A DNA stretch of 64,000 bases, taken from positions 124,001-188,000 of the forward strand of contig JAHBTJ010000007.1 in NCBI GenBank assembly GCA_019638595.1. Reading direction: 5' to 3'. Source of the DNA: Chitinophagaceae bacterium. Lineage in GTDB: Bacteria; Bacteroidota; Bacteroidia; Chitinophagales; Chitinophagaceae. How positions within the stretch are numbered: the first letter of the stretch is position 1; every line of letters begins with the position of its first letter. This document shows, piece by piece, positions 1 through 64,000 of this stretch. The notes under the pieces are model-generated. The model saw only the letters and a list, made by a program, of their open reading frames with translations, was not told the origin of the DNA and did no database searches. A program made the translations under genes and the position numbers.

Positions 1-391
1 AGCCATTCCAGTCGTTTTCGTCCAACACTTCGGTGGAAGGCACTACCACTTCGGGCAACTTTAACAGGGAGCTTAGTATAGATCCGGTATCAAGATTAAG
101 ATGCTCGGCCAGCTCACCTAACTGCTTGTAATAGGATTTTGCCAGCTCGGTATTAATAACAACAGGCTTTGCCGCGCCGTTTTGCTTAAGCGTAATGTTG
201 CAATCTATGCTACCCCGCAGCAGCTTACCCGAAATGATATTGCGGATTTCAAATTCATAGGGTTTAAGCAGCGAGGGCAGCTTTAACAGTATTTCAAACT
301 GCTTTCCATTCAGCGATTTAATTTCTACCAAAAAGGTTTTATTTCCCAGGGCCTGTTCCGCACGTCCAAAACCTGTCATTGATTTAAGCAT
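1..391 (-). CDS. yicC: YicC family endoribonuclease, N-terminal part (cut by window edge)
   Basis: The minus-strand frame opens with ATG at 391 and runs off the window edge, giving about 130 residues. It begins MLKSMTGFGRAE, the hallmark N-terminus of the YicC/YloC family, followed by the expected 'VEIKSLNGKQFE' and 'EFEIRNIISGKLLRGSID' stretches. Family members are stress-linked endoribonucleases that act on RNA in the cytoplasm. The gene lies 32 bp downstream of the pseudouridine synthase on the same strand and is probably cotranscribed with it. The catalytic C-terminal domain is outside the window. The family call is secure; the function in this organism is inferred. Confidence 0.88.
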   Translation of the reverse strand, partial: MLKSMTGFGRAEQALGNKTFLVEIKSLNGKQFEILLKLPSLLKPYEFEIRNIISGKLLRGSIDCNITLKQNGAAKPVVINTELAKSYYKQLGELAEHLNLDTGSILSSLLKLPEVVVPSTEVLDENDWNG

Positions 392-423
392 ACTCTATCA
401 AATTTATTCAACAGCAAGGTAAC

Positions 424-1014
424 TTATTTTCCGAAGAGTTTACGACTGATTACTTCATACGGTAAGGCAATCATATCGCCCGGCTGCATTTTGTTAAGGG
501 TTATTTGTTCTATCCTGGTCCTGATAAGCCTGAGTGTAGGAAAGCCAACCTTTGCCATCATTTTTCTTACCTGCCTGTTCTTACCTTCCGTTAATGCAAT
601 GCTTATCCAACTGGTAGGTATATTCCTGCGAAACCGTATGGGAGGGACTCTGTCGGGTACAGGAGGTGCATCCTGCAAAAGACTTACATGGCAGGGCCGG
701 GTATGATATGACTTACCGTTAACGCTGATTGTTACAGACGTTGAAAGCGACATCAACGCGTCGGTGGTTATTGAGCCATCTGCCTGAACAAGGTATTCTC
801 TTTCGTGCGCAAAGGCTGGATGCAACAACTTATTATTGAGCCTTGCATCGTTGGTAAGAATAAGCAATCCTTCACTATCATAATCCAGTCTTCCTACCGG
901 GTACACATCTTTTTCAACGCTAAAAAAATCCTTCAAACATTTTTTACCCACGGTTGAAGTGAACTGCGAAAGCACCATGTAAGGTTTGTAAACGATATAA
1001 TATTTGTAGTTCAT
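424..1014 (-). CDS. RluE-type pseudouridine synthase (RsuA/RluB/RluE family)
   Basis: A 196-residue cytoplasmic enzyme expected to convert a uridine of 23S rRNA to pseudouridine. It carries the family catalytic motif GRLDYDSEG (Asp is the nucleophile), the downstream 'TNDARLNNKLLHP' and the C-terminal 'TEGKNRQVRKM' signature. It has no S4 domain, which together with its short length fits the RluE branch rather than RluB or RsuA. The ATG at 1014 (MNYKYYIVYKP) is chosen because the homologous sequence starts there; the frame stays open upstream but passes through a terminator-like hairpin. It probably heads a two-gene unit with yicC. The exact target base is not determined. Confidence 0.87.
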   Translation of the reverse strand: MNYKYYIVYKPYMVLSQFTSTVGKKCLKDFFSVEKDVYPVGRLDYDSEGLLILTNDARLNNKLLHPAFAHEREYLVQADGSITTDALMSLSTSVTISVNGKSYHTRPCHVSLLQDAPPVPDRVPPIRFRRNIPTSWISIALTEGKNRQVRKMMAKVGFPTLRLIRTRIEQITLNKMQPGDMIALPYEVISRKLFGK

Positions 1015-1020
1015 TGCAAT

Positions 1021-1050
1021 AAAAAAGCCCTCCGTTGAACGAAGGACTTT
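1021..1050 (-). terminator. Terminator-like hairpin ahead of the RluE-type gene
   Basis: Read on the minus strand, an 11-bp stem (AAAGTCCTTCG pairing with CGGAGGGCTTT, two G-U pairs, loop TTCAA) is followed by a run of six T. It ends only 7 nt before the ATG at 1014, so it is either a leader attenuator or the end of a short upstream transcript. Confidence 0.6.
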
Positions 1051-1410
1051 ATTATATGGATGGGTTAGTAAGTACCGGGAATAAAATTCCCGACACAATA
1101 TTAAAAATAATTTTTCCTACCAAGAAAAAAAATCTCATAAATTTTATACACATTTTTATTGTCTGGTTTGTGGATATCAATCAACGAACGGTTTTAGTTG
1201 ATTTTATTTTTTCCGCAAATTCATTTTCCGAATAAGCTCCGGCTGTTGTTTCTATTTCATTTTTTATAGCAACGGCAAAACAAAAAGTATACAACTATAC
1301 AAATTCCATTAACGGCATTACTGTTGAAGTTATTGCTGCGTCTGTATTTGCTGCGATCTGTTTTAAAAACACCTGGTTAACCAACCTGGCATTTATACCA
1401 GGGCAATAAC

Positions 1411-1443
1411 TTTAGTGAAGTTGTTCAGGCTGTTTTATTTTTG
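1411..1443 (+). promoter_or_regulatory. Probable promoter of the lpxD-like gene
   Basis: TATTTTTG at 1436-1443 matches the Bacteroidota -7 consensus TAnnTTTG. A weak TTTA at 1411-1414 lies 21 bp upstream. The predicted start site is about 9 nt ahead of the ATG, so the leader would be very short. Confidence 0.45.
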
Positions 1444-1457
1444 CCAAAACTTCTTGT

Positions 1458-2402
1458 ATGAAATTTCCTTCACCGGTTTCTGTAGAATGGATGGCGGGTT
1501 TAATAGGCGCTCGCCCCGTTGGTAACCTTAACAGCTCCATAACCGGCATTAACGAGATTCACCGGGTTGAAGAAGGCGATATTGTTTTTGTAGATCATCC
1601 CAAATACTATAATACCTGTATTCAATCGGCCGCTACCTGCATTATTATTAATGCCGAAACAGAATTTCCACCTCATAAAACGTTGCTGGTAACGGAACAA
1701 CCATTTGAAGCATACCTCACTATTGTGCGGCACTTCCGTCCTTATGAGCCTGCCGTTAAAGCCATTAGCGATTCCGCATCCATAGGCGAAGGCGCAAGGC
1801 TGTCGCCTGGTGTAGTAATCGGGCATCATGTACAAATAGGGAAGAACTGCGTGTTACATCCGAACGTTACCATACTTGATCATTCCGTTATCGGCGACAA
1901 TGTAGTGATACAGGCTGGAACAGTTATTGGTTCAGACGCTTTTTATTATAACACTAAAAAGAACAGGGAGGTATGGTACAAACGGATGGAGAGCTGTGGC
2001 AGGGTTGTTATTGAAGACGACGTGGAAATTGGAGCGGGCTGTACCATAGACAGGGGTGTAACCAATGATACCGTAATAGGTAAGGGAACGCGAATAGATA
2101 ATATGGTTCATATAGGGCACGACACCATTATTGGAAAAAACTGTTTGCTGGCCGCCCAGGTGGGAATTGCCGGGGGAGTTGAAATAGGTAACGGTGTTAC
2201 GCTTTGGGGGCAGGTAGGCATCAGTAAAACATTAACCATTGGAGACAATGCTACCATACTGGCGCAAAGTGGGGTGCCCGCATCATTAGAAGGGGGCAAA
2301 ACTTATTTTGGTTCCCCCACGGAAGATGCATCGGTAAAAAAGAGGGAAATAGTTTGGATAAAACGCATCCCGGAGCTGTGGAAGAAAGTAATGGAAAAAT
2401 AG
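1458..2402 (+). CDS. LpxD-like UDP-3-O-acylglucosamine N-acyltransferase
   Basis: A 314-residue left-handed beta-helix acyltransferase. Residues 1-100 form the uridine-binding N-terminal domain; from about 103 to 280 there are hexapeptide repeats (for example IGEGARLSPGVVIG, IGDNVVIQAGTVIG). The stretch 'NMVHIGHDTIIG' at 215-226 carries the expected catalytic His (about H221). LpxD adds the N-linked hydroxyacyl chain to UDP-acylglucosamine in lipid A synthesis in the cytoplasm. At 314 residues it is a little shorter than a typical LpxD (about 340) and stands alone rather than beside lpxC, lpxA or fabZ, so it may be a second LpxD-type enzyme with another acyl or sugar substrate. Confidence 0.8.
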   Translation: MKFPSPVSVEWMAGLIGARPVGNLNSSITGINEIHRVEEGDIVFVDHPKYYNTCIQSAATCIIINAETEFPPHKTLLVTEQPFEAYLTIVRHFRPYEPAVKAISDSASIGEGARLSPGVVIGHHVQIGKNCVLHPNVTILDHSVIGDNVVIQAGTVIGSDAFYYNTKKNREVWYKRMESCGRVVIEDDVEIGAGCTIDRGVTNDTVIGKGTRIDNMVHIGHDTIIGKNCLLAAQVGIAGGVEIGNGVTLWGQVGISKTLTIGDNATILAQSGVPASLEGGKTYFGSPTEDASVKKREIVWIKRIPELWKKVMEK

Positions 2403-2436
2403 CAGTTGCTTTTATAACAATATTTACGGGCAACAG

Positions 2437-3615
2437 CTATTGTTGTATCACCGGTGCATTGGTTGAATCAGGCGCGGCAGTACTATCCATAACCGCGGGG
2501 GGTAGTACTTCAGGTTCCGGCGGCGCCGGCTGAAAAGGCTGGTTGGGATAATAATTATAGGGAAGGAAGTCCGCCATCTTTTCCCAGGCCCAGTAACCCA
2601 ATGTCAATACATCCTTCTGGTCAAAATAAAAACCGTTCTCTTCTATTACTATTCCGTCTGCAAGATCAAGAATGGAAATTTGCAACGGTGTATTGAGCGG
2701 CAGCTTGCCGGCCGCTAAATAAGCAGGATCGGGTTTTTCTTCTGTATACACTACCCGCAGCTTACCCGGAAAGAACAAACCTATTTTGGGATAATCCGCC
2801 ATATCGTAATAAGCGGTATCATACGGGTTCATTACCGGCATGCTTTTATTGGTCTCGTCATTGATCATTTCTATTTTATATCCGTCCTTACGCAGCGTAC
2901 TATCGCGGTAAGCTCTCATAAACTGGAGCACAGATCCGTTATAGGCTTTCAGCCTGTGCTCTTTCCATGCCATTTTATCTTCTACAGTACCCTCCATTTC
3001 CTCGTAAAAAGGAAAGCCGGTATACAATGTTTTACTGCCGTTGTATTCATGCACAAAAGAGTCGAGCTGGTATTTAATAACATATCCCAATGCTTTATTC
3101 CTGATCACAAGAACAGAGTCGGTAATTACTTTCAGCCGGTTCCTTTTTTTACTATAAAAAAAACGCAGCACTTCAGGATTTTCAATAACGCATTCTTTGC
3201 TGTTGGCTGTTTTGCCGATAAAATTATCTTTCAGAAAGTCGCCGTATTTCTCCCAGCCATTCCGCACTTCGGTAGTAGCTACAATGGCCACTTCTTCCAG
3301 GCTTTTTTCTTTGGCTTTCATTTCAATAACCAGGTTCCCTACGTCGGGCATATTATCGCTGATGCGTACCGACTGGGTTTCCATTCCCATAAAAGAAATA
3401 GCCAGGTCGTATCCTCCGTTATTTAGGGTGAGCTGAAAATTACCTTCCGCATTACTGGCGGTACCAATGGTTGTGTTTTGGCAAAAAACGGAAGCGCCTT
3501 GTAACGGTTGCCCTGTGGCCGCATCTATTACCTTACCTGCTACACGGAATGTTCCCTGCGCCAGCAACGCAGCAGGTAAAGCAAACATCAGGAACAACCA
3601 GGTAATTTTTTTCAT
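2437..3615 (-). CDS. Exported protein with carboxypeptidase-regulatory-like domain, unknown function
   Basis: A 392-residue protein. Residues 1-19 are a typical signal peptide ending LLAQ. Residues 24 to about 105 form a CarboxypepD_reg-like beta-sandwich ('GKVIDAATGQPLQGASV', later 'GNFQLTL'), a module common in Bacteroidota envelope proteins. The rest, from about residue 110, has no domain I recognise. The C-terminus is proline-rich (PAPPEPEVLPPAVMD). There is no TonB-dependent barrel or C-terminal sorting domain in view. It is convergent with the lpxD-like gene (34-bp gap) and 120 bp downstream of the SDR gene on the same strand. Location is envelope or periplasm by inference; function unknown. 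Confidence 0.7.
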   Translation of the reverse strand: MKKITWLFLMFALPAALLAQGTFRVAGKVIDAATGQPLQGASVFCQNTTIGTASNAEGNFQLTLNNGGYDLAISFMGMETQSVRISDNMPDVGNLVIEMKAKEKSLEEVAIVATTEVRNGWEKYGDFLKDNFIGKTANSKECVIENPEVLRFFYSKKRNRLKVITDSVLVIRNKALGYVIKYQLDSFVHEYNGSKTLYTGFPFYEEMEGTVEDKMAWKEHRLKAYNGSVLQFMRAYRDSTLRKDGYKIEMINDETNKSMPVMNPYDTAYYDMADYPKIGLFFPGKLRVVYTEEKPDPAYLAAGKLPLNTPLQISILDLADGIVIEENGFYFDQKDVLTLGYWAWEKMADFLPYNYYPNQPFQPAPPEPEVLPPAVMDSTAAPDSTNAPVIQQ

Positions 3616-3735
3616 ACTATGATTTTTGGTATAATATTTTAAGAACGGAAGCTTATATCAAGCCGTTACCACATGTCAAACGCTTTGCCACTTTTTCTTA
3701 ATGGAAAGATATATAATAACAGTAACCCGTTTGAA

Positions 3736-4707
3736 TTATTGCCCTGATTGATAGGTTGCACAGTGTGCTGCAATAGCTTGATCCAAAGGAGTATAAGTAA
3801 ACCCGGGCAGGTATTTTAACAATTTCGAATTATCATATTCCGTTTTCCTGCGGGCCGATATAGCTGTTTCCCTGGTAATGAGCGGCTCCTTGTTCGTTAA
3901 AGCGCATCTCCATTTTTCCAGCAAACAAAGCATTCGTATAACCAGCGCCGGCGCTTTTTTATAAGGAGGTTTTTTACCGTATGCAGTTGCCATTAAGGTG
4001 AATACCGATTTAAATGGACGGTTTTCCGCGCTTACTATAAATTTTTCGCCGGTTATATCGCTTTCCATCAGTTGTATCATTGCTTGGGTTACATCTTCCA
4101 CATCTACAAATCCTCCTGCCCCCTCGGTATACCATGCAAATTCTTGCCATGCTTTTTTAAATAATGCCGAAGAACCTTCATTCCAGTTGCTCACACCCAG
4201 TATGGTAGAAGGATTAATGATCACGGCATTTAATCCTTCGCTCACGCCACGCCAAACTTCCAGCTCAGCAAAGTATTTGCTCCTGCCATAGTTGGAGTTG
4301 TTTTTGTCTTCTTCGTTCCATGGATCGTTTTCAGAAATGGGAATACCTTCTTTGCTCCTGCCCAAAGCCGATACGGAGCCAACATGCAGCATTTTTCGGA
4401 TGCCGGTATGCAGGGCGGCATTCACCACGTTGGCTGTGCCTTCCGCATTTATTTTCAGCATTTCGTATTTCCTTGCAGGATTAAATGATACTACCGCCGC
4501 GCAATGATATACTTCCTGCGCCTGCGCCATGGCTTCTTCTAATATTACGGTGTCCAGTACATCTCCCTTTATCCAGCGAACGGATTTTGCATAACCGGCA
4601 TCAGGGATAGCAGTACGGTACAAAGCAGATACGGTTTTGCCTTGTGCAACCAGGGCACGTAACAAATAACTGCCTAATAAACCCGTACCGCCAGTAACAA
4701 ATATCAT
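3736..4707 (-). CDS. Extended SDR / NAD-dependent epimerase-dehydratase family protein
   Basis: A 323-residue Rossmann protein with the nucleotide-binding motif GGTGLLG at 6-12, 'GDVLD' at about 48-52, and the catalytic YGRSK (YxxxK) at 140-144 after S111/S113 in 'VGSVSAL'. The overall pattern resembles dihydroflavonol-4-reductase-like extended SDRs common in Bacteroidota, whose substrates are mostly unknown. The ATG at 4707 starts directly on the first beta-strand (MIFVTGG), so the start is secure. It lies downstream of pheS on the same strand with a 177-bp spacer that contains palindromic repeat sequence, so cotranscription is uncertain. Confidence 0.83.
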   Translation of the reverse strand: MIFVTGGTGLLGSYLLRALVAQGKTVSALYRTAIPDAGYAKSVRWIKGDVLDTVILEEAMAQAQEVYHCAAVVSFNPARKYEMLKINAEGTANVVNAALHTGIRKMLHVGSVSALGRSKEGIPISENDPWNEEDKNNSNYGRSKYFAELEVWRGVSEGLNAVIINPSTILGVSNWNEGSSALFKKAWQEFAWYTEGAGGFVDVEDVTQAMIQLMESDITGEKFIVSAENRPFKSVFTLMATAYGKKPPYKKAPALVIRMLCLLEKWRCALTNKEPLITRETAISARRKTEYDNSKLLKYLPGFTYTPLDQAIAAHCATYQSGQ

Positions 4708-4736
4708 GGTGAAGATTACGATTAAAAGAATAAGGC

Positions 4737-4791
4737 CTCACCCTCTTATCCCGCTCCATGCCCCGAACGTTCGGGGAAGAAGGAGGGTGCT
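4737..4791. repeat. Palindromic intergenic repeat
   Basis: A perfect 16-bp palindrome CCCCGAACGTTCGGGG (4761-4776) lies inside a larger imperfect inverted repeat whose outer arms are CACCCTC and GAGGGTG. The outer sequence resembles the CCTCACCC-type repeat found inside leuS at 7958-8022. There is no T-run, so it is not a simple terminator. Confidence 0.65.
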
Positions 4792-4884
4792 ACAGAATAA
4801 TTCCAAGCTTTTTGTTCTACCATATCATCTACAAAACATATCCAAACAAAAGGCTCCTCATTTTCAAATTGCCACATTTTCAAA

Positions 4885-5916
4885 TTACACCACTCCCCTG
4901 AACTGCTTCAGGAACCTTACATCGTTTTCGCTGAATAAACGGATATCATTGATACCGTATTTCAGCAGCGCGGGGCGTTCCACACCCATACCAAATGCAA
5001 AACCGGTATACTTTTCTGGATCAATATTGCAATGCTCCAACACTTTGGGATGTACCATACCGCAGCCCAGTATTTCGAGCCAGCCGGTGTATTTACAAAC
5101 ATTACAGCCCGCACCCTTGCACAACTGGCAACTGATGTCCATTTCGGCGCTGGGTTCGGTAAAAGGAAAATAGCTGGGACGGAAACGGACCTTCACATCA
5201 TTGCCATACATTTCCTGCACAAAAAAATACAGGGTTTGCTTCAGGTCGGCGAACGAAACATTTTCATCTATATATAAACCTTCTACCTGGTGAAAGAAGC
5301 AATGGCTCCGGGCGCTGATGGTTTCATTGCGATATACTCTGCCGGGACAAATAATACGTAAAGGCAGCTTTCCCTTTTCCATTTCCCTGATCTGGATATT
5401 ACTGGTGTGGGTACGCAGCAGCCATGCGGGGTGGGTAGAGATATAAAAAGTATCCTGCATATCGCGTGCAGGATGGTGCTCGGGCAAATTAAGTGCTGTG
5501 AAATTGTGCCAGTCGTCTTCAATTTCGGGACCCTCGGCAACAGAAAAGCCTAAACGCTGGAAAATAGAAACAATGCGATTCCGCATCATGCTGATAGGGT
5601 GGCGGCTGCCAACCGGAATAACGTTGCCGGGCAGCGTAAGATCAATATCCACGCCGGCGGCGGATTGCCCGTTCTCACCCGCTTCTTTAAGCGAGTTGTA
5701 TTTTGCTTCGGTAAATTGTTTGAACTCGTTCAGTATCTGGCCAAATTCTCTTTTACGATCGGCGGGAACATTTTTCATTTCGCCCATCAGGTTTTTTACC
5801 AAACCCTTTGTTCCTAAATAAGTTATACGAAATTGTTCGGCGCCTTCTGCGCCGGGTACATTGTATGCGTCTATTTCTTTGCGCCAGCTTTCAAGCTGCT
5901 GTAACAATTGCTCCAT
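4885..5916 (-). CDS. pheS: Phenylalanyl-tRNA synthetase alpha subunit
   Basis: A 343-residue class II aminoacyl-tRNA synthetase subunit that charges tRNA-Phe as part of the alpha2-beta2 enzyme. The N-terminal coiled-coil arm (1 to about 90) is followed by the catalytic core with 'GSRHPISMM' (motif 1 region), 'RTHTSNIQIR' and 'FRPSYFPFTEPSAE' (motif 2 region) and 'GFAFGMGVERPALLKYGI' (motif 3). A cysteine set CQLCKGAGCNVCKYTG marks the form with an extra Cys-rich loop. Length is normal for the family. The gene follows ftsX by 26 bp on the same strand; pheT is not in the window. Confidence 0.96.
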   Translation of the reverse strand: MEQLLQQLESWRKEIDAYNVPGAEGAEQFRITYLGTKGLVKNLMGEMKNVPADRKREFGQILNEFKQFTEAKYNSLKEAGENGQSAAGVDIDLTLPGNVIPVGSRHPISMMRNRIVSIFQRLGFSVAEGPEIEDDWHNFTALNLPEHHPARDMQDTFYISTHPAWLLRTHTSNIQIREMEKGKLPLRIICPGRVYRNETISARSHCFFHQVEGLYIDENVSFADLKQTLYFFVQEMYGNDVKVRFRPSYFPFTEPSAEMDISCQLCKGAGCNVCKYTGWLEILGCGMVHPKVLEHCNIDPEKYTGFAFGMGVERPALLKYGINDIRLFSENDVRFLKQFRGVV

Positions 5917-5942
5917 TGCGCGAAGATAAGGAAGGAAAACTG

Positions 5943-6815
5943 TTAATACAGATCGTCCAGCTTCATCTTCAGGTATTTGGTAACGCTGCGGTGGGTGCTG
6001 ATAAAGGTGATTACAATGCCGATCACGATGATCCCAACAAATAATATTCCCAGCAAGGTAAAATCGCGCAGCACTTTTATGGCCGGAAGCCAGCTTTCCA
6101 CACCTATAATAAGTAATACCAATACCGCAATAGCTATAAGGGCGCTGATAAGTCCGTTCACTACCGCTTTTATATCAAAAGGCTTTGAAATAAACCAGCG
6201 GGTGGCACCTACCATCTGCATTGTTTTAATTAAAAACCGGTTGCTGAACATGGCCAGCTTGATCGTATTATCTATTAAGATCAACACCAGCGCACCCAGC
6301 AACGCTACAATGCCCAGCAGCACCCATCCTACTTTTTTAACGGTATCTTCGAGGTTTACTACTACATCCCTGGGGTATTTTACATCGTCTACATTAGCCA
6401 CCTGCGAAAGCTCTTCCACAATAATATTCAGTGAGTCCTTGTTAACATATTCAGGCTTTAAGTTAAAATCAACGCTCCTTTTCAGTGGATTTTCATCCAA
6501 AACACCTTCCCACGATTCATTGCCTTCTTCCATATATTTTTTCTTTGCCTCGGCTTTTGATATAGGTACTGCGGAAACCGTATACGGCTTTGCTTTGATC
6601 GCTTCCAGTAATTTATCAGCATCCTCTGCCGACATGTCGTCCTTCAGGTATACCTGCACCTGCACATTGCTCCTGAAATAACGTTCCAGCTTGCTGCCAT
6701 TAATTACCAGCCAGCCAAAAACACCTATCAGGATTAAAAGAGAAGCAACGCCAAGTATACTGAAAAAATAGGAAGGCTTGCTTCGCCTCATAGAACTTTT
6801 GCTGATCTCATTCAT
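5943..6815 (-). CDS. ftsX: Cell division protein FtsX
   Basis: A 290-residue membrane protein with FtsX topology: a short cytoplasmic N-terminus, a first membrane segment at about 16-39, a periplasmic domain (about 42-155, 'VQVQVYLKDDMSAEDA'), and three further membrane segments near 160-182, 213-240 and 250-275. FtsX pairs with the ATPase FtsE to activate peptidoglycan hydrolases at the division site. The conserved 'RFLIKTMQMVGATRWFI' stretch between segments 2 and 3 is present. FtsE is not adjacent. It is the first gene of a minus-strand run continuing into pheS. Confidence 0.93.
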   Translation of the reverse strand: MNEISKSSMRRSKPSYFFSILGVASLLILIGVFGWLVINGSKLERYFRSNVQVQVYLKDDMSAEDADKLLEAIKAKPYTVSAVPISKAEAKKKYMEEGNESWEGVLDENPLKRSVDFNLKPEYVNKDSLNIIVEELSQVANVDDVKYPRDVVVNLEDTVKKVGWVLLGIVALLGALVLILIDNTIKLAMFSNRFLIKTMQMVGATRWFISKPFDIKAVVNGLISALIAIAVLVLLIIGVESWLPAIKVLRDFTLLGILFVGIIVIGIVITFISTHRSVTKYLKMKLDDLY

Positions 6816-6927
6816 GCTGTAGAAAGGGTTTTATATCATTTAAGCAACCTGGTACAAAAAGGTACCTTTCAATTTTATTATTCTGCTGTTTTTTAATATC
6901 AACTCAAAGATGTACGGACGGGTAGGG

Positions 6928-6965
6928 CAAAAATAACGGTTTTATGACTGCTTTCCGTAATTTTG
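6928..6965. promoter_or_regulatory. Divergent -7 elements between ftsX and leuS
   Basis: Two TAnnTTTG matches face away from each other: TATTTTTG on the minus strand (6935 to 6928) for ftsX and TAATTTTG on the plus strand (6958-6965) for leuS. I see no clear -33 TTG at the expected distance for either, so the assignment rests on the -7 boxes alone. Confidence 0.45.
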
Positions 6966-7045
6966 CTGCCCTCTTAACGCAGGTTTACGTTGAATATTTT
7001 TCTGTTGATACAATTTACTTCAGACTATAAGAGAGTTTTAACAAT

Positions 7046-10000
7046 ATGGAATATAATTTCAGGGAAATAGAAAAGCGCTGGCAACAGCAATGGAAAGAAA
7101 CAGGAGCTTATAAAGTAAGCAATAGCTCATCCAAACCTAAATACTATGTGCTGGACATGTTTCCTTACCCCAGCGGCGCGGGCCTGCATGTTGGGCACCC
7201 GTTAGGATATATAGCCAGCGATATTTTTGCCCGTTACAAACGGCTGAAAGGATTTAATGTGCTGCACCCGATGGGATACGATGCATTTGGCTTACCTGCG
7301 GAGCAATACGCCATTGACCATGGCATTCACCCTGCAGTATCAACAGAAAAAAATATCAATACTTTCAGAAAACAGCTAGATAATATTGGCTTTTGTTATG
7401 ATTGGGACCGGGAGATACGCACCAGCGACCCGGAATACTATAAATGGACGCAGTGGATATTCCTTCGGTTATTTAAAAGCTGGTTTAACCGTAAAACCAA
7501 AAAAGCGGAAAGCATTGATGAATTAATTAAAATTTTTGAAACAGAAGGGAATATCAATCATGAAATTCCCAACTCCAGGTTTCAAATCTCAAACCTGTCT
7601 GCGGCGGCAGATCTGAAATCCCCGGTTTTTTCTGCTGCAAACTGGGCATCGTTTGATGAATTTACACAGCAGTCTATACTAATGGAATACCGCCTGGCCT
7701 ATTGCGGCTACGGGGAGGTAAACTGGTGCGAAGCATTGGGAACCGTATTGGCGAATGATGAAGTAATTAATGGCGTAAGTGAACGTGGCGGACATCCTGT
7801 TGTAAAGAAAAAGCTGCGGCAGTGGTACCTGCGCATTACCGAATATGCCGACCGCCTGCAAAATGATCTCGACACACTGGAGTGGAGCGATGCCATGAAG
7901 GAAATGCAAACCAACTGGATCGGGAGGAGCAGCGGAGCGGAGATTGTATTTAAATTAGCCTCACCCCCGGCCCCTCTCCGTGAGGAGAAGGGGTTAGGGG
8001 ATGAGGCGACTCCCGGGGTGAGGGTATACACCACCCGCCCCGATACCATCTTCGGCGTTGACTTTATGGTATTGGCGCCGGAGCATGAGTTGGTAGAGCA
8101 GATCACTACGCCGGAGCAAAAAGCTACGGTAGATGAATATGTTGCCTGGGTAAAGAGCCGCAGCGAACGGGAACGCATGGCCGAGAAAAAAATATCGGGT
8201 TGCTTTACCGGGGCTTACGCTATCAATCCATTGAGCGGAAAAGAAATTCCCATCTGGATCAGTGAATATGTATTGGCAGGATATGGAACCGGCGCTATTA
8301 TGGCGGTTCCCAGCGGCGATGAGCGTGATCATAAATTCGCTCAGTATTTCGGCATACCCATCACCAATATTTTTGGAGATGTATATAAGGGTGATGAAGC
8401 CATTGCCGATAAAAATGTAACACTGTATAACAGTGGGTTTATAACCGGGCTTAAAGTGAAAGATGCTGCTGAAGAAGTAATTGAATGGCTGGAAGATAAT
8501 GGCAACGGTGAGCGGAAGATAAATTATAAAATGCGCGACGCGGCGTTCAGCCGGCAGCGTTACTGGGGTGAGCCTTTCCCTATCATTTGGAAAGATGGTA
8601 TTGCATACCCGTTAAAAGAAAGCGAACTGCCGTTAGAGTTGCCGCATGTTGATTCCTATAAGCCGGGACCGGAGGGAGAAGGGCCGCTGGCGAATATTTC
8701 ATCGTGGGTGGATATTCCTACCCTGGATGGCGACCCTACCGGGCTGCGGCGCGAAACCAATACCATGCCCGGTTACGCCGGCAGCAGCTGGTATTTTTTG
8801 CGGTACATGGATCCACATAATAAGGAAATTTTTTGCGACCGGGAAGTATCTGACTACTGGAACCAGGTGGATCTATATATCGGCGGCACCGAGCATGCAG
8901 TGGGACACCTGTTATACAGCCGTATGTGGACAAAAGCTTTATACGACCTGGGATATATCGGCTTTAACGAGCCGTTTAAAAAGCTGGTGAACCAGGGAAT
9001 GATTCAGGGAAGCAGCAGGTTTGTATATAGATTTACTAGTGTCAGCTTTGGAAACTCAATACAAGACGCTGGCAAAGGATTTATTAGTGATTCTAATGAG
9101 GAAGAGTCTTACCCAATTTTTATTTCTTATTCTATTTATCAAAAATATTTAGATAAAGAAATTTCTAAACGAGATTTACTCAACTTAATAAATGAGGCCG
9201 GCAATACTACATTTATTCCTGTTGATGAGAATGATTTTGAAATCGCTCTTTTGAAAATTCATGTTGATGTTAATATAGTAGATGGAATTGAGTTGGATAT
9301 AGAAGCATTTAAAAGATGGAGGAATTATGAATATTCTAATGCCAGATTTGTTTTAGAGAACGGGAAGTATATATGTGGAACTGAGATAGAAAAAATGTCT
9401 AAATCAAAATTCAATACCGTAAACCCCGATGACCTCGTAAACAAATACGGCGCCGATACTTTCCGCATGTATGAAATGTTTTTGGGGCCGGTAGAGCAAA
9501 GCAAACCCTGGGATACCAAGGGAATTGAAGGCGTGCACCGTTTCCTGAAAAAATTATGGCGTCTGTTTTACGATGAAGCGGGTCCTACCTGGACGCTGGC
9601 AGCGCCTACCTCCCTGGAGAGAGCGGAAGATGAACCTACCGCAGAAGAGCTGAAAGTATTGCACCGCACCATTAAAAAAATTGAAGAAGATACTGAGCGT
9701 TTTTCTTTCAATACGGCTGTGAGCGCCTTTATGATAGCGGTGAATGAGCTGACGGAGCTGAAATGTAATAAAAAATCCATACTGGAAAAGCTATTGGTGC
9801 TGCTGGCGCCTTACGCCCCGCATATTTCTGAAGAACTATGGCGCCAGTTAGGCAATACCGGCAGCGTGCTGGATGCAGCGTATCCTGTATTTGAAGAGAA
9901 GTATGTAACGGAATCTTCCAAATCATATCCTATAGCCGTTAATGGTAAAACACGTACCGAAATCACTATCGCCCTGGATGCTACCCAGCAGCAGGTGGAA

Positions 10001-10102
10001 GAAATTGTAATGGCAGACGCTGTTGTACAAAAATGGCTGGGAGGCAAAGCGCCGAAGAAGATCATCTATGTAAAAAACAGGATGATCAATGTGGTGATAT
10101 AA
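7046..10102 (+). CDS. leuS: Leucyl-tRNA synthetase with extra internal segments
   Basis: A class I synthetase of 1018 residues that charges tRNA-Leu. The ATP-binding HVGH motif is at 48-51 and KMSKS at 783-787; the editing domain carries 'TTRPDTIFGVDF' at about 328-339; the anticodon-binding and C-terminal domains are complete. By my recollection, related proteins are about 920-940 residues, so this one is long. Three segments account for the excess: repeat-like sequence at residues about 176-194, a GC-rich palindromic repeat in frame at about 305-325, and an AT-rich stretch (about 655-790) covering the leucine-specific region and KMSKS loop. The reading frame is open throughout, so the gene is probably functional. 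Convergent with the FAD oxidoreductase (5-bp gap). Confidence 0.95.
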   Translation: MEYNFREIEKRWQQQWKETGAYKVSNSSSKPKYYVLDMFPYPSGAGLHVGHPLGYIASDIFARYKRLKGFNVLHPMGYDAFGLPAEQYAIDHGIHPAVSTEKNINTFRKQLDNIGFCYDWDREIRTSDPEYYKWTQWIFLRLFKSWFNRKTKKAESIDELIKIFETEGNINHEIPNSRFQISNLSAAADLKSPVFSAANWASFDEFTQQSILMEYRLAYCGYGEVNWCEALGTVLANDEVINGVSERGGHPVVKKKLRQWYLRITEYADRLQNDLDTLEWSDAMKEMQTNWIGRSSGAEIVFKLASPPAPLREEKGLGDEATPGVRVYTTRPDTIFGVDFMVLAPEHELVEQITTPEQKATVDEYVAWVKSRSERERMAEKKISGCFTGAYAINPLSGKEIPIWISEYVLAGYGTGAIMAVPSGDERDHKFAQYFGIPITNIFGDVYKGDEAIADKNVTLYNSGFITGLKVKDAAEEVIEWLEDNGNGERKINYKMRDAAFSRQRYWGEPFPIIWKDGIAYPLKESELPLELPHVDSYKPGPEGEGPLANISSWVDIPTLDGDPTGLRRETNTMPGYAGSSWYFLRYMDPHNKEIFCDREVSDYWNQVDLYIGGTEHAVGHLLYSRMWTKALYDLGYIGFNEPFKKLVNQGMIQGSSRFVYRFTSVSFGNSIQDAGKGFISDSNEEESYPIFISYSIYQKYLDKEISKRDLLNLINEAGNTTFIPVDENDFEIALLKIHVDVNIVDGIELDIEAFKRWRNYEYSNARFVLENGKYICGTEIEKMSKSKFNTVNPDDLVNKYGADTFRMYEMFLGPVEQSKPWDTKGIEGVHRFLKKLWRLFYDEAGPTWTLAAPTSLERAEDEPTAEELKVLHRTIKKIEEDTERFSFNTAVSAFMIAVNELTELKCNKKSILEKLLVLLAPYAPHISEELWRQLGNTGSVLDAAYPVFEEKYVTESSKSYPIAVNGKTRTEITIALDATQQQVEEIVMADAVVQKWLGGKAPKKIIYVKNRMINVVI
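7568..7627 (+). repeat. In-frame dispersed repeat within leuS
   Basis: The sequence contains CAGGTTT-N8-AAACCTG and the 'tttcaaatctcaaac' phrase also found in intergenic repeats of this window (for example 22162-22186). It encodes NSRFQISNLSAAADLKSPV (residues 176-194), which reads like translated repeat and not like LeuRS core. Confidence 0.55.
7958..8022 (+). repeat. In-frame GC-rich palindromic repeat within leuS
   Basis: A stretch starting CCTCACCCCCGGCCCCTCTC is followed by an arm of the type GGAGAAGGGG...GGGGATGAG, forming a long imperfect inverted repeat. It encodes 'SPPAPLREEKGLGDEATPG' just before the conserved VYTTRPDT editing-domain motif. The class is a known dispersed intergenic repeat type in bacteria; a related copy is at 4737-4791. 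Confidence 0.65.
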
Positions 10103-10107
10103 GGTAT

Positions 10108-11169
10108 TTATTTCAGCCATTTGCCCAGCGGCTTCACCGGTAGTACCGGCTTTGCTTTTTGGGTAGATAATAATTCGTTGCACAACTGTTTTGCCAGCAA
10201 AGGTCCTGCAGAGAAGCCTTTTGTGCCCAATCCGTTCAATATAGCCACAGAAGGCATTGCGGGATGAACACCCACAACGAACTCCTGCCCGGCTGTAGTG
10301 GGTCGTTCCGCTACTATATGATCTTCAACGGTGAAAGGGAGCTTCAGCCAGTTGTGTAACAGCGTTTCTGTATTGATTCTCCATTGACGGTCGGGCAAAA
10401 GATCATCAAACTGCCATTGATAATTACTGCCACACCAAAACAGATGATCGGCCGCAGGCACCAGCCTGGTGGAATGATGATAAATATATTGCGGGGATAA
10501 GCCGGGTATAGAAAGCAGCAATGCTTCCCCCCGGTTTTTATTGAAAGGCAGTGAACGGAAAAAAGAATTTTGTGACGCTGCGGCGCCTTCGCAAAAAATT
10601 ATTTTTTCAGCAGATAGTTCTTTGTATACAACAGTGCCGGCGGAAACAGAGCAATCTTTTACCTGGAAGCGGTCTTTTAAAAACAATTGTTTCTCCTGCA
10701 GGAATTGCTTCCACTGTTCAATCAGCTTTAACGCCTGTATTTTCCATACAGGTTTAATAATACCCAACGCGTCAAATTGTTTAAAGTTCTTTTCTGCAGA
10801 AAGTATATCGTGGGCGTTTGCTTCAGCTAACCACCTGTTGCCTTCATTTTTCTTTTGAAGAAATAATGGATGCGCTTCGTGTGACTGGAATGACAATATG
10901 CTCATTTCATCCATCAAAGCAATGTTTAGCAAAACCTCTAAACTTCGGTAGGTTTCGAGTGCCGTGGGAATAATGGCCTCCGCCAACGCAACCGGTTCCC
11001 ATTTATGAATGTTAACAGGATTGATAACCGCTCCCGCCACCAGGCTGGCTTTGGATGACTCACTGCTGTCATCTATTACAATAAAATCTTTGCCCGCTTT
11101 CCACAGCTCATAGCTGATCAACGTACCTGCTATACCAAGTCCTACTACCAGGAATTGTGTTTGCTGCAT
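10108..11169 (-). CDS. FAD-dependent oxidoreductase (DAO fold)
   Basis: A 353-residue flavoprotein. The N-terminal 'VVGLGIAGTLISYELWKAG' (GxGxxG at 10-15) binds the FAD ADP moiety, an acidic 'FIVIDD' ends the second beta-strand, and a C-terminal 'AILNGLGTKGFSAGPLLAKQL' is the second FAD contact of DAO-fold amine or amino-acid oxidases. The substrate is not evident; relatives are annotated simply as FAD-binding oxidoreductases. Its start lies 3 bp downstream of the helicase stop codon, so the two are almost certainly cotranscribed, but no functional link is apparent. Confidence 0.8.
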   Translation of the reverse strand: MQQTQFLVVGLGIAGTLISYELWKAGKDFIVIDDSSESSKASLVAGAVINPVNIHKWEPVALAEAIIPTALETYRSLEVLLNIALMDEMSILSFQSHEAHPLFLQKKNEGNRWLAEANAHDILSAEKNFKQFDALGIIKPVWKIQALKLIEQWKQFLQEKQLFLKDRFQVKDCSVSAGTVVYKELSAEKIIFCEGAAASQNSFFRSLPFNKNRGEALLLSIPGLSPQYIYHHSTRLVPAADHLFWCGSNYQWQFDDLLPDRQWRINTETLLHNWLKLPFTVEDHIVAERPTTAGQEFVVGVHPAMPSVAILNGLGTKGFSAGPLLAKQLCNELLSTQKAKPVLPVKPLGKWLK

Positions 11170-11172
11170 ACA

Positions 11173-13656
11173 TTAATTAATAATGCGGAGCCTGGCGTAA
11201 TTGAGCATGATCTTTTTTTCGCCATTCAGCTCAAATTTCACCAACGCTATAGGGTTCTGCGCGCTCCCTTCTACTTTTATTACCTCTCCAAATCCAAATT
11301 TCTGGTGCTCTACTTTTTGACCTGCCTGTAAATTACTGGTATCGCTGGCAGTAAAGTCGGCCGACGGTATATGCTCTGTAACCTTGTTCTGCGTTTTGGG
11401 AGCAAGGTATGCAGGAGCGGGTTCTTTTTTTCGTGTGGGCGGCGGGCCATATTGCTTTTCAGCCTGCCGGGCGGCGCGTGAACCACCAAAACTGCCACCA
11501 TTCATACGCTCAAATGCCGACCCCAATCCAGATCCGCTGCTGTTGCGGAACCCGCCGCCGGCATAACTCCTGTCTAAAAAGGTTTCCGGTATCTCGCTGA
11601 TAAAACGGCTGGGCTCATTTTGTATAAGGCTGCCAAAGCGGTATCGCGAATTGGCATACGAGATCCATAACTTTTGCTTGGCGCGGGTAACCACCACATA
11701 AAATAAACGACGCTCTTCCTCCAGCTCTTCCCTGGTGTTAATGCTCAATGCATTGGGGAATAGGTTTTCTTCCAATCCGGCCGCAAACACACAGCCGAAC
11801 TCTAATCCCTTAGCCGCGTGTATGGTCATTAGTTTAACGGTATCCGCGTTGGGATCTTTTTCTTCGGCATCCGTTAATAAAGTGATCTGCTGCAGGTAAG
11901 CTCCCAGACTTTTATCTTCTTTTTCCGGAGCGTTCTCATTGTTTTGCGGAGTAACTCCGTGAGTTTCCTGCAGGCTTTCTTCAGATGCGCCAAATAATCC
12001 GAACCCGATATCGTCCATCTCATCCTGCAGGTCACGCTCATCCTCTTCATCTACAAATGAAGCCGGTGGGTTGCTGCTATCAACCCATTCTTTAATAGAG
12101 TTCAACAATTCCTGCACGTTTTCATAGCGCGCCACCCCTTCTGTGCTTTTATCGTTGAACAGCTCCCTTACAAAATTGGTTTGCTTGCCCACATGCACCG
12201 CCACTTCATAGGCATTCCTGTTTTTAAGCATGCTGGCAAAGCTCCTGATCATGGTCACAAACTCCTGTATAGACTCCAGCGTTCCGCCTTTGTATCCAAA
12301 TTCAGGAGCCCGCTCCAGCACCTGCCAGAAGGAAATATTATTTTCGTTGGCTGCGAGAATGGCTCTGTCTATAGAAGTTTTTCCAATTCCCCTTGCCGGG
12401 TAATTAATGATCCTTTTTAAAGCTTCTTCGTCATTAGGATTTACCAGCACACGCAAATAAGCGATATAGTCTTTGATCTCCTTGCGCTGGTAGAAGCTGA
12501 TGCCCCCGTAAATAGTATAGGCAATACCCATACGGCGCAATGCCTCTTCAAATGCACGGCTTTGTGCGTTGGTACGGTAGAGTATCGCAAAGTCTTTGTT
12601 CAGGTAATGGTTCCGCAGCTTTTGCTCCTGGATGGTATCCGCTACAAATTTACCCTCGTCATTATCCGTCATGGTACGCACCAGCTTTATTTTTTCGCCC
12701 CGTACATTTTCGGTAAATAATGTTTTTTCTATTTGTCCTTTATTGTTGCTGATAATTTCGTTGGCAACGTCCAGTATATTTTGCGTGCTGCGGTAATTCT
12801 GTTCCAGCTTAACCACTTTTACATCGTCGTAATCTTTTTGGAACTGTAATATATTTTGTATGGTAGCGCCGCGGAAGCTGTAAATGCTCTGCGCGTCATC
12901 ACCCACCACACACACATTTTCGTGCATGGCGCCCAGCAGTTTAATGATCTCATACTGGGCCGGGTTGGTATCCTGGTACTCATCAATTAAAATATATTTG
13001 AACTTACGCTGGTATTTGCTCAATGCTTCCGGGAAATGTTTGAGCAACTCATACATTTTGATCAGCAGATCGTCAAAATCCATAGCGCCGTTTTTAAAAC
13101 AGCGTTTGGTATACGCATCAAAAATTTTAGCAATGGCAGGACGGTTGCTGCGCATGTCTTCCTGCTGGATGGCGTAGTCATTGGCATATTCTTCCGCATT
13201 CACCAAAGCGTTTTTAGCGCTGGAAATACGGTTGTATACAGTGTTGGGCTTATAGTGCTTGTCGTCCAGGTTCATTTCATTGATCACGGTTTTGATCACG
13301 CTTTTTGCATCATCCGTGTCATAGATCGTAAAGTTGTTAGGGTAACCTAACCTGTATGCTTCGCCCCTGAGTATACGGGCGAACACGCTGTGAAAAGTAC
13401 CTATATATAAATTCCGCGCATCGCTGTTGCCAAGGATATGCTCTATCCGCTCCTTCATTTCCTTTGCCGCTTTGTTGGTAAACGTAAGCGCCAGTATATT
13501 AAATGCGTCTACTCCCTTTGCCATCAGGTGCGCAATACGGGTGGTGAGCACTTTGGTTTTACCGCTGCCGGCGCCGGCAATGATCATCAACGGCCCATCC
13601 ATATGTAATACGGCTTCCTTCTGCCTTTCGTTCAAACCTTTTAAGTAATCCTGCAT
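11173..13656 (-). CDS. UvrD/PcrA-type ATP-dependent DNA helicase
   Basis: An 827-residue superfamily 1A helicase acting in nucleotide excision and mismatch repair and in replication-conflict processing. Visible motifs: Q-motif/start 'LNERQKEAV', Walker A AGAGSGKT (27-34), 'GTFHSVFARIL' (Ia), 'IDEYQDTNPAQY' (II), 'VVGDDAQSIYSFRGA' (III), 'LEQNYRST' (IV), 'MTIHAAKGLEF' (V) and 'EERRLFYVVVTRA' (VI). The C-terminus has a disordered Gly/Ser/Arg-rich linker and then a Tudor-like domain ('GQKVEHQKFGFGEV') as in PcrA. Length is usual. It is the first gene of a pair with the FAD oxidoreductase. Confidence 0.95.
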   Translation of the reverse strand: MQDYLKGLNERQKEAVLHMDGPLMIIAGAGSGKTKVLTTRIAHLMAKGVDAFNILALTFTNKAAKEMKERIEHILGNSDARNLYIGTFHSVFARILRGEAYRLGYPNNFTIYDTDDAKSVIKTVINEMNLDDKHYKPNTVYNRISSAKNALVNAEEYANDYAIQQEDMRSNRPAIAKIFDAYTKRCFKNGAMDFDDLLIKMYELLKHFPEALSKYQRKFKYILIDEYQDTNPAQYEIIKLLGAMHENVCVVGDDAQSIYSFRGATIQNILQFQKDYDDVKVVKLEQNYRSTQNILDVANEIISNNKGQIEKTLFTENVRGEKIKLVRTMTDNDEGKFVADTIQEQKLRNHYLNKDFAILYRTNAQSRAFEEALRRMGIAYTIYGGISFYQRKEIKDYIAYLRVLVNPNDEEALKRIINYPARGIGKTSIDRAILAANENNISFWQVLERAPEFGYKGGTLESIQEFVTMIRSFASMLKNRNAYEVAVHVGKQTNFVRELFNDKSTEGVARYENVQELLNSIKEWVDSSNPPASFVDEEDERDLQDEMDDIGFGLFGASEESLQETHGVTPQNNENAPEKEDKSLGAYLQQITLLTDAEEKDPNADTVKLMTIHAAKGLEFGCVFAAGLEENLFPNALSINTREELEEERRLFYVVVTRAKQKLWISYANSRYRFGSLIQNEPSRFISEIPETFLDRSYAGGGFRNSSGSGLGSAFERMNGGSFGGSRAARQAEKQYGPPPTRKKEPAPAYLAPKTQNKVTEHIPSADFTASDTSNLQAGQKVEHQKFGFGEVIKVEGSAQNPIALVKFELNGEKKIMLNYARLRIIN

Positions 13657-13838
13657 GGGTGCAAGTTAATAAAAGGAAATTTTACAAAATGGGGTGGGGG
13701 AAAACTTAGTACAAAAGCATATTGTTGAGCAATCGCTTTCCCATTTGTTTGGTTACTTTAATTTGTAAAATGTAAATTATTCTTGTTCTTTCTTCTCTAT
13801 TCTGCTACTAATTGTGCTTATCAGATGCCAGCTTGTAT

Positions 13839-14471
13839 CTACCTCCCAAACAGCCAGCCTGCTTTTATGCCCCAATAACGGTTGGTGAGCCGCCCGTCTT
13901 CGGTACGGTTAATGAATAAATTGCTCAGCCCGAAATTGTATAGCGCGGTTACAAAAAAGTTCCGGTTGATGTGAAACCCGGCCAGAACATTGGCTCCTAT
14001 CTCAAATTTTTTGAAATGATCTTCATTTTCGTTGTTGCCGAATTTTATATTTACCGGCGGAACTGCAGCGCCAGGGTAATAATCTTTTAGCTTTCCCGAA
14101 ATACCCATTGATAATGTTGGCCCTGCACCTATAAAAAGCGAATTCCGGGTTTCTCCCATACTGTAAATACCATTTGCCGATAGTTCTGCATAATTTAACT
14201 GAAGTGAAATAGTCTCCATTATATCTCTTCCGCCTTTTTGAATAAAATGCAGCCCCGGTTGAATACTGAAACTCTCATTGAAAACTATGTCCGCCACTAC
14301 CCCTGCTGTAAAAGACAGTTTTAAATCTGTTTTATCTTTGTAATCATCTATTTTGGAGCGCAGGCTGACAAACATAGGACCAGCTGTTATGCCCCATCTT
14401 GTTTCCTGAGCGTTTACTGTTATACTGCTTAGCAGCATAGCCATGCCGGCTAACCAACCTGTCTTTATCAT
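13839..14471 (-). CDS. PorT-type outer-membrane beta-barrel protein
   Basis: A 210-residue protein with a signal peptide (cleavage near VNAQ, residue 22) and the pattern of an eight-stranded outer-membrane barrel: 'WGITAGPMFVSL', 'FSIQPGLHFIQKGG', 'LFIGAGPTLSMGISG', 'NFFVTALYNFGLSNLF', ending with an aromatic strand 'GIKAGWLFGR'. The 'QPGLHFIQKGG' phrase is typical of the PorT (beta-barrel_2) family of Bacteroidota. The specific function is unknown. A decayed tandem copy lies directly upstream. Confidence 0.82.
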   Translation of the reverse strand: MIKTGWLAGMAMLLSSITVNAQETRWGITAGPMFVSLRSKIDDYKDKTDLKLSFTAGVVADIVFNESFSIQPGLHFIQKGGRDIMETISLQLNYAELSANGIYSMGETRNSLFIGAGPTLSMGISGKLKDYYPGAAVPPVNIKFGNNENEDHFKKFEIGANVLAGFHINRNFFVTALYNFGLSNLFINRTEDGRLTNRYWGIKAGWLFGR

Positions 14472-14511
14472 AACTGCTGTTTAACTTAAACAAGAAAAAT
14501 AAGATGCGCTG

Positions 14512-14946
14512 TCAGTTTCCAAATAACCACCCTATTTTAACAGGACAATACCTGTTGCTTAATTTACCATCCGCGTTTCCTCCGATAAATAAATTGCTCA
14601 TTGTTGCCAAATTTTACTTTGGTACTTTCGGTTCCAAAGTCATCTGACTTATATTTTAGCTTACCGGAAATGCCCACACCAAAAGAAGTCCCTGCTCCAA
14701 TAAAAAAGAGCTGCTGGTTTCACCAAAGTTATAAATAAAATTCACTGGTACTTCTCCATAGTTTAATGACAGGGCCAGGCTTTCCCCTCCTTCTTCTTCC
14801 TTTACACCTTTTTGCACAAAGTGCAAACCCGGCTGAATACTGATGTTGTCGTTAATGGCCATATCTACTACTATTCCTGCCCGGCCGGGCATATCTACAT
14901 CAAAAAAAGACAAGGTTATGAGAAAACTCGGGCTGAAATGAGCGGA
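14512..14946 (-). pseudogene. Decayed tandem copy of the PorT-type barrel gene
   Basis: Fragments collinear with the intact neighbour: 'ISIQPGLHFVQKG', 'LNYGEVPVNFIYNFGE', then after a frame change 'FFIGAGTSFGVGISGKLK', 'VKFGNNE', then 'SNLFIGGNADGKLSNRY' and a C-terminal 'IGWLFGN' before TGA at 14512-14514. The break lies at a run of six T (minus strand, about 14706-14711), where one more T would keep the frame. About 40 codons are missing between 'FGNNE' and 'SNLF', after which the tail returns to the first frame. The signal peptide is absent; the fragment starts directly after the peptidase stop codon. Confidence 0.82.
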
Positions 14947-16371
14947 TCAGTTCAACAGCAAATTCCTTAAAAGATTTTCATATACCTTAATGCCTGCCTG
15001 CAACTGGTTTAAAGTGATATGCTCATTGCTGTTATGAAAGGAAAGCAATTGGGCCTGCGTTAACTGCACAGGGGTTAATCCGTATACAGGCACTCCCATT
15101 CTGCGTAAAAAATTGTTATCGCTATGCGCCGGAGATAAAACCGGTAATACCGCGCTGTTGTCGTAAACTTCTTCTATCGCACTTTGTAATTGTTTATAAA
15201 AATTACCTCTTTCCGATGCCGGCGCCGACGGTGTTTCTTTCAATACCGTAATACGAATATCCTCTACATCAAGCATGTCCCGGATATCCTCGATAAATTT
15301 TCCGGGATCGGTGCCCGGCAAAAGCCTGCAGTCCAGCAGTACTTCTATTTCAGGGGCTATCTGGTTAGTGGAAAGCTGCGCGTTATTGATATTGGTTACT
15401 GTTATCGTATTGGTTAAAATGGAAAGAATAATCGGATCTTCCCGCAACGCTTTTTTCATGAGTCCTTTAAACAGGCGGGGGTGCTTCAGCACCAGTTTAC
15501 GGATGCCTTTTTCATACCGTCCTACGGTTTTAAAGAATGCAACTGTAGTTTCATCAAATATTATTTCCTGCTCCCTTTCCAGCAACCTGTTCAGTGCCTG
15601 GGTCATCACCTTATTGGCATACAGCGGAGGGGGAACCGACCCATGCCCTGATGTTTGGATGCTTAAGCTTAGTTTTAACCACAACGCTTTCTTTTCAGAA
15701 ACCGATATGCAATAAAAGGGTTGTTCGGGGTAGGTACCGGAGATCTGTGATAAGCCGGTGCCTCCTTCTCCAAATACAACAGCGGGATTTAATTTTTTAA
15801 ACGAATGCTCGATCACATCCTTTATTCCCTGGTTGTCCATTTCTTCGCCGGATACACAAAGCAGGGTAACATTATACGGAAGCGTTTCTTCTCCCGCCCA
15901 TTGTTTTGCCTTTTCTATTGCCATTAACTGCATGATGGCAACCCCTTTCAGGTCTATTGCGCCTCTTCCCCAAACACTGTTATCCGCAATGGTTCCCGAA
16001 AATGGTTCATGCAACCAACTGCCGGCATTGCCTTCGGGCACCACATCAATATGATTCAGGAAAATGATATTCGGCTTATTGTGCGACAAAGGATACAGGG
16101 ATGCTGCAAAGTTATAGCTGTTTTCGGGTGATTGAAGCTCTTCTACTATCAGGCCTTTGTTGCGGCATATATCCGCAAGAAACCCGCCGGCTTCTTTTTC
16201 AAATCCGCTCAACGACTTTTTTTGTATATACTGGCTCAGCAGGATAGCCTCTTCAGGCGCCATTTGATAAGAAGAGCTTTGTGATAGTCCGGGAATAACG
16301 CCCGCGCATATTAGCACGAACAGCATTTGCAATCGAACAACACGGGGATGGTATTTTTTAGCAATGAACAC
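14947..16371 (-). CDS. M20 family zinc metallopeptidase, exported
   Basis: A 474-residue M20 peptidase (PM20D1/CPS1-like branch) expected to cleave peptides or N-acyl amino acids. Metal and catalytic residues are in place: H107 and D109 in 'NHIDVVPEG', D140 in 'WGRGAIDLKG', E176/E177 in 'SGEEMD', 'VFGEGG' (metal Glu region), and a C-terminal 'SPAHSDNNFLRRMGVPVYG' with the last His/Asp. The open frame starts with GTG at 16371; an ATG at 16326 (MLFVLICAG) begins right at the hydrophobic signal segment, and either may be used. The cell location is periplasm or surface by inference. The pseudogene directly abuts its stop codon. Confidence 0.85.
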   Translation of the reverse strand: MFIAKKYHPRVVRLQMLFVLICAGVIPGLSQSSSYQMAPEEAILLSQYIQKKSLSGFEKEAGGFLADICRNKGLIVEELQSPENSYNFAASLYPLSHNKPNIIFLNHIDVVPEGNAGSWLHEPFSGTIADNSVWGRGAIDLKGVAIMQLMAIEKAKQWAGEETLPYNVTLLCVSGEEMDNQGIKDVIEHSFKKLNPAVVFGEGGTGLSQISGTYPEQPFYCISVSEKKALWLKLSLSIQTSGHGSVPPPLYANKVMTQALNRLLEREQEIIFDETTVAFFKTVGRYEKGIRKLVLKHPRLFKGLMKKALREDPIILSILTNTITVTNINNAQLSTNQIAPEIEVLLDCRLLPGTDPGKFIEDIRDMLDVEDIRITVLKETPSAPASERGNFYKQLQSAIEEVYDNSAVLPVLSPAHSDNNFLRRMGVPVYGLTPVQLTQAQLLSFHNSNEHITLNQLQAGIKVYENLLRNLLLN

Positions 16372-16463
16372 GCTTCTGTACAGGTTTTGGCTGACTGACT
16401 CTGCCCTTCAAACATACTCAATATTCATGGCTTTTTCCTATAAAGTTTATGATTACAGTGCAC

Positions 16464-16499
16464 ACAAAAAAATTGTGCGTGGAAGTACCACGCACAATT
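16464..16499 (-). terminator. Strong Rho-independent terminator of the small gene
   Basis: A perfect 12-bp stem AATTGTGCGTGG / CCACGCACAATT with a 5-nt loop (16471-16499) is followed on the minus strand by seven T. It ends the transcript of the 88-residue protein gene. Confidence 0.85.
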
Positions 16500-16527
16500 A
16501 TTATATATTGAATACAGGTTTGTAAGA

Positions 16528-16794
16528 TTACGCTGCTGTTTGCAATACTTCCGATATGTTTTCGAGCTTTTGAGCAATGAGCTTTTCCAGGGAAGTTGAA
16601 ATCACCGGGTCACGATCATCCCGCATAATAGCAAAACGTTCTGATCCTTCATCCCACCTGAAAATGCACACAGGGCTGTTGTTTACGCTTACACGAAAAC
16701 GAAGCTGATCACTTCCATTCAAATAAGATGCAGCATTTACTGTATAAAGCTTATCGCCTGATATAATTTCAAATGTTTCTCTTTTCGTTTTCAT
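16528..16794 (-). CDS. Small conserved-looking hypothetical protein
   Basis: An 88-residue cytoplasmic protein without signal peptide or membrane segment. I do not recognise the family. Visible features: an N-terminal beta-rich half ('FEIISGDKLYTVNAASYL', 'LRFRVSVNNSPVCIF') and a C-terminal amphipathic helix ('SLEKLIAQKLENISEVLQ'). It has its own strong terminator 28 bp downstream and an AT-rich upstream region, so it is likely a monocistronic, well-expressed gene. Confidence 0.68.
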   Translation of the reverse strand: MKTKRETFEIISGDKLYTVNAASYLNGSDQLRFRVSVNNSPVCIFRWDEGSERFAIMRDDRDPVISTSLEKLIAQKLENISEVLQTAA

Positions 16795-17213
16795 AATAAT
16801 AATTTTCGTTTGATCAATTATTGTATGTCATTATCCGATTATTCAATAAACAGGCCATAATGCCGGTTTTTATTGTTAAAGAAAGTAAAATCATTTTCAC
16901 AGCCCTGTATTTCAAATAGTTAAATATTAGGGAACAACAATGCTTTTAAAAGCACCGGACAACAACAACTGTTCGTACAGGCGGTTTATTTACAGTTCAT
17001 TGCTTAAAAACAACAACAGAAATTAAAAAGCAACGCTTTATCCTTAAAAAATTCCGATCGCACTATTTCTGTTGTAACTTTGTGCATCCGGATTACAACC
17101 TGTTGTACCACTTCTGGCTGACCAGCCGCTGTAGGAGCCGCTTTTAATTTTTAAAAGCCATTGAATAACATACCATTTATTATTGCCTGCCATACCATTT
17201 AAATGTTTGGGTT
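16795..17213. other. 419-bp intergenic region between the small gene and mqo
   Basis: AT-rich, with no credible reading frame. It contains the mqo -7 box at 17075-17082, a short inverted repeat GCTTTTAAAAGC near 16942, and a GC-richer patch at 17105-17145. I see no known riboswitch fold. Confidence 0.55.
17075..17082 (+). promoter_or_regulatory. -7 promoter element for mqo
   Basis: TAACTTTG matches TAnnTTTG; the predicted transcript would have a leader of about 125 nt. No clear -33 TTG at 19-21 bp is visible. Confidence 0.45.
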
Positions 17214-18731
17214 ATGAGTAAGTCATTTTTTAACAACGACAAACCAGACGTTGTTTTAATAGGCGCCGGAATTATGAGCGCCACATTAGGAGTAATGCTG
17301 AAGGAACTTCAGCCCGACCTTACCATTCAGGTACTGGAACGTTTAGATACCGTAGCAGCGGAAAGTACCGACGCCTGGAATAATGCCGGTACCGGGCACT
17401 CGGCATTTTGCGAGCTGAATTATACCCCCGAAAAAACCGATGGAACGGTAGATTGTACCAAAGCTGTAAAGATAGCAGGGCAGTTTGAGCAAAGCCGTGA
17501 ATGCTGGACCTATCTTATTGACAGGGGCTATATACGCAGCCCACAGGATTTTATCCGCACTATTCCTCATATCAGCTTTGTGACAGGAGAAGAAAATGTG
17601 ACGTACCTGAAAAAGAGATTTGAAGGACTCTCCCGGTTTGATCTGTTTGAAGGTATGCAGTATTCAGAAAATCCTGGACAGCTAAGAGAATGGATACCGC
17701 TGGTGATGGATGGGCGTGACAGTGCTGAAAAAGTAGCTGCAACGCGAATGGATATAGGCACCGATGTTAATTTTGGCTCACTTACACGTAAGCTATTCAG
17801 GTACCTGTTCGATTATCCTGATGTAAAGCTGCACCTTGCCCATGAGGTGCAGGATCTTGAGCAGGATAAGAACGGGCACTGGAAAATAAAAGTAAAAAAT
17901 CTTACTACCGGTAAAAAAAGAACCATTACATCTAAGTTTGTTTTCATAGGCGCGGGAGGCGGTTCTTTACCATTGCTTGAAAAGTCGGGTATACCGGAAA
18001 GCAAAGGCTATGGAGGGTTCCCGGTAAGCGGACAATGGCTGATATGCCATAACCCGGAAGTAATTGAAAAGCACAATGCCAAGGTATATGGCAAAGCGGC
18101 GGTGGGGTCTCCTCCTATGAGCGTACCGCATTTGGATACACGTATGATTGATGGAAAAAAATCGCTGCTGTTTGGACCCTATGCGGGCTTTTCAACCAAA
18201 TTTTTAAAAAACGGATCATTCTGGGACCTGCCTTCTTCCATTAAGATCAGTAATATAAAACCGATGGTAATGGCTGGTATTCACAATATGCCACTTACCA
18301 AATACCTTATTGAACAGGTAAGCCAGAGCCAGGAAGACAGGATGGAAGCCTTGCGGGAGTATTTCCCCGAAGCCAGTGCAGAAGACTGGGATCTGGAAGT
18401 TGCGGGACAAAGGGTGCAGGTTATAAAAAAAGATGAAGAAGAAGGCGGCGTACTGGAATTTGGGACGGAGGTGGTGAACGCCGCTGACGGTAGCATAGCC
18501 GCGTTGCTGGGCGCCTCTCCCGGCGCCTCTACAGCCGTATCTATTATGCTGGATCTGCTGGATCGTTGTTTTCCTGAAAAAATGAAAACGGCTGAGTGGC
18601 AGGATAAGATCAGGGAAATGATCCCGTCGTTCGGTAAATCATTGGCACAGGATGTTGATTTGTGTAAACAAACCCGCGAAAGAACAGCAGCGGCCCTGAA
18701 CCTGGTGGCTGAGCCGGAAGTAACGGTATAG
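17214..18731 (+). CDS. mqo: Malate:quinone oxidoreductase
   Basis: A 505-residue FAD enzyme that oxidises malate to oxaloacetate and passes electrons to the quinone pool at the membrane, replacing or adding to NAD-dependent malate dehydrogenase in the TCA cycle. Typical Mqo features are the FAD motif '[15 protein letters not shown]', '[22 protein letters not shown]', '[12 protein letters not shown]', 'VPHLDTR', '[15 protein letters not shown]' and 'VSIMLDLL' near the end. Length is normal. It stands alone with its own promoter and is convergent with tadA. Confidence 0.96.
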
Positions 18732-18774
18732 CATATACGAAAATCGGCAATAAGCTAAAGCGAGCCCCATTCAT

Positions 18775-19227
18775 TTAGCGCCTGCTCCTGAAAAAGCTTT
18801 TCATCAGCCTGGCGCATTCGTCCTGCAGTACGCCCCTAACTACAATTGTTTTAGGGTGAAAAGGTGTAGCTGTAGGGTGGTCGCGGTAGGGCGGTTTGCT
18901 GATACTGCCGTTTTTTTCGTCGGGTGCGCCAAATACTATTTTCCCGATTTTACTCCAGTACAACGCCCCTGCGCACATCAGGCAAGGCTCAACCGTTATA
19001 TAAATGGCGGCGTCGGGCAGGTATTTCCCTCCTAAATGGCTGAATGCCGATGTAACAGCTATCATTTCGGCATGCGCGGTAGCATCGTTCAGCTTTTCTA
19101 CCTGGTTGTAACCACGCGCAATGATCCTGTTGTTCATCACAATCACAGCGCCTACAGGCACTTCACCCTCCTCGTACGCTCTTTGCGCTTCGTTAAGCGC
19201 CTGCCGCATATAATATTCATCGGTCAT
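18775..19227 (-). CDS. tadA: tRNA-adenosine deaminase / nucleoside deaminase (TadA-type)
   Basis: A 150-residue zinc deaminase. Residues H52 and E54 in 'TAHAEMIA' and C82/C85 in 'VEPCLMCAGAL' form the cytidine-deaminase-like zinc site. The N-terminal 'MRQALNEAQRAYEEGEVPVGAVIV' and the C-terminal helix 'CARLMKSFFRSRR' match TadA, which converts A34 of tRNA-Arg(ACG) to inosine. ATG at 19227 (MTDEYYM) is chosen over a further-upstream TTG. Guanine deaminases share the fold, but the C-terminal basic helix favours TadA. Confidence 0.85.
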   Translation of the reverse strand: MTDEYYMRQALNEAQRAYEEGEVPVGAVIVMNNRIIARGYNQVEKLNDATAHAEMIAVTSAFSHLGGKYLPDAAIYITVEPCLMCAGALYWSKIGKIVFGAPDEKNGSISKPPYRDHPTATPFHPKTIVVRGVLQDECARLMKSFFRSRR

Positions 19228-19378
19228 GCAGCCGAAATTAGATAAAAACAATTGATTGCCGGCAGCTAACCATATTACCGGTATATGTTTAGTATATATG
19301 TTCCCGTATGTAGTAACACTAAATCAAAATAATATTCATTGATCATAATTCCCTATCTTCAACCTCTAACTAAACTGC

Positions 19379-20722
19379 ATGTCTTCAGGTTCCGGTCACT
19401 CTTCTTCACAGGAAAGATTATCGCGTACTCTTGGTCCTTTAATGTTATGGGGGCTGGGGGTAGGGTATGTTATTTCGGGCATGTATTTTGGCTGGAACCT
19501 GGGTCTGGCCGAAGGAGGCACTTACGGGCTGGCGCTGGCAACGCTGCTCATCATCGTTCTGTATGTTACTTTCACTTTTTCGTATACCGAGCTGGCCTGT
19601 GCCATACCCAAAGCAGGCGGTGTATTTGATTACGCAACGCTGGCGCTTGGGAAAGAAACAGGTTTTTTGGCAGGCATGGCCCAAATGATAGAATTCGTGT
19701 TTGCGCCACCGGCCATAGCTGCGGCGATTGGCGCCTATTTTCATATTTTCTTTCCGCAAATCCCGGTTACGGTAATAGCTATTTCAGCGTATGTAATATT
19801 TACGGCTTTAAACATTTACGGGGTAAAGGCCGCGGCAACTTTCGAACTGGTAATCACAGTGCTTGCGGTGGTGGAATTACTGATTTTTGCAGGAGCTACA
19901 TTACCGCATTTTGAGTTCAGTAATCTCAAAGCCAATGCTTTTCCTAACGGCTGGATGGGTGTTTGGGCTGCCATTCCTTTTGCAATATGGTTCTTTCTTG
20001 CCATTGAAGGAGTGGCCAATGTAGCCGAGGAGGCCATTAATCCCCAACGGAATGTGCTGATAGGTTTTGGTTCAGCATTGCTTACTTTAATAGTATTGTG
20101 CATTCTTACTTTTGTTTCATCGGTGGGGGTAGCGGGTTGGGAAGCCATTGTATATCCGTCTCCGGGCGCCGAACCTTCGGATTCACCTCTTCCGCTGGCA
20201 CTGGCAAAAATTACGGGTAACAGCGGGTGGCTGTATCATCTCCTGATAACAATCGGATTAATGGGACTGGTGGCATCTTTTCACGGGATTATTCTTGCGG
20301 CGGGCAGGGCCACTTTCGAGTTTGGCAGGGTAAAATATATTCCGGAGGTTTTCGGACGTGTGCATCCAAAGTTTAAAACACCCGCCAACGCGTTATTGTT
20401 CAATATGATAATTGGTATTATTGCTTTGCTCACCGGTAAAACAGGGCAAATAATTACCATTGCTTGTTTCGGAGCGTTAAGCCTGTATATTTTTTCGATG
20501 ATATCGGTAATAGTGCTTCGTAAAAAGCAACCCCAAATGGAGCGGCCCTTCCGGGTTCCTTTTTACCCGTATTTTCCTTTTGTGGCATTAATTATTGCCA
20601 TAATTTCGCTGGTTGCTGTAACCTCCCTTAACATTGCCGTAGCCCTTGTATATTTTGGAATTCTGCTTGGTAGTTATATATGGTTTCATTTTTTTGTAAA
20701 ACGATCAAAGTATGCCTCTTAA
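19379..20722 (+). CDS. APC-family permease, ethanolamine permease type
   Basis: A 447-residue transporter with about 12 membrane segments and the N-terminal 'LMLWGLGVGYVISGMYFGWNLGLAEGG' that marks the ethanolamine permease (Eat) branch of the amino acid-polyamine-organocation superfamily. 'SYTELACAIPKAGGVFDY' and 'FFLAIEGVANVAEEA' are further matches. It should import ethanolamine or a similar small amine across the inner membrane. It is the first gene of a five-gene plus-strand run; the next gene starts 11 bp before its stop codon, implying coupled translation. Substrate assignment is by family resemblance plus context. Confidence 0.83.
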   Translation: MSSGSGHSSSQERLSRTLGPLMLWGLGVGYVISGMYFGWNLGLAEGGTYGLALATLLIIVLYVTFTFSYTELACAIPKAGGVFDYATLALGKETGFLAGMAQMIEFVFAPPAIAAAIGAYFHIFFPQIPVTVIAISAYVIFTALNIYGVKAAATFELVITVLAVVELLIFAGATLPHFEFSNLKANAFPNGWMGVWAAIPFAIWFFLAIEGVANVAEEAINPQRNVLIGFGSALLTLIVLCILTFVSSVGVAGWEAIVYPSPGAEPSDSPLPLALAKITGNSGWLYHLLITIGLMGLVASFHGIILAAGRATFEFGRVKYIPEVFGRVHPKFKTPANALLFNMIIGIIALLTGKTGQIITIACFGALSLYIFSMISVIVLRKKQPQMERPFRVPFYPYFPFVALIIAIISLVAVTSLNIAVALVYFGILLGSYIWFHFFVKRSKYAS

Positions 20723-22082
20723 AATAACAGTTGCTGAACTTATTCAGCAGCTTACGGAGTTAAATACTCAAAAAATAAAACTGGCCGTTACCGATATAGA
20801 CGGTGTATTGCGCGGCAAAGTGATCAGCTTCGACAAATTTAAATCTATCGCTGAAAGTGGTTTTGGTTTTTGTGATGTGGTGTTTGGATGGGATGCCGGT
20901 GACGTGGCATATGACAATGCAACGCTTACGGGTTGGCATACCGGCTATCCCGATGCTCTTGCCAATGTTGATATCTCTACCTTCAGGCGTATTCCCTGGG
21001 ATAATAATATTCCTTTTTTCCTGGCCGATTTCAGCAAACAAAATGACGACAACACGCAGGTTTGCCCACGCAGCTTATTAAAAAAAGTTGAACAGCAGGC
21101 AAAAGAAGAAGGTTATATGGCTTTTTGTTCGCAGGAGTTTGAGTGGTTTAACCTGGTGGATAATACCGATGAATTATATGCGGGTAAATTTCGTGACCTG
21201 AAGCCGATGACAAACGGTATGTTCGGCTACTCTGTGTTACGCGCGTCGCAGAAAAACGCTTTTTTTAACGACCTGTTCGACCTGCTCAAAAAATTTGACA
21301 TTCCTCTTGAAGGCATACATACGGAAACCGGGCCGGGCGTATACGAAGCTGCCATTATGTATTCAGACGCGCTGGAAGCTGCCGACCGCGCTGTATTGTT
21401 TAAAAGCAGCGTAAAGGAAATAGGATACCGGCATGGAGTGCTGCCTACGTTCATGGCTAAGTTCAGCGAAAACCTTCCAGGCTGCAGCGGGCATGTGCAT
21501 CAAAGCCTTTGGTCGGGCGATGGAAAGAAAAACCTGTTCTTTGATAAGAAAGCTAAAAACAACATCAGCGCTTTAATGGAAAGTTATATTGCGGGGCAGC
21601 TATATTGCCTGCCGTATATACTGCCTATGTTTGCGCCTACGGTTAACAGTTATAAACGCCTGGTAGAGGGCGCCTGGGCGCCTACCACTCTTACCTGGGC
21701 GGTTGATAACCGTACGGTAGCATTGAGGGCATTACCCGGCGGGGAAAAGTCTGCCCGGCTGGAAACCAGGGTGGTGGGATCAGATTCCAACCCCTACCTG
21801 GCTATAGCCGCCTGCCTGGCTGCCGGCTTATATGGTATTCGTAAAAAAATGACACTGAACATTGCCGCTACTACCGGTAATGGCTACATGAATAAAAGCG
21901 ATGGAATACTTCCTGCTAATTTATGGCAGGCTACCCAGGCAATGAAAAACTCGCCGGTAGCAAGAGAACTATTCGGCGATTATTTTGTAGATCATTTTAC
22001 AGGTACAAGAGAATGGGAATGGAGACAGTTCTCGAAAGTTGTTACGGATTGGGAGCTGAAAAGGTACCTGGAGATCATTTAA
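20712..22082 (+). CDS. Glutamine-synthetase-like gamma-glutamyl-amine ligase
   Basis: A 456-residue type I GS-fold enzyme of the PuuA/GlnA4 kind and not housekeeping GlnA. The N-terminal domain ('VTDIDGVLRGKVISFDKF') is that of glutamylamine synthetases. Catalytic motifs are H203-T-E205 in 'HTETGPGVYEAA', 'PGCSGHVHQSL' (H261, H263), 'NSYKRLVEGAWAPTT' and 'NRTVALRALPGG'. It would join glutamate to an amine with ATP. Overlap with the permease gene, and an alcohol dehydrogenase downstream, point to an amino alcohol such as ethanolamine as the acceptor amine. GS adenylylation sequence is not evident. Substrate is inferred. Confidence 0.85.
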   Translation: MPLKITVAELIQQLTELNTQKIKLAVTDIDGVLRGKVISFDKFKSIAESGFGFCDVVFGWDAGDVAYDNATLTGWHTGYPDALANVDISTFRRIPWDNNIPFFLADFSKQNDDNTQVCPRSLLKKVEQQAKEEGYMAFCSQEFEWFNLVDNTDELYAGKFRDLKPMTNGMFGYSVLRASQKNAFFNDLFDLLKKFDIPLEGIHTETGPGVYEAAIMYSDALEAADRAVLFKSSVKEIGYRHGVLPTFMAKFSENLPGCSGHVHQSLWSGDGKKNLFFDKKAKNNISALMESYIAGQLYCLPYILPMFAPTVNSYKRLVEGAWAPTTLTWAVDNRTVALRALPGGEKSARLETRVVGSDSNPYLAIAACLAAGLYGIRKKMTLNIAATTGNGYMNKSDGILPANLWQATQAMKNSPVARELFGDYFVDHFTGTREWEWRQFSKVVTDWELKRYLEII

Positions 22083-22191
22083 GGGCTGTCAGTCTATCAG
22101 CTTTCAGCGGTGGTTGCCATTGACAAGCCTCTGTGAAACTTTGTGTCTTTGTGCCCTGGTGGTTCAAAATCTCAAATCTCAAATTGGATAT
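22083..22191. repeat. Dispersed low-complexity repeats in the spacer before the alcohol dehydrogenase
   Basis: The spacer contains three repeat types: 'ctatcagctttcagc' (22092-22106), 'ctgtgaaactttgtgtcttt' (about 22131-22150) and 'caaatctcaaatctcaaatt' style sequence (22162-22186). None encodes a protein. Confidence 0.6.
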
Positions 22192-23340
22192 ATGTTTTTC
22201 GAAAAAATTCATCAGTTTAATTTCCCTACTACTATACGTTTTGGCGCGAATGTTATTAAGGAGTTGCCAGCCTATCTCAAGGCAAATGGCCTGAAGGCGC
22301 CGTTGGTGGTTACCGACCCGAATGTAGCGCAGCTACCTTTTTTTAGAGATATTGTAGCAGATCTTACTTCCCGGGGTATTTCAGTGGAAGTATTTTCAGA
22401 TATTCATAAAAACCCCGTTAAGTCGGATGTATATAGGGGAGTTGATGTGTGGGATAATACGGGAAGAGACAGTGTTATAGGTATAGGTGGTGGTGCAGGG
22501 CTGGATGTTTCCCGGGCGATACTGCTGCGTATCAATCACCGTGAAGACCTTTTTAAATACGATGACCTTATTGGCGGCGATATATATGTAACGAACGATG
22601 TTCCTCTTTTCATAACCGTGCCCACAACATCAGGAACAGGCAGCGAGGTGGGGCGTAGTGCAATTATTGCGGATGATGAAACACATCAGAAAAAAATATT
22701 GTTCTCGCCCAAGCTGCTGGCTAAAGTTGTTTTTGCCGATCCATTGCTTACCATGGATATTCCCGCACCCATTACAGCAGCCACGGGCATGGACGCATTA
22801 ACGCACAATATGGAAGCCTACCTGGCAAAAAATTATCATCCTATTTGCGATGGCATTGCGCTGGAAGGCATCAGGCTCATTCACGAATCGCTGGAAACAG
22901 CTACGAACAGGCCCGATCTTGAATCGAAAAGTAAAATGCTCCTCGGCTCCATGATGGGTGCTATTGCGTTCCAGAAAGGATTGGGTGTAGTGCATTCTTT
23001 AGCACATCCTTTGTCGCAGTTGCTTGATACGCATCATGGTTTGGCGAATGCAGTAAATATTCCTTACGGGATGCAGTTCAATATAACGGGCTTTGAAGAC
23101 AAATTCCATCGTATTGCACAGGTGCTCGGTCTGAAACAGCAGGATGGAGAGGGGGTAGTACAGTACCTGTTCGATCTTAACACCAGGGTAAGCATTCCGC
23201 ATAAGCTGCGTGATATTGGTGTTAAGGCTGAACATATTGAAACGCTGGCGGACCTGGCATTTGCAGATTTTGCCCATCCCAATAATCCAAAACCGGTTTC
23301 CAGGGAAGACTTCAAGCAACTTTATTTGAAAGCATTGTAA
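22192..23340 (+). CDS. Iron-containing alcohol dehydrogenase
   Basis: A 382-residue group III alcohol dehydrogenase. 'IGIGGGAGLDVSRAI' is the NAD-binding loop, 'TVPTTSGTGSEVGRSAII' the cofactor/active-site stretch, and the metal ligands are in 'GMDALTHNMEAY' and 'GVVHSLAHPLSQLLDTHHGLANA'. It interconverts a primary alcohol and an aldehyde. In this cluster the fitting substrate is the free hydroxyl of a gamma-glutamylated amino alcohol. ATG at 22192 (MFFEKIHQF) is chosen; sequence upstream is intergenic repeat. The next gene begins 13 bp after its stop. Confidence 0.9.
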   Translation: MFFEKIHQFNFPTTIRFGANVIKELPAYLKANGLKAPLVVTDPNVAQLPFFRDIVADLTSRGISVEVFSDIHKNPVKSDVYRGVDVWDNTGRDSVIGIGGGAGLDVSRAILLRINHREDLFKYDDLIGGDIYVTNDVPLFITVPTTSGTGSEVGRSAIIADDETHQKKILFSPKLLAKVVFADPLLTMDIPAPITAATGMDALTHNMEAYLAKNYHPICDGIALEGIRLIHESLETATNRPDLESKSKMLLGSMMGAIAFQKGLGVVHSLAHPLSQLLDTHHGLANAVNIPYGMQFNITGFEDKFHRIAQVLGLKQQDGEGVVQYLFDLNTRVSIPHKLRDIGVKAEHIETLADLAFADFAHPNNPKPVSREDFKQLYLKAL

Positions 23341-23353
23341 TACCACAGGTGAG

Positions 23354-24037
23354 ATGATTATAGGCGTTACAGATTGTAGCAAATATGCAAATTACGCCAG
23401 TTGGATACTGGCGCATGATACCGAAGTGAAAGTGAAAAAACTCAGTTGGCGACCCTCCAATTTTGAAGAGGTAAAAAATTGTGACGGGGTGCTGCTTACC
23501 GGTGGAGAAGATGTACACCCCAGGTTTTATAACCGCCCTGATTATTATGACTATTGTTTTAAAGACGATGTAAGCGAAGCCCGTGATGAGTTTGAGTGGA
23601 AACTGCTGGAATATACCGAAGCTAATAATGTTCCGGTATTGGGCATTTGCAGGGGATTGCAGATAGCCAATGTATTTTTTGGCGGAACCTTAATACCTGA
23701 TATTCCTGCCTGGGGTAAATACAATCATTCCAAGCTGCCCGACGATAGCGACCGGTATCATCCAATTACAGTTGATCCCGCTTCGTGGCTATACGGTATT
23801 ATCGGGCAGGAGGAAGGACCGGTGAACAGCAATCATCATCAAAGTGCCGGCAGGATAGGTAAAGGGTTGATTGTTTCAGCCTTTTCTCCGGAAGGGGTGG
23901 TAGAAGCCATTGAGCGCAGAGATCCTTCAACAGGTTCTTTTCTTTGCCTGCTGCAGTGGCATCCTGAACGAATGAAAGACCAGAACAGTAATTTTGTAAA
24001 AAATGTGAGGGCGGCTTTTGTAGAGGCAGCGCGGTAG
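23354..24037 (+). CDS. Gamma-glutamyl-amine hydrolase (class I GATase-like, PuuD type)
   Basis: A 227-residue peptidase C26 / class I glutamine amidotransferase fold. The nucleophile elbow 'LGICRGLQIANVFFGG' holds C99; 'SNHHQSAGRIG' and 'LLQWHPERMKD' hold the His and Glu of the triad. PuuD-type enzymes cleave the gamma-glutamyl bond to release glutamate and the carboxylated amine product. In this cluster it would release glycine from gamma-glutamylglycine. It is tightly linked to the upstream alcohol dehydrogenase (13 bp); the spacer to the next gene (113 bp) is repeat-rich. Confidence 0.87.
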   Translation: MIIGVTDCSKYANYASWILAHDTEVKVKKLSWRPSNFEEVKNCDGVLLTGGEDVHPRFYNRPDYYDYCFKDDVSEARDEFEWKLLEYTEANNVPVLGICRGLQIANVFFGGTLIPDIPAWGKYNHSKLPDDSDRYHPITVDPASWLYGIIGQEEGPVNSNHHQSAGRIGKGLIVSAFSPEGVVEAIERRDPSTGSFLCLLQWHPERMKDQNSNFVKNVRAAFVEAAR

Positions 24038-24150
24038 GATAGTTACAGGTTGCTGGTATTCAAACTCAAAACCTGTTGCAAATTGGCAACCACTAACCTG
24101 AAACTTGAAACCTGCAACCACCCTCCACCTTTCAACTTAAATTTATTCAT
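24038..24150. repeat. Dispersed repeat in the spacer before the aldehyde dehydrogenase
   Basis: Low-complexity phrases such as 'aacctgaaacttgaaacctg' and 'attcaaactcaaaacctg' with imperfect inverted symmetry (ggttgc ... gcaacc) fill the spacer. They belong to the same family as repeats at 22162-22186 and 7568-7627. Confidence 0.55.
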
Positions 24151-25515
24151 ATGCATATCATTAATCCTGCTACCGAAGAAGTGATACAGGAAATAGCAGA
24201 AGACACAACGGAATCTATTCAAAAAAAATATAAGATCATACAGGAAGGACAGGTTGCCTGGGCGGCAGTTCCGCTCGAAAAGCGGATCGCTGCCATAGAA
24301 AAGTTTTACAATTTTCTTGATGAGGAGAAAGATACGCTTGCGGTTGATCTTACCAGAGAAGTAGGAAAACCTTTGCAGCAGTCGTACAATGAGCTGAACG
24401 GCGCACGGCAACGGATACAGTATTTCATTAAAAACTCTGCCAGGTGGCTGGCAGAAGAGTGGATAACGGAAGAAGATGCCACACGGGAAAAAATAGTATA
24501 TGAGCCACTTGGCATTATAGCCAATATATCTGCCTGGAACTATCCCTACCTGGTAGGGGTAAATGTTTTTGTGCCTGCCCTGATCGGCGGTAACGGGGTT
24601 TTATACAAGCCCTCCGAATATGCTACTATCACGGGATTGCACATACAGCGGTTGTTATACCGGGCAGGTATACCTGAAAATATTTTTCAGGTGGTAATTG
24701 GCAAAGGACCGGCGGGGCAGGCACTCCTTGATCTTCCCCTGGATGGTTATTTCTTTACAGGCAGCTACCGCACGGGTAAATACATAGCGGAACAAACTGC
24801 AGGTAAACTGGTGCCGGTGCAACTGGAGCTGGGTGGTAAAGATCCGCTATATGTAATGGATGATGTGGATGATGTAAGCGCGGTAGCGGCTGCAGCGCTG
24901 GACGGTGCGGTGTACAATACCGGGCAGAGCTGTTGCGCAGTGGAACGAATTTATGTACATGAAAAAATTTATGATCAGTTCATTGATGTATTTGTAAGCG
25001 AGGCTAAAAAGCTGGTAACGGGCAATCCGCTTGACAAAGCTACGGGTATTGGCCCCGTTAGCAGGAAAGAACAGATCGCATTGTTAAAGGAGCAGGTAGA
25101 AGATGCTGTGGCCAAAGGCGGAAAAGTATTGTCAGGCGGCGGCCCGTTGTCAGGCAGGGGTTATTTTTTTGTGCCTACCGTAGTAGTAAATGTGAGTCAT
25201 GATATGAAGCTGATGACTGATGAATCTTTTGGTCCTGTAATTGGTATTCAAAAAGTAAAAGACGATAGAGAAGCGGTTAAATTAATGAAAGACACTCCTT
25301 ACGGTTTAACTGCTGCGGTATATTCCAAAAGTTATGACCGCGCGGAAAACGTAATGAAGCAGATGGATACCGGTACCGTATACTGGAACTGTTGCGACAG
25401 GGTGAGCGCAGCGCTTCCCTGGTCGGGAAGAAAAAATTCCGGGTTAGGAGCAACATTGTCTTATCATGGTATACGGGCATTTGTACAGCCGAAGGCTTAT
25501 CATTTAAGGGGGTAG
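24151..25515 (+). CDS. NAD(P)-dependent aldehyde dehydrogenase
   Basis: A 454-residue ALDH-superfamily enzyme. Visible motifs: 'ISAWNYPYLVGVNVFVPALIGGN' (substrate/cofactor channel), 'FTGSYRTGKYIAEQ', the general base Glu in 'VQLELGGKDPLYV', and the nucleophile Cys in 'NTGQSCCAVERIYVHE'. It oxidises an aldehyde to an acid. As the last gene of the run it is the natural partner of the alcohol dehydrogenase, turning the gamma-glutamyl-aminoaldehyde into gamma-glutamylglycine in the proposed route. Substrate is inferred from context. Confidence 0.9.
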   Translation: MHIINPATEEVIQEIAEDTTESIQKKYKIIQEGQVAWAAVPLEKRIAAIEKFYNFLDEEKDTLAVDLTREVGKPLQQSYNELNGARQRIQYFIKNSARWLAEEWITEEDATREKIVYEPLGIIANISAWNYPYLVGVNVFVPALIGGNGVLYKPSEYATITGLHIQRLLYRAGIPENIFQVVIGKGPAGQALLDLPLDGYFFTGSYRTGKYIAEQTAGKLVPVQLELGGKDPLYVMDDVDDVSAVAAAALDGAVYNTGQSCCAVERIYVHEKIYDQFIDVFVSEAKKLVTGNPLDKATGIGPVSRKEQIALLKEQVEDAVAKGGKVLSGGGPLSGRGYFFVPTVVVNVSHDMKLMTDESFGPVIGIQKVKDDREAVKLMKDTPYGLTAAVYSKSYDRAENVMKQMDTGTVYWNCCDRVSAALPWSGRKNSGLGATLSYHGIRAFVQPKAYHLRG

Positions 25516-25635
25516 TGGGATGGTTGCCCGGGGCGACAAGAGAGGGGCATGGCGATGACGCTATGCACAGCGGGGAAGGTGACAAGGCAAAGGTTTGCGG
25601 CGGGCAAAAAAAATTTCCAAAACAATCCTCTTACG

Positions 25636-25668
25636 GGGTATGTCATTACAATTTATAATGACATACCC
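25636..25668. repeat. Perfect 13-bp inverted repeat between convergent genes
   Basis: GGGTATGTCATTA and TAATGACATACCC flank a 7-nt loop. There is no T-run on either strand, so it may be a factor-assisted or processed 3' end, or a remnant of an element end. Confidence 0.6.
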
Positions 25669-25767
25669 TGAGAAATAGTGTTTAATCTTAATTCGTCCCA
25701 TTCCTGTCGGGTGAGCTGGAACATAACTTTTGGAAAGCGTTTTATATTCCGCTATGGGAGAAATCCC

Positions 25768-28128
25768 TCAACTCCCCACCCTTCTTCTCTCTTCCTGCCC
25801 ACCCGTATCAATATTTTTTGCCTGCATTTTTTTACCCGAGCTGAACTGGTAAGTAAAAGAAAGCCTTACGGTTCGGATTGGGCGTTTTCGGTAAAATGCA
25901 ATAGTATAGTCTTTTTCCTCTGTCCATTCTTTTTCGCGGGATGTATTCAACATATCAGTGAAGCTTAACCGCAGTTTTGCTTTGAGCACTTTTTTCGTAA
26001 AGCCCACATCCATGCTGAAATTGCCATAGGTATAAAGATTGGTATAGATATACGGTGAGCGGTAATCAGCCATAAAATCAACATCAACAATATTGGTAAA
26101 TGTAAGAGTGTGTAACGAGCGGGCATAAAAAGAAGTTTGCCGGTAAGGCTTATTATTAAAGCTGTATACAGAACGATACGCAGATAGATCGGTAACGATC
26201 GTCCATATGCTTAGCGGTGAAATGGTACTGCTGTAATCAATGCCGTATGCTGTGGTGATGCCGGTGTTTTCTAAGTAATAATCTATTGAGTTGTTTGGCC
26301 CCGGGTTGGCAGACACGGCAATAAAATTGTTGGTACGTGTAAGGTATGTTTCCACAGAGTGGTTTTTGATGAACTGGTATGCAAGAGAAAAATGATTGCT
26401 GTATTGCGGTTGCAGGTTGGGATTACCGGTAACAGAAGTATAGTTGCTGAATTCGATGCGGGCAGGGTTAAGCTCATTCAGTGCAGGTCTTGTAAGGCGG
26501 CGCGAATAGGATGCTGTGATTGCAGTTCCTTTTTCCGCGTTCAGCGATTGCATTAAGAACAGGGAAGGAAATAAACCAAAATATTTTCTTGCAAATTTTG
26601 CGGAAGATGATAATTCATTGCCCGCTGAAAATGTTTCTTCGGCTCTCAATCCGGCTTTTATGGTTGTGTGCTGTATGGTTTTTTCCGCAGAAGCATACAA
26701 CATCAGTATATTTTCCCTGTATATAAAATGATTGCTTTGCCCGGGATGGGGCACCCATATCGTACCTGCAAGATCTTCTGTAATCAATTCGTTATTCCTA
26801 TAAATAGATGCATATTTTAAACCTGATTGTAAAAGCATTTTGGCTTTGAATACTTTGGTATAGTCTGATTGTATACTGTATACTTTTGTGCTTATGGGTA
26901 TATCGGTTCTCCAAAGCCTTTGTTTTGTGCGGTCATCATTTACTTTATTGTATTCGCTGTTTTCTGTTCTAATATTATTTGAAAGATCTGCAATTATCTT
27001 TAATATGCTTCCTGAAGTGTCGGGCTTAAATGAATAATTAAGGGTAACGCCGGAAAAATTAAACTCCCGGTGTTTTGCCGAGCTTGCGCTGCCATGAGAA
27101 AGCTGACCGGCGTAATAGATCTCATCGCTTTTAAATAACTGGTCAAAATTGGTTGTAGCAAAAGAAGACTGCAGGCTGACAGACTGAGCTGCGTTCAGGT
27201 CGTACACGGCAGCAAAACGATATTGATATCGCCATATCTTCTCACTACGATCAGTGAAATTATCAAAGGAAGACAGATCAGGATAAGTGATGGATGTTTT
27301 TTCGGTAATGCTGCGCAGATCACGCGTATAAGCAAAGCTGCCGGAAAGGTAAAGCTTGCTGAGCTGGTGATTCAGCGTGGCGCCAGTTGTAAAATAAGGC
27401 TTACCCGCCTGTTGCCAGTATTCACCGTTAAGCGATCCGCTCCATCCGTTCTTCCTTCCCTTTTTAAGGATAATATGAATAATGCCACCCGACCCGCCTG
27501 CTTCAAATTCGGAAGGTGGGTTCGGAATAATTTCTACCCGGCTGATATCATCTGATTTCAATGAACGGAGAAAATCGGCAAGTTCTTCATTACCTAACCG
27601 TTGCACAACATCATTTACCATAATAGTAACAGGTTGTGTACCCTTTAAGCGGATATTGCCCATATTGTCAACCCAAACGCCGGGTGAGCGCTGTAATACT
27701 TCAGCAGCGGAAAACCCGTTGGCAAACGCACTGCTCTCCACGTTGATAATATGGCGGTCGCTCTTCCGGGTCAGCAACGGCGGCTTGCCGGTTACTGTTA
27801 TCGCTTCTAATGTTTTTCTATCTTCTTCCAGTACTACCAGGCGAAGCTGGTTTGTATCGGGATATACAAAAGATATTTTTTTTGAGTGATAGCCAACCAG
27901 CGACAGTCGCAGCGTATAAGTTTGACCGTTGACTAATTGCACGTTAAGGTGAAATAACCCCTGCAGGTTGGTAGTGGTTGTGACAAGTATACTATCCCCT
28001 TTTTGAAATACTACTGTTACAGGCGTTAGTGGCTCCTGCTTTGCAGAAATCACCCTGCCACCAATCGTTTGGGCGTGTATGGTATTGATGGTTAAAAGAA
28101 GAACAATACAAACTCCTGGCATTATCAT
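25768..28128 (-). CDS. Outer-membrane beta-barrel protein, TonB-receptor-like, with regulatory domain
   Basis: About 786 residues. A signal peptide (ending IHAQ) is followed by a CarboxypepD_reg-like domain ('GGRVISAKQEPLTPVTVVF'), a plug-like segment ('FSAAEVLQRSPGVWVDNMGNIRLKG', 'VEIIPNPPSEFEAGGSGGIIHIILK') and a large barrel (from about 220) ending in an aromatic strand-type C-terminus region 'VRLSFTYQFSSGKKM'. This is the outer-membrane beta-barrel (OMP_b-brl_3) group related to TonB-dependent receptors. The cargo is unknown and no SusD partner is adjacent. ATG at 28128 is preferred over an upstream TTG at 28149 because a -7 promoter box overlaps the upstream stretch. Confidence 0.85.
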   Translation of the reverse strand: MIMPGVCIVLLLTINTIHAQTIGGRVISAKQEPLTPVTVVFQKGDSILVTTTTNLQGLFHLNVQLVNGQTYTLRLSLVGYHSKKISFVYPDTNQLRLVVLEEDRKTLEAITVTGKPPLLTRKSDRHIINVESSAFANGFSAAEVLQRSPGVWVDNMGNIRLKGTQPVTIMVNDVVQRLGNEELADFLRSLKSDDISRVEIIPNPPSEFEAGGSGGIIHIILKKGRKNGWSGSLNGEYWQQAGKPYFTTGATLNHQLSKLYLSGSFAYTRDLRSITEKTSITYPDLSSFDNFTDRSEKIWRYQYRFAAVYDLNAAQSVSLQSSFATTNFDQLFKSDEIYYAGQLSHGSASSAKHREFNFSGVTLNYSFKPDTSGSILKIIADLSNNIRTENSEYNKVNDDRTKQRLWRTDIPISTKVYSIQSDYTKVFKAKMLLQSGLKYASIYRNNELITEDLAGTIWVPHPGQSNHFIYRENILMLYASAEKTIQHTTIKAGLRAEETFSAGNELSSSAKFARKYFGLFPSLFLMQSLNAEKGTAITASYSRRLTRPALNELNPARIEFSNYTSVTGNPNLQPQYSNHFSLAYQFIKNHSVETYLTRTNNFIAVSANPGPNNSIDYYLENTGITTAYGIDYSSTISPLSIWTIVTDLSAYRSVYSFNNKPYRQTSFYARSLHTLTFTNIVDVDFMADYRSPYIYTNLYTYGNFSMDVGFTKKVLKAKLRLSFTDMLNTSREKEWTEEKDYTIAFYRKRPIRTVRLSFTYQFSSGKKMQAKNIDTGGQEERRRVGS

Positions 28129-28132
28129 CCGG

Positions 28133-28175
28133 CAAATATAACTAAACAAATAGTTTAATAACTATAAATTTAGTT
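28133..28175 (-). promoter_or_regulatory. -7 box and nested dyad upstream of the outer-membrane barrel gene
   Basis: TATATTTG on the minus strand (28140 to 28133) matches TAnnTTTG. Immediately upstream lies a nested inverted repeat: outer arms AACTAAA (28140-28146) and TTTAGTT (28169-28175), inner arms ATAGTT (28150-28155) and AACTAT (28160-28165). The layout fits a repressor or activator operator. Confidence 0.45.
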
Positions 28176-28239
28176 AATCGGTTTCAGAATAGCCGGCGGC
28201 AGTGTCATCTCAATCAGGCTATACCGGTATATTAGCGTG

Positions 28240-28285
28240 AAATGTGAGATGTGAAACGAACGCTCACACCTCACGTCTCACATTT
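28240..28285. repeat. Inverted repeat, 15-bp arms
   Basis: AAATGTGAGATGTGA (28240-28254) pairs with TCACGTCTCACATTT (28271-28285) with one T-G wobble and a 16-nt loop. The 'gtgagatgtgaaac' wording is low-complexity dispersed repeat of the kind seen elsewhere in this window; there is no T-run. Confidence 0.6.
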
Positions 28286-28331
28286 ATCATAGCGCTGGTT
28301 CTCTTTCATCAAATATGCGTATTTTTATAAC

Positions 28332-28931
28332 ATGGATATGGAAGTACGAGAACCCGCTGTTGCTTACGGCAGGCAAAAGCTTACCATCGAAGAATACCTG
28401 GCGATGGAAGAAGCTGCTGTTGAAAAGCATGAATATTTCAAAGGGGAGATATTTGCCATGTCGGGCTCTAAAGTGCCGCATAACCGGATCTCAGGAAATT
28501 TGTATGCCATACTGCACCAAAAGTTAAAAGGAAAAAATTGCAGGCCCTACAATAGCGATCAGCGTATTCATATAGAGGCAAATACCTTATTTACTTATCC
28601 GGATATCTCTGTTGTTTGTGGTGAAGATGTTACGCTTAATAACGATAACTGGAATATCCTAAACCCCACTGTAATAATCGAAGTGCTTTCTCCTTCAACC
28701 AAAAATTACGACCGTGGCGAAAAATTCAGACTTTACCGGGATATACCTATGCTGCAGGAGTATATACTGGTTGATTCAGAACATGTTCATATCGAAGTGT
28801 TCCGCCTGAATGCCGCCCATCGCTGGGAACTGGAAGAATATAATTTTTTAAAAGATCAGCTTTACATAAAAGCAATTAACGAAATAATACCTGTTGCGGA
28901 AATATATGATGGGGTGAGGATGGATGCGTGA
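28332..28931 (+). CDS. Uma2 family (DUF820) putative restriction endonuclease-like protein
   Basis: A 199-residue PD-(D/E)XK-fold protein. The pattern is typical: '[39 protein letters not shown]', an Asp in '[13 protein letters not shown]', the core '[37 protein letters not shown]'. Uma2 proteins are abundant in cyanobacteria and Bacteroidota; they are linked to mobile DNA and their roles are poorly known. The catalytic Asp and the 'IEVLSPST' Glu appear present. It stands alone in an accessory stretch. Confidence 0.87.
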
Positions 28932-29021
28932 GGGTGATAGCAATAGTGGTAATTAAGAATGAAATATACAAAAGAGAATAAAAAACATTTTCAAGCCACA
29001 TATTCAATAAGTGGGTAATAG

Positions 29022-29050
29022 TTCGCAAATTTTAAAACCTAAAATGCGAA
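29022..29050. promoter_or_regulatory. Inverted repeat just upstream of the unknown gene
   Basis: TTCGCA (29022-29027) and TGCGAA (29045-29050) with further imperfect symmetry (ATTTTA / TAAAAT) lie 14 bp before the ATG at 29065. It could be an operator or a leader hairpin. Confidence 0.35.
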
Positions 29051-29064
29051 GTTAATATTGCTTT

Positions 29065-29478
29065 ATGGACGAGATCATAAATAAAATATTAAGATACCTG
29101 CAATACCTTCTCGCAGAAACTGAGAAGAAAGTTGCTCAAATCCAAAACCGGGAATCCGGCGGGAATATTATAGAAGACCTTTCCCTCAAAGAATTTGCCG
29201 ATTATTTTGATGCAACAATTTCTGCCATCAGGAGCGATATTCATTTAGTTGGCAATTTAGAAAATGTAATGACTGAGTTTGAAAAGCTGTTGTTGATAGA
29301 TATCTCAGGCGTTATTAAAAAACGACCATTCAACGTTTTCGCAATATTCAATAGCTACTTAGAAGGAGGACGTACAGAGTTGAGCATGGAAAGATTCAAC
29401 AATAAGATTTTAGAAACGATAAAATCTATTGAGGCTTATTGTAAAAATTTAATTTACTTTTTGAAAGTTCAGGTGTAG
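29065..29478 (+). CDS. Hypothetical protein, helical
   Basis: A 137-residue protein I do not recognise. It looks wholly alpha-helical and cytoplasmic: an N-terminal coiled-coil-like stretch ('ILRYLQYLLAETEKKVAQIQ'), a middle 'SLKEFADYFDATISAIRSDI' and a C-terminal amphipathic helix ('NKILETIKSIEAYCKNLIYFL'). The sequence is AT-richer than neighbouring housekeeping genes. It sits in an accessory stretch between Uma2 and a propeller lipoprotein and is followed by a hairpin at 29545-29567. Confidence 0.6.
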   Translation: MDEIINKILRYLQYLLAETEKKVAQIQNRESGGNIIEDLSLKEFADYFDATISAIRSDIHLVGNLENVMTEFEKLLLIDISGVIKKRPFNVFAIFNSYLEGGRTELSMERFNNKILETIKSIEAYCKNLIYFLKVQV

Positions 29479-29544
29479 GGTTTCGTTCTTTAGTTGCAAT
29501 AAAAAAGATGTAAGAAGTAATTTGGTTAAAAGAAAGCGTAAGGC

Positions 29545-29567
29545 TTCCAATCTTTTAAAGATTGGAA
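29545..29567. terminator. Hairpin between convergent genes
   Basis: A near-perfect palindrome TTCCAATCTTT-T-AAAGATTGGAA lies between the unknown gene and the propeller lipoprotein gene. T-rich sequence follows only weakly (acttttg), so it is a possible bidirectional terminator. Confidence 0.45.
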
Positions 29568-29587
29568 ACTTTTGATCCACAACTCTC

Positions 29588-30580
29588 CTACTTCACCAAT
29601 AACCCCCTGGAGGTTCCAATAAAAATATTATTATCTGTTACATCCACATTATAAATGTAGCCCTTGCTTTCGCTGGTGTTTACCTGCTGCCATTCATTGT
29701 TTTTAAGATAGTATAGCGATGTTGGCCCCTGGGGTGAGCCCGTGCTGTTATTTCTTGTCTGCCAGATGGTTCCTTTCTGATCCCTGCCTACAATATAAGC
29801 GTTGTTATCAGATGATATCGTTGTCCAGTTACTGCCATCGTATTTAACGATCTTGGGGGTGGCGAATGCGTCGGTGCCGAACCATATATTGCCTGCACTA
29901 TCGGCAACAGGGTTGCTAAGGTAATTTCCTGCGGTAAGGCCTGGTATGCTTGTAATGGGCACGATGCTCCGGCTGCCGTTATCAATCTTCAAAATACCCT
30001 TACCGGCATAATCCAGGGGCGCCCATACAATATTATTGGCATCAACGGCTATGCCATGTATAATATCAGTAGGCAAGCCCGCTGTTGAACTGTTATATAT
30101 CTCCAACCGGCTGCCATCCCAATACCCAATACCCGCTGTTCCCCATATCCATATGTGATTGTTATTGTCGAAAACAAAATCGTTGATCATCAAATCGCCC
30201 GTTTCAACAATGAGCGAATAATCGTTAACGCCATTGATCCTGTAAATGCCTTTATAATTAATCCCCCTGGCGTATACATTATTATTTTTATCTCTTACAG
30301 GCTTCCAAACAGGCGTTCTTTCATCAACTCTATAAGAACTGCCGGTTATTCTGGTAAGTTGGTAGCTTAAAGGGACAGTACTCACATAAGCTGGTACAGA
30401 ACAGGTATCACACACCGTTGAAGACAATACCCAAACCTCGTTGCCGCTGGCGGTAATGCCCAGTATTTGTTTTTCATCGAGGTATTCAATATACGATCCC
30501 GGCAGCCTTACAGTATTTGGCTTTTTACAGGAAGTAAACGCACCAATCAACAGCAGAAGAATATAAATATTGGTTTTCAT
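29588..30580 (-). CDS. Lipoprotein with two-component-regulator-type beta-propeller
   Basis: About 330 residues. The N-terminus 'MKTNIYILLLLIGAFTSCKK' is a lipoprotein signal peptide with the lipidated Cys directly after FTS. The body holds repeated propeller blades of the Reg_prop kind, for example 'NHIWIWGTAGIGYWDG', 'NNIVWAPLDYAGKGILKID' and 'GNIWFGTDAFATPKIVKYDG', and ends 'NIFIGTSRGLLVK'. It is therefore a surface or periplasmic propeller without the histidine-kinase part usual for these repeats. ATG at 30580 is chosen over a TTG 18 bp upstream, because it begins at the signal peptide. Ligand unknown. Confidence 0.78.
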   Translation of the reverse strand: MKTNIYILLLLIGAFTSCKKPNTVRLPGSYIEYLDEKQILGITASGNEVWVLSSTVCDTCSVPAYVSTVPLSYQLTRITGSSYRVDERTPVWKPVRDKNNNVYARGINYKGIYRINGVNDYSLIVETGDLMINDFVFDNNNHIWIWGTAGIGYWDGSRLEIYNSSTAGLPTDIIHGIAVDANNIVWAPLDYAGKGILKIDNGSRSIVPITSIPGLTAGNYLSNPVADSAGNIWFGTDAFATPKIVKYDGSNWTTISSDNNAYIVGRDQKGTIWQTRNNSTGSPQGPTSLYYLKNNEWQQVNTSESKGYIYNVDVTDNNIFIGTSRGLLVK

Positions 30581-30889
30581 TGCAGTTGTTTTAATCAAAT
30601 GTTGAAAAGAATAGAAAATACCGGTTACAGATCCAGCGCACTGTTTACCGGTAGTGAGCGGTAGAAATTACATTTCGTTGCACGTCATGTGATCTCAACT
30701 GAAAAAGAAGCAGGCTGGTAATTGCGAAACAGGGCAGGGTTGCCCTTGTATTAGTTTTAATTGTAGCGCAAGAATCTCGTCTTTTTGCTAAATTGTGCAG
30801 TTTGAAGCTGATAGCTGAAAGTTGATGGCTGACCGCCCTTCGCCCATGGCTCACAGCTTATAGCTAACCCAGCCGCTAAAATCATATAC
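30581..30889. other. 309-bp intergenic region with dispersed repeats
   Basis: No credible gene. The right half contains a 'gctgatagctgaaagttgat' type repeat and 'cacagcttatagc' (about 30804-30864), and an upstream segment with 'gcgcaagaatctcgtctttt' (30769-30788) that looks like further repeat sequence. The same gctgatagctga family occurs in the RsuA-family gene at 44694-44773. Confidence 0.5.
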
Positions 30890-31804
30890 ATGAACAATAA
30901 CGATTACACTGCCGTATGCTTTGGTGAAATTTTGTGGGATATTCTGCCGGAGGCCAGGTTGCCCGGCGGAGCGCCTATGAATGTTGCTTATAATCTTAAC
31001 CAGTTACAGGTACCTGCCCTTATGATCAGCAAAACCGGCGATGATGCGAACGGTGAAGAGTTGCTTGATTTCATCAAATCAAAAGGGGTGCCGGCTCAAT
31101 TTATTCAAAAAGATGCTACGTATGATACAGGCACTGTATTAGCTACCTTAAATGGGAATGATGTGAGCTATGAAATTATTCAACCGGTTGCCTGGGATTT
31201 TATACAGTACAATATACAGTTGCAGAAGCTGGTAGCCGCTACTCCTTATTTTATATATGGCAGCCTGGTAGCCCGGAACGAAACATCGCGGCAAACACTG
31301 TTTGAGCTACTGGAAACGGCCGGGCATAAAGTGCTTGATATTAACCTGCGCAAACCGCATTTTGAAAAAAGAACCCTGGAATACCTTATGCAGCACGCCG
31401 ATATGCTGAAGCTGAACGCCGATGAGCTGGCTTTGTTAAGCGGGTGGTATGGGATAAATGGTTCCGAAAAGGAAAAAATGCTGGCATTGCAGCAAAAATT
31501 TCACCTGCATACCATCATTACTACGCGCGGCGACAGGGGGGCGGCTGTGCTGGATAACGAAAAGTTTGCGGAGCACCCGGGCTTTACGGTAAAAGTGGCA
31601 GATACCATAGGTAGCGGAGACGCGTTTCTTGCCGGTTTTCTTTCTAAATACATTCAATCTGCACCCCTGGAATCTGCGCTGGAATTTGGTTGCGGAATGG
31701 GCGCCTTTGTAGCTACACAGCATGGAGCCTGCCCATCTTATACGTTGCCGCAGGTTGAAAAAACAATAGAAGAGCTAAAGCTGGCTGCGGGGGCAACGAG
31801 CTAA
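30890..31804 (+). CDS. PfkB-family carbohydrate kinase (fructokinase-like)
   Basis: A 304-residue ribokinase-fold kinase. The N-terminal 'FGEILWDILPEARLPGGAPMNVAYNL' is the sugar-binding region typical of fructokinases, and 'DTIGSGDAFLAGF' (D238 to F250) carries the catalytic Asp (D244) and anion hole. It would phosphorylate a hexose, probably fructose, with ATP in the cytoplasm. No transporter or glycosidase is adjacent. It lies immediately upstream of rpoB on the same strand, but rpoB has its own promoter. Confidence 0.85.
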   Translation: MNNNDYTAVCFGEILWDILPEARLPGGAPMNVAYNLNQLQVPALMISKTGDDANGEELLDFIKSKGVPAQFIQKDATYDTGTVLATLNGNDVSYEIIQPVAWDFIQYNIQLQKLVAATPYFIYGSLVARNETSRQTLFELLETAGHKVLDINLRKPHFEKRTLEYLMQHADMLKLNADELALLSGWYGINGSEKEKMLALQQKFHLHTIITTRGDRGAAVLDNEKFAEHPGFTVKVADTIGSGDAFLAGFLSKYIQSAPLESALEFGCGMGAFVATQHGACPSYTLPQVEKTIEELKLAAGATS

Positions 31805-31892
31805 TTCAGCACCCGCTGATGTTTACTTCTCCACAGCATGTGGATAATATTTTTTGAACGATTTGTTAAACTTATTCAAAATGTAAAAAAAC

Positions 31893-31922
31893 TTGCTGGA
31901 ATCTCTATATTCTTTACCTTTG
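31893..31922 (+). promoter_or_regulatory. Promoter of rpoB
   Basis: TTG (31893-31895), a 19-bp spacer and TACCTTTG (31915-31922) form a near-ideal Bacteroidota vegetative promoter. The expected transcript has a leader of about 135 nt before the rpoB ATG at 32063. Confidence 0.68.
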
Positions 31923-32062
31923 CACTCCTTAAATTGGGCCTGATACGATTTGACTTTTCAATTGATTTTATAAGTGACTGATCTCCAATGCGTTTTGTTT
32001 TAAATAAAAACAAGACCACCAGGATATTTTTGTCATGAAACAATAAAAGCGCTTTTAATACT

Positions 32063-35000
32063 ATGTCTTCAACAAAAGTTGCTGCAAACAGCAGGATTGA
32101 TTTCGGAAAAATTAAACATTTAGCCGAAACTCCTGATCTTCTGGAAATCCAGATTCAGTCTTTCAAGGAATTTTTTCAGTTGGAAACCACTCCCGACAAG
32201 AGAAATATTGAAGGATTATTTAAAGTGTTTAAGGAAAACTTTCCTATTACGGATACCCGTAACATTTTCGTGCTTGAGTTTTTAGATTACTTTATTGATC
32301 CTCCGCGTTATAGTATAGAAGAGTGTATGGAACGCGGCTTAACTTATGCCGTTCCATTAAAGGCTAAGTTGCGCCTGAGCTGTAACGATGAGGAGCATGT
32401 AGACTTCCAAACCATTGTTCAGGATGTATTTTTGGGTAATATTCCCTACATGACCCCCCGCGGTACATTCGTTATTAACGGCGCGGAGCGTGTAGTGGTA
32501 TCTCAACTGCATCGTTCACCCGGTGTATTCTTCGGACAGTCGCTCCATCCCAACGGTACCAAAATATATTCCGCAAGGGTTATTCCTTTCAAGGGAGCCT
32601 GGATGGAATTTGCTACAGACATCAACAATGTGATGTACGCGTATATTGACCGTAAGAAAAAATTCCCGGTAACCACATTGCTTCGTTCTATCGGTTATGA
32701 AACGGATAAGGACATCCTGGAATTATTCGGGATGGCTGATGAAGTAAAAACGGATAAAAAAACGCTTGAGAAATACATTGGAAAAAGACTGGCTGCCCGT
32801 GTATTAAGAACATGGGTAGAAGACTTTGTGGATGAAGATACCGGCGAGGTGGTATCTATCGAAAGGAACGAGGTTGTGCTGGAGCGTGATACCGTTCTTG
32901 ACCAGGAAGCGGTTGACCTGATCGTGGATATGGATGTGAAAGGCGTATTTATCCAGAAAGAAGAAGTGAGCGGTGATTACGCTATTATATATAATACACT
33001 GAACAAGGATAGCGCTAACTCCGAACTGGAAGCGGTTCAGCATATCTACCGCCAGTTGCGCGGTGCTGATGCGCCTGATAATGAAACCGCCCGTGGTATA
33101 ATTGATAAACTGTTCTTCTCTGATAAACGTTATGATCTTGGAGAAGTGGGTCGTTATAAAATCAACCGTAAGCTAAACCTGCACCAGCCGCTGGATCAGA
33201 AAACGCTTACAAAAGAAGATATTATTGAGATCATCAAGTACTTGGTGCGTTTAACCAACGCGAAGGCGGAAATTGATGATATTGATCACCTGAGCAACCG
33301 CCGTGTACGTACCGTGGGCGAGCAGTTGTTTGCCCAGTTTGGTGTTGGTTTGGCCCGTATGGCAAGAACCATCCGCGAGAGAATGAACGTGCGCGATAAT
33401 GAGGTGTTTACTCCTGTTGACCTGATCAACGCGAGAACATTGTCTTCTGTGATCAATTCCTTCTTTGGAACATCACAATTGTCGCAGTTCCTCGACCAAA
33501 CGAATCCTTTAAGTGAAATCACGCACAAGCGTCGTATTTCTGCGCTCGGTCCCGGTGGCTTGAGCCGTGAGCGTGCAGGTTTCGAGGTTCGCGACGTGCA
33601 CTATTCTCACTACGGTCGTTTGTGTACTATTGAAACACCCGAAGGTCCAAACATCGGTTTGATCTCAACATTGTGCGTGCACGCCAAGATCAATGAAATG
33701 GGCTTTATCGAAACGCCTTATCATAAGGTGAATGACGGTAAGGTAGATATGAAGCATCTTACCTACCTGAGCGCGGAAGAAGAAGATGAGGCAAAGATCG
33801 CGCAGGCAAATGCGCCGCTTGATCCAAGCGGATTGTTTGTAGAAGAGCAGGTTAAGTCACGACAAACAGGCGACTTCCCTATTCTTGATAAAACAGAAGT
33901 AGAATACATGGACGTTGCTCCTAACCAGATCGTGGGATTGAGCGCTTCATTGATCCCGTTCCTGGAGCATGATGACGCCAACCGTGCGCTGATGGGCTCG
34001 AACATGCAACGCCAGGCGGTTCCTTTGATCGTGCCGCAGGCGCCGTTTGTTGGTACCGGACTGGAAGGAAAAGCTGCCCGCGACGCACGTATACAGATAC
34101 ATGCAGACGGCGAAGGGGTAGTAGAATTTGTAGACGCCAACGAAATTCATGTACGCTATGAAAGAGACGAAGCGCAAAAGCTGGTAAGCTTTGAAGATGA
34201 TCTTAAGATATACAGGCTCACCAAGTTCATGAAAACCAACCAGGAAACCTGTATCAACCTGCGCCCTGCCGTTAAAAAAGGGCAAAGGGTGAAAAACGGC
34301 GATTTCCTTACCGAAGGATATGCTACCAAAGATGGAGAGCTGGCATTGGGCCGTAACCTTAAAGTGGCGTTCATGCCGTGGAAAGGATACAACTTTGAGG
34401 ATGCGATCGTGATCAGTGAAAAAGTTGCAAAAGAAGACCTGTTCACTTCTATACATATTTCTGAATATGAGCTGGAAGTACGCGATACCAAGCTGGGTGA
34501 AGAAGAGCTGACCCCGGATATTCCGAATGTATCGGAAGAAGCTACAAAAGACCTGGATCAGAATGGTATCATCCGCATAGGCGCACAGGTAAAAGAAGGT
34601 GATATTATCATAGGTAAGATCACACCAAAAGGTGAAAGTGATCCTACGCCTGAAGAAAAGCTGTTACGCGCTATCTTTGGCGATAAAGCAGGAGACGCGA
34701 AAGATGCCTCTTTAAAAGCGCCAAGCGGAACCGAAGGCGTGGTGATTGATAAAAAGCTTTTCCAGCGCGCTAAAAAAGATAAGAATGCTAAAGTGCGTGA
34801 AAAAGCTGCGATTGATAAGCTGGAAAAAGTACACGAGCAGAATGAAAAAGACCTGCTGGATGTACTGATCGGCAAGCTGCAGGTATTGCTGAAAGACAAA
34901 ACTTCAACTGGCGTTACCAATAACTTTGGTGAAATGCAGATCGGCAAGAGCGCTAAGTTCAATGCAAAAAACCTTGCTGCGTTAGACTACCAGAATATCA

Positions 35001-35872
35001 ACCCTTTAGGCTGGACCGGCGATGCGCAGGTAGACAACCAGATCAACATCCTGCTGCATAATTATAACATTAAGTTTAACGAGGAACTGGGAAGATATAA
35101 GAGAGAGAAGTTCAACATTTCTATAGGAGATGAATTGCCTGCGGGCGTATTAAAGCTTGCCAAAGTATACCTTGCTGTTAAACGTAAGTTGAAAGTAGGT
35201 GATAAAATGGCGGGTCGCCACGGGAACAAGGGTATTGTTGCCAAGATTGTACGTGCGGAAGATATGCCGTTCCTGGAAGACGGGACGCCTGTTGATATTG
35301 TGTTGAACCCGCTTGGGGTACCAAGCCGTATGAACCTCGGGCAGATTTATGAAACGGTGTTGGGCTGGGCTGCAGAAAAGCTGGGTGTAAAGTTCGCTAC
35401 GCCGATATTCGATGGTGCATCTACAGAAGAAATAGCTGAATATATCAATAAAGCCGGATTGCCTTCATTCGGGCACACTTACCTGCACGATGGTGAAACC
35501 GGTGAGCGTTTTGACCAGAAGGCTACAGTTGGTATCATTTACATGATCAAGCTGCACCACATGGTTGATGATAAGATGCACGCACGTTCTATAGGGCCGT
35601 ACAGCTTAATTACACAACAGCCATTGGGTGGTAAAGCACAGTTTGGTGGTCAGCGTTTCGGTGAAATGGAAGTATGGGCGCTGGAAGCATACGGTGCATC
35701 TAACATCCTGCAGGAATTGTTGACGCTGAAATCGGATGATATCATCGGTCGGGCCAAGACGTATGAATCCATTGTGAAAGGGGATAATATTCCAAGAGCA
35801 GGATTACCGGAATCATTCAACGTATTGGTGCATGAGTTAAGGGGCTTGGGATTAGAGCTGAAGTTTGAATAA
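32063..35872 (+). CDS. rpoB: DNA-directed RNA polymerase beta subunit
   Basis: A 1269-residue beta subunit, complete. Landmarks: '[25 protein letters not shown]' (N-terminal lobe), the rifampicin-pocket stretch '[21 protein letters not shown]' region near residue 470, '[12 protein letters not shown]', '[14 protein letters not shown]' and the C-terminal '[20 protein letters not shown]'. It has no ribosomal-protein genes (rplJ, rplL) directly upstream, unlike the usual cluster; a PfkB kinase gene lies there. Cotranscribed with rpoC across a 230-bp spacer, followed by a single strong terminator after rpoC. Confidence 0.99.
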
Positions 35873-36102
35873 AGAAGACAGCCTCCCCCCGATAGGTATC
35901 GGTACCCAAGGAGGGCTTTGGTAACACTCTTGATTGTTATTGTTGAGTAAATTGTTGAATAGAGAACAGAAAGTACAAGAGTGCGACGCAACAGAAGATG
36001 ATAAGAGATATGAAGTTGGTAAACAAAAAATGCTGGTAAGTTCTAAAGCGATTTGAATAAATCAGCATCTCAAATGTCAAATTAAAAATCTTAAATAAGA
36101 TT
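35873..36102 (+). other. 230-bp rpoB-rpoC spacer with palindromic repeat
   Basis: The spacer holds a hairpin CCGATAGGTATCGG (35889-35902) enclosed by imperfect arms AGCCTCC / GGAGGGCT, without a T-run, and a 'ctcaaatgtcaaatt' repeat phrase near 36068. I see no gene and no convincing promoter. Confidence 0.55.
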
Positions 36103-39100
36103 ATGGCTATCAAAAAAGACAATCGCCCAAAATCAAATTTCTCAAAGATCACGATCAGCCTGGCATCGCCCGATGCTATCCTGGAAAGATCTTATGGTGA
36201 GGTTTTGAAGCCTGAAACCATTAACTATCGTACGTATAAGCCTGAAAGAGATGGTTTATTCTGCGAGCGGATTTTCGGGCCGGTAAAAGATTACGAATGT
36301 GCTTGCGGTAAGTACAAGCGTATCCGTTACAAGGGTATTGTGTGCGACCGTTGCGGCGTGGAAGTAACAGAGAAGAAAGTACGTCGTGAACGCATGGGGC
36401 ATATAAAGCTGGTTGTACCGGTTGTGCATATATGGTATTTTAAAAGTCTTCCTAATAAAATTGGTTACCTGCTGGGTATCAGCTCCAAAAAAATGGAGAG
36501 CATCGTTTATTACGAAAGATACGTGGTAATACAGCCGGGCGTTCGTGAAGACCGGAACCTGAAAATGGGTGATCTTATTACAGAAGAAGAGTACCTGGAA
36601 ATACTGGAAAATCTTCCTAAAGACAACCAGTATTTACTGGATGATGACCCGCAGAAGTTTATTGCCAAAATGGGAGCGGAAGCTATCCAGGCGATGCTGG
36701 CAAGGGTAGACCTTGACCAATTGAGCTACGACCTGCGTAATGCCGCCGCTACCGAAACTTCGCAACAGCGTAAAGCGGATGCGTTGAAGCGTTTGAGCGT
36801 GGTGGAATCTTTCCGCGATGCCAATGGCAGGATAGAAAACCGCCCTGAGTGGATGGTAATGCAATATATCCCGGTTATTCCACCGGAATTACGTCCATTG
36901 GTTCCGTTGGATGGTGGTCGTTTCGCGTCGTCTGACCTGAATGATCTGTATCGTCGTGTGATCATCCGCAACAACCGTTTGAAACGTTTGCTGGAGATCA
37001 AAGCCCCTGAAGTGATATTACGTAACGAAAAACGTATGCTGCAGGAAGCGATAGACTCGCTGTTTGATAATTCGCGTAAATCCAATGCCGTTAAAGCGGA
37101 AGGCGGGCGGGCGCTGAAATCATTGAGCGATGTGTTGAAAGGTAAGCAAGGCCGTTTCCGCCAGAACCTGCTGGGTAAACGTGTTGATTACTCCGGCCGT
37201 TCTGTAATTGTGGTTGGTCCCGAATTGAAATTGCATGAGTGCGGATTACCAAAAGATATGGCTGCTGAACTGTTCAAGCCGTTCATTATCCGCAAGCTCA
37301 TTGAAAGAGGTATTGTAAAAACGGTAAAGAGCGCCAGGAAGCTGGTAGACCGTAAAGAATCAGTTGTTTGGGATATCCTCGAAAATATATTGAAGGGACA
37401 CCCGGTTATGCTGAACCGTGCCCCAACGCTGCACAGGCTATCTATACAGGCCTTTCAGCCCCGCCTGGTAGAAGGCAAGGCTATACAGTTGCACCCGTTG
37501 GTATGTTCTGCGTTCAACGCCGACTTTGACGGTGACCAGATGGCGGTTCACGTACCATTGAGCAGCGCTGCAATTCTTGAAGCGCAGTTGCTCATGCTTT
37601 CTTCTCACAACATTTTGAACCCTCAGAACGGTACGCCGATAACCCTTCCTTCTCAGGACATGGTATTGGGCCTGTACTATATTTCAAAAGGAAAAAAATC
37701 TACCGAAACAGAAAAAATAAAAGGCGAAGGAAAAGCCTTTTACAATGCTGAGGAAGTAATTATAGCATATAACGAAGGAAAAGTTGACTTGCATGCGCCT
37801 ATAAAAGTAAGGGCAAAAGTTCGCAAAGACAATGGCGAACTGGAAAGCAAGCTGATAGAAACAACGGTTGGGCGTGTGATATTTAACCAGTATGTACCTG
37901 AAGAAGTTGGTTTTGTGAACGCATTGCTCACTAAAAAATCGCTCAGGGAAATTATCGGTGATATCATCAAGATCACCAACGTTCCAAAAACAGCCAAGTT
38001 CCTGGACGATATCAAGCAGTTAGGCTTCCGTACGGCTTTCCGTGGCGGATTGTCGTTCAACATCAACGACCTGGTTATTCCGCAACTGAAGCAGGAGCTG
38101 GTAGAATCGGCTTCTGATGAAGTAAAGGAAGTTTGGGAAAACTACAATATGGGTCTTATCACCAACAACGAACGTTACAACCAGATCATTGATATCTGGA
38201 GCCGTGTGGATACACGTGTAACGGAAACGTTGATCCGTGAAATGGCGACAGACAAACAGGGCTTTAACTCTGTATACATGATGCTGGATTCCGGAGCCCG
38301 TGGCAGCAAGCAGCAGGTAAAGCAGTTGGCCGGTATCAGGGGATTGATGGCCAAGCCGCGTAAAAGTGGCTCTACGGGGTCGGAGATCATTGAAAACCCT
38401 ATCCTTTCCAACTTTAAAGACGGGTTGAACGTATTGGAATACTTTATCTCTACCCACGGTGCGCGTAAAGGTCTTGCGGATACAGCGTTGAAAACAGCCG
38501 ATGCGGGTTACCTCACCCGTCGTTTGGTGGATGTGGCGCAGGATGTAGTAATTAACGAAGAAGATTGCGGCACGTTGCGTGGTATTGCCATCAGCGCGCT
38601 GAAAGATAACGAAGATATTGTTGAACCTTTATACGATCGCATCCAGGGACGTACCTCTGTACATGATGTGTACGATCCTCAAACCGATGAGCTGATTGTA
38701 GCAGCAGGCGAACATATTGATGAAGATATTGCAAGGAAAATAGAAGATAGCGGTATTGAAACAGTGGAGATACGTTCTGTATTGACCTGCGAAAGCAAAC
38801 GCGGCGTGTGCGTGAAATGTTATGGCTTGAACCTTGCTACCGGTTACCTGGCGCAAAAAGGCGATGCTGTGGGTATTATTGCCGCACAATCCATCGGTGA
38901 GCCTGGAACACAGCTAACCCTGCGTACTTTCCACGTAGGTGGTGTGGCCGGTTCAGCAACCGTTGACTCGCAACTTACAGCCAAGTTTGACGGCACTGTT
39001 CAGTTTGACGGTTTACGTACCGTAACCGCCGATGGTAATGATGGCGAAAAAGTACAGATAGTAATAGGTCGTACAGGTGAATTGAGGATCGTTGATGTGA

Positions 39101-40395
39101 AAAATGATCGTTTATTGATCACTAACAACATACCTTATGGCGCTACATTATTGGTGAAAGACGGTCAGCAGATCAGTAAAGGCGATGTGATCTGTACATG
39201 GGATCCGTTCAACAACGTAATTATTTCCGAACAGGCAGGTAATGTGAAATTTGAAAATGTAGTGGAAGGCATTACTTTCCGTGAAGAAGCAGACGAACAG
39301 ACCGGGCACCGTGAAAAAGTAGTGATAGAAACAAAAGATAAGACCAGGATACCGATGATGTTGGTGGAAGGTAAAGAAATTAAAACCTATAACCTTCCTG
39401 TGGGATCGCATATTGTGGTAGACGAAGCTGAAGAGGTAAGGGCAGGTCAGGTGTTGGTTAAAATTCCACGTGTGTTGGGTAAGCTGAGAGATATTACCGG
39501 TGGTTTGCCGCGCGTAACAGAATTGTTCGAAGCGCGTAATCCTGGTAATCCTGCTATCGTTTCTGAAATTGATGGAGTAGTATCCTTTGGCGTTGTAAAA
39601 CGTGGTAACCGTGAAATTATAATTGAGGCCAAAGACGGGGTAGTAAAAAAATACCTGGTGCCTTTAACACGCCAGATCCTTGTTCAGGACGGCGACTTTG
39701 TAAGAGCCGGTACTTCTCTTTCTGACGGGCAAACTGCTCCTGCGGATATCCTGAACATTAAAGGACCTTATGCGGTACAGGAATATGTGGTAAATGAAAT
39801 TCAGGAAGTTTACCGTTTACAGGGTGTGCGTATTAACGACAAGCATATTGAGGTGATAGTTAGGCAGATGATGAAAAAGGTTGAGATCGTTGAGCCGGGA
39901 GATACCAAATTCCTGGAGGAAGATCTGGAAGACAGGTTTGAGTTCATTGAAGAGAACGACTGGATATTTGATAAGAAAGTGGTAACCGATCCGGGTGAAT
40001 CAACCAAGCTTCGTGCAGGACAGATCGTTAGCTTACGCGAATTGCGTGAAGAGAATTCTATCTTAAGAAGGAATGATAAAAAGCTGGCGGAATACCGTGA
40101 TGCCAACCCCGCAACTTCTAAACCCGTGCTGCTGGGTATTACCAAGGCTTCGCTGGGAACACATAGCTGGATATCTGCAGCTTCATTCCAGGAAACAACC
40201 AAAGTATTAAGCTCTGCGGCAATACAGGGTAAAACGGATGATATGCTGGGATTGAAGGAAAATGTGATTACCGGGCACCCGATACCTGCAGGTACAGGTT
40301 TGCGCGAGTTTGAAAATATGGTTGTAGGCAGCAAGGAGGAGTATGAATTGTTGCAAACTACCCGTGAGGCGATGAGCTTTGATGAAGAAGAATAG
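36103..40395 (+). CDS. rpoC: DNA-directed RNA polymerase beta-prime subunit
   Basis: A 1430-residue beta-prime subunit, complete. The N-terminal zinc site is in '[21 protein letters not shown]'-type sequence (about 65-85). The catalytic NADFDGD is at residues 472-478. The second zinc cluster is in '[22 protein letters not shown]', followed by '[20 protein letters not shown]' (bridge-helix/trigger-loop region) and the C-terminal '[19 protein letters not shown]'. Length fits Bacteroidota RpoC. It is the last gene of the operon and ends in a strong terminator. Confidence 0.99.
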
Positions 40396-40412
40396 TTAAA
40401 TAAACTGGCTTT

Positions 40413-40447
40413 AAAGGAGTAGAAGTAAAAACTTCTGCTCCTTTTTT
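40413..40447 (+). terminator. Rho-independent terminator of the rpoBC operon
   Basis: AAAGGAGTAGAAGT pairs with ACTTCTGCTCCTTT (14 bp, one T-G) around an AAAA loop and runs into six T. Confidence 0.9.
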
Positions 40448-40538
40448 ATTGCTGTTTCAGCTACAGGCACAGGCTGTTAAGTGTTTTTTAAAAGCGATTT
40501 CGCTTGTACATATTTCCATAATTTGCAAAAAAATATTC

Positions 40539-41153
40539 ATGAAGCATTTATCTCTTGTTCTCAGCATTATTGCGCTGGTATTGGTGGGAGTATTATTTTA
40601 CCAGCAACGATCGCTCACCGCTATATCTAAGCCTGAGGTGCCCGATCCTGCTGCCGGCGGAGATACTTCTCAGGTAAAACCATTGCGTATAGCGTATGTT
40701 GACCTGGATTCAATTGACGCGAGATTTGAGTTTTACAAAACCAAAATGGATGCGTTCGAGAAAAAAAAGGATGGGTTTGACAGGCAGTTGAATGGCGCAT
40801 ACCAGCAATTGGATAACAGGCGTATTGAGTTTCTTAAAAAGGGAAATGCTATTACACAGGCCGAAGCGGAATCTTTTAAAAGAGAATATGACCAGCAGTT
40901 GCAGGAGCTTGAAAACAGGCGCAGACGAATAGAGCAGGAAGTTCAGCAGGAAGCGATGATCATGAGGGATGATATCTTTAAGAAAATCAATGACTACCTT
41001 ACAGGATATAGCAGGGAAAAGGGCTTTACCTACATTTTTTCTTACTCCCGTAACGCCAATATTTTTTTATATCAGGACACGGCTTTTGACATAACCGGCG
41101 AAGTAATTATTGGTTTGAACAATATGTACAATAAACCGGCAGAAACAAAATAG
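40539..41153 (+). CDS. OmpH/Skp-family periplasmic chaperone-like protein
   Basis: A 204-residue protein with an N-terminal membrane anchor or signal segment ('LSLVLSIIALVLVGVLFY'), then 'IAYVDLDSIDARFEFY', the start of the Skp/OmpH fold, and a long charged coiled coil (about 70-150, 'LENRRRRIEQEVQQEA') that forms the chaperone tentacles. It ends 'FTYIFSYSRNANIFLY...DITGEVIIGLN', typical of the family. Skp-type proteins hold unfolded outer-membrane proteins in the periplasm. ATG at 40539 (MKHLSLV) is chosen; sequence upstream in the same frame overlaps the rpoC terminator region and has no family match. Confidence 0.85.
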   Translation: MKHLSLVLSIIALVLVGVLFYQQRSLTAISKPEVPDPAAGGDTSQVKPLRIAYVDLDSIDARFEFYKTKMDAFEKKKDGFDRQLNGAYQQLDNRRIEFLKKGNAITQAEAESFKREYDQQLQELENRRRRIEQEVQQEAMIMRDDIFKKINDYLTGYSREKGFTYIFSYSRNANIFLYQDTAFDITGEVIIGLNNMYNKPAETK

Positions 41154-41181
41154 GTACTGGTAAATAATTGATTTTTTGATG

Positions 41182-41212
41182 AAGGGTTTGACGGGATCGG
41201 CAAACCCTTTTT
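41182..41212 (+). terminator. Terminator after the OmpH-like gene
   Basis: AAGGGTTTG pairs with CAAACCCTT (9 bp, 10-nt loop) followed by five T (41208-41212). Confidence 0.75.
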
Positions 41213-41302
41213 GCATAACGGTAGCTTGTATTGATCCCGATTGCTGATGATTTTTTGGTAATTGTAGTTTCTATTCTTTACTTTATTAGGTAAAACAGAA
41301 CG

Positions 41303-42289
41303 ATGAACGTAACGCAACTGTTCGATTCCTTTAAGGATATTAAAGTGGGCATTATTGGTGATGTAATGCTTGATACTTATATGTGGGGAAAGGTAGACCG
41401 TATTTCTCCCGAAGCGCCGGTGCCTGTAGTTTCGGTTAATAAGAAGGAATACAGGATTGGCGGTGCGGGAAATGTGGCGCTTAATATATCTTCCTTAGGG
41501 GCCAAGGCATCTGTTATTTCAGTTACAGGGCACGATAATGATGGAGCAGAGTTGAAAAAAATGTTTGAAGGAAATGCAATTGATACCTCTTTCCTTTTAC
41601 AGAGTGAAAAACGGATCACCACAAATAAAATACGTATTATAGCCCGTAACCAGCAAATGATGCGGCTTGATAATGAGATGATCTCCGATCTTGGCTACGA
41701 GGATGAAAACAGGCTGATCCTGGCTGTTCAGACGTATGTGGCACAGGAAAAGCCCGGGGTAATTATATTGGAAGATTATAATAAAGGTGTTCTTACAAAA
41801 TTGGTTGTTCAAAAGGTAATTGATATATGCAGGCATAACAATATAATTACCGCGGTAGATCCCAAACGAAAAAATTTCTTCAGCTATAAACATGTCAACA
41901 TATTCAAACCTAACCTGAAAGAAGCTACGGAGGCGCTGAATATTTTATATACTACGGTTGATGAAAAGCTCCTGCAAAGTATACATAACGCTTTGTATGA
42001 AAAGCTGCAACATCATATTTCATTTATCACCTTATCGGAAAAAGGCGTTTTTTATCAATACGGCGATAGCGCTTCCATTGTTCCATCTCATCTTCGCAGC
42101 ATTGCCGATGTGAGTGGAGCCGGAGATACCGTAATAGCGGTGGCTTCGCTGGTATATGCTGCCACAAAGGATGTGCAGTTAATGGCGAAAGTGGCAAATA
42201 TTGCCGGCGGACTTGTTTGCGAAGAGGTTGGTACGGCGGCTATTAACAGAGAAAAGCTGGCGGAAGAATGCAAAAAATTGTTAGCCTGA
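41303..42289 (+). CDS. HldE-type heptose-7-phosphate kinase (RfaE1 domain)
   Basis: A 328-residue ribokinase-fold kinase matching the first domain of HldE: 'KVGIIGDVMLDTYMWGKVDRISPEAPVPVV', 'YRIGGAGNVALNISSLGAK', 'GVIILEDYNKGVLT', 'AVDPKRKNFFSYKHV' and the catalytic 'ADVSGAGDTVIAV'. It phosphorylates D-glycero-D-manno-heptose 7-phosphate at C1 for the ADP-heptose route to LPS core or surface glycan. The cytidylyltransferase half of HldE is absent, so adenylyl transfer must come from a separate gene outside the window. Confidence 0.88.
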   Translation: MNVTQLFDSFKDIKVGIIGDVMLDTYMWGKVDRISPEAPVPVVSVNKKEYRIGGAGNVALNISSLGAKASVISVTGHDNDGAELKKMFEGNAIDTSFLLQSEKRITTNKIRIIARNQQMMRLDNEMISDLGYEDENRLILAVQTYVAQEKPGVIILEDYNKGVLTKLVVQKVIDICRHNNIITAVDPKRKNFFSYKHVNIFKPNLKEATEALNILYTTVDEKLLQSIHNALYEKLQHHISFITLSEKGVFYQYGDSASIVPSHLRSIADVSGAGDTVIAVASLVYAATKDVQLMAKVANIAGGLVCEEVGTAAINREKLAEECKKLLA

Positions 42290-42331
42290 GGTGAACGCTT
42301 GGCCCGGGGATTTCCATTGTTTGATATAAGG

Positions 42332-42354
42332 AGGGCGCTCTGTAAGAGCGCTTT
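42332..42354 (+). terminator. Hairpin after the heptose kinase gene
   Basis: GCGCTC / GAGCGC with a TGTAA loop, extended by G-U pairs, then CTTTATTG. The T-run is short, so it is a weak terminator candidate. Confidence 0.45.
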
Positions 42355-42483
42355 ATTGTATGATCTCTTTTGTTCCATCGGGTAAAAAGTAGTGTTGATA
42401 TAGAAAGATAAATCAATTGACCATAATAACATAACGCTAACAGGCTTGCAAAATATTATTGCTTTATAAAAACCAATACTGTT

Positions 42484-43086
42484 ATGCAAGTTTTAAGGTA
42501 TACGCTCATTATCGTGTTGTTTTTTGGGGGAACCGTAAGTCTTTACTCACAAAAGCTGGCATATGGAGTAAATCTTGATTTGAACTACTCCTCCGGAAGC
42601 GGAAAAGGCTTGCAGGATAAAATGAAGCCCGGATATGGTGGAGGAATATGGATTAATTATCCGGCAACAAAAAAATTGAAACTGCAACCGGAGCTATGGC
42701 TTACGCAATACAACTATATCAAAGCCGATGATTTTGATAAGTATTATAAGAATAATGCAGGCAGGATAGGCGCCCGTACTAAAATAAGATTAGCTAATGC
42801 TAACCTGCCCCTGTTGTTGCGATATGACATTATTCCCTGGATAATAGTATTTGCAGGGCCGCAGATCGGGATCGTTGTATTTGAAGATGAGAACCTGAGA
42901 AAAGACGGAGTAAATGCTTTCAGGAAAACGGAGCTGTCGGCTGTTGGCGGATTGGAGTTTAATTTGGGAACTGTAGGTGTTTTTGGAAGATATACGCAGG
43001 GCGTTTCCAATATTAATAACATGGACAGCAGGTATCAATGGAAATCGCAACACATTGACCTCGGTATATCGTTGAGAGTTAGGTAA
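42484..43086 (+). CDS. PorT-type outer-membrane beta-barrel protein
   Basis: A 200-residue protein with a signal peptide (about 22 residues, ending LYSQ), followed by alternating strands typical of an eight-stranded barrel: 'LAYGVNLDLNYSSGSG', 'KLKLQPELWLTQYNYI', 'LPLLLRYDIIPWIIVFAGPQIG', 'SAVGGLEFNLGTVGVFGRYTQGVSNI', ending 'HIDLGISLRVR'. It belongs to the PorT/beta-barrel_2 group of Bacteroidota envelope proteins; the first member of that group supports type IX secretion, but most others are uncharacterised. Monocistronic, convergent with the RluA-type gene. Confidence 0.78.
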   Translation: MQVLRYTLIIVLFFGGTVSLYSQKLAYGVNLDLNYSSGSGKGLQDKMKPGYGGGIWINYPATKKLKLQPELWLTQYNYIKADDFDKYYKNNAGRIGARTKIRLANANLPLLLRYDIIPWIIVFAGPQIGIVVFEDENLRKDGVNAFRKTELSAVGGLEFNLGTVGVFGRYTQGVSNINNMDSRYQWKSQHIDLGISLRVR

Positions 43087-43132
43087 GGCTGCCCTTTTTT
43101 GAAAAAAGATCAAAGGAATAAGCGGAGTACAG

Positions 43133-43855
43133 CTACGATTTCCACTTTCTTAACTGTTGTAAAAAAGCGCGTATGTCTTTGGGAACAGCAGCTTCTATAA
43201 TATGTTCCTGTTTTTGCTGATCGGTGAAAATGAGCTTTTCTGCATGTAAAGCCAGCCGGTTAAATAAGGGGCGCTCTTCTTCCTCTTTTTTTGAAAGATT
43301 GAATTTTTTCTTGATAGAAGAAAGCAATACGGGTTCCCCGTTGCCATATAAGGGGTCGCAAACAATAGGATGTCCTATATGTTTCATATGCACACGTATC
43401 TGGTGCGTTCTGCCGGTATGAATGCGGAACTGCATCAAAGAAAAATTGCCAAAGCACTCTGCCACTTCGTAATCGGTTAGCGCGTATTTACCTTTTTTAT
43501 TGGTTACCATTACGCCTCTTTTGGCAGAATGTTCCATGATGGCAGCATCAATACTTCCTTTATTGTCGGGCGGCGTACCATGAACAATTCCCGTATAATA
43601 TTTTGCAACCTCTCTTCCTTCAAACAATCCCGAAAGGTATTTATGCGCCCGCTCGTTTTTGGCAAATACAATTACACCGCTGGTATCCTTATCAAGCCGG
43701 TGAACGGTCCATATCTGCCCTAATCTTTCTGCCAGTATATCCTTGAGGGAAATTTCATTGCCTTCCCGCGCCGGTACTGATAATAGCCCCGATGGCTTAT
43801 TGATGGCAATAAAATGTTCATTTTCTACGAGTATTTCTGCCTTATTTTTTTGCAC
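43133..43855 (-). CDS. RluA-family RNA pseudouridine synthase
   Basis: A 240-residue enzyme without an S4 domain. The catalytic motif 'VHRLDKDTSGVIVFAK' holds the nucleophilic Asp; 'IHTGRTHQIRVHMKHIGHPIVCDPLYG' is the family C-terminal signature. It modifies uridines in 23S rRNA or tRNA. The start is GTG at 43855, which overlaps the upstream gene's last 14 bp, so translation is probably coupled. It is the third gene of a minus-strand run of RNA-modification enzymes. The target base cannot be read from the sequence. Confidence 0.87.
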   Translation of the reverse strand: MQKNKAEILVENEHFIAINKPSGLLSVPAREGNEISLKDILAERLGQIWTVHRLDKDTSGVIVFAKNERAHKYLSGLFEGREVAKYYTGIVHGTPPDNKGSIDAAIMEHSAKRGVMVTNKKGKYALTDYEVAECFGNFSLMQFRIHTGRTHQIRVHMKHIGHPIVCDPLYGNGEPVLLSSIKKKFNLSKKEEEERPLFNRLALHAEKLIFTDQQKQEHIIEAAVPKDIRAFLQQLRKWKS

Positions 43856-44927
43856 TTATTGCGGAGATTTTTTGTTTTCGGAAGGAAGTGTTCAGGTGCT
43901 TAAGCAGGCGTATTTCCTTTTCTGTTAAAAAACGCCACTTACCCCGGTCTACATTTTTTTTGGTGAATATACCATACATCACCCTGTCGAGGTTTTTAAC
44001 TTTAAAGCCGAGCTGTTCAAAAATGCGGCGAACAATACGGTTTCGCCCGCTATGTATTTCAATACCAATTACACTTTTGTCTTTGCTGTCTGCATATGCT
44101 ACCGCATCCGGTTGAATAAATCCATCCTCAAGCGTAATACCGCCGGCAATAGTATCCAACTGTTGTTTGGTAACGGGCTGGTCTACCCGCACTTCGTATA
44201 TTTTTTTTACTTCATATCTGGGGTGAGTAAGGCGTTGTGCAAGCTCTCCGTCGTTTGTTAACAGCAATACGCCGGTGGTATTCCTGTCAAGCCTTCCCAC
44301 GGGGAATACACGCTCGGTGGTGGCGCTCCTTACCAGGTCCATTACGGTTTTTCGTCCTTCAGGGTCGTCTGTAGTGGTAATATAATCTTTTGGCTTATTT
44401 AAAAGGATATATACCAGGTTTTTTTGAAGAGATATCTTTTTACCGCTTACACGGATATTATCCTGCTGACTTACCCGGTAAGGAGGTTCGGTAATAACCT
44501 GCCCGTTTACCAGCACTTTACCGGCTTTTATTAAATCCGCTGCCTCCCTTCTGCCACAAATACCGCTCCAGGCAATGAATTTGTTGAGGGGCATTTCGTT
44601 ATTTGAGGTTTGAGATTTCTGATTCGCCGCGGTGGAAAGGTTCGGGGTTCCTGTTTTTTTGTTGATAACTGTTTTGGGGCGATCATCTTTTACAGATCGC
44701 TGATTGCTGATTGCCGGCTGCTGACCGCCGGCTGCTGACCGCTGATAGCTGACCGCTGACTGCTTATTGCTACCGGCTGCTTTTCTCTTTTCATGCGCTA
44801 AACGTTTCTGCTCTTCAAAATAGGCGTTTTTCTCTGCCCGCACTTTTCTTTTTTCCTGCCGGATGCGTTCTTTCTTTTTCGCGCCGCTTTCTTTATTAAT
44901 AAACTTGTCAAAAGGTTTCTTGCTCAT
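43842..44927 (-). CDS. RluB/RsuA-family pseudouridine synthase with repeat-derived N-terminal extension
   Basis: A 361-residue enzyme. Residues 1-50 are strongly basic (Lys/Arg-rich, 'KKKERIRQEKRKVRAEKNAYF'). Residues about 52-78 ('SNKQSAVSYQRSAAGGQQ' and on) and about 103-110 look translated from dispersed repeats. The S4 RNA-binding domain starts at about 112 ('MPLNKFIAWSGICGRREAADLI'). The catalytic core has 'FPVGRLDRNTTGVLLLTNDGELAQ', and the C-terminus 'HSGRNRIVRRIFEQLGFKVKNLDRV'. RluB converts U2605 of 23S rRNA (E. coli numbering); that target is inferred. A linker of this kind is usual in Bacteroidota, but its repeat content is not. Confidence 0.88.
   Translation of the reverse strand: MSKKPFDKFINKESGAKKKERIRQEKRKVRAEKNAYFEEQKRLAHEKRKAAGSNKQSAVSYQRSAAGGQQPAISNQRSVKDDRPKTVINKKTGTPNLSTAANQKSQTSNNEMPLNKFIAWSGICGRREAADLIKAGKVLVNGQVITEPPYRVSQQDNIRVSGKKISLQKNLVYILLNKPKDYITTTDDPEGRKTVMDLVRSATTERVFPVGRLDRNTTGVLLLTNDGELAQRLTHPRYEVKKIYEVRVDQPVTKQQLDTIAGGITLEDGFIQPDAVAYADSKDKSVIGIEIHSGRNRIVRRIFEQLGFKVKNLDRVMYGIFTKKNVDRGKWRFLTEKEIRLLKHLNTSFRKQKISAISAKK
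44599..44773 (-). repeat. Dispersed repeats inside the RsuA-family coding sequence
   Basis: From 44694 to 44773 the DNA is built of 'gctgatagctgaccgctgac' style units, and 44599-44622 has 'atttgaggtttgagatttct', the same wording as intergenic repeats at 30804-30864 and at 60089-60106. All sit in frame in the linker before the S4 domain. Confidence 0.65.
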
Positions 44928-44963
44928 AAAGCTTGCTGTTTTACAACAGTAATAAAAATATAG

Positions 44964-46019
44964 TTAATGTAGAGTACCCTTATTGGCCAACTGTCCGCAA
45001 GCGGCATCTATATCTTTGCCCCTGCTTTTTCTCAATCTGGCGTTTACCCTGTTTTTTTCAAGCTGCTGCATAAATAGTTCTGTTGTGGTTTCATCCGGCC
45101 TGGAAAACGAAGCCATGTCAATAGGGTTGTATTCTATGATATTTACCAGGTCGGCGGGTATTTGCCTGTATATTTTTATCAGCTCATCCGCATCCTGCAG
45201 GGAATCATTAAAATCTTTGAACAGGATATACTCCAGGGTTATTTCATTTCCTGTTTTCCGGTAAAAATAATTAAGCGCTTCAATTAAAGATTTGATATCA
45301 TTCGTATCATTGATCGGCATTATTTCGTGCCTTTTTTGATCGTTGGCGGCGTGCAGCGAAAGCGCCAGCTTAAACTTAACTTCGTCATCACCCAGTTGCC
45401 TGATCATTTTAGCAACTCCGGCAGTTGATACAGTAATACGCCGCGGGCTCATACCCAAACCATCCGGAGAAGAAATCCTTTCAATGGCTTTTAATACGTT
45501 TTTATAATTCAGCAGCGGTTCCCCCATTCCCATAAACACAATATTGCTGAGCTTTTTGTGGTAGCTGCTTTCGGCCTGTTTGCTAATATGCACTACCTCA
45601 TCGTATATTTCGTCATAATGCAGGTTGCGCTTTCGGTCCATATAGCCGGTTGCGCAAAATTTACAGCTCAGGCTGCACCCGATTTGCGAAGACACACAAG
45701 CTGTTTGCCTGGATTCAGTGGGTATCAAAACACCTTCCACCAGGTGTCCGTCAACTGTTCTGAACCTGCTTTTAATGGTGCCATCTGCCGAGTATTGAGA
45801 AGTATCAACCGTAAGGGCTGGTAAATCAAAATGATCGGAAAGCCGGGTACGAAGCTCTTTGCTCAGGTTGGTCATAGCGTTAAAGCTGTGCGCGTGCTTT
45901 TGCCATAACCATTCATATACCTGTTTGGCCCTGAACTTTTTATCGCCCAGCTCCTCAAAGTAGGCCTGCAGCTCTTCCAGGGTTAAATGCCGTATATTTT
46001 GCTTTTTTGCCACCTGCAT
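44964..46019 (-). CDS. rlmN: 23S rRNA (adenine2503-C2)-methyltransferase RlmN
   Basis: A 351-residue radical-SAM methyltransferase. The 4Fe-4S cluster ligands are C115, C119 and C122 in 'GCSLSCKFCATGYMDRKR'; 'VFMGMGEPLLNYKNV' binds SAM; 'ITVSTAGVAKMI' and 'LALSLHAANDQKRHEIMPI' are RlmN signatures; the resolving Cys lies in the C-terminal 'DAACGQL'. It methylates A2503 of 23S rRNA and A37 of some tRNAs. ATG at 46019 is chosen: it gives the usual length, and a -7 box sits just upstream (46034 to 46027). The frame stays open to 46205 but that part has no homology. Confidence 0.95.
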   Translation of the reverse strand: MQVAKKQNIRHLTLEELQAYFEELGDKKFRAKQVYEWLWQKHAHSFNAMTNLSKELRTRLSDHFDLPALTVDTSQYSADGTIKSRFRTVDGHLVEGVLIPTESRQTACVSSQIGCSLSCKFCATGYMDRKRNLHYDEIYDEVVHISKQAESSYHKKLSNIVFMGMGEPLLNYKNVLKAIERISSPDGLGMSPRRITVSTAGVAKMIRQLGDDEVKFKLALSLHAANDQKRHEIMPINDTNDIKSLIEALNYFYRKTGNEITLEYILFKDFNDSLQDADELIKIYRQIPADLVNIIEYNPIDMASFSRPDETTTELFMQQLEKNRVNARLRKSRGKDIDAACGQLANKGTLH

Positions 46020-46026
46020 AACACTG

Positions 46027-46034
46027 CAAAGATA
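46027..46034 (-). promoter_or_regulatory. -7 promoter element of rlmN
   Basis: On the minus strand the sequence reads TATCTTTG followed by CAGTGTTATG. This is an exact match to TAnnTTTG placed so that transcription would begin within about 5 nt of the ATG at 46019, giving an almost leaderless mRNA. Confidence 0.55.
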
Positions 46035-46207
46035 GGCAAAGCCGCTGCCGTTAAGAAATTTGCCCTGCCCTTCACCTAAAAGAAAGTCCTGCCCGGGTTT
46101 AACCGGGCTCTTTAACAAAAAGAGGTATTCTCCTGGACTAACATCTTCAGTAATCCTGGCGTAAATACACTTAAATTGCGCTGTTAATTTATAATAGCGA
46201 GCCATTC

Positions 46208-48094
46208 ATGACTATCCTAAAAACAGATCTCAGCAACAGGTTTATTCTCCGGTATTTTGTACGCCATTATATCTTCTGGATACTCATTTTTTTTGTTCAG
46301 CGCCTCACCTTTGTGCTGTATTACTCCCGCTCGTTTGCAGAAGCAGGAGTTACACGGGGAATAGAGAGCTTTTGGCATGGCTTGCAGCTTGATCTTTCAT
46401 TGGCAGGCTACTTTGCCCTGCTGCCATTTTTAGTATTAGTGATACAGTACTTTGCCGGCGGCTCTTTTTTTAAAACATTTATAAAATGGTACACTTTCAT
46501 ATTGATAATACTCACTGTTATAATTTCCGGCAGCGATTTGGGTTTATATGAAAACTGGGGCGTTAAGCTCAACTACCGGGCTGTTACAATGCTGGCCCAT
46601 CCTGCAGAAGCCTTTGAAACAATTCAATCCGCCCCTCTTTTTTTGTTAACGGCGATAATGCTGGCTCAGGGTTTTATTTGCTGGCTGTTGTATAAAGCGA
46701 TCATGGCGCCGGTTGCCGGCTGGCGTTTTCATAATAGGAAGGCAATACAATTTTCAATCAGTATGCTGGTTGCAGCCGCTGTTATTATAACAAGCATACG
46801 GGGAGGGGTACAGCAAATTCCGGTAAATGAAAGTACCGCCTATTTCTGCTCGTTACCAATAGCCAATCATGCGGCCGTAAATACAACCTGGCATCTTTTT
46901 AAAAGTATTTCCAAAAACAGCGGTCATGGGCACGCCAATATTTATTCGTATCTGCCATTGCAGGAAGCTGAAGATCTGCTGCAAAAGTTATATACCGTCC
47001 CAGGTATTGATTCAACAGTATCAATATTAAAAGAGCCAACGCCTAATATTGTTTTTATACAGTTGGAGAGCTTTACCGCGGGAGTGGTAAAAGAACTGGG
47101 TGGTGATAGCGGAATAACACCCGTATTAAGCAGGCTGATTGATCAGGGATTATTGTTCACGAATATCTATTCAAGCGGTGTGCGAACCGACCAGGGCATC
47201 ATTGCCTTGCTTAGCGGTTTCCCCGCCCAGCCGCAAACCAGTATTATTTACCAGCCTGATAAAATTGAACACCTCCCCTTCCTCTCTCTTGAGTTTAAGA
47301 AAAAGGGATACGGGAATAACTTTTATTATGGAGGAGAGCTGGGCTTTGGCAGGTTTAATACCATCGCCCATCATGCGGGTTTCGACCGGGTTATAGGTAA
47401 GGATGATTTTTCGGAAGCCCGGCAGTTTAACAAATGGGGAGTTGACGATAAATCGCTTTTCGAAAAATTTGCAAATGAAAGCAAAACATTTACTCAGCCA
47501 TTTTTTTCGTACGTGATTACTTCAAGCAGTCACGAGCCGTTTACTGTACCCATGGAGCCGGTATTTAAAGGCAACAGCCTGGAAGAAAGGTTTAAGAATG
47601 CCTGCTATTTTACGGATCAATCATTGGGAGAGTTGCTGGATTCGGTTAAGAATACAGCATGGTATAAGCATACCTTATTTGTGCTGGTAGCGGATCATGG
47701 GCATGTTTTACCATTGAACAGAAAATTTGATGAGCCTGCCCGTTATCATATTCCGCTGCTGCTTTTTGGAGAGGCATTAAAGGAAGAATACAAGGCAGTA
47801 ACAATAAATGCCCTCGGCTCTCAAACAGATATAGCCGGTACGCTTGCAAAACAACTGGGACTAAACGACAAATTGTTTAAATGGAGCAATGATCTTTTAT
47901 TGCCGCAAAGGCAGCAATTTGCTTTTTATACTTTTGATGATGGCTTTGGGTGGCTGACGCCCGGCGATACGGTTATTTTCGACAATCGCGCACAAAAGAT
48001 CCTGCAGGGCAGCGCAACCGGAGATAAGGAGTCAAATCTTATAAAGGGAAAGGCATATATGCAGATGCTCTATGATGCTTTTTTGAAGTATTGA
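46208..48094 (+). CDS. LtaS-like sulfatase-fold phosphotransferase, membrane protein
   Basis: A 628-residue protein. Residues 1 to about 200 contain about five membrane segments; from about 278 an extracytoplasmic alkaline-phosphatase/sulfatase domain begins: 'NIVFIQLESFTAG' (metal-binding E287), 'SSGVRTDQGIIALLSGFPAQP' with the nucleophile T327, and 'FVLVADHGHVLPL' (metal-binding Asp/His). This is the layout of lipoteichoic-acid synthase and phosphoethanolamine or phosphoglycerol transferases. In a Gram-negative bacterium the product is probably a phospho-substituted glycan or lipid, not teichoic acid. It starts next to the divergent rlmN gene. Confidence 0.87.
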   Translation: MTILKTDLSNRFILRYFVRHYIFWILIFFVQRLTFVLYYSRSFAEAGVTRGIESFWHGLQLDLSLAGYFALLPFLVLVIQYFAGGSFFKTFIKWYTFILIILTVIISGSDLGLYENWGVKLNYRAVTMLAHPAEAFETIQSAPLFLLTAIMLAQGFICWLLYKAIMAPVAGWRFHNRKAIQFSISMLVAAAVIITSIRGGVQQIPVNESTAYFCSLPIANHAAVNTTWHLFKSISKNSGHGHANIYSYLPLQEAEDLLQKLYTVPGIDSTVSILKEPTPNIVFIQLESFTAGVVKELGGDSGITPVLSRLIDQGLLFTNIYSSGVRTDQGIIALLSGFPAQPQTSIIYQPDKIEHLPFLSLEFKKKGYGNNFYYGGELGFGRFNTIAHHAGFDRVIGKDDFSEARQFNKWGVDDKSLFEKFANESKTFTQPFFSYVITSSSHEPFTVPMEPVFKGNSLEERFKNACYFTDQSLGELLDSVKNTAWYKHTLFVLVADHGHVLPLNRKFDEPARYHIPLLLFGEALKEEYKAVTINALGSQTDIAGTLAKQLGLNDKLFKWSNDLLLPQRQQFAFYTFDDGFGWLTPGDTVIFDNRAQKILQGSATGDKESNLIKGKAYMQMLYDAFLKY

Positions 48095-48104
48095 CCGCTC
48101 CTTA

Positions 48105-50069
48105 TTACATATTACGCCGGTATTGCCCGCCTGCTTCGTATAAGGCCTGTGTTATTTGCCCAAGCGAACAATATTTAACCGTATTCATCAGTTCGGCAAA
48201 AACATTCCCGTTTTGCGCAGCAACTTCCTTTAACGATTGTAAAGCCTCCCTGCTTTTAGCTGCATTTACTTTTTGAAATTGTAATACATTATTTATCTGT
48301 TGTTCTTTTTCTGCCTGTGTACTGCGTATTACCTGCTCTGGAATAATTACCGGGCTTCCTTTACTGCTTAAAAAAGTGTTTACACCTATTATAGGAAGCT
48401 CACCCGTATGTTTCAGATGTTCGTAGTGCAGGCTTTCTTCCTGTATTTTGTTGCGCTGGTACATTCTTTCCATAGCTCCTAAAACACCGCCCCGGTCGGC
48501 AATCCGGTCAAACTCCTTTAATACGGCTTCTTCCACCAGGTCGGTCAATTCCTCCATAGCAAAAGAACCCTGTATAAAATTTTCCGTTTTAGCTGTACCC
48601 AGCTCCCGGTTTATAATAAGCTGTATTGCCATTGCTCTTCGCACACTTTCTTCGGTAGGGGTAGTAATGGCTTCATCGTATGCATTGGTATGTAAAGAAT
48701 TGCAGTTATCGTAAATGGCGTATAATGCCTGCAGGGTGGTGCGTATGTCGTTAAAGTCAATTTCCTGGGCGTGCAGGCTGCGCCCGCTTGTTTGTATATG
48801 ATATTTCAGCTTTTGAGAACGTTCATTGCCATTGTACCTGTATTTCATCGCTTTGGCCCATATGCGCCTGGCAACCCGGCCAATTACACTGTACTCCGGG
48901 TCCATGCCATTACTGAAAAAGAAAGAAAGATTAGGTGCGAAATCATCGATATGCATTCCGCGGCTGAGGTAGTATTCAACATACGTAAAACCATTTGCCA
49001 GCGTAAAAGCCAATTGTGTAACAGGATTAGCGCCTGCTTCTGCTATGTGATAGCCGCTGATGCTTACACTGTAAAAATTTCTTACTTTATTTTGGATGAA
49101 ATATTCCTGTACATCACCCATTAATTTTAATGCGAACTCGGTAGAGAAAATACAGGTATTCTGCGCCTGGTCTTCTTTCAGGATATCTGCCTGCACCGTA
49201 CCTCTTACCTGTTGCAACGCTGTGGCTTTCAGTTGCTCATATATACCCGGTGGCACAACTGTATCTCCGCTGATGCCAAGTAAGGTAAGTCCCAGTTCAT
49301 CATTACCTGCCGGTATAATGCCGGGAGATGCAGTATCGTTGTAAAACGGCAATTCATTACCGGAAAATTTTTCTCTTTTACGCGCTGATACTTTGTGTTC
49401 CTCTTTGTGTTCTTTTATCCATTTTTCGCATAGCTGGTCAATTGCGGCATTCATATAAAATGCCAGTATTATTGGAGCAGGTCCATTAATGGTCATGCTT
49501 ACCGAGGTATATGGATCACAAAGATCAAATCCGCTGTAAAGTTTTTTAGCGTCATCCAGCGTAGCAATGCTTACACCGGCATTGCCAATTTTGCCATAAA
49601 TGTCGGGCCTGTAGGCAGGATCCTGTCCATACAGCGTAACACTATCAAAAGCGGTTGATAATCTTTTTGCCTGCTGCCCGGCAGATACATAATGAAAGCG
49701 TTTATTGGTTCTTTCGGGGCCTCCTTCTCCCGCGAACATTCTTGTTGGATCTTCTCCCTGCCGCTTCAGCTCAAAAACACCGGCAGTATACGGAAATGAG
49801 CCGGGTACATTTTCCTGCAATTGCCAGCGCAGGATATCACCCCAATCATTGTATGCAGGCAAAACCACTTTTTTAATGGAAGTGCCGCTCAGCGATGTTG
49901 TTGTCATATTCTGCCTGATGACTTTACCTCGTACGGTATATTCAAATACTTCCTTTCCATATTTTTCCTGCAGGTCTTTCCATTCGCTCAGCAGCTTTTG
50001 CAGCTCCGGATCTAATTTGTTTTGCAGCGATGTGTATTTCTCTTCAAGTTCGGTATACAGCATGATCAT
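48105..50069 (-). CDS. IcmF-type acyl-CoA mutase, catalytic (IcmA) half
   Basis: A 654-residue substrate-binding and TIM-barrel part of a B12-dependent acyl-CoA mutase. Motifs of the IcmF catalytic domain are complete: '[31 protein letters not shown]' region (about 93-123), '[13 protein letters not shown]', '[20 protein letters not shown]', '[24 protein letters not shown]', '[15 protein letters not shown]' and 'LQTSGRSLH'-like '[15 protein letters not shown]'. There is no B12-binding domain; that is in the gene two places upstream. It begins with an ATGA overlap on the DUF1016 gene. In fused IcmF this sequence follows the GTPase in one chain. Likely reaction: isobutyryl-CoA/n-butyryl-CoA or related carbon-skeleton rearrangement. 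Confidence 0.9.
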
Positions 50070-51031
50070 TGTTTTTTAGTACGCCTGCCGCGTATTATTT
50101 TTTGAACTTCCTGCTGCAATTGCTTTGCAGAAGGAAGATTGTCTTTTAACGATTTGGGCAACGATTTAATATATTGATATTCACTTACACCTATCGGATG
50201 ATTAATATTTTGCAAATAAAGATGATAGAATAACAAATCCAGCTTTCTGAATTTTCCTCCTACCCGCATTTTGATCTGCCTTCCTACAAAAGCGAATCCT
50301 GCACCTAATTCAATAAGGAATTCTTCAATGTGTTTTATGATCTGCTGTTCGAGCTCAAATTCCGTAATTTGTTCCCCGAGCTGGATAAAACCGAATTTGT
50401 AGGGGTCTTTTAATATCTGGTTGGCCAAATCGCTTTGGGCTTTCGGTAGTGTAAGATGAAAGTTGTTTACTTTTTTCGCTTTCTCCTGTCGTTGATATAA
50501 ATCAGTATCTACCTGGTATTTTAAAACCGACCGGCTCCAGTTGTTTTCAATGGTTTTTTTTACATACCATATCCGTTGGTCATGGTCTTCTATCTTGTCC
50601 ATCAGGTAAATGTGATGCCCCCATGGAATGCTTACCAGTTCTTCGTTGGTTATATGCCACAGCGTATTGCCAAATTGCGCAGCAAGCTGCTGCGTAATTT
50701 GGTTTTTTCCTTTTTGTTGTATTTGCGCAGCAGCTTGCTGCGTAATTAAGAAATATGGATAAGCAACGGCAAATTGCTTCATATACAGCAGGTTCCTTTC
50801 AGAAAATCCTTCAAGCTCAGGGAATGCCTTGTTGAGATCTCCGGACAAAGAAGATATAATTTTTGCTCCCCAGTTTTCAATGTCTATTTTTTGTTCAATC
50901 TGCTTGCCGATATACCAATACAATATTATCAGGTTCTTGTTTGCCTGCAGCGAAGTTTGCAGCCTTGATTGATCTATGCTTTTTTTAAGTACAGCCAGCC
51001 ATTGCTGGTACTGTTTGGCGGTGTTTTTCAT
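50066..51031 (-). CDS. DUF1016 (YhcG-like) protein with deleted nuclease core
   Basis: A 321-residue protein. The N-terminal DUF1016_N domain is complete (about 1-195; '[15 protein letters not shown]', '[31 protein letters not shown]', 'GWSR'-type '[11 protein letters not shown]'). The C-terminal PDDEXK part keeps '[19 protein letters not shown]' and '[11 protein letters not shown]' but then jumps to the family C-terminus '[18 protein letters not shown]'. In intact relatives, by recollection, about 55-60 residues including the catalytic ExK lie between these blocks. A duplicated 'ITQQxAAQ' unit lies near residue 96-120. Start and stop are fused to its neighbours (TGATATG at its start, ATGA at its end). 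Confidence 0.85.
50675..50747. repeat. 17-bp perfect inverted repeat inside the DUF1016 gene
   Basis: CGCAGCAAGCTGCTGCG (within 50675-50699) and CGCAGCAGCTTGCTGCG (within 50723-50747) are exact reverse complements, each itself nearly palindromic and flanked by 'taatt'. They encode the duplicated ITQQ(A/L)AAQ stretch. Confidence 0.65.
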
Positions 51032-51032
51032 A

Positions 51033-52460
51033 TCATTTGTTTTTAAGTATTTCTATTGCGCCGTTAAGCTGGTATAGTTGCGAAGCCGTTTTGCTTTGCT
51101 CTGTTGCCCAGTTATTATAGTCACGTACACATTTACTGATCTCACTTAAATATCTCACCCTGTCAGCCGGTATAATAATTTCATTTTTTGGCGGTTGCTG
51201 TAATACATTATTAAATGCTTCAGCTTCGTCTATCCATGGTATCTGCAACCTGCTTTTTATTGTTTCCAGTAATAATTGAAAAAGCCTGTTTACACCCGCG
51301 TCATTAAATTTGTTCGCGCACATATTGATAACCGGCAACTGTTCCGGTGCTGCTGAAAATAGCAGGTGGTTTCGTTTGTATTGCTTCCTCACATCATTCA
51401 AAGCATCATCCGCGCCTGGTTTATCTGCCTTGTTAATAGCAATAATATTGGCATAATCCAGCATGTTTATTTTCTCAAGCTGGGATGCCGCCCCATATTC
51501 CGGGGTCATTACATACATGCAGATATCGCTGTACCCGGTAATGCTTACGTCGCTTTGCCCTGTGCCTGCGGTTTCCAGTATAATACAATCGTAGCCTGCT
51601 TTTTTACAGATATCAATGGCTGCTTTTGCAGATTTACTTACTGACGCATTGTCTTCGCGTGTAGCCAACGATCGCATGTATACTCTTGGGTTTGATACTG
51701 CATTCATGCGGATGCGGTCGCCCAGTAAAGCGCCTCCCGTTTTTCTTTGGCTGGGATCAACAGCAATAACGGCTATTGTTCTTGCCGGAAAAACCTGCAG
51801 ATACCTTCTGACCAATTCATCGGTAACCGAAGATTTACCTGCGCCACCGGTTCCTGTAATACCAATAACCGGAATGATTGCTTCCTGCCTGGCGGGTTGC
51901 AGCTTTTCCAGCAGGTCATCGTATATGTCATCGCTTTCCGCCAGCGAAATAGCTCTTGCAACGACTCTTATATCCTTTAGCTCACCCAGTGGTAATGCCG
52001 CATTCCATTTGCTAACAGCCTCATCATAATTGGCGGTATCTGCGCATTGGGCTATTACATCCTGTATCATTCCGTCCAGTCCCATTTTCCTTCCGTCGTC
52101 GGGACTGTAAATACGATTGATGCCATACTGGTGAAGCGTTTCCGCCTCATGTGGCAGGATAGTTCCACCGCCGCCGCCAAAAATTTTAATATGGCTGCAT
52201 CCGCTTTCCTGCAGCAGGTCTTTCATGTACTTGAAAAATTCCATGTGACCACCCTGGTAACTGGTAACAGCTACCGCGTGCGCGTCTTCTTCAATAGCGC
52301 ATTCAACTATTTCGTGCACCGACCGGTCGTGACCCAGGTGTATCACCTCTGCTCCCTTTTGCTGCAACAGCCTCCTCATAATATTAATGGCGGCATCATG
52401 CCCGTCAAAAAGGCTGGCTGCTGTTACAATTCTTACCCGGGAAGCATTTTGTTTGTTCAT
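51033..52460 (-). CDS. IcmF-type B12-binding and MeaB/ArgK GTPase half
   Basis: A 475-residue protein. Residues 9-150 form the cobalamin-binding domain ('LFDGHDAAINIM' at 17-28 with the B12-ligating His of the DxH motif; 'IFGGGGGTILPHEAE'). Residues about 190-440 form a MeaB/ArgK-type G domain with P-loop GTGGAGKS (203-210), 'IAVDPSQRKTGGALLGDRIRM', 'ILETAGTGQSD' and 'AINKADKPGADD'. It ends in the helical linker 'YNNWATEQSKTASQLYQLNG'. Together with the mutase half it equals a complete IcmF. ATG at 52460 (MNKQNAS) is chosen over an upstream TTG. The GTPase would gate cofactor loading. Confidence 0.92.
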   Translation of the reverse strand: MNKQNASRVRIVTAASLFDGHDAAINIMRRLLQQKGAEVIHLGHDRSVHEIVECAIEEDAHAVAVTSYQGGHMEFFKYMKDLLQESGCSHIKIFGGGGGTILPHEAETLHQYGINRIYSPDDGRKMGLDGMIQDVIAQCADTANYDEAVSKWNAALPLGELKDIRVVARAISLAESDDIYDDLLEKLQPARQEAIIPVIGITGTGGAGKSSVTDELVRRYLQVFPARTIAVIAVDPSQRKTGGALLGDRIRMNAVSNPRVYMRSLATREDNASVSKSAKAAIDICKKAGYDCIILETAGTGQSDVSITGYSDICMYVMTPEYGAASQLEKINMLDYANIIAINKADKPGADDALNDVRKQYKRNHLLFSAAPEQLPVINMCANKFNDAGVNRLFQLLLETIKSRLQIPWIDEAEAFNNVLQQPPKNEIIIPADRVRYLSEISKCVRDYNNWATEQSKTASQLYQLNGAIEILKNK

Positions 52461-52584
52461 GAAAGGCAGTTCTCCCTTAAAATTAGCACTAATGCGCGTT
52501 AGCACGGCAAACGATTGCAAAAAAATGGTTTGGCGCTGATAAAAAATGGAAGTAGTTTAGTCCACTCAAAAAGGCAAATATTAT

Positions 52585-53445
52585 ATGAAATTAATTCGTT
52601 TTGGACAGGCTGGAAAAGAAAAGCCCGGCATTGTGCTTCAAGATGGCAAACGCATTGATGTATCTGCATTCGGAGAAGATTATACCGAGCGGTTTTTTGA
52701 AACAAATGGGCCGGATCGTCTGGGCAAATGGCTTAGCGACAATGCCGGCAGGGCGCCGGTAGTCAGCAATGCAGAAAGGCTTGGGGCTCCCATTGTTCGC
52801 CCTTCTAAACTGATATGTATTGGTTTGAACTATTCTGATCATGCTGCGGAAAGTAATATGCAGCTTCCGGCAGAACCTATTATCTTTTTTAAAGCGACCA
52901 GTGCCATTGTTGGGCCTGAAGATGATATTACTATTCCTAAAAACAGTATAAAAACCGATTGGGAAGTGGAGCTTGCCGTGGTAATTGGTAAAAAAGCATC
53001 GTATGTTGAAGAAAAGGACGCGATGGATTATGTTGCCGGTTATTTGCTGCACAACGATTACAGCGAGCGGGCGTTTCAACTGGAAAGAAGCGGCCAATGG
53101 GTAAAAGGAAAAAGCTGCGATACGTTCGCGCCGCTGGGTCCCTGGCTGGCAACCAAAGACGAGATAAAGGATATTAATAACCTTCGGTTATGGCTTACCG
53201 TAAATGGTAAAACCATGCAGGACGGGAATACCAAAAATCTCATCTTTAAAATTCCTTTCCTGGTATCTTACTTAAGCCAGTTTATGAGCCTGCTGCCGGG
53301 CGATATTATTACTACCGGCACACCTGCAGGGGTAGGACTGGGGCAAAAACCCGAACCGGTTTACCTGAAGGCGGGCGATGTGGTGGAGCTTGGTATAGAT
53401 GGATTGGGGCAGGCGAAGCAAACGCTTGTGGCCTGGAAAGGATAA
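52585..53445 (+). CDS. Fumarylacetoacetate hydrolase family protein (diketo-deoxy-fuconate hydrolase candidate)
   Basis: A 286-residue FAH-fold enzyme. Typical blocks: 'ICIGLNYSDHAAES' (77-90), 'EPIIFFKATSAIVGPEDDI' (97-115), metal ligands E127/E129 in 'DWEVELAVVIG' and D158 in 'LHNDYSERAFQ', and 'GDIITTGTPAGVGLG'. In non-phosphorylative L-fucose and L-rhamnose degradation such an enzyme cleaves a 2,4-diketo-3-deoxy acid to pyruvate and lactate. Neighbouring mutarotase, lactonase, SDR and FucP genes support the fucose route. It opens a plus-strand run of six genes. Confidence 0.88.
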   Translation: MKLIRFGQAGKEKPGIVLQDGKRIDVSAFGEDYTERFFETNGPDRLGKWLSDNAGRAPVVSNAERLGAPIVRPSKLICIGLNYSDHAAESNMQLPAEPIIFFKATSAIVGPEDDITIPKNSIKTDWEVELAVVIGKKASYVEEKDAMDYVAGYLLHNDYSERAFQLERSGQWVKGKSCDTFAPLGPWLATKDEIKDINNLRLWLTVNGKTMQDGNTKNLIFKIPFLVSYLSQFMSLLPGDIITTGTPAGVGLGQKPEPVYLKAGDVVELGIDGLGQAKQTLVAWKG

Positions 53446-53466
53446 TATTATTAAAACAAAGCTTGC

Positions 53467-53799
53467 ATGAAACGATACTGCCTTACAGTGGATCTAAAGA
53501 ATGACCCCGCTGTTATTGAAGCGTATAAAAAAATACACAAAAATGTATGGCCCGATATACTTGAAAGAATAAAAGCTGACGGCATAACGGTTATGGATAT
53601 ATACAATGCCGGTAACCGGTTGTTTATGATCATGGAAGTGAAAGACGACTTTTCATTTGAAAGAAAAGCTGCTTCCGACGCTGCTGATCCGAGAGTGCAG
53701 GAATGGGAAAATTTTATGTGGACCTTTCAGCAGGAATTGCCCTGGGCAAAGCCGGGAGAAAAATGGGTTTTAATGGACAAAATTTTTGAGCTTACATAG
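53467..53799 (+). CDS. L-rhamnose mutarotase-family protein (probable L-fucose mutarotase)
   Basis: A 110-residue RhaM-type mutarotase (ferredoxin-like dimer). 'AYKKIHKNVWPDIL' carries Y20 and H24, matching the family active-site Tyr and His; 'AGNRLFMIMEV' and 'ENFMWTFQQELPWAKPGEKWVLMDKIFEL' are typical. It interconverts alpha and beta anomers of a 6-deoxyhexose. In fucose clusters this family serves as the second type of L-fucose mutarotase. It lies 21 bp after the FAH gene. Confidence 0.87.
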   Translation: MKRYCLTVDLKNDPAVIEAYKKIHKNVWPDILERIKADGITVMDIYNAGNRLFMIMEVKDDFSFERKAASDAADPRVQEWENFMWTFQQELPWAKPGEKWVLMDKIFELT

Positions 53800-53820
53800 C
53801 AATTCTTTATTTCTGAATAT

Positions 53821-54489
53821 ATGAAACGATTGTTTTTAATTCTTCCGGGATTATTGATGGTACTTTTATCTGCGTTTACTGTGATGCAAAAAAAGAAAGT
53901 AATTTTTTTTGGAGACTCCATTACCCAGGCCGGGGTGGGACCTCAGGGATATATTACAGTATTGCAGCAAACACTTGCTAAAATGGGAAAGTCGGATCAG
54001 TTTGATTTGATCGGCGCCGGCATAGGAGGCAATAAAGTATATGATTTATACCTGCGGCTGGAAGAGGATGTGCTTTCTAAAAAGCCGGACCTTGTTTTTG
54101 TTTATATAGGCATTAACGATGTATGGCATAAAAGAACACATGGTACCGGTACAGACGCGGATAAATTTGAAAAGTTCTATAATAAGCTGATTGATAAAAT
54201 TCAGGCTACCGGCGCAAAAGTAGTAATATGTACGCCTACTGTAATAGGAGAGAAAAAGGACAATGTGAATGAGCTGGATGGCGACTTGAACAAGTATGCT
54301 GAAATTATAAGGAGTATTGCAAAGAATAAAAGTGTAGCATTGCTGGATTTGCATAAAAGTGTAGTGAATTATATCCATCAGCACAATCCTGAAAATAAGT
54401 ATTCGGGAGTGCTTACGTCTGATGGTGTACATATGAATGAGGAAGGAAACCGGTTCCTGGCGGAGCAGTTTTTGCCGTATATAAAGTGA
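53821..54489 (+). CDS. Exported SGNH/GDSL hydrolase
   Basis: A 222-residue protein with an N-terminal signal or anchor ('LFLILPGLLMVLLSAFTV'). The SGNH blocks are complete: 'FFGDSITQAG' (Ser nucleophile S33), 'GIGGNKVYDL' (Gly), 'YIGINDVWH' (Asn) and 'LTSDGVHMNEEGN' (catalytic Asp-x-x-His). Such enzymes deacylate esters, often sugar acetates. Within the fucose set it may remove acetyl groups from fucose-containing glycans before uptake; that role is inference. Its stop codon TGA is also the first base of the left inverted repeat of the following remnant. Confidence 0.85.
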   Translation: MKRLFLILPGLLMVLLSAFTVMQKKKVIFFGDSITQAGVGPQGYITVLQQTLAKMGKSDQFDLIGAGIGGNKVYDLYLRLEEDVLSKKPDLVFVYIGINDVWHKRTHGTGTDADKFEKFYNKLIDKIQATGAKVVICTPTVIGEKKDNVNELDGDLNKYAEIIRSIAKNKSVALLDLHKSVVNYIHQHNPENKYSGVLTSDGVHMNEEGNRFLAEQFLPYIK

Positions 54490-54721
54490 TAAGTGGTAGG
54501 TGATTTTGATTTCAGAAGTCAGGTGCATTCTGCTGCAGTATCGGTGTCGAATAATATTGCAGGAGGCTTTGATTCAAGAAGTAAGAAGGGTTTCATAAGA
54601 TTTTTAAATATTCCGGGAAATGCTTGCAATGAAGTAACTAAAATTACTGTCGGATTAATACGGTTAATTGAAAAACAACTAAATACTTAAATTTACTTAC
54701 CACTTATCACCTACCACTTAT
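54489..54721 (+). mobile_element. Remnant element: S23 fragment in 16-bp inverted repeats
   Basis: ATAAGTGGTAGGTGAT (54489-54504) and its exact reverse complement (54706-54721) bound a 233-bp segment that sits exactly between two genes: the left repeat begins on the last base of one stop codon and the right repeat ends on the second base of the next start codon. The content is a decayed four-helix-bundle gene. Whether it ever moved as a unit is unproven. Confidence 0.5.
54493..54690 (+). pseudogene. Four-helix-bundle (S23 / bAvd-like) gene remnant
   Basis: The frame encodes 'FDFRSQVHSAAVSVSNNIAGGFDSRSKKGFIRFLNIPGNACNEV', which matches the middle of four-helix-bundle proteins (consensus-like 'LRSQIRRAAVSIPSNIAEG ... 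KEFIRFLYIAKGSAGEL'), followed at once by 'ITVGLIRLIEKQL', the family's last helix. The N-terminal helix and the stretch between are missing; 65 codons remain of an expected roughly 120. These proteins are known from 23S rRNA intervening sequences and as accessory proteins of diversity-generating retroelements, neither of which is present here. Confidence 0.72.
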
Positions 54722-55541
54722 GACTATAGACGCTCATGTTCATTTCTGGAAATACGACCGCAAGCGGGATGCCTGGATGGACAGCATGAAAGTGCTGCAG
54801 CAGGATTATCTTCCTGAAACAATAGCATCTACCCTTAAACGAAACGGCGTGGATGGATGTGTGGCGGTACAGGCCGATCAGTCGGAGCTGGAAACAAGGT
54901 TTTTAACGGAATTGGCAAAGACACATCCGGTTATAAAAGGAGTGGTAGGATGGATTGATCTGAAAGCGCCTGATATAGAAGAACGACTGCAGCATTTTGC
55001 GCCACATACCATTATAAAAGGATACCGGCATATACTGCAGGCCGAGGCGCCGGAGTTTTTTTTGCGTGAAGATTTTCAAAGAGGTGTAGCGGCATTGAAA
55101 AACTTCGGATATACTTACGATGTGCTGATCTATCATTACCAGTTGAAACCTGCATTGAAGTTTATATCATTGTACCCCGATCAAAAGCTGGTAATTGACC
55201 ATTGCGCCAAGCCCGATATAAAGGATAAGGAAATAACCGAATGGGCAAAGCTGATAAAGGAAATTGCCGCTCAGCCCAATGTTTACTGCAAGCTTTCCGG
55301 CTTATTTACAGAAGCCGTTTGGAAAGAATGGAGCGCCGGTGATTTTTATCCTTATCTTGATGTGGTATTTGAAGCTTTTGGTACCGACAGGCTGATGTTT
55401 GGCAGCGATTGGCCTGTGATACTGGTATCGGGTATGTACGTACAATGGAAAAGCCTGCTGGAAAAATATATGGAAAACTACCCGGAGGAGGAAAGAGAAA
55501 AAGTGTTTGGATCGAATGCCGTACAGTTTTATAACTTATGA
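54720..55541 (+). CDS. Amidohydrolase family lactonase (L-fucono-1,5-lactonase candidate)
   Basis: A 273-residue TIM-barrel amidohydrolase. The metal site is outlined by 'IDAHVHFWKYD' (HxH at 6-8), 'IKGYRHILQ', 'LVIDHCAKPDI' and 'RLMFGSDWPV'. The 'DAHVHFW' start and length match COG3618-type lactonases that open sugar 1,5-lactones, including L-fuconolactone. It follows the fucose dehydrogenase step. The start codon overlaps the right end of the S23-remnant repeat. Confidence 0.87.
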   Translation: MTIDAHVHFWKYDRKRDAWMDSMKVLQQDYLPETIASTLKRNGVDGCVAVQADQSELETRFLTELAKTHPVIKGVVGWIDLKAPDIEERLQHFAPHTIIKGYRHILQAEAPEFFLREDFQRGVAALKNFGYTYDVLIYHYQLKPALKFISLYPDQKLVIDHCAKPDIKDKEITEWAKLIKEIAAQPNVYCKLSGLFTEAVWKEWSAGDFYPYLDVVFEAFGTDRLMFGSDWPVILVSGMYVQWKSLLEKYMENYPEEEREKVFGSNAVQFYNL

Positions 55542-55611
55542 TTTTTTTAAAGAGTATGAGTACAGAAGCCGCTTCTCTTAGCTGCTTTTATTTTATAAAA
55601 ACAAAACGAAT

Positions 55612-56391
55612 ATGAATCTTAACCTGGCAAGCAAAGTATATATAGTTACAGGAGGTGCGAAAGGAATTGGTGCAGCCATCAGCAAAACCATTGCGGCGGA
55701 AGGAGCTGTGGTAGTAGTGGTAGGTCGCGGAAAAGAAGACAATATCAGAATTGTTGATGAAATTATTAAAGCAGGTGGAAAAGCCAGCTACTTTACCGCT
55801 GAACTTTCTGTGGCACAGGCATGCCAGGATGTGATCAATTTTACGGCTGAAAAATATGGGAGGATTGACGGGCTGGTAAATAATGCCGGCATCAACGATG
55901 GAGTTGGACTGGAAAAAGGTTCTCCCGAAAAATTCTTTCAGTCGCTGCATAAAAACCTGAGCCATTATTATAACCTTGCACATTATGCTTTGCCCTATCT
56001 GAAAAAAGTGAAAGGCAACATTGTAAATATTGGTTCAAAGGTAGCGGTAACCGGACAGGGGAACACTTCCGGCTACGCGGCTTCAAAAGGCGCTATTAAC
56101 GCGCTAACACGCGAGTGGGCAGTAGAATTATTACCGTATTCCATTCGGGTAAACACTGTGCTGCCTGCGGAAGTATGGACACCGTTATACGAAAACTGGA
56201 TCAACAGCTTACCTGACCCGAAAGAAAAGCTGGAGCAAATCGTTGCTAAAATTCCATTTGAAAAAAGAATGACCACCGCCGAAGAAATAGCTGATATGGC
56301 AGTGTTCCTGCTGAGCGACCGTTCCAGCCATACCACCGGCCAGATTATTTATGTGGATGGCGGGTATACGCATTTAGACAGGTCGTTGTAG
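55612..56391 (+). CDS. SDR oxidoreductase (L-fucose dehydrogenase candidate)
   Basis: A 259-residue classical SDR. The cofactor motif 'VTGGAKGIG' is at 12-20; NNAG is at 90-93; the catalytic triad is S142, Y155 and K159 in 'GYAASKGAINAL'. 'VNTVLPAEVWTPLY' and the C-terminal 'TGQIIYVDGGYTHLDR' match L-fucose dehydrogenases of the non-phosphorylative pathway. It would oxidise L-fucose to the lactone. A 2-keto-3-deoxy-fuconate dehydrogenase would also be an SDR, so this gene could serve that step instead. Confidence 0.85.
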   Translation: MNLNLASKVYIVTGGAKGIGAAISKTIAAEGAVVVVVGRGKEDNIRIVDEIIKAGGKASYFTAELSVAQACQDVINFTAEKYGRIDGLVNNAGINDGVGLEKGSPEKFFQSLHKNLSHYYNLAHYALPYLKKVKGNIVNIGSKVAVTGQGNTSGYAASKGAINALTREWAVELLPYSIRVNTVLPAEVWTPLYENWINSLPDPKEKLEQIVAKIPFEKRMTTAEEIADMAVFLLSDRSSHTTGQIIYVDGGYTHLDRSL

Positions 56392-56428
56392 AATACATAT
56401 TCTTTTATAAAGCATTTAAACAGATTGC

Positions 56429-57697
56429 ATGGCATTACATTCAACCACAGCCCCAACTGCTGTAAACTCTAACGGATCAAAAAGTTATCTGTTCCCGTTC
56501 ATTTTGGTTACAAGCCTGTTTTTTTTGTGGGGACTGGCATATGGGCTGCTGGACGTGCTGAATAAACATTTCCAGGAAGCGTTGAATGTAACCAAAGCAA
56601 GATCAACCCTGCTCCAGGCAGCATATTTTGGCGCCTATTTCTTAATTGCTTTGCCTGCAGGATTATTTATGAATAAATACGGGTATAAAAAAGGTATTAT
56701 ACTCGGGCTTTTATTATATGCATTGGGCGCTTTCCTGTTTTTTCCTTCTGCCCAGGCAGGAAGCTTCAATTTTTTCCTGGGGGCTCTGTTTGTTTTAGCT
56801 TCGGGCCTTACCTGCCTGGAAACGGCGGCAAACCCGTATGTAACAGTTTTAGGGAAACCGGAAACTTCTGAATTCAGGCTTAACTTATCGCAATGCTTTA
56901 ATGGAGTTGGATCTTTCATCGGCCCCATAATAGCTGCCAAAGTATTTTTTGGCGAGTCTTCGTCTGATGATGCCGGGAGTCTTGATTCCGTTAAGATGGT
57001 ATATGTTATTATAGCTATTGTGGTTTTGTTTATCGCATTTTTATTTTGGAGAACCTATCTGCCCGAAATAAAAGAATCAAAAACAGGAGACGACCTGGTT
57101 GATCAATTACCCGGGAAAAGCGTTGACCGGCAAAAGCCACTTTTTCAGCATAGCCATTTTGTATATGGTGTGATCGCTCAATTTTTTTATGTGGCGGCGC
57201 AGGTGGGTATAGCCGCGCTTTTTATCAACTACTGCGCTGAGGCAGGAATAGGAATAGATAATGCAAAAGCTGCTTACCTGCTTTCTATAAGCCTGGCACT
57301 TTTTACCGCAGGGCGTTTTGTAGGCACAGCTTTAATGAGGAAAATAGCGCCTAATATTTTATTAATGATTTTCGCGTTGATCAATATTGTGCTTTGTGCG
57401 GTTGTGGTGTGGGGAAGTAATTGGTTATCTGTGTATTCGCTGATGGCTGTTTTCTTTTTTGAATCAATCATGTTTCCTACCATTTTTGCGTTAGGGGTAA
57501 AAGACCTGGGCCATCATACAAAAAAGGGGTCTTCTTTCCAGATCATGTCAATAGTGGGCGGCGCCTTAATGCCTTTTGTAATGGGCTTGCTTGCTGAAAA
57601 AGGCACAGCACATTCCTATATCGTTCCCCTTCTTTGCTTTATTGTGGTTGCCTGGTATGGCTGGAAAGGGTATAAGATAAAACCTGCCGGAGCCTAA
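56429..57697 (+). CDS. fucP: L-fucose:H+ symporter (MFS, FucP family)
   Basis: A 422-residue major-facilitator transporter with 12 membrane segments. FucP hallmarks: 'FFLWGLAYGLLDVLNKHFQEAL' in the first segment, 'QAAYFGAYFLIALPAGLFMNKYGYKKGI', 'LETAANPYVTVLG' and 'RLNLSQCFNGVGSFIGPI'. It imports L-fucose, or a related deoxy or galacto sugar, with protons. As the last gene of the fucose run it sets the likely substrate for the whole cluster. It overlaps the convergent ricT stop region by 4 bp. Confidence 0.9.
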   Translation: MALHSTTAPTAVNSNGSKSYLFPFILVTSLFFLWGLAYGLLDVLNKHFQEALNVTKARSTLLQAAYFGAYFLIALPAGLFMNKYGYKKGIILGLLLYALGAFLFFPSAQAGSFNFFLGALFVLASGLTCLETAANPYVTVLGKPETSEFRLNLSQCFNGVGSFIGPIIAAKVFFGESSSDDAGSLDSVKMVYVIIAIVVLFIAFLFWRTYLPEIKESKTGDDLVDQLPGKSVDRQKPLFQHSHFVYGVIAQFFYVAAQVGIAALFINYCAEAGIGIDNAKAAYLLSISLALFTAGRFVGTALMRKIAPNILLMIFALINIVLCAVVVWGSNWLSVYSLMAVFFFESIMFPTIFALGVKDLGHHTKKGSSFQIMSIVGGALMPFVMGLLAEKGTAHSYIVPLLCFIVVAWYGWKGYKIKPAGA

Positions 57698-59004
57698 TTG
57701 GTTTTGGGCTTATTGTCGCGGGGTGGCTGGTTCCCTCCGCGGTTATTATCGCGGTCGCGATTGTTTCCCCTGTTTTTATCCCTGCGCGGGTCGGAGCCAC
57801 GTTGCTGCTGCGGGTTAAATTGCCTGGGGCTGTTCTGAGCTTTGTCCTTGTTCTCTTTTTGTTCGGATCTTTGTTCTTTTCCTTTACCGAACCTGCGCTT
57901 TTTATCGTTTCTTTCTAATGTGCGCAGGCTTATCTGTCCAACAACATCTACAAACTCAGGCTCAATTTCCTTCGGCTTGTTACTTACAATTTCCTCGGTT
58001 TCGAGCGTTTCGGCCTTCACACCCTTCATATTCATGCTCTTTATTTTTCGCACAGTGGCAATAGACAATGCGTATTGCTTGTTGCTGTCGGGTAGCGTAT
58101 ACCACATCATGCTCCTGAAAATATCTTTCTTAATGAGCAATGCGTTGCCTTTTATTGTTTCAAGCATGTCGGCATTATCCGGAAATCCCTGCAGCGCATC
58201 CAGATAAGTATCCAGTTCGTAATTCAGGCAACATTTCAGGCGGCCGCATTGTCCGCTCAATTTGGTTTGATTGATGCTGAGATTTTGATAGCGTGCGGCA
58301 ATGGTGGTAACACTTTTAAAGCTGGTGAGCCAGGTGCTGCAGCACAGTTCGCGCCCGCAACTACCAATGCCACCTACTTTCGCGGCTTCCTGGCGGGTGC
58401 CGATCTGTTTCATTTCTACTTTAACCTTAAACTCCGACGCATAAGCTTTTATCAGCTCCCTGAAGTCAACCCGTCCGTCAGCAGTATAAAAAAAAGTCGC
58501 TTTTCTTCCATCCGCCTGAAATTCTACTTCCGACAGCTTCATTTCCAGCTTTAAGTGCCTGGCAATAGACCTGGCACGCATTAAAGCCTGTGGTTCACGA
58601 CTCTTGTTCTGCTTCATCAATTCCAGGTCGCGATCTCCTGCACGTCTTAATATTTTCTTTATCTCGGGGTTATTTTCATCTATTCCCTTCTTTTTTAATT
58701 GCAGCCTTACCAACTCTCCGCTCAGGCTTACTTCTCCGGTATCGAAGCCGCTAACGCCTTCTACGGTAACCATATCCCCTTTTTCGTACCAATGAACGGT
58801 AGTATTCCTGAAAAACTCCTTCCGACTTCCTTTGTTGAAAGATACTTCTATAATGCGGCAGGTCATATCAGCGTCTGCCATAGGTAAATTGGTCAGCCAG
58901 TCGTGAACATTCATCCTGTTACAACCACCTGTACTGCATCCTCCATTGCTTTTGCATCCATTCGGCTTTCCACCCGTATTAGTGCCACAGCTACTGCAAC
59001 TCAT
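57694..59004 (-). CDS. ricT: RicT / PSP1-domain protein with Cys-rich N-terminus
   Basis: A 436-residue protein. The N-terminus (MSCSSCGTN..., residues 1-31) has at least six Cys within about 30 residues. The central PSP1 core spans about 100-290: 'GGIGSCGRELCCSTWLTSF' and 'GQCGRLKCCLNYEL' are conserved Cys motifs that in RicT help bind an Fe-S cluster of the RicA-RicF-RicT (Y-complex), which assists RNA processing. The C-terminus (about 380-436) is a disordered Arg/Asn/Asp/Gly/Gln-rich tail. ATG at 59004 (MSCSSC) is chosen over an upstream start. Confidence 0.88.
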   Translation of the reverse strand: MSCSSCGTNTGGKPNGCKSNGGCSTGGCNRMNVHDWLTNLPMADADMTCRIIEVSFNKGSRKEFFRNTTVHWYEKGDMVTVEGVSGFDTGEVSLSGELVRLQLKKKGIDENNPEIKKILRRAGDRDLELMKQNKSREPQALMRARSIARHLKLEMKLSEVEFQADGRKATFFYTADGRVDFRELIKAYASEFKVKVEMKQIGTRQEAAKVGGIGSCGRELCCSTWLTSFKSVTTIAARYQNLSINQTKLSGQCGRLKCCLNYELDTYLDALQGFPDNADMLETIKGNALLIKKDIFRSMMWYTLPDSNKQYALSIATVRKIKSMNMKGVKAETLETEEIVSNKPKEIEPEFVDVVGQISLRTLERNDKKRRFGKGKEQRSEQKENKDKAQNSPRQFNPQQQRGSDPRRDKNRGNNRDRDNNRGGNQPPRDNKPKTN

Positions 59005-59328
59005 ATATGTGCAAACATTAAAAGTTAAAAATAGCCTGACAAAGGAAATATTGTTAAGGAAGGGATACACACACTATTACCCTGATGATGAACACCCGCG
59101 TTGAAAAAAATGGATGTCTTATCACACAAGCCGGTATACTGGATAAGTATATAACCGGTTAATTCAGAATAAGTTATATTGAAATATGAGGAACGTATTC
59201 AATACTTTTAATACAAACAACACAAATTCCGTAACAATATATATCGAATCCTTTTCAGGACAATTGTTACCAAAAATAACAAAATATGTTTATAATCGGG
59301 TCACTTGTTTTAAAAACAGGGCAGTGTA
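59005..59328. other. 324-bp AT-rich intergenic region between ricT and recO
   Basis: No gene is evident. TATTTTTG on the minus strand (59278 to 59271) could be a -7 box, but it would give ricT a leader of about 260 nt. I see no terminator for recO with a T-run. Confidence 0.5.
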
Positions 59329-60063
59329 CTAACCCAACACCTCCTGCAATACCGGCAGCGACTTCATGGTTCCAAAATCCTGTATATGCAGCGCATAAAA
59401 AAGGAGCAGCGACTCTGTAAGCTGCCGCCTCAGGGTATTGTTCAGTGTTATGTGCTGAAGTTCATTGGGGTGCATTACTTTAAGCAACTGCGAAACCAGT
59501 GATCCTTTTACCGGTTCTATATAATATGGATGAATGGGATGCTCCTTTACAAAATTACCCTCTTTTAAATCAAGCACCTGCTTTTCGGACGAATAGTTGT
59601 CCTGCAGGTTAAACCCCAAAAAGGATGTTAAATGCAGTAAAAAGAAAAGGGGATAATTTAAAACGATCTTTTTTTCGGCTTTATCAAGCTCTATATAAGC
59701 ATCCTCTATAAAGCTGTAGAGGTTGGGATTATGTTCGGGCTGGCGTATAACTTTTTGAAGCAATTCCGTCATAAACAGGATCACCGCGTTTTTGTGCACA
59801 TCAAACAATACCTGCTGATAGATATAATGCCACCGGGCTTCTTTAATGCGTTGAAGGTTTTTAAGCTCATTGTGGTATACTTCAATGTCTATAATGGAAG
59901 CCGGTTGAAAAAGATTTCCTTTGGTATTTGTTTTTTTACTACTCCGTACCCCATTTACCAGGTACGACTGCAGCCCGTACAGTTCGGTGTATACGGATGC
60001 TATTACCGACGTTTCACCGTAAATAACGGTTCTTAATACAATTCCCCTGGTGGCGTGTACCAT
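59329..60063 (-). CDS. recO: DNA repair protein RecO
   Basis: About 244 residues. 'MVHATRGIVLRTVIYGETSVIASVYTELYGLQSYLVNGVRS' is the OB-fold N-terminal domain of RecO; the helical C-terminal domain follows ('LLHLTSFLGFNLQDN'). RecO acts with RecR to load RecA at single-stranded gaps. No zinc-finger Cys set is present, as in many Bacteroidota RecO. ATG at 60063 is chosen over TTG at 60072. It lies 57 bp downstream of the DUF6089-like gene on the same strand, with a repeat-like 'tttgaaatttgagatttc' in between. Confidence 0.9.
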   Translation of the reverse strand: MVHATRGIVLRTVIYGETSVIASVYTELYGLQSYLVNGVRSSKKTNTKGNLFQPASIIDIEVYHNELKNLQRIKEARWHYIYQQVLFDVHKNAVILFMTELLQKVIRQPEHNPNLYSFIEDAYIELDKAEKKIVLNYPLFFLLHLTSFLGFNLQDNYSSEKQVLDLKEGNFVKEHPIHPYYIEPVKGSLVSQLLKVMHPNELQHITLNNTLRRQLTESLLLFYALHIQDFGTMKSLPVLQEVLG

Positions 60064-60120
60064 ACAATGCAAACAGCTAAGGTAATATTTGAAATTTGAG
60101 ATTTCGCCATACTCTTTCCG

Positions 60121-61044
60121 CTATCTTCTTTCCCTGCCCATAATAAGGCCCAGCTTAAGCTGGAGGGTAAAGTAGGAGTCGTTTTTATTACTATGCCCTC
60201 TTTTAGATCCTGGTACAGTAATATGCTGTGGTTCAAGAACTGCCTGCCTGTCGTGAAGGGTACGTGCCATCAGGGCGTTCTCGGGGGAAAGGTACTGATC
60301 AAACAGCGATGGATCAATATAGCGGGTGCTCACGTCATCCAGGTAATCTGTGCGGGTAATGCGATGAAGGATCTCAAGCCTTATATTGAACAGGGCAGAC
60401 AATTCGTATTTACAGCCTACGCCTACAGGAAAGCAGAGTTGTGTGAGCCTGTAAGTTTTTCTTTCGGGATATTCGGCAAATCCCTGTCCTTCGGTGTGCA
60501 GGGGGGCAAGATCAACCCATATACCGTTCAGGTTAGCCTGGGGGCGGAACCGGAAAACGCCTATACCGCCAGTAATGTAAGGAGCAAATGCCGGGGCTTT
60601 TTCATCTTCTTTAACCGGGAACAATGCTTTCAGCGGGTATAATTCCGCCAACAGCAATAACTCTGAAACAGGACTTCTGAAGTTCAGGTTGCGTTTATAC
60701 CGGTATCTTCCTTCCGAAGGGTCATTTTTTAAGATACTGTCATATGCCTGGATGGCGCCTGTATTCGCTTCTATCCTTAATCCTATGGCATACCGGTATA
60801 TAAAGCCGCCGCTTACACCGGCCGAAAACCTGGTATTGGCAATATTGAGGTCTTTAAGAAAACCTCTTCCTATTCCTTCAGTACCGCCTATATCTGTAAG
60901 ACAGTTCATGGCGCCGGCTGAAGCGCTGACCTCAAAAAGCAGATCCCGGTCGTAATAATAGTTATTGTAATAATAGTGCTGGCTAAACAGGGAGTTAACG
61001 GTGGCAATATAAAGCAATAGTAACGGCAGCGCTTTGGTGTTCAT
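60121..61044 (-). CDS. DUF6089-like outer-membrane beta-barrel protein
   Basis: A 307-residue exported protein. The signal peptide (about 1-22) is followed by 'EVSASAGAMNCLTDIGGTEGIGRGFLKDLNIANTRFSAGVSGGFIYRYAIGLRIEANTG', the opening of the DUF6089 family found near GldJ/T9SS-linked genes in Bacteroidota. Alternating strands ('ISPLSE'-like 'FRSPVSELLLLAELYP', 'YITGGIGVFRFRP') and a terminal 'YFTLQLKLGLIMGRERR' support an outer-membrane barrel. Function unknown. It precedes recO, probably cotranscribed. Confidence 0.78.
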   Translation of the reverse strand: MNTKALPLLLLYIATVNSLFSQHYYYNNYYYDRDLLFEVSASAGAMNCLTDIGGTEGIGRGFLKDLNIANTRFSAGVSGGFIYRYAIGLRIEANTGAIQAYDSILKNDPSEGRYRYKRNLNFRSPVSELLLLAELYPLKALFPVKEDEKAPAFAPYITGGIGVFRFRPQANLNGIWVDLAPLHTEGQGFAEYPERKTYRLTQLCFPVGVGCKYELSALFNIRLEILHRITRTDYLDDVSTRYIDPSLFDQYLSPENALMARTLHDRQAVLEPQHITVPGSKRGHSNKNDSYFTLQLKLGLIMGRERR

Positions 61045-61242
61045 AACTGATAGTTATTCAGGTTAACAATAAAGGCTCAGGGGGTGCTATGGGTGCCGGA
61101 TCAGTAATTGAAGTTAAATAAAAATAAATATAGCTATGCAATATTTTGTTGAAAAAATATTATACGGCTGCGGAGCACGAGTGTAAGCGTGCCTTCAGTT
61201 TTTTTGCGGAAATATGTACATTTTCTAAAACTTTAAAGCCAG

Positions 61243-61274
61243 TTGTAATTAAGCCAAATCAAACGCTAATTTTG
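61243..61274 (+). promoter_or_regulatory. Promoter of purU
   Basis: TTG (61243-61245), a 21-bp spacer and TAATTTTG (61267-61274) match the Bacteroidota -33/-7 pattern; the leader would be about 43 nt to the ATG at 61324. Confidence 0.6.
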
Positions 61275-61323
61275 GAAAATGCGCCCGGCGCCTGTTTTAC
61301 GTTTTTCACCTATAATTTATTTC

Positions 61324-62160
61324 ATGGCTAAGGTTCTCACCATACTGGTTGATTCCCCCGACGAAAAGGGGTTGATTTATAAGATAACCGGCATATTGTA
61401 TAACCGTTCATTAAATATTGTTAAGAACCGGGAATTTGTTGACAGCGATAGTAACCGTTTTTTTATGCGTACCGAAGTAGAAGGGGTAGTGGATGAGTGC
61501 TTGTTGGAGGAGGAGCTGACAAGTGTGCTTCCTGATCAGAGTAAGATTAAAGTAGTATCTGACAGGCGGAAAAAGCTGGTAATACTGGTTACCAAAGAAA
61601 ATCATTGTTTGGGAGATTTGCTGGTACGCAACCATTTTAAGGAATGGAATGCCGATATTCTTGCTGTAATAGGTAATTATGATGTGCTGAAAAGCTTTAC
61701 TGAAAAATTTAATGTGCCTTTTCATTTTGTTGATGCCACCAATATGTCGCGTGATATGCACGAGCAGGCTATGCTGAAAATAATTGATGGTTATGCCCCC
61801 GACTACCTGGTGCTGGCTAAATACATGCGGGTGCTTACGCCTGAGTTTGTAAAAAATTACGAAGAGCGGATCATTAATATTCATCATTCATTCCTGCCTG
61901 CCTTTATTGGCGGGCATCCTTACAGGCAGGCCTATTTACGGGGGGTAAAAATTATTGGTGCAACTGCCCACTTTGTAAATAACAGCCTGGATGAAGGCCC
62001 TATCATTTGCCAGAATGTAATACCCGTAGATCATTCGCAAAATGCTTCCGATATGGCGCGGGCGGGCAAGGATATTGAAAAAATAGTATTGGCTCAATCT
62101 TTAAAGATGGTATTAGAGGACAGGGTAATGCTGAGCGGCAATAAAACAGTGATCTTGTGA
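61324..62160 (+). CDS. purU: Formyltetrahydrofolate deformylase
   Basis: A 278-residue enzyme that hydrolyses 10-formyl-THF to THF and formate, balancing one-carbon pools. Residues 1-80 form an ACT domain ('VLTILVDSPDEKGLIYKITGILYNRSLNIV'). Residues about 85-278 form the formyltransferase-type catalytic domain with 'NIHHSFLPAFIGGHPYRQAYLRGVKIIGATAHFV' holding the catalytic Asn/His and 'LDEGPIICQNVIPVDH' the Asp. ATG at 61324 (MAKVLTIL) is chosen; the upstream part of the open frame overlaps the promoter. Confidence 0.94.
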   Translation: MAKVLTILVDSPDEKGLIYKITGILYNRSLNIVKNREFVDSDSNRFFMRTEVEGVVDECLLEEELTSVLPDQSKIKVVSDRRKKLVILVTKENHCLGDLLVRNHFKEWNADILAVIGNYDVLKSFTEKFNVPFHFVDATNMSRDMHEQAMLKIIDGYAPDYLVLAKYMRVLTPEFVKNYEERIINIHHSFLPAFIGGHPYRQAYLRGVKIIGATAHFVNNSLDEGPIICQNVIPVDHSQNASDMARAGKDIEKIVLAQSLKMVLEDRVMLSGNKTVIL

Positions 62161-62216
62161 GTTTTTTTGGATTGCGCACAGCTTTCCACGCATATCCAGT
62201 TCACGCTGAATTATAC

Positions 62217-62224
62217 TATTTTTG
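62217..62224 (+). promoter_or_regulatory. -7 element for the deoxyhypusine-synthase-like gene
   Basis: TATTTTTG matches TAnnTTTG and lies 28 bp before the ATG at 62252. Because it overlaps an earlier in-frame TTG (62222), it supports the later start. Confidence 0.45.
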
Positions 62225-62251
62225 CCACCTCTAACTTTAAAAGCATATTTT

Positions 62252-63226
62252 ATGAGCAAGGGTCCCGTGTCTCAATACATTCAGCATCACTACCGCCACT
62301 TTAATGCAGCCGCCTTAATGGATGCGGCAAAAGGATATGAAACGCATTTGCTGGAAGGCGGTAAAATGATGATTACACTTGCCGGTGCAATGAGTACCGC
62401 GGAGCTTGGCTTGTCGCTGGCTGAAATGATCCGGCAGGACAAAGTGCAAATCATCAGTTGTACTGGCGCGAATCTTGAAGAAGATATAATGAACCTGGTG
62501 GCCCACAGTCATTATAAAAGAGTTCCTCACTACCGCGATCTGAGCCCGCAGGATGAATGGGATCTGCTGGAAAATCACTATAACCGTGTTACCGATACCT
62601 GCATTCCGGAAGAAGAGGCTTTCAGGAGAATACAGCAGCATATAGCTAAACTATGGAAGGAGGCTGACGCAAAAGGAGAGCGTTATTTTCCGCATGAGTA
62701 TATGTACAAAATGTTGCTGAGCGGGGTGCTGGAACAGCATTACGAAATAGATCCTAAAAACAGTTGGATGCTGGCAGCGGCCCAAAAGAATATCCCAATT
62801 GTTGTGCCCGGTTGGGAAGACAGTACCATGGGAAATATATTCGCATCGTATGTTATAAAGAATGAAATAAAAGCTTCTGCCATGAAAAGTGGCATAGAAT
62901 ACATGGTGTGGCTTGCCGACTGGTATCGCAATAACAGTGGCGGAAAAGGGGTTGGCTTTTTCCAGATAGGCGGAGGCATTGCCGGCGATTTTCCTATCTG
63001 CGTTGTTCCCATGATGTACCAGGATCTTGAATGGCATGATGTTCCTTTCTGGAGCTATTTCTGCCAGATCAGCGATTCCACCACTTCTTACGGGTCTTAC
63101 TCCGGAGCGGTACCGAACGAAAAAATTACATGGGGAAAGCTTGATATTAATACTCCCAAGTTTATTGTAGAAAGCGATGCTACCATTGTAGCGCCGTTGA
63201 TATTTGCCTGGATATTAGGTTGGTAA
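62252..63226 (+). CDS. Deoxyhypusine-synthase-like protein (bacterial DHS family)
   Basis: A 324-residue NAD-dependent, Rossmann-like DHS-fold protein: 'MMITLAGAMSTAELGLSLAEMI', 'IISCTGANLEEDIMNLVAHSHY', 'IVVPGWEDSTMGN', 'FFQIGGGIAGDFPICVVPMMY', and the 'EKITWGKLDINTPKFIVESDATIVAPLI' region with the candidate catalytic Lys K296. Eukaryotic DHS moves an aminobutyl group from spermidine to eIF5A, which bacteria lack; bacterial DHS-like enzymes include homospermidine synthases. The polyamine reaction is thus likely but unproven. ATG at 62252 (MSKGPVSQYI) is chosen. Confidence 0.87.
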   Translation: MSKGPVSQYIQHHYRHFNAAALMDAAKGYETHLLEGGKMMITLAGAMSTAELGLSLAEMIRQDKVQIISCTGANLEEDIMNLVAHSHYKRVPHYRDLSPQDEWDLLENHYNRVTDTCIPEEEAFRRIQQHIAKLWKEADAKGERYFPHEYMYKMLLSGVLEQHYEIDPKNSWMLAAAQKNIPIVVPGWEDSTMGNIFASYVIKNEIKASAMKSGIEYMVWLADWYRNNSGGKGVGFFQIGGGIAGDFPICVVPMMYQDLEWHDVPFWSYFCQISDSTTSYGSYSGAVPNEKITWGKLDINTPKFIVESDATIVAPLIFAWILGW

Positions 63227-63235
63227 TAAGCTGAG

Positions 63236-63973
63236 TTATATACTACCTGAGCCGAGGTTGCTGATCACATCTTTGTTATACGGATGCCATCCATATAGCT
63301 CAGGCAGAAATACTTCCACATTCGGTTCGCCCAAAAAAAGCTTGTAATCAAATGCCGGGTAGCCATATGTTATATAGCCCGGGTAATACCATTTGCAATG
63401 AAAGGCTTTGGCATATTGTACTTTTAAGAGAACAAGGTATTTGCCCAGGCTGAACTTCCTATATTGGGGGTGATAAAAATTCATGATGCCCGCAATGCTG
63501 TTTTTTCCCTTATCGTATATACCTGCGGCTATAAGCTTATCTGCATCCCTTATTTCAATAACATGCGTGTCAAAGATCCCTTTATCCCCTTCCTCTCCGT
63601 ATAGCCATTCTGCTACAGAGGGCGATGGTTCAAAGGCAATGACGGTTTTATACAGGGCGTACAGCTCCTCCATTTCGTCGGTTATTATTATGGGTTTGTT
63701 TACTACAGAAAAACGTTGATTTTGCTGTAACAGCTTTTGTTGTTTTTTACTGAACTGTAAAGCGGGTATTACATACCTTAACCAAAACACTCTCAAAGAC
63801 CTGTCTTCCATAAAAATATGGGTAGTGGTAAAAACGCTTTGGTGCATCCGGTACCATCCCATGGATAGTAAAGCATCCAGTTGCTCGTGGTAAAGATGTT
63901 CGGGATTATAATAAACCGGCGTGGTCATTGCCCGAAATGTATATATTTTTCTCTGGATGCGGAAATCTCTCAT
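63236..63973 (-). CDS. Arginyltransferase-like (ATE C-terminal domain) protein
   Basis: A 245-residue acyltransferase-fold (GNAT-like) protein resembling the C-terminal domain of arginyl/leucyl-tRNA-protein transferases: 'LSMGWYRMHQSVFTTT', 'GIFDTHVIEIRDADKLIAAGIYD', 'NSIAGIMNFYHPQYRKFSLGKYLVLL', 'WYYPGYITYGYPAFDYKLFLG'. The N-terminal Cys-rich CxxC domain of ATE is missing; there are no Cys near the start. Either ATG at 63973 or ATG at 63928 (MTTPVYYN) may start it. It could add an amino acid to protein N-termini or have another acyl-transfer role. It is convergent with the DHS-like gene (9-bp gap). Confidence 0.8.
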   Translation of the reverse strand: MRDFRIQRKIYTFRAMTTPVYYNPEHLYHEQLDALLSMGWYRMHQSVFTTTHIFMEDRSLRVFWLRYVIPALQFSKKQQKLLQQNQRFSVVNKPIIITDEMEELYALYKTVIAFEPSPSVAEWLYGEEGDKGIFDTHVIEIRDADKLIAAGIYDKGKNSIAGIMNFYHPQYRKFSLGKYLVLLKVQYAKAFHCKWYYPGYITYGYPAFDYKLFLGEPNVEVFLPELYGWHPYNKDVISNLGSGSI

Positions 63974-64000
63974 TCGGAAAATAATTTATATTCATACTTA

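Follow-up and report, generated by a model that had tools for sequence, protein, structure and literature searches.

Organization of the split icmF locus

The locus raises the question of how a nuclease-like gene came to lie inside icmF, a conserved gene, where neither an intron nor an intein is present. In the window, that is, the whole 64,000-nt stretch of DNA that was analysed, the following parts were located:

51033..52460, minus strand: icmF-N (475 aa), with the B12-binding and MeaB-like GTPase domains and the beginning of the helical linker
51029..51035, minus strand: junction of the icmF-N stop and the DUF1016 start (TGATATG, 1 nt apart)
50066..51031, minus strand: DUF1016/YhcG gene (321 aa), PD-(D/E)XK nuclease-like, inserted in the linker; its nuclease core is incomplete
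50212..50216, minus strand: point of a 174-nt in-frame deletion in the DUF1016 gene, which removed the ExK strand and the following helix and strand
50066..50069, minus strand: overlap of the DUF1016 stop and the icmF-C start (ATGA, 4 nt)
48105..50069, minus strand: icmF-C (654 aa), with the remaining linker and the complete mutase domain
52585..53445, plus strand: FAH-family gene, divergent from icmF-N; conserved neighbour

According to the open reading frames, icmF-N starts with an ATG at 52460 and stops with a TGA at 51035-51033. The order icmF-N, DUF1016/YhcG, icmF-C, head to tail on the minus strand from 52460 to 48105, and the two junctions at the ends of the DUF1016 gene had been described in a sequence-only reading of this DNA, and both were confirmed. 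The gene at 52585..53445, which we take to belong to the FAH family, has counterparts in seven of nine Terrimonas-type loci (L041-L049) and beside an orphan DUF1016 gene of genome G009 (L120); the orphan locus was recognised because the FAH-family gene adjoins it. The GC content is low over the insert (0.376-0.41), yet equally low stretches occur elsewhere in the window. No Rfam match at the gathering score was obtained at positions 47900-52700 or in five related loci.

The arrangement is probably best explained by a homing-endonuclease-like gene that entered the linker of icmF on more than one occasion, broke icmF in two and then decayed, leaving a two-chain enzyme. Comparison of the loci shows insertion, fission and decay. 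Under the invasion reading, this DUF1016 branch would act as a free-standing homing endonuclease gene dedicated to the icmF linker: the intact protein would cut the uninterrupted linker, and repair would then copy the gene into it. Translation of icmF-N, DUF1016 and icmF-C would be coupled, the two chains (B12 plus GTPase, and mutase) would assemble into a working mutase, and the insert would lose internal parts and then vanish, with icmF staying split. An assembly or annotation artefact, which might be suspected since several of the genomes are draft MAGs, has a practically negligible probability and is refuted by independent genomes, namely the single-contig G269, Terrimonas sp. NS-102, Niabella drilacis DSM 25811 and three Ferruginibacter MAGs.

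The two chains correspond to fused IcmF

Pfam detected the B12-binding and MeaB domains in icmF-N and MM_CoA_mutase in icmF-C. When the NCBIfam IcmF model NF045497 was used, icmF-N aligned to model positions 2-466 of 1076 with 618.9 bits, and icmF-C gave its best stretch at 697-1076, with 1095.4 bits for the whole protein; being two chains, they do not reach a single-chain score above the curated cut-off of the model (1500 bits). The IcmF domain order (B12-binding, GTPase, linker, mutase) is colinear with NF045497 across both chains. In the IcmF chain of C. metallidurans (4xc6), icmF-N aligned to residues 44-505 and icmF-C from 529 to the last residue, 1113. The 22 unaligned N-terminal residues of icmF-C approximately fill the interval left in 4xc6, and therefore nothing is missing. 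Whether the break had cost linker residues, as the sequence-only reading asked, was answered by alignment: none were lost, the linker being 29-40 residues long in 21 fused genes (29-33 in 17 of them) and 33-44 in 24 split genes when the N end and the C start are added together. The switch III residues of IcmF are given as Gln341 and Lys344 in the accessible text of PMC10481361; both are conserved in the icmF-N alignment, and the 8ssl chain has Ala at the Gln position. The window enzyme is thus like fused isobutyryl-CoA mutase IcmF (NF045497; 4xc6) in domain order, colinearity and switch III residues, but it consists of two chains, with the break in the linker between the GTPase and mutase domains.

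The usual state in relatives is one chain, as had been claimed, with fused frames of at least 1043 aa in 136 of the 150 matches listed from 340 matching genomes. The proposal that a fused icmF was broken at a tolerant point by an inserted gene is likewise supported, given that the break coincides with DUF1016, that the linker has lost no residues and that purifying selection on both halves is strong.

The insert is a nuclease-like gene with an incomplete core

In the window copy, DUF1016_N is complete (residues 15-181; profile 2-137 of 137, Pfam) and YhcG_C is partial (profile 2-71 of 157), so that the E-D-(E/D)xK nuclease domain is incomplete and the ExK stretch is absent, a truncation that the sequence-only reading had overlooked. 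Relative to the intact 379-aa copy of genome G004 (P0001), it has a 58-codon in-frame deletion and is otherwise 97% identical. The deleted part corresponds to residues about 275-332 of P0001, which in the predicted model hold the elements E275-282, H288-304 and E314-319. All five related proteins scanned (four icmF-linked, one orphan) have a complete YhcG_C (2-157 of 157), and Glu224, Glu241, Asp265 and Lys282 are invariant across 35 DUF1016 proteins. The AlphaFold model built from 35 sequences (mean pLDDT 72.4; an earlier one from seven sequences was poor, 54.0) shows a predicted core that matches these nuclease residues. With the 35-sequence model, Foldseek found nothing at E 0.001 or better; the endonuclease EndoMS headed its list with E 0.0016. 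No chain of the PDB sequence set matched the DUF1016 insert profile (A2) at E 1. By comparison, the window copy is shown to be an intermediate, in which the frame and the junctions are kept and the catalytic strand is gone.

The likeness to the YhcG/DUF1016 family (PF17761 plus PF06250) lies in the N-terminal DUF1016 domain and the PD-(D/E)XK nuclease domain; in contrast to the family at large, the icmF branch is tied to one target gene, and the window copy is without the second half of the nuclease core. In the accessible part of PMC1189080, the function of YhcG/DUF1016 is given as unknown. Some other DUF1016 genes adjoin restriction-modification-like genes, as recognised by eye.

The gene lies mostly at one site and supplies its own junctions

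Genes at least 53% identical to P0001 numbered 14 (G004's own copy counted), and 12 of these were wedged between icmF halves; the remaining two were the orphan of G009, where icmF was deleted, and one elsewhere (G088). The 12 wedged genes are distributed over five distinct IcmF clades, namely Terrimonas, Niabella, g102, g125 and records titled Ferruginibacter. At the G009 orphan, the icmF-N 5' flank is retained over 117 nt (77%), and a stretch of 34 nt upstream matches the icmF-N 3' end. In 24 of 24 split genes examined, the N part ends 6-14 residues after an LYQLxG-like motif. The same linker site is occupied in several lineages and empty in their kin (kin within Ferruginibacter and g125 excluded), and the search of relatives that the sequence-only reading had suggested revealed that intact icmF is common around and that the same DUF1016-containing split occurs in further genera. 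All matches of the insert to phage (15) and plasmid (463) records were below 60% identity and so point to no vehicle. As a control branch, the DUF1016 gene between hemE and hemF of the same genome (L003) was followed; it has 22 other places (52-79% identical, 394 genomes), none of them flanked by hemE or hemF within the flanking DNA examined, and it was therefore rejected as a second locus-specific wedge.

Broken icmF genes without DUF1016 were found as well, with separated halves in G037, G057 and G041 and with a split at the same hinge in G136; G354, whose N frame is broken (contamination 7%), and G109, which meets a contig end, were kept out of the split class. Such DUF1016-free cases would fit a sequence of events in which icmF first came apart at a tolerant hinge and the gap was only later filled by DUF1016 genes, and the phage 25 seg case is similarly ambiguous in the accessible text of PMC2988022. 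This order is very unlikely in view of the junctions. Among 11 full-frame loci, the window included, the junction of the N stop and the DUF1016 start is a 4-nt ATGA overlap in six, TAATG in one, an 8-nt overlap in one, a 1-nt gap in two and a 16-nt gap in one; with the N stop overlapping the DUF1016 start (1-8 nt) in eight of the 11, the insert itself ends N. The empty Niabella and Terrimonas splits, moreover, bear footprints or nest with carriers. The DUF1016 stop is mostly at most 14 nt from the icmF-C start. As DUF1016 usually begins at or within the icmF-N stop and mostly ends this close to icmF-C, the wedge supplies the punctuation of the N-DUF1016-C operon.

Phylogeny of split and fused genes

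The 27-row IcmF tree omits G025, G026, G051, G045, G037, G057, G017, G041 and genomes without an N match, and the 44-row tree omits G552 (short contig) and G041 (no N nearby). For the loci, ten smaller ones (L015, L016, L017, L019, L021, L025, L029, L034, L038, L040) were replaced by larger stretches or repeats of the same genome. In the DUF1016 tree, partial copies were left out and eight outgroup DUF1016 genes were hand-chosen. For rpoB, 30 genomes were hand-chosen; G414 was dropped as a fragment, and the DNA tree is also without G113, G286, G372 and G511.

At least six changes between the fused and split states were required on the 44-row tree. The split gene of G372 falls with three fused congeneric genes (99/99), and its placement inside the Terrimonas splits was rejected (p-AU 0.003). 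Nine Niabella splits form one clade (100/100) near fused Niabella in the IcmF tree. The two halves do not come from different lineages, given that the N and C trees both unite the Terrimonas-type split genes in one group (G372 is placed in N and unresolved in C). Nor do the relatives all carry a split without DUF1016: four of eight split Terrimonas-type genomes carry the gene and four are without it. G136 changes position between trees, joining G014 in the C tree (95/72), G372 in the 27-row tree (83/80) and G020 in the 44-row tree (82/90).

The DUF1016 tree unites Niabella and Ferruginibacter (95/90), whereas the IcmF tree unites Terrimonas and Niabella (98/90). When Terrimonas and Niabella were constrained together on the DUF1016 tree, p-AU was 0.0545, or 0.031 with G009, among several tests without correction. 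Horizontal movement of the DUF1016 gene may be read from this modest incongruence; within genera, its inheritance looks vertical. One origin of the Terrimonas and Niabella splits was not rejected (p-AU 0.182).

A single ancient insertion with vertical descent, after which fused icmF was regained many times by precise deletion or by replacement with a fused allele, would agree with the clustering of DUF1016 genes by genus. It would also agree with the grouping of fused G008 with split G000/G004 in two IcmF trees (96/91, 93/90), with the weak grouping of G008 with four carriers by rpoB (51/59), and with G007, whose fused IcmF groups with Niabella and whose rpoB groups with Terrimonas, so that replacement may happen. 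We nevertheless consider it distinctly improbable, as re-fusion or replacement would be needed in most surrounding lineages, with linkers back to 29-33 residues in those 17 of 21 fused genes, and IcmF otherwise follows the genera. Tests of the eight Terrimonas splits as one clade were also counted against it: lnL was 10.1 lower with 27 rows (p-AU 0.106) and 15.3 higher with 44 rows (p-AU 0.721), and the rpoB test with ten genomes and without G008 gave p-AU 0.073. Another rpoB test, in which these eight genomes formed the clade (p 3.7e-68), was rejected as ill posed, since the icmF-less G009 and G010 nest among them. By rpoB DNA, G009 (intact DUF1016, icmF deleted) is sister to the DUF1016-less G011 (99/98); unlike the DNA tree, the rpoB protein tree has G009 outside the other five of its group.

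For the pair G000/G004, dS was 0.32 in the insert versus 0.55 (N) and 0.67 (C). Between the window and G004, identity is high over the insert and the beginning of icmF-C, but it is equally high towards the FAH-family gene and is therefore not taken as proof of a conversion tract.

Relation to known nuclease insertions

We know of no DUF1016 protein with measured cleavage or homing, and to our knowledge the DUF1016 PD-(D/E)XK family is not known to home. The nuclease I-Ssp6803I is intron-encoded; unlike it, the window locus and five related loci are without an Rfam match at the gathering score. According to a title cited in PMC3943268, I-Ssp6803I is a bacterial homing nuclease of the same PD-(D/E)XK superfamily.

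By analogy, the nearest precedent appears to be phage mobE in nrdA. According to the accessible text of PMC2988022, the free-standing nuclease gene mobE in nrdA of Aeromonas phage Aeh1 yields two chains and the split nrdA product is functional, and in T4 an overlap of mobE with the stop of the gene upstream (UAAUGA) suggests that translation is coupled. As far as these sources extend, mobE/nrdA and mobA in the T4 topoisomerase gene 60 share with the present case a nuclease gene inside an enzyme gene and two chains; they concern phage genomes and HNH nucleases, whereas here bacterial chromosomes and a PD-(D/E)XK family are concerned, with a putative activity. Also unlike mobE/mobA, one site is occupied in several genera, decay is visible and the fission persists. 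In the accessible part of PMC5374615, insertion attributed to a homing nuclease is described for the split B-type DNA polymerase of Methanobacterium and the split mitochondrial cox2 of Campsomeris; these involve other genes, nucleases and hosts than icmF/DUF1016. In the accessible portions of PMC2988022 and PMC5374615, fission caused by the insertion of a nuclease gene is represented by a few phage, archaeal and organelle cases. A search of the open literature, with subscription papers and preprints mostly outside its scope, found, among the papers listed, no description of DUF1016 in icmF, of split icmF or of a homing DUF1016 protein.

We give an even chance to the broader proposal that this DUF1016/YhcG branch is a new family of free-standing chromosomal homing endonucleases, which would target one B12-enzyme hinge, bring its own translational punctuation, leave two working chains and drive a one-way fission ratchet (the parasite goes, the split stays). 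Fission by an inserted nuclease-like gene recurs here at one site of a chromosomal metabolic gene, and under this proposal a widespread DUF would gain a testable biochemical role, the cleavage of a named target.

Decay of the insert and selection on the two halves

Sixteen Niabella genomes had a match; four of these (G675, G677, G678, G680) have broken frames and were unclassed, and G364 had no match. The nine Niabella splits include two intact inserts, three partial copies and G406, which bears footprints of both ends; among the partial copies, G681 and G679 stay in frame up to the former stop and G308 does not. This one genus thus displays the insert intact, internally deleted and reduced to end footprints, as well as splits that are empty. 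The footprint assay comprised 11 gaps and both ends (22 comparisons, without correction), scored against interior 50-mers. At most 0.021 of these 50-mers scored as high as observed for G002 3', G006 3', G136 5' and both ends of G406, G308 and G679; for G386 3' the fraction was 0.034. Terrimonas G002 and G006 therefore carry a 3' footprint of the insert; the G136 5' match is gappy and is not claimed as a footprint. In four empty splits (G001, G011, G674, G339), no footprint was found at either end, and no re-invasion of emptied sites was seen among the split loci compared. Comparison shows decay and loss of the insert after invasion, with the split persisting. Fused, occupied, decaying and empty states lie side by side within single genera, which would open the whole cycle to study in isolates.

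The decay also bears on whether DUF1016 was recruited to the icmF operon as a functional partner, for regulation, assembly or phage defence (the operon being steadily expressed), with fission as a by-product. The DUF1016 gene is itself under purifying selection (dN/dS 0.04-0.09) and is intact in G009 despite the loss of icmF; it matches the PADLOC candidate PDC-S02 models, and restriction-modification-like genes stand beside some other DUF1016 genes, all of which would suit a partner. We judge it unlikely, however, because the gene is lost or broken in most split lineages examined (absent from four of eight Terrimonas, no intact copy in seven of nine Niabella) and the window copy has lost its catalytic strand.

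Both icmF halves are under strong purifying selection after fission. In split pairs, dN/dS was 0.06-0.11 (N) and 0.02-0.06 (C), versus 0.04-0.12 and 0.02-0.03 in fused controls. Such natural split enzymes would show whether the IcmF GTPase chaperone works in trans from the B12-GTPase chain.

Organization of the Split icmF Locus

Three genes lie on the minus strand in the order icmF-N (the B12 and GTPase half of the IcmF gene), the DUF1016/YhcG gene (the insert) and icmF-C (the mutase half):

52460-51033, minus strand, icmF-N, 475 aa
51031-50066, minus strand, DUF1016/YhcG gene, 321 aa
50069-48105, minus strand, icmF-C, 654 aa

The domain search agreed with the domain content assigned to them in the sequence-only reading. 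On the IcmF model (length 1076), icmF-N matched 2-466 and the best stretch of icmF-C 697-1076; with the solved C. metallidurans chain as reference, icmF-N ended at 505 and icmF-C aligned from 529, with 22 residues ahead. In the alignment, the linker measured 29-40 residues in 21 fused genes versus 33-44 in 24 split genes when the N end and C start are added together; thus, as to whether linker residues had been lost or duplicated, none were lost and a few were gained. Switch III residues Gln341 and Lys344, at which substitution reduces GTPase activity in C. metallidurans (PMC10481361), were kept in icmF-N in the alignment to IcmF.

Junctions were tabulated for 11 loci; G511, where the value is 73 nt and the start is doubtful, is not among them. 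The icmF-N stop overlapped the DUF1016 start in eight (six ATGA, one TAATG and one of 8 nt); the two were 1 nt apart in the window's genome (G000) and its nearest genome (G004), and 16 nt apart in Niabella drilacis (G676). The distance from the DUF1016 stop to the chosen icmF-C start was -4 to +14 nt in 9 of the 11 and +61 nt in G372; in G552 an ATG lies 2 nt past the DUF1016 stop. Because of this stop/start arrangement, the three genes are probably translationally coupled, as a T4 review infers for mobE from a like arrangement (PMC2988022).

The Insert Protein

The insert of G004 has 379 aa and is 97% identical to the window copy outside a 174-nt in-frame deletion in the latter, which removed residues of about 275-332. 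In the predicted structure (mean pLDDT 72.4), the lost part comprises the strand that bears the ExK of the PD-(D/E)XK motif, followed by one helix and one further strand. Glu224, Glu241, Asp265 and Lys282 were unchanged across 35 DUF1016 proteins, and all five related copies scanned had the whole nuclease domain. Judged from alignment and model, the window insert is a damaged nuclease-like protein. At 50683-50754 it encodes a repeated TQQxAAQ motif (ITQQAAAQ ... ITQQLAAQ), and the stretch framed by the repeats varies in length between relatives; Rfam gave only sub-threshold matches there.

Distribution of the Insert and of Split icmF

The intact G004 protein was searched in 394 genomes of the family and 396 of the order, and a GTDB-wide collection was scanned with a pattern. 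Fourteen genes, query included, were at least 53% identical, and 12 of them lay between icmF halves (G000, G004, G005, G003, G269, N. drilacis, three Ferruginibacter MAGs, G372, G511 and G552). In G009 icmF is gone and the gene adjoins the FAH-family gene that in the window neighbors icmF-N; what remains of icmF-N is its 5' flank (117 nt, 77%) and a stretch of 34 nt matching its 3' end (E 0.014). The last, in G088, lies elsewhere (L121, about 5076-6242), the sole close relative outside icmF. Further relatives in the same searches were at most 50% identical, the one at 50% being a fragment that is also in icmF (L140, in G681).

An icmF-C match was found in 340 of the 394 family genomes; among the 150 matches listed, the open frames were 652-664 aa in 9, 723-867 aa in 5 and at least 1043 aa in 136. 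Within the window's genus (Terrimonas-type, 12 genomes), ten carry icmF, and both the intact gene and the same split, for which the sequence-only reading had proposed a search, are present: two are fused (G007, G008) and eight split. That close relatives all carry a split without DUF1016 does not hold, for four of the eight have it (G000, G004, G005, G003) and four do not (G002, G006, G001, G011).

The window's genome has ten DUF1016_N matches. One gene (C20; L003, 290-3383) is flanked by hemE and hemF, and its stop and the start of hemF overlap as ATGA. Its relatives (52-79% identical) occupied 22 other places in the 394 genomes, with hemE/hemF in none of the flanks examined, and it was rejected as a locus-specific wedge; locus specificity is therefore no general habit of DUF1016 genes. 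Another (C51; L009, 5-2400) overlaps by 1 nt the last base of the stop region of an amino-acid-permease-like gene (coordinate 1453).

Other splits had no DUF1016 gene nearby: the halves lie on different contigs in G041 (L050/L186), about 11 kb apart in G037 (L052/L187) and 64 kb apart in G057 (L053/L188). In G057 the break point is farther upstream, leaving the linker attached to the mutase. In genus g4, icmF of G136 (L080, 5148-8566) is split at the same hinge without DUF1016, and that of G014, the other sampled member, is fused.

Decay of the Insert

Sixteen of 17 Niabella genomes carry icmF: three fused, nine split and four with broken frames (unclassed). Full DUF1016 genes occur in two of the nine splits (G269, G676). 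In G681 the beginning of the gene and its original stop survive (141 codons), and in G679 a single frame of 93 codons joins residues 1-55 to 353-392. Remnants of both ends persist out of frame in G308; in G406 the first 25 nt are fused to the last ~20; a faint 3' trace is left in G386; and G674 and G339 showed no detectable trace in the gap comparison. Among the Terrimonas-type genomes, G002 and G006 retain a 3' trace, and G009, with its intact gene, is sister to the DUF1016-less G011 in rpoB DNA (99/98). These traces and this kinship indicate that the empty splits of Niabella and Terrimonas descend from occupied ones; no re-fusion was seen in the genomes compared.

For split pairs, dN/dS was 0.06-0.11 (icmF-N) and 0.02-0.06 (icmF-C); in two control pairs of fused genes the corresponding values were 0.04-0.12 and 0.02-0.03. 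The insert itself gave 0.04-0.09; since it is under selection and has persisted in G009, it may also have some role itself.

Number of Insertions

The 44-row IcmF tree follows genera and needs at least six fused/split changes. In it, G372 groups with three fused genes of genus g102 (99/99), the nine Niabella splits form one clade (100/100) near fused Niabella, and the three Ferruginibacter genes group (100/99). Placing G372 inside the Terrimonas splits was rejected (p-AU 0.003); uniting the Terrimonas and Niabella splits in one clade was not (p-AU 0.182). Fused G008 shifted between analyses: it fell with G000/G004 in two IcmF trees and outside the splits in the icmF-C tree; a constrained search placed it better outside (lnL +15.3), and rpoB grouped it weakly with the four DUF1016 carriers. 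The DUF1016 tree joined Niabella and Ferruginibacter (95/90), contrary to the IcmF tree, with borderline tests of the conflict (p 0.0545 and 0.031). Given these tree and p-AU results, separate insertions in g102 and Terrimonas are well supported, those in the remaining clades are likely, and horizontal movement of the insert is suggested, not proven. The fused IcmF of G007 (L048, 2672-6019) groups with fused Niabella (100/94) and its rpoB with the Terrimonas group; a transfer of icmF is possible.

Proposed Origin of the Split

The simplest account is entry, fission and later loss of the nuclease gene: it would enter one hinge of icmF and bring its own stop and start signals, splitting the gene, and could later be lost while the split persists. 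A free-standing homing endonuclease gene would be expected to show just these traits, namely a specific site, a nuclease domain, repeated occurrence and decay, and the insert is a candidate for one. In its mechanism, this account parallels mobE within nrdA of phage Aeh1 and mobA within gene 60 of T4 (PMC2988022); a split archaeal polymerase and a split mitochondrial cox2 are cited as similar cases in PMC5374615. What is new is the family to which the nuclease belongs, a metabolic target gene on the chromosome, occurrence across several genera and a complete series of decay stages; a literature search that covered few subscription papers or preprints found no report of DUF1016 in icmF, a split icmF or a homing DUF1016 protein. 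As to a vehicle, phage and plasmid matches were all below 60% identity. The DUF1016-like gp17 of Wolbachia phage WO (AB036666.1, 16528-17536) is 42% identical to the intact G004 protein (P0001).
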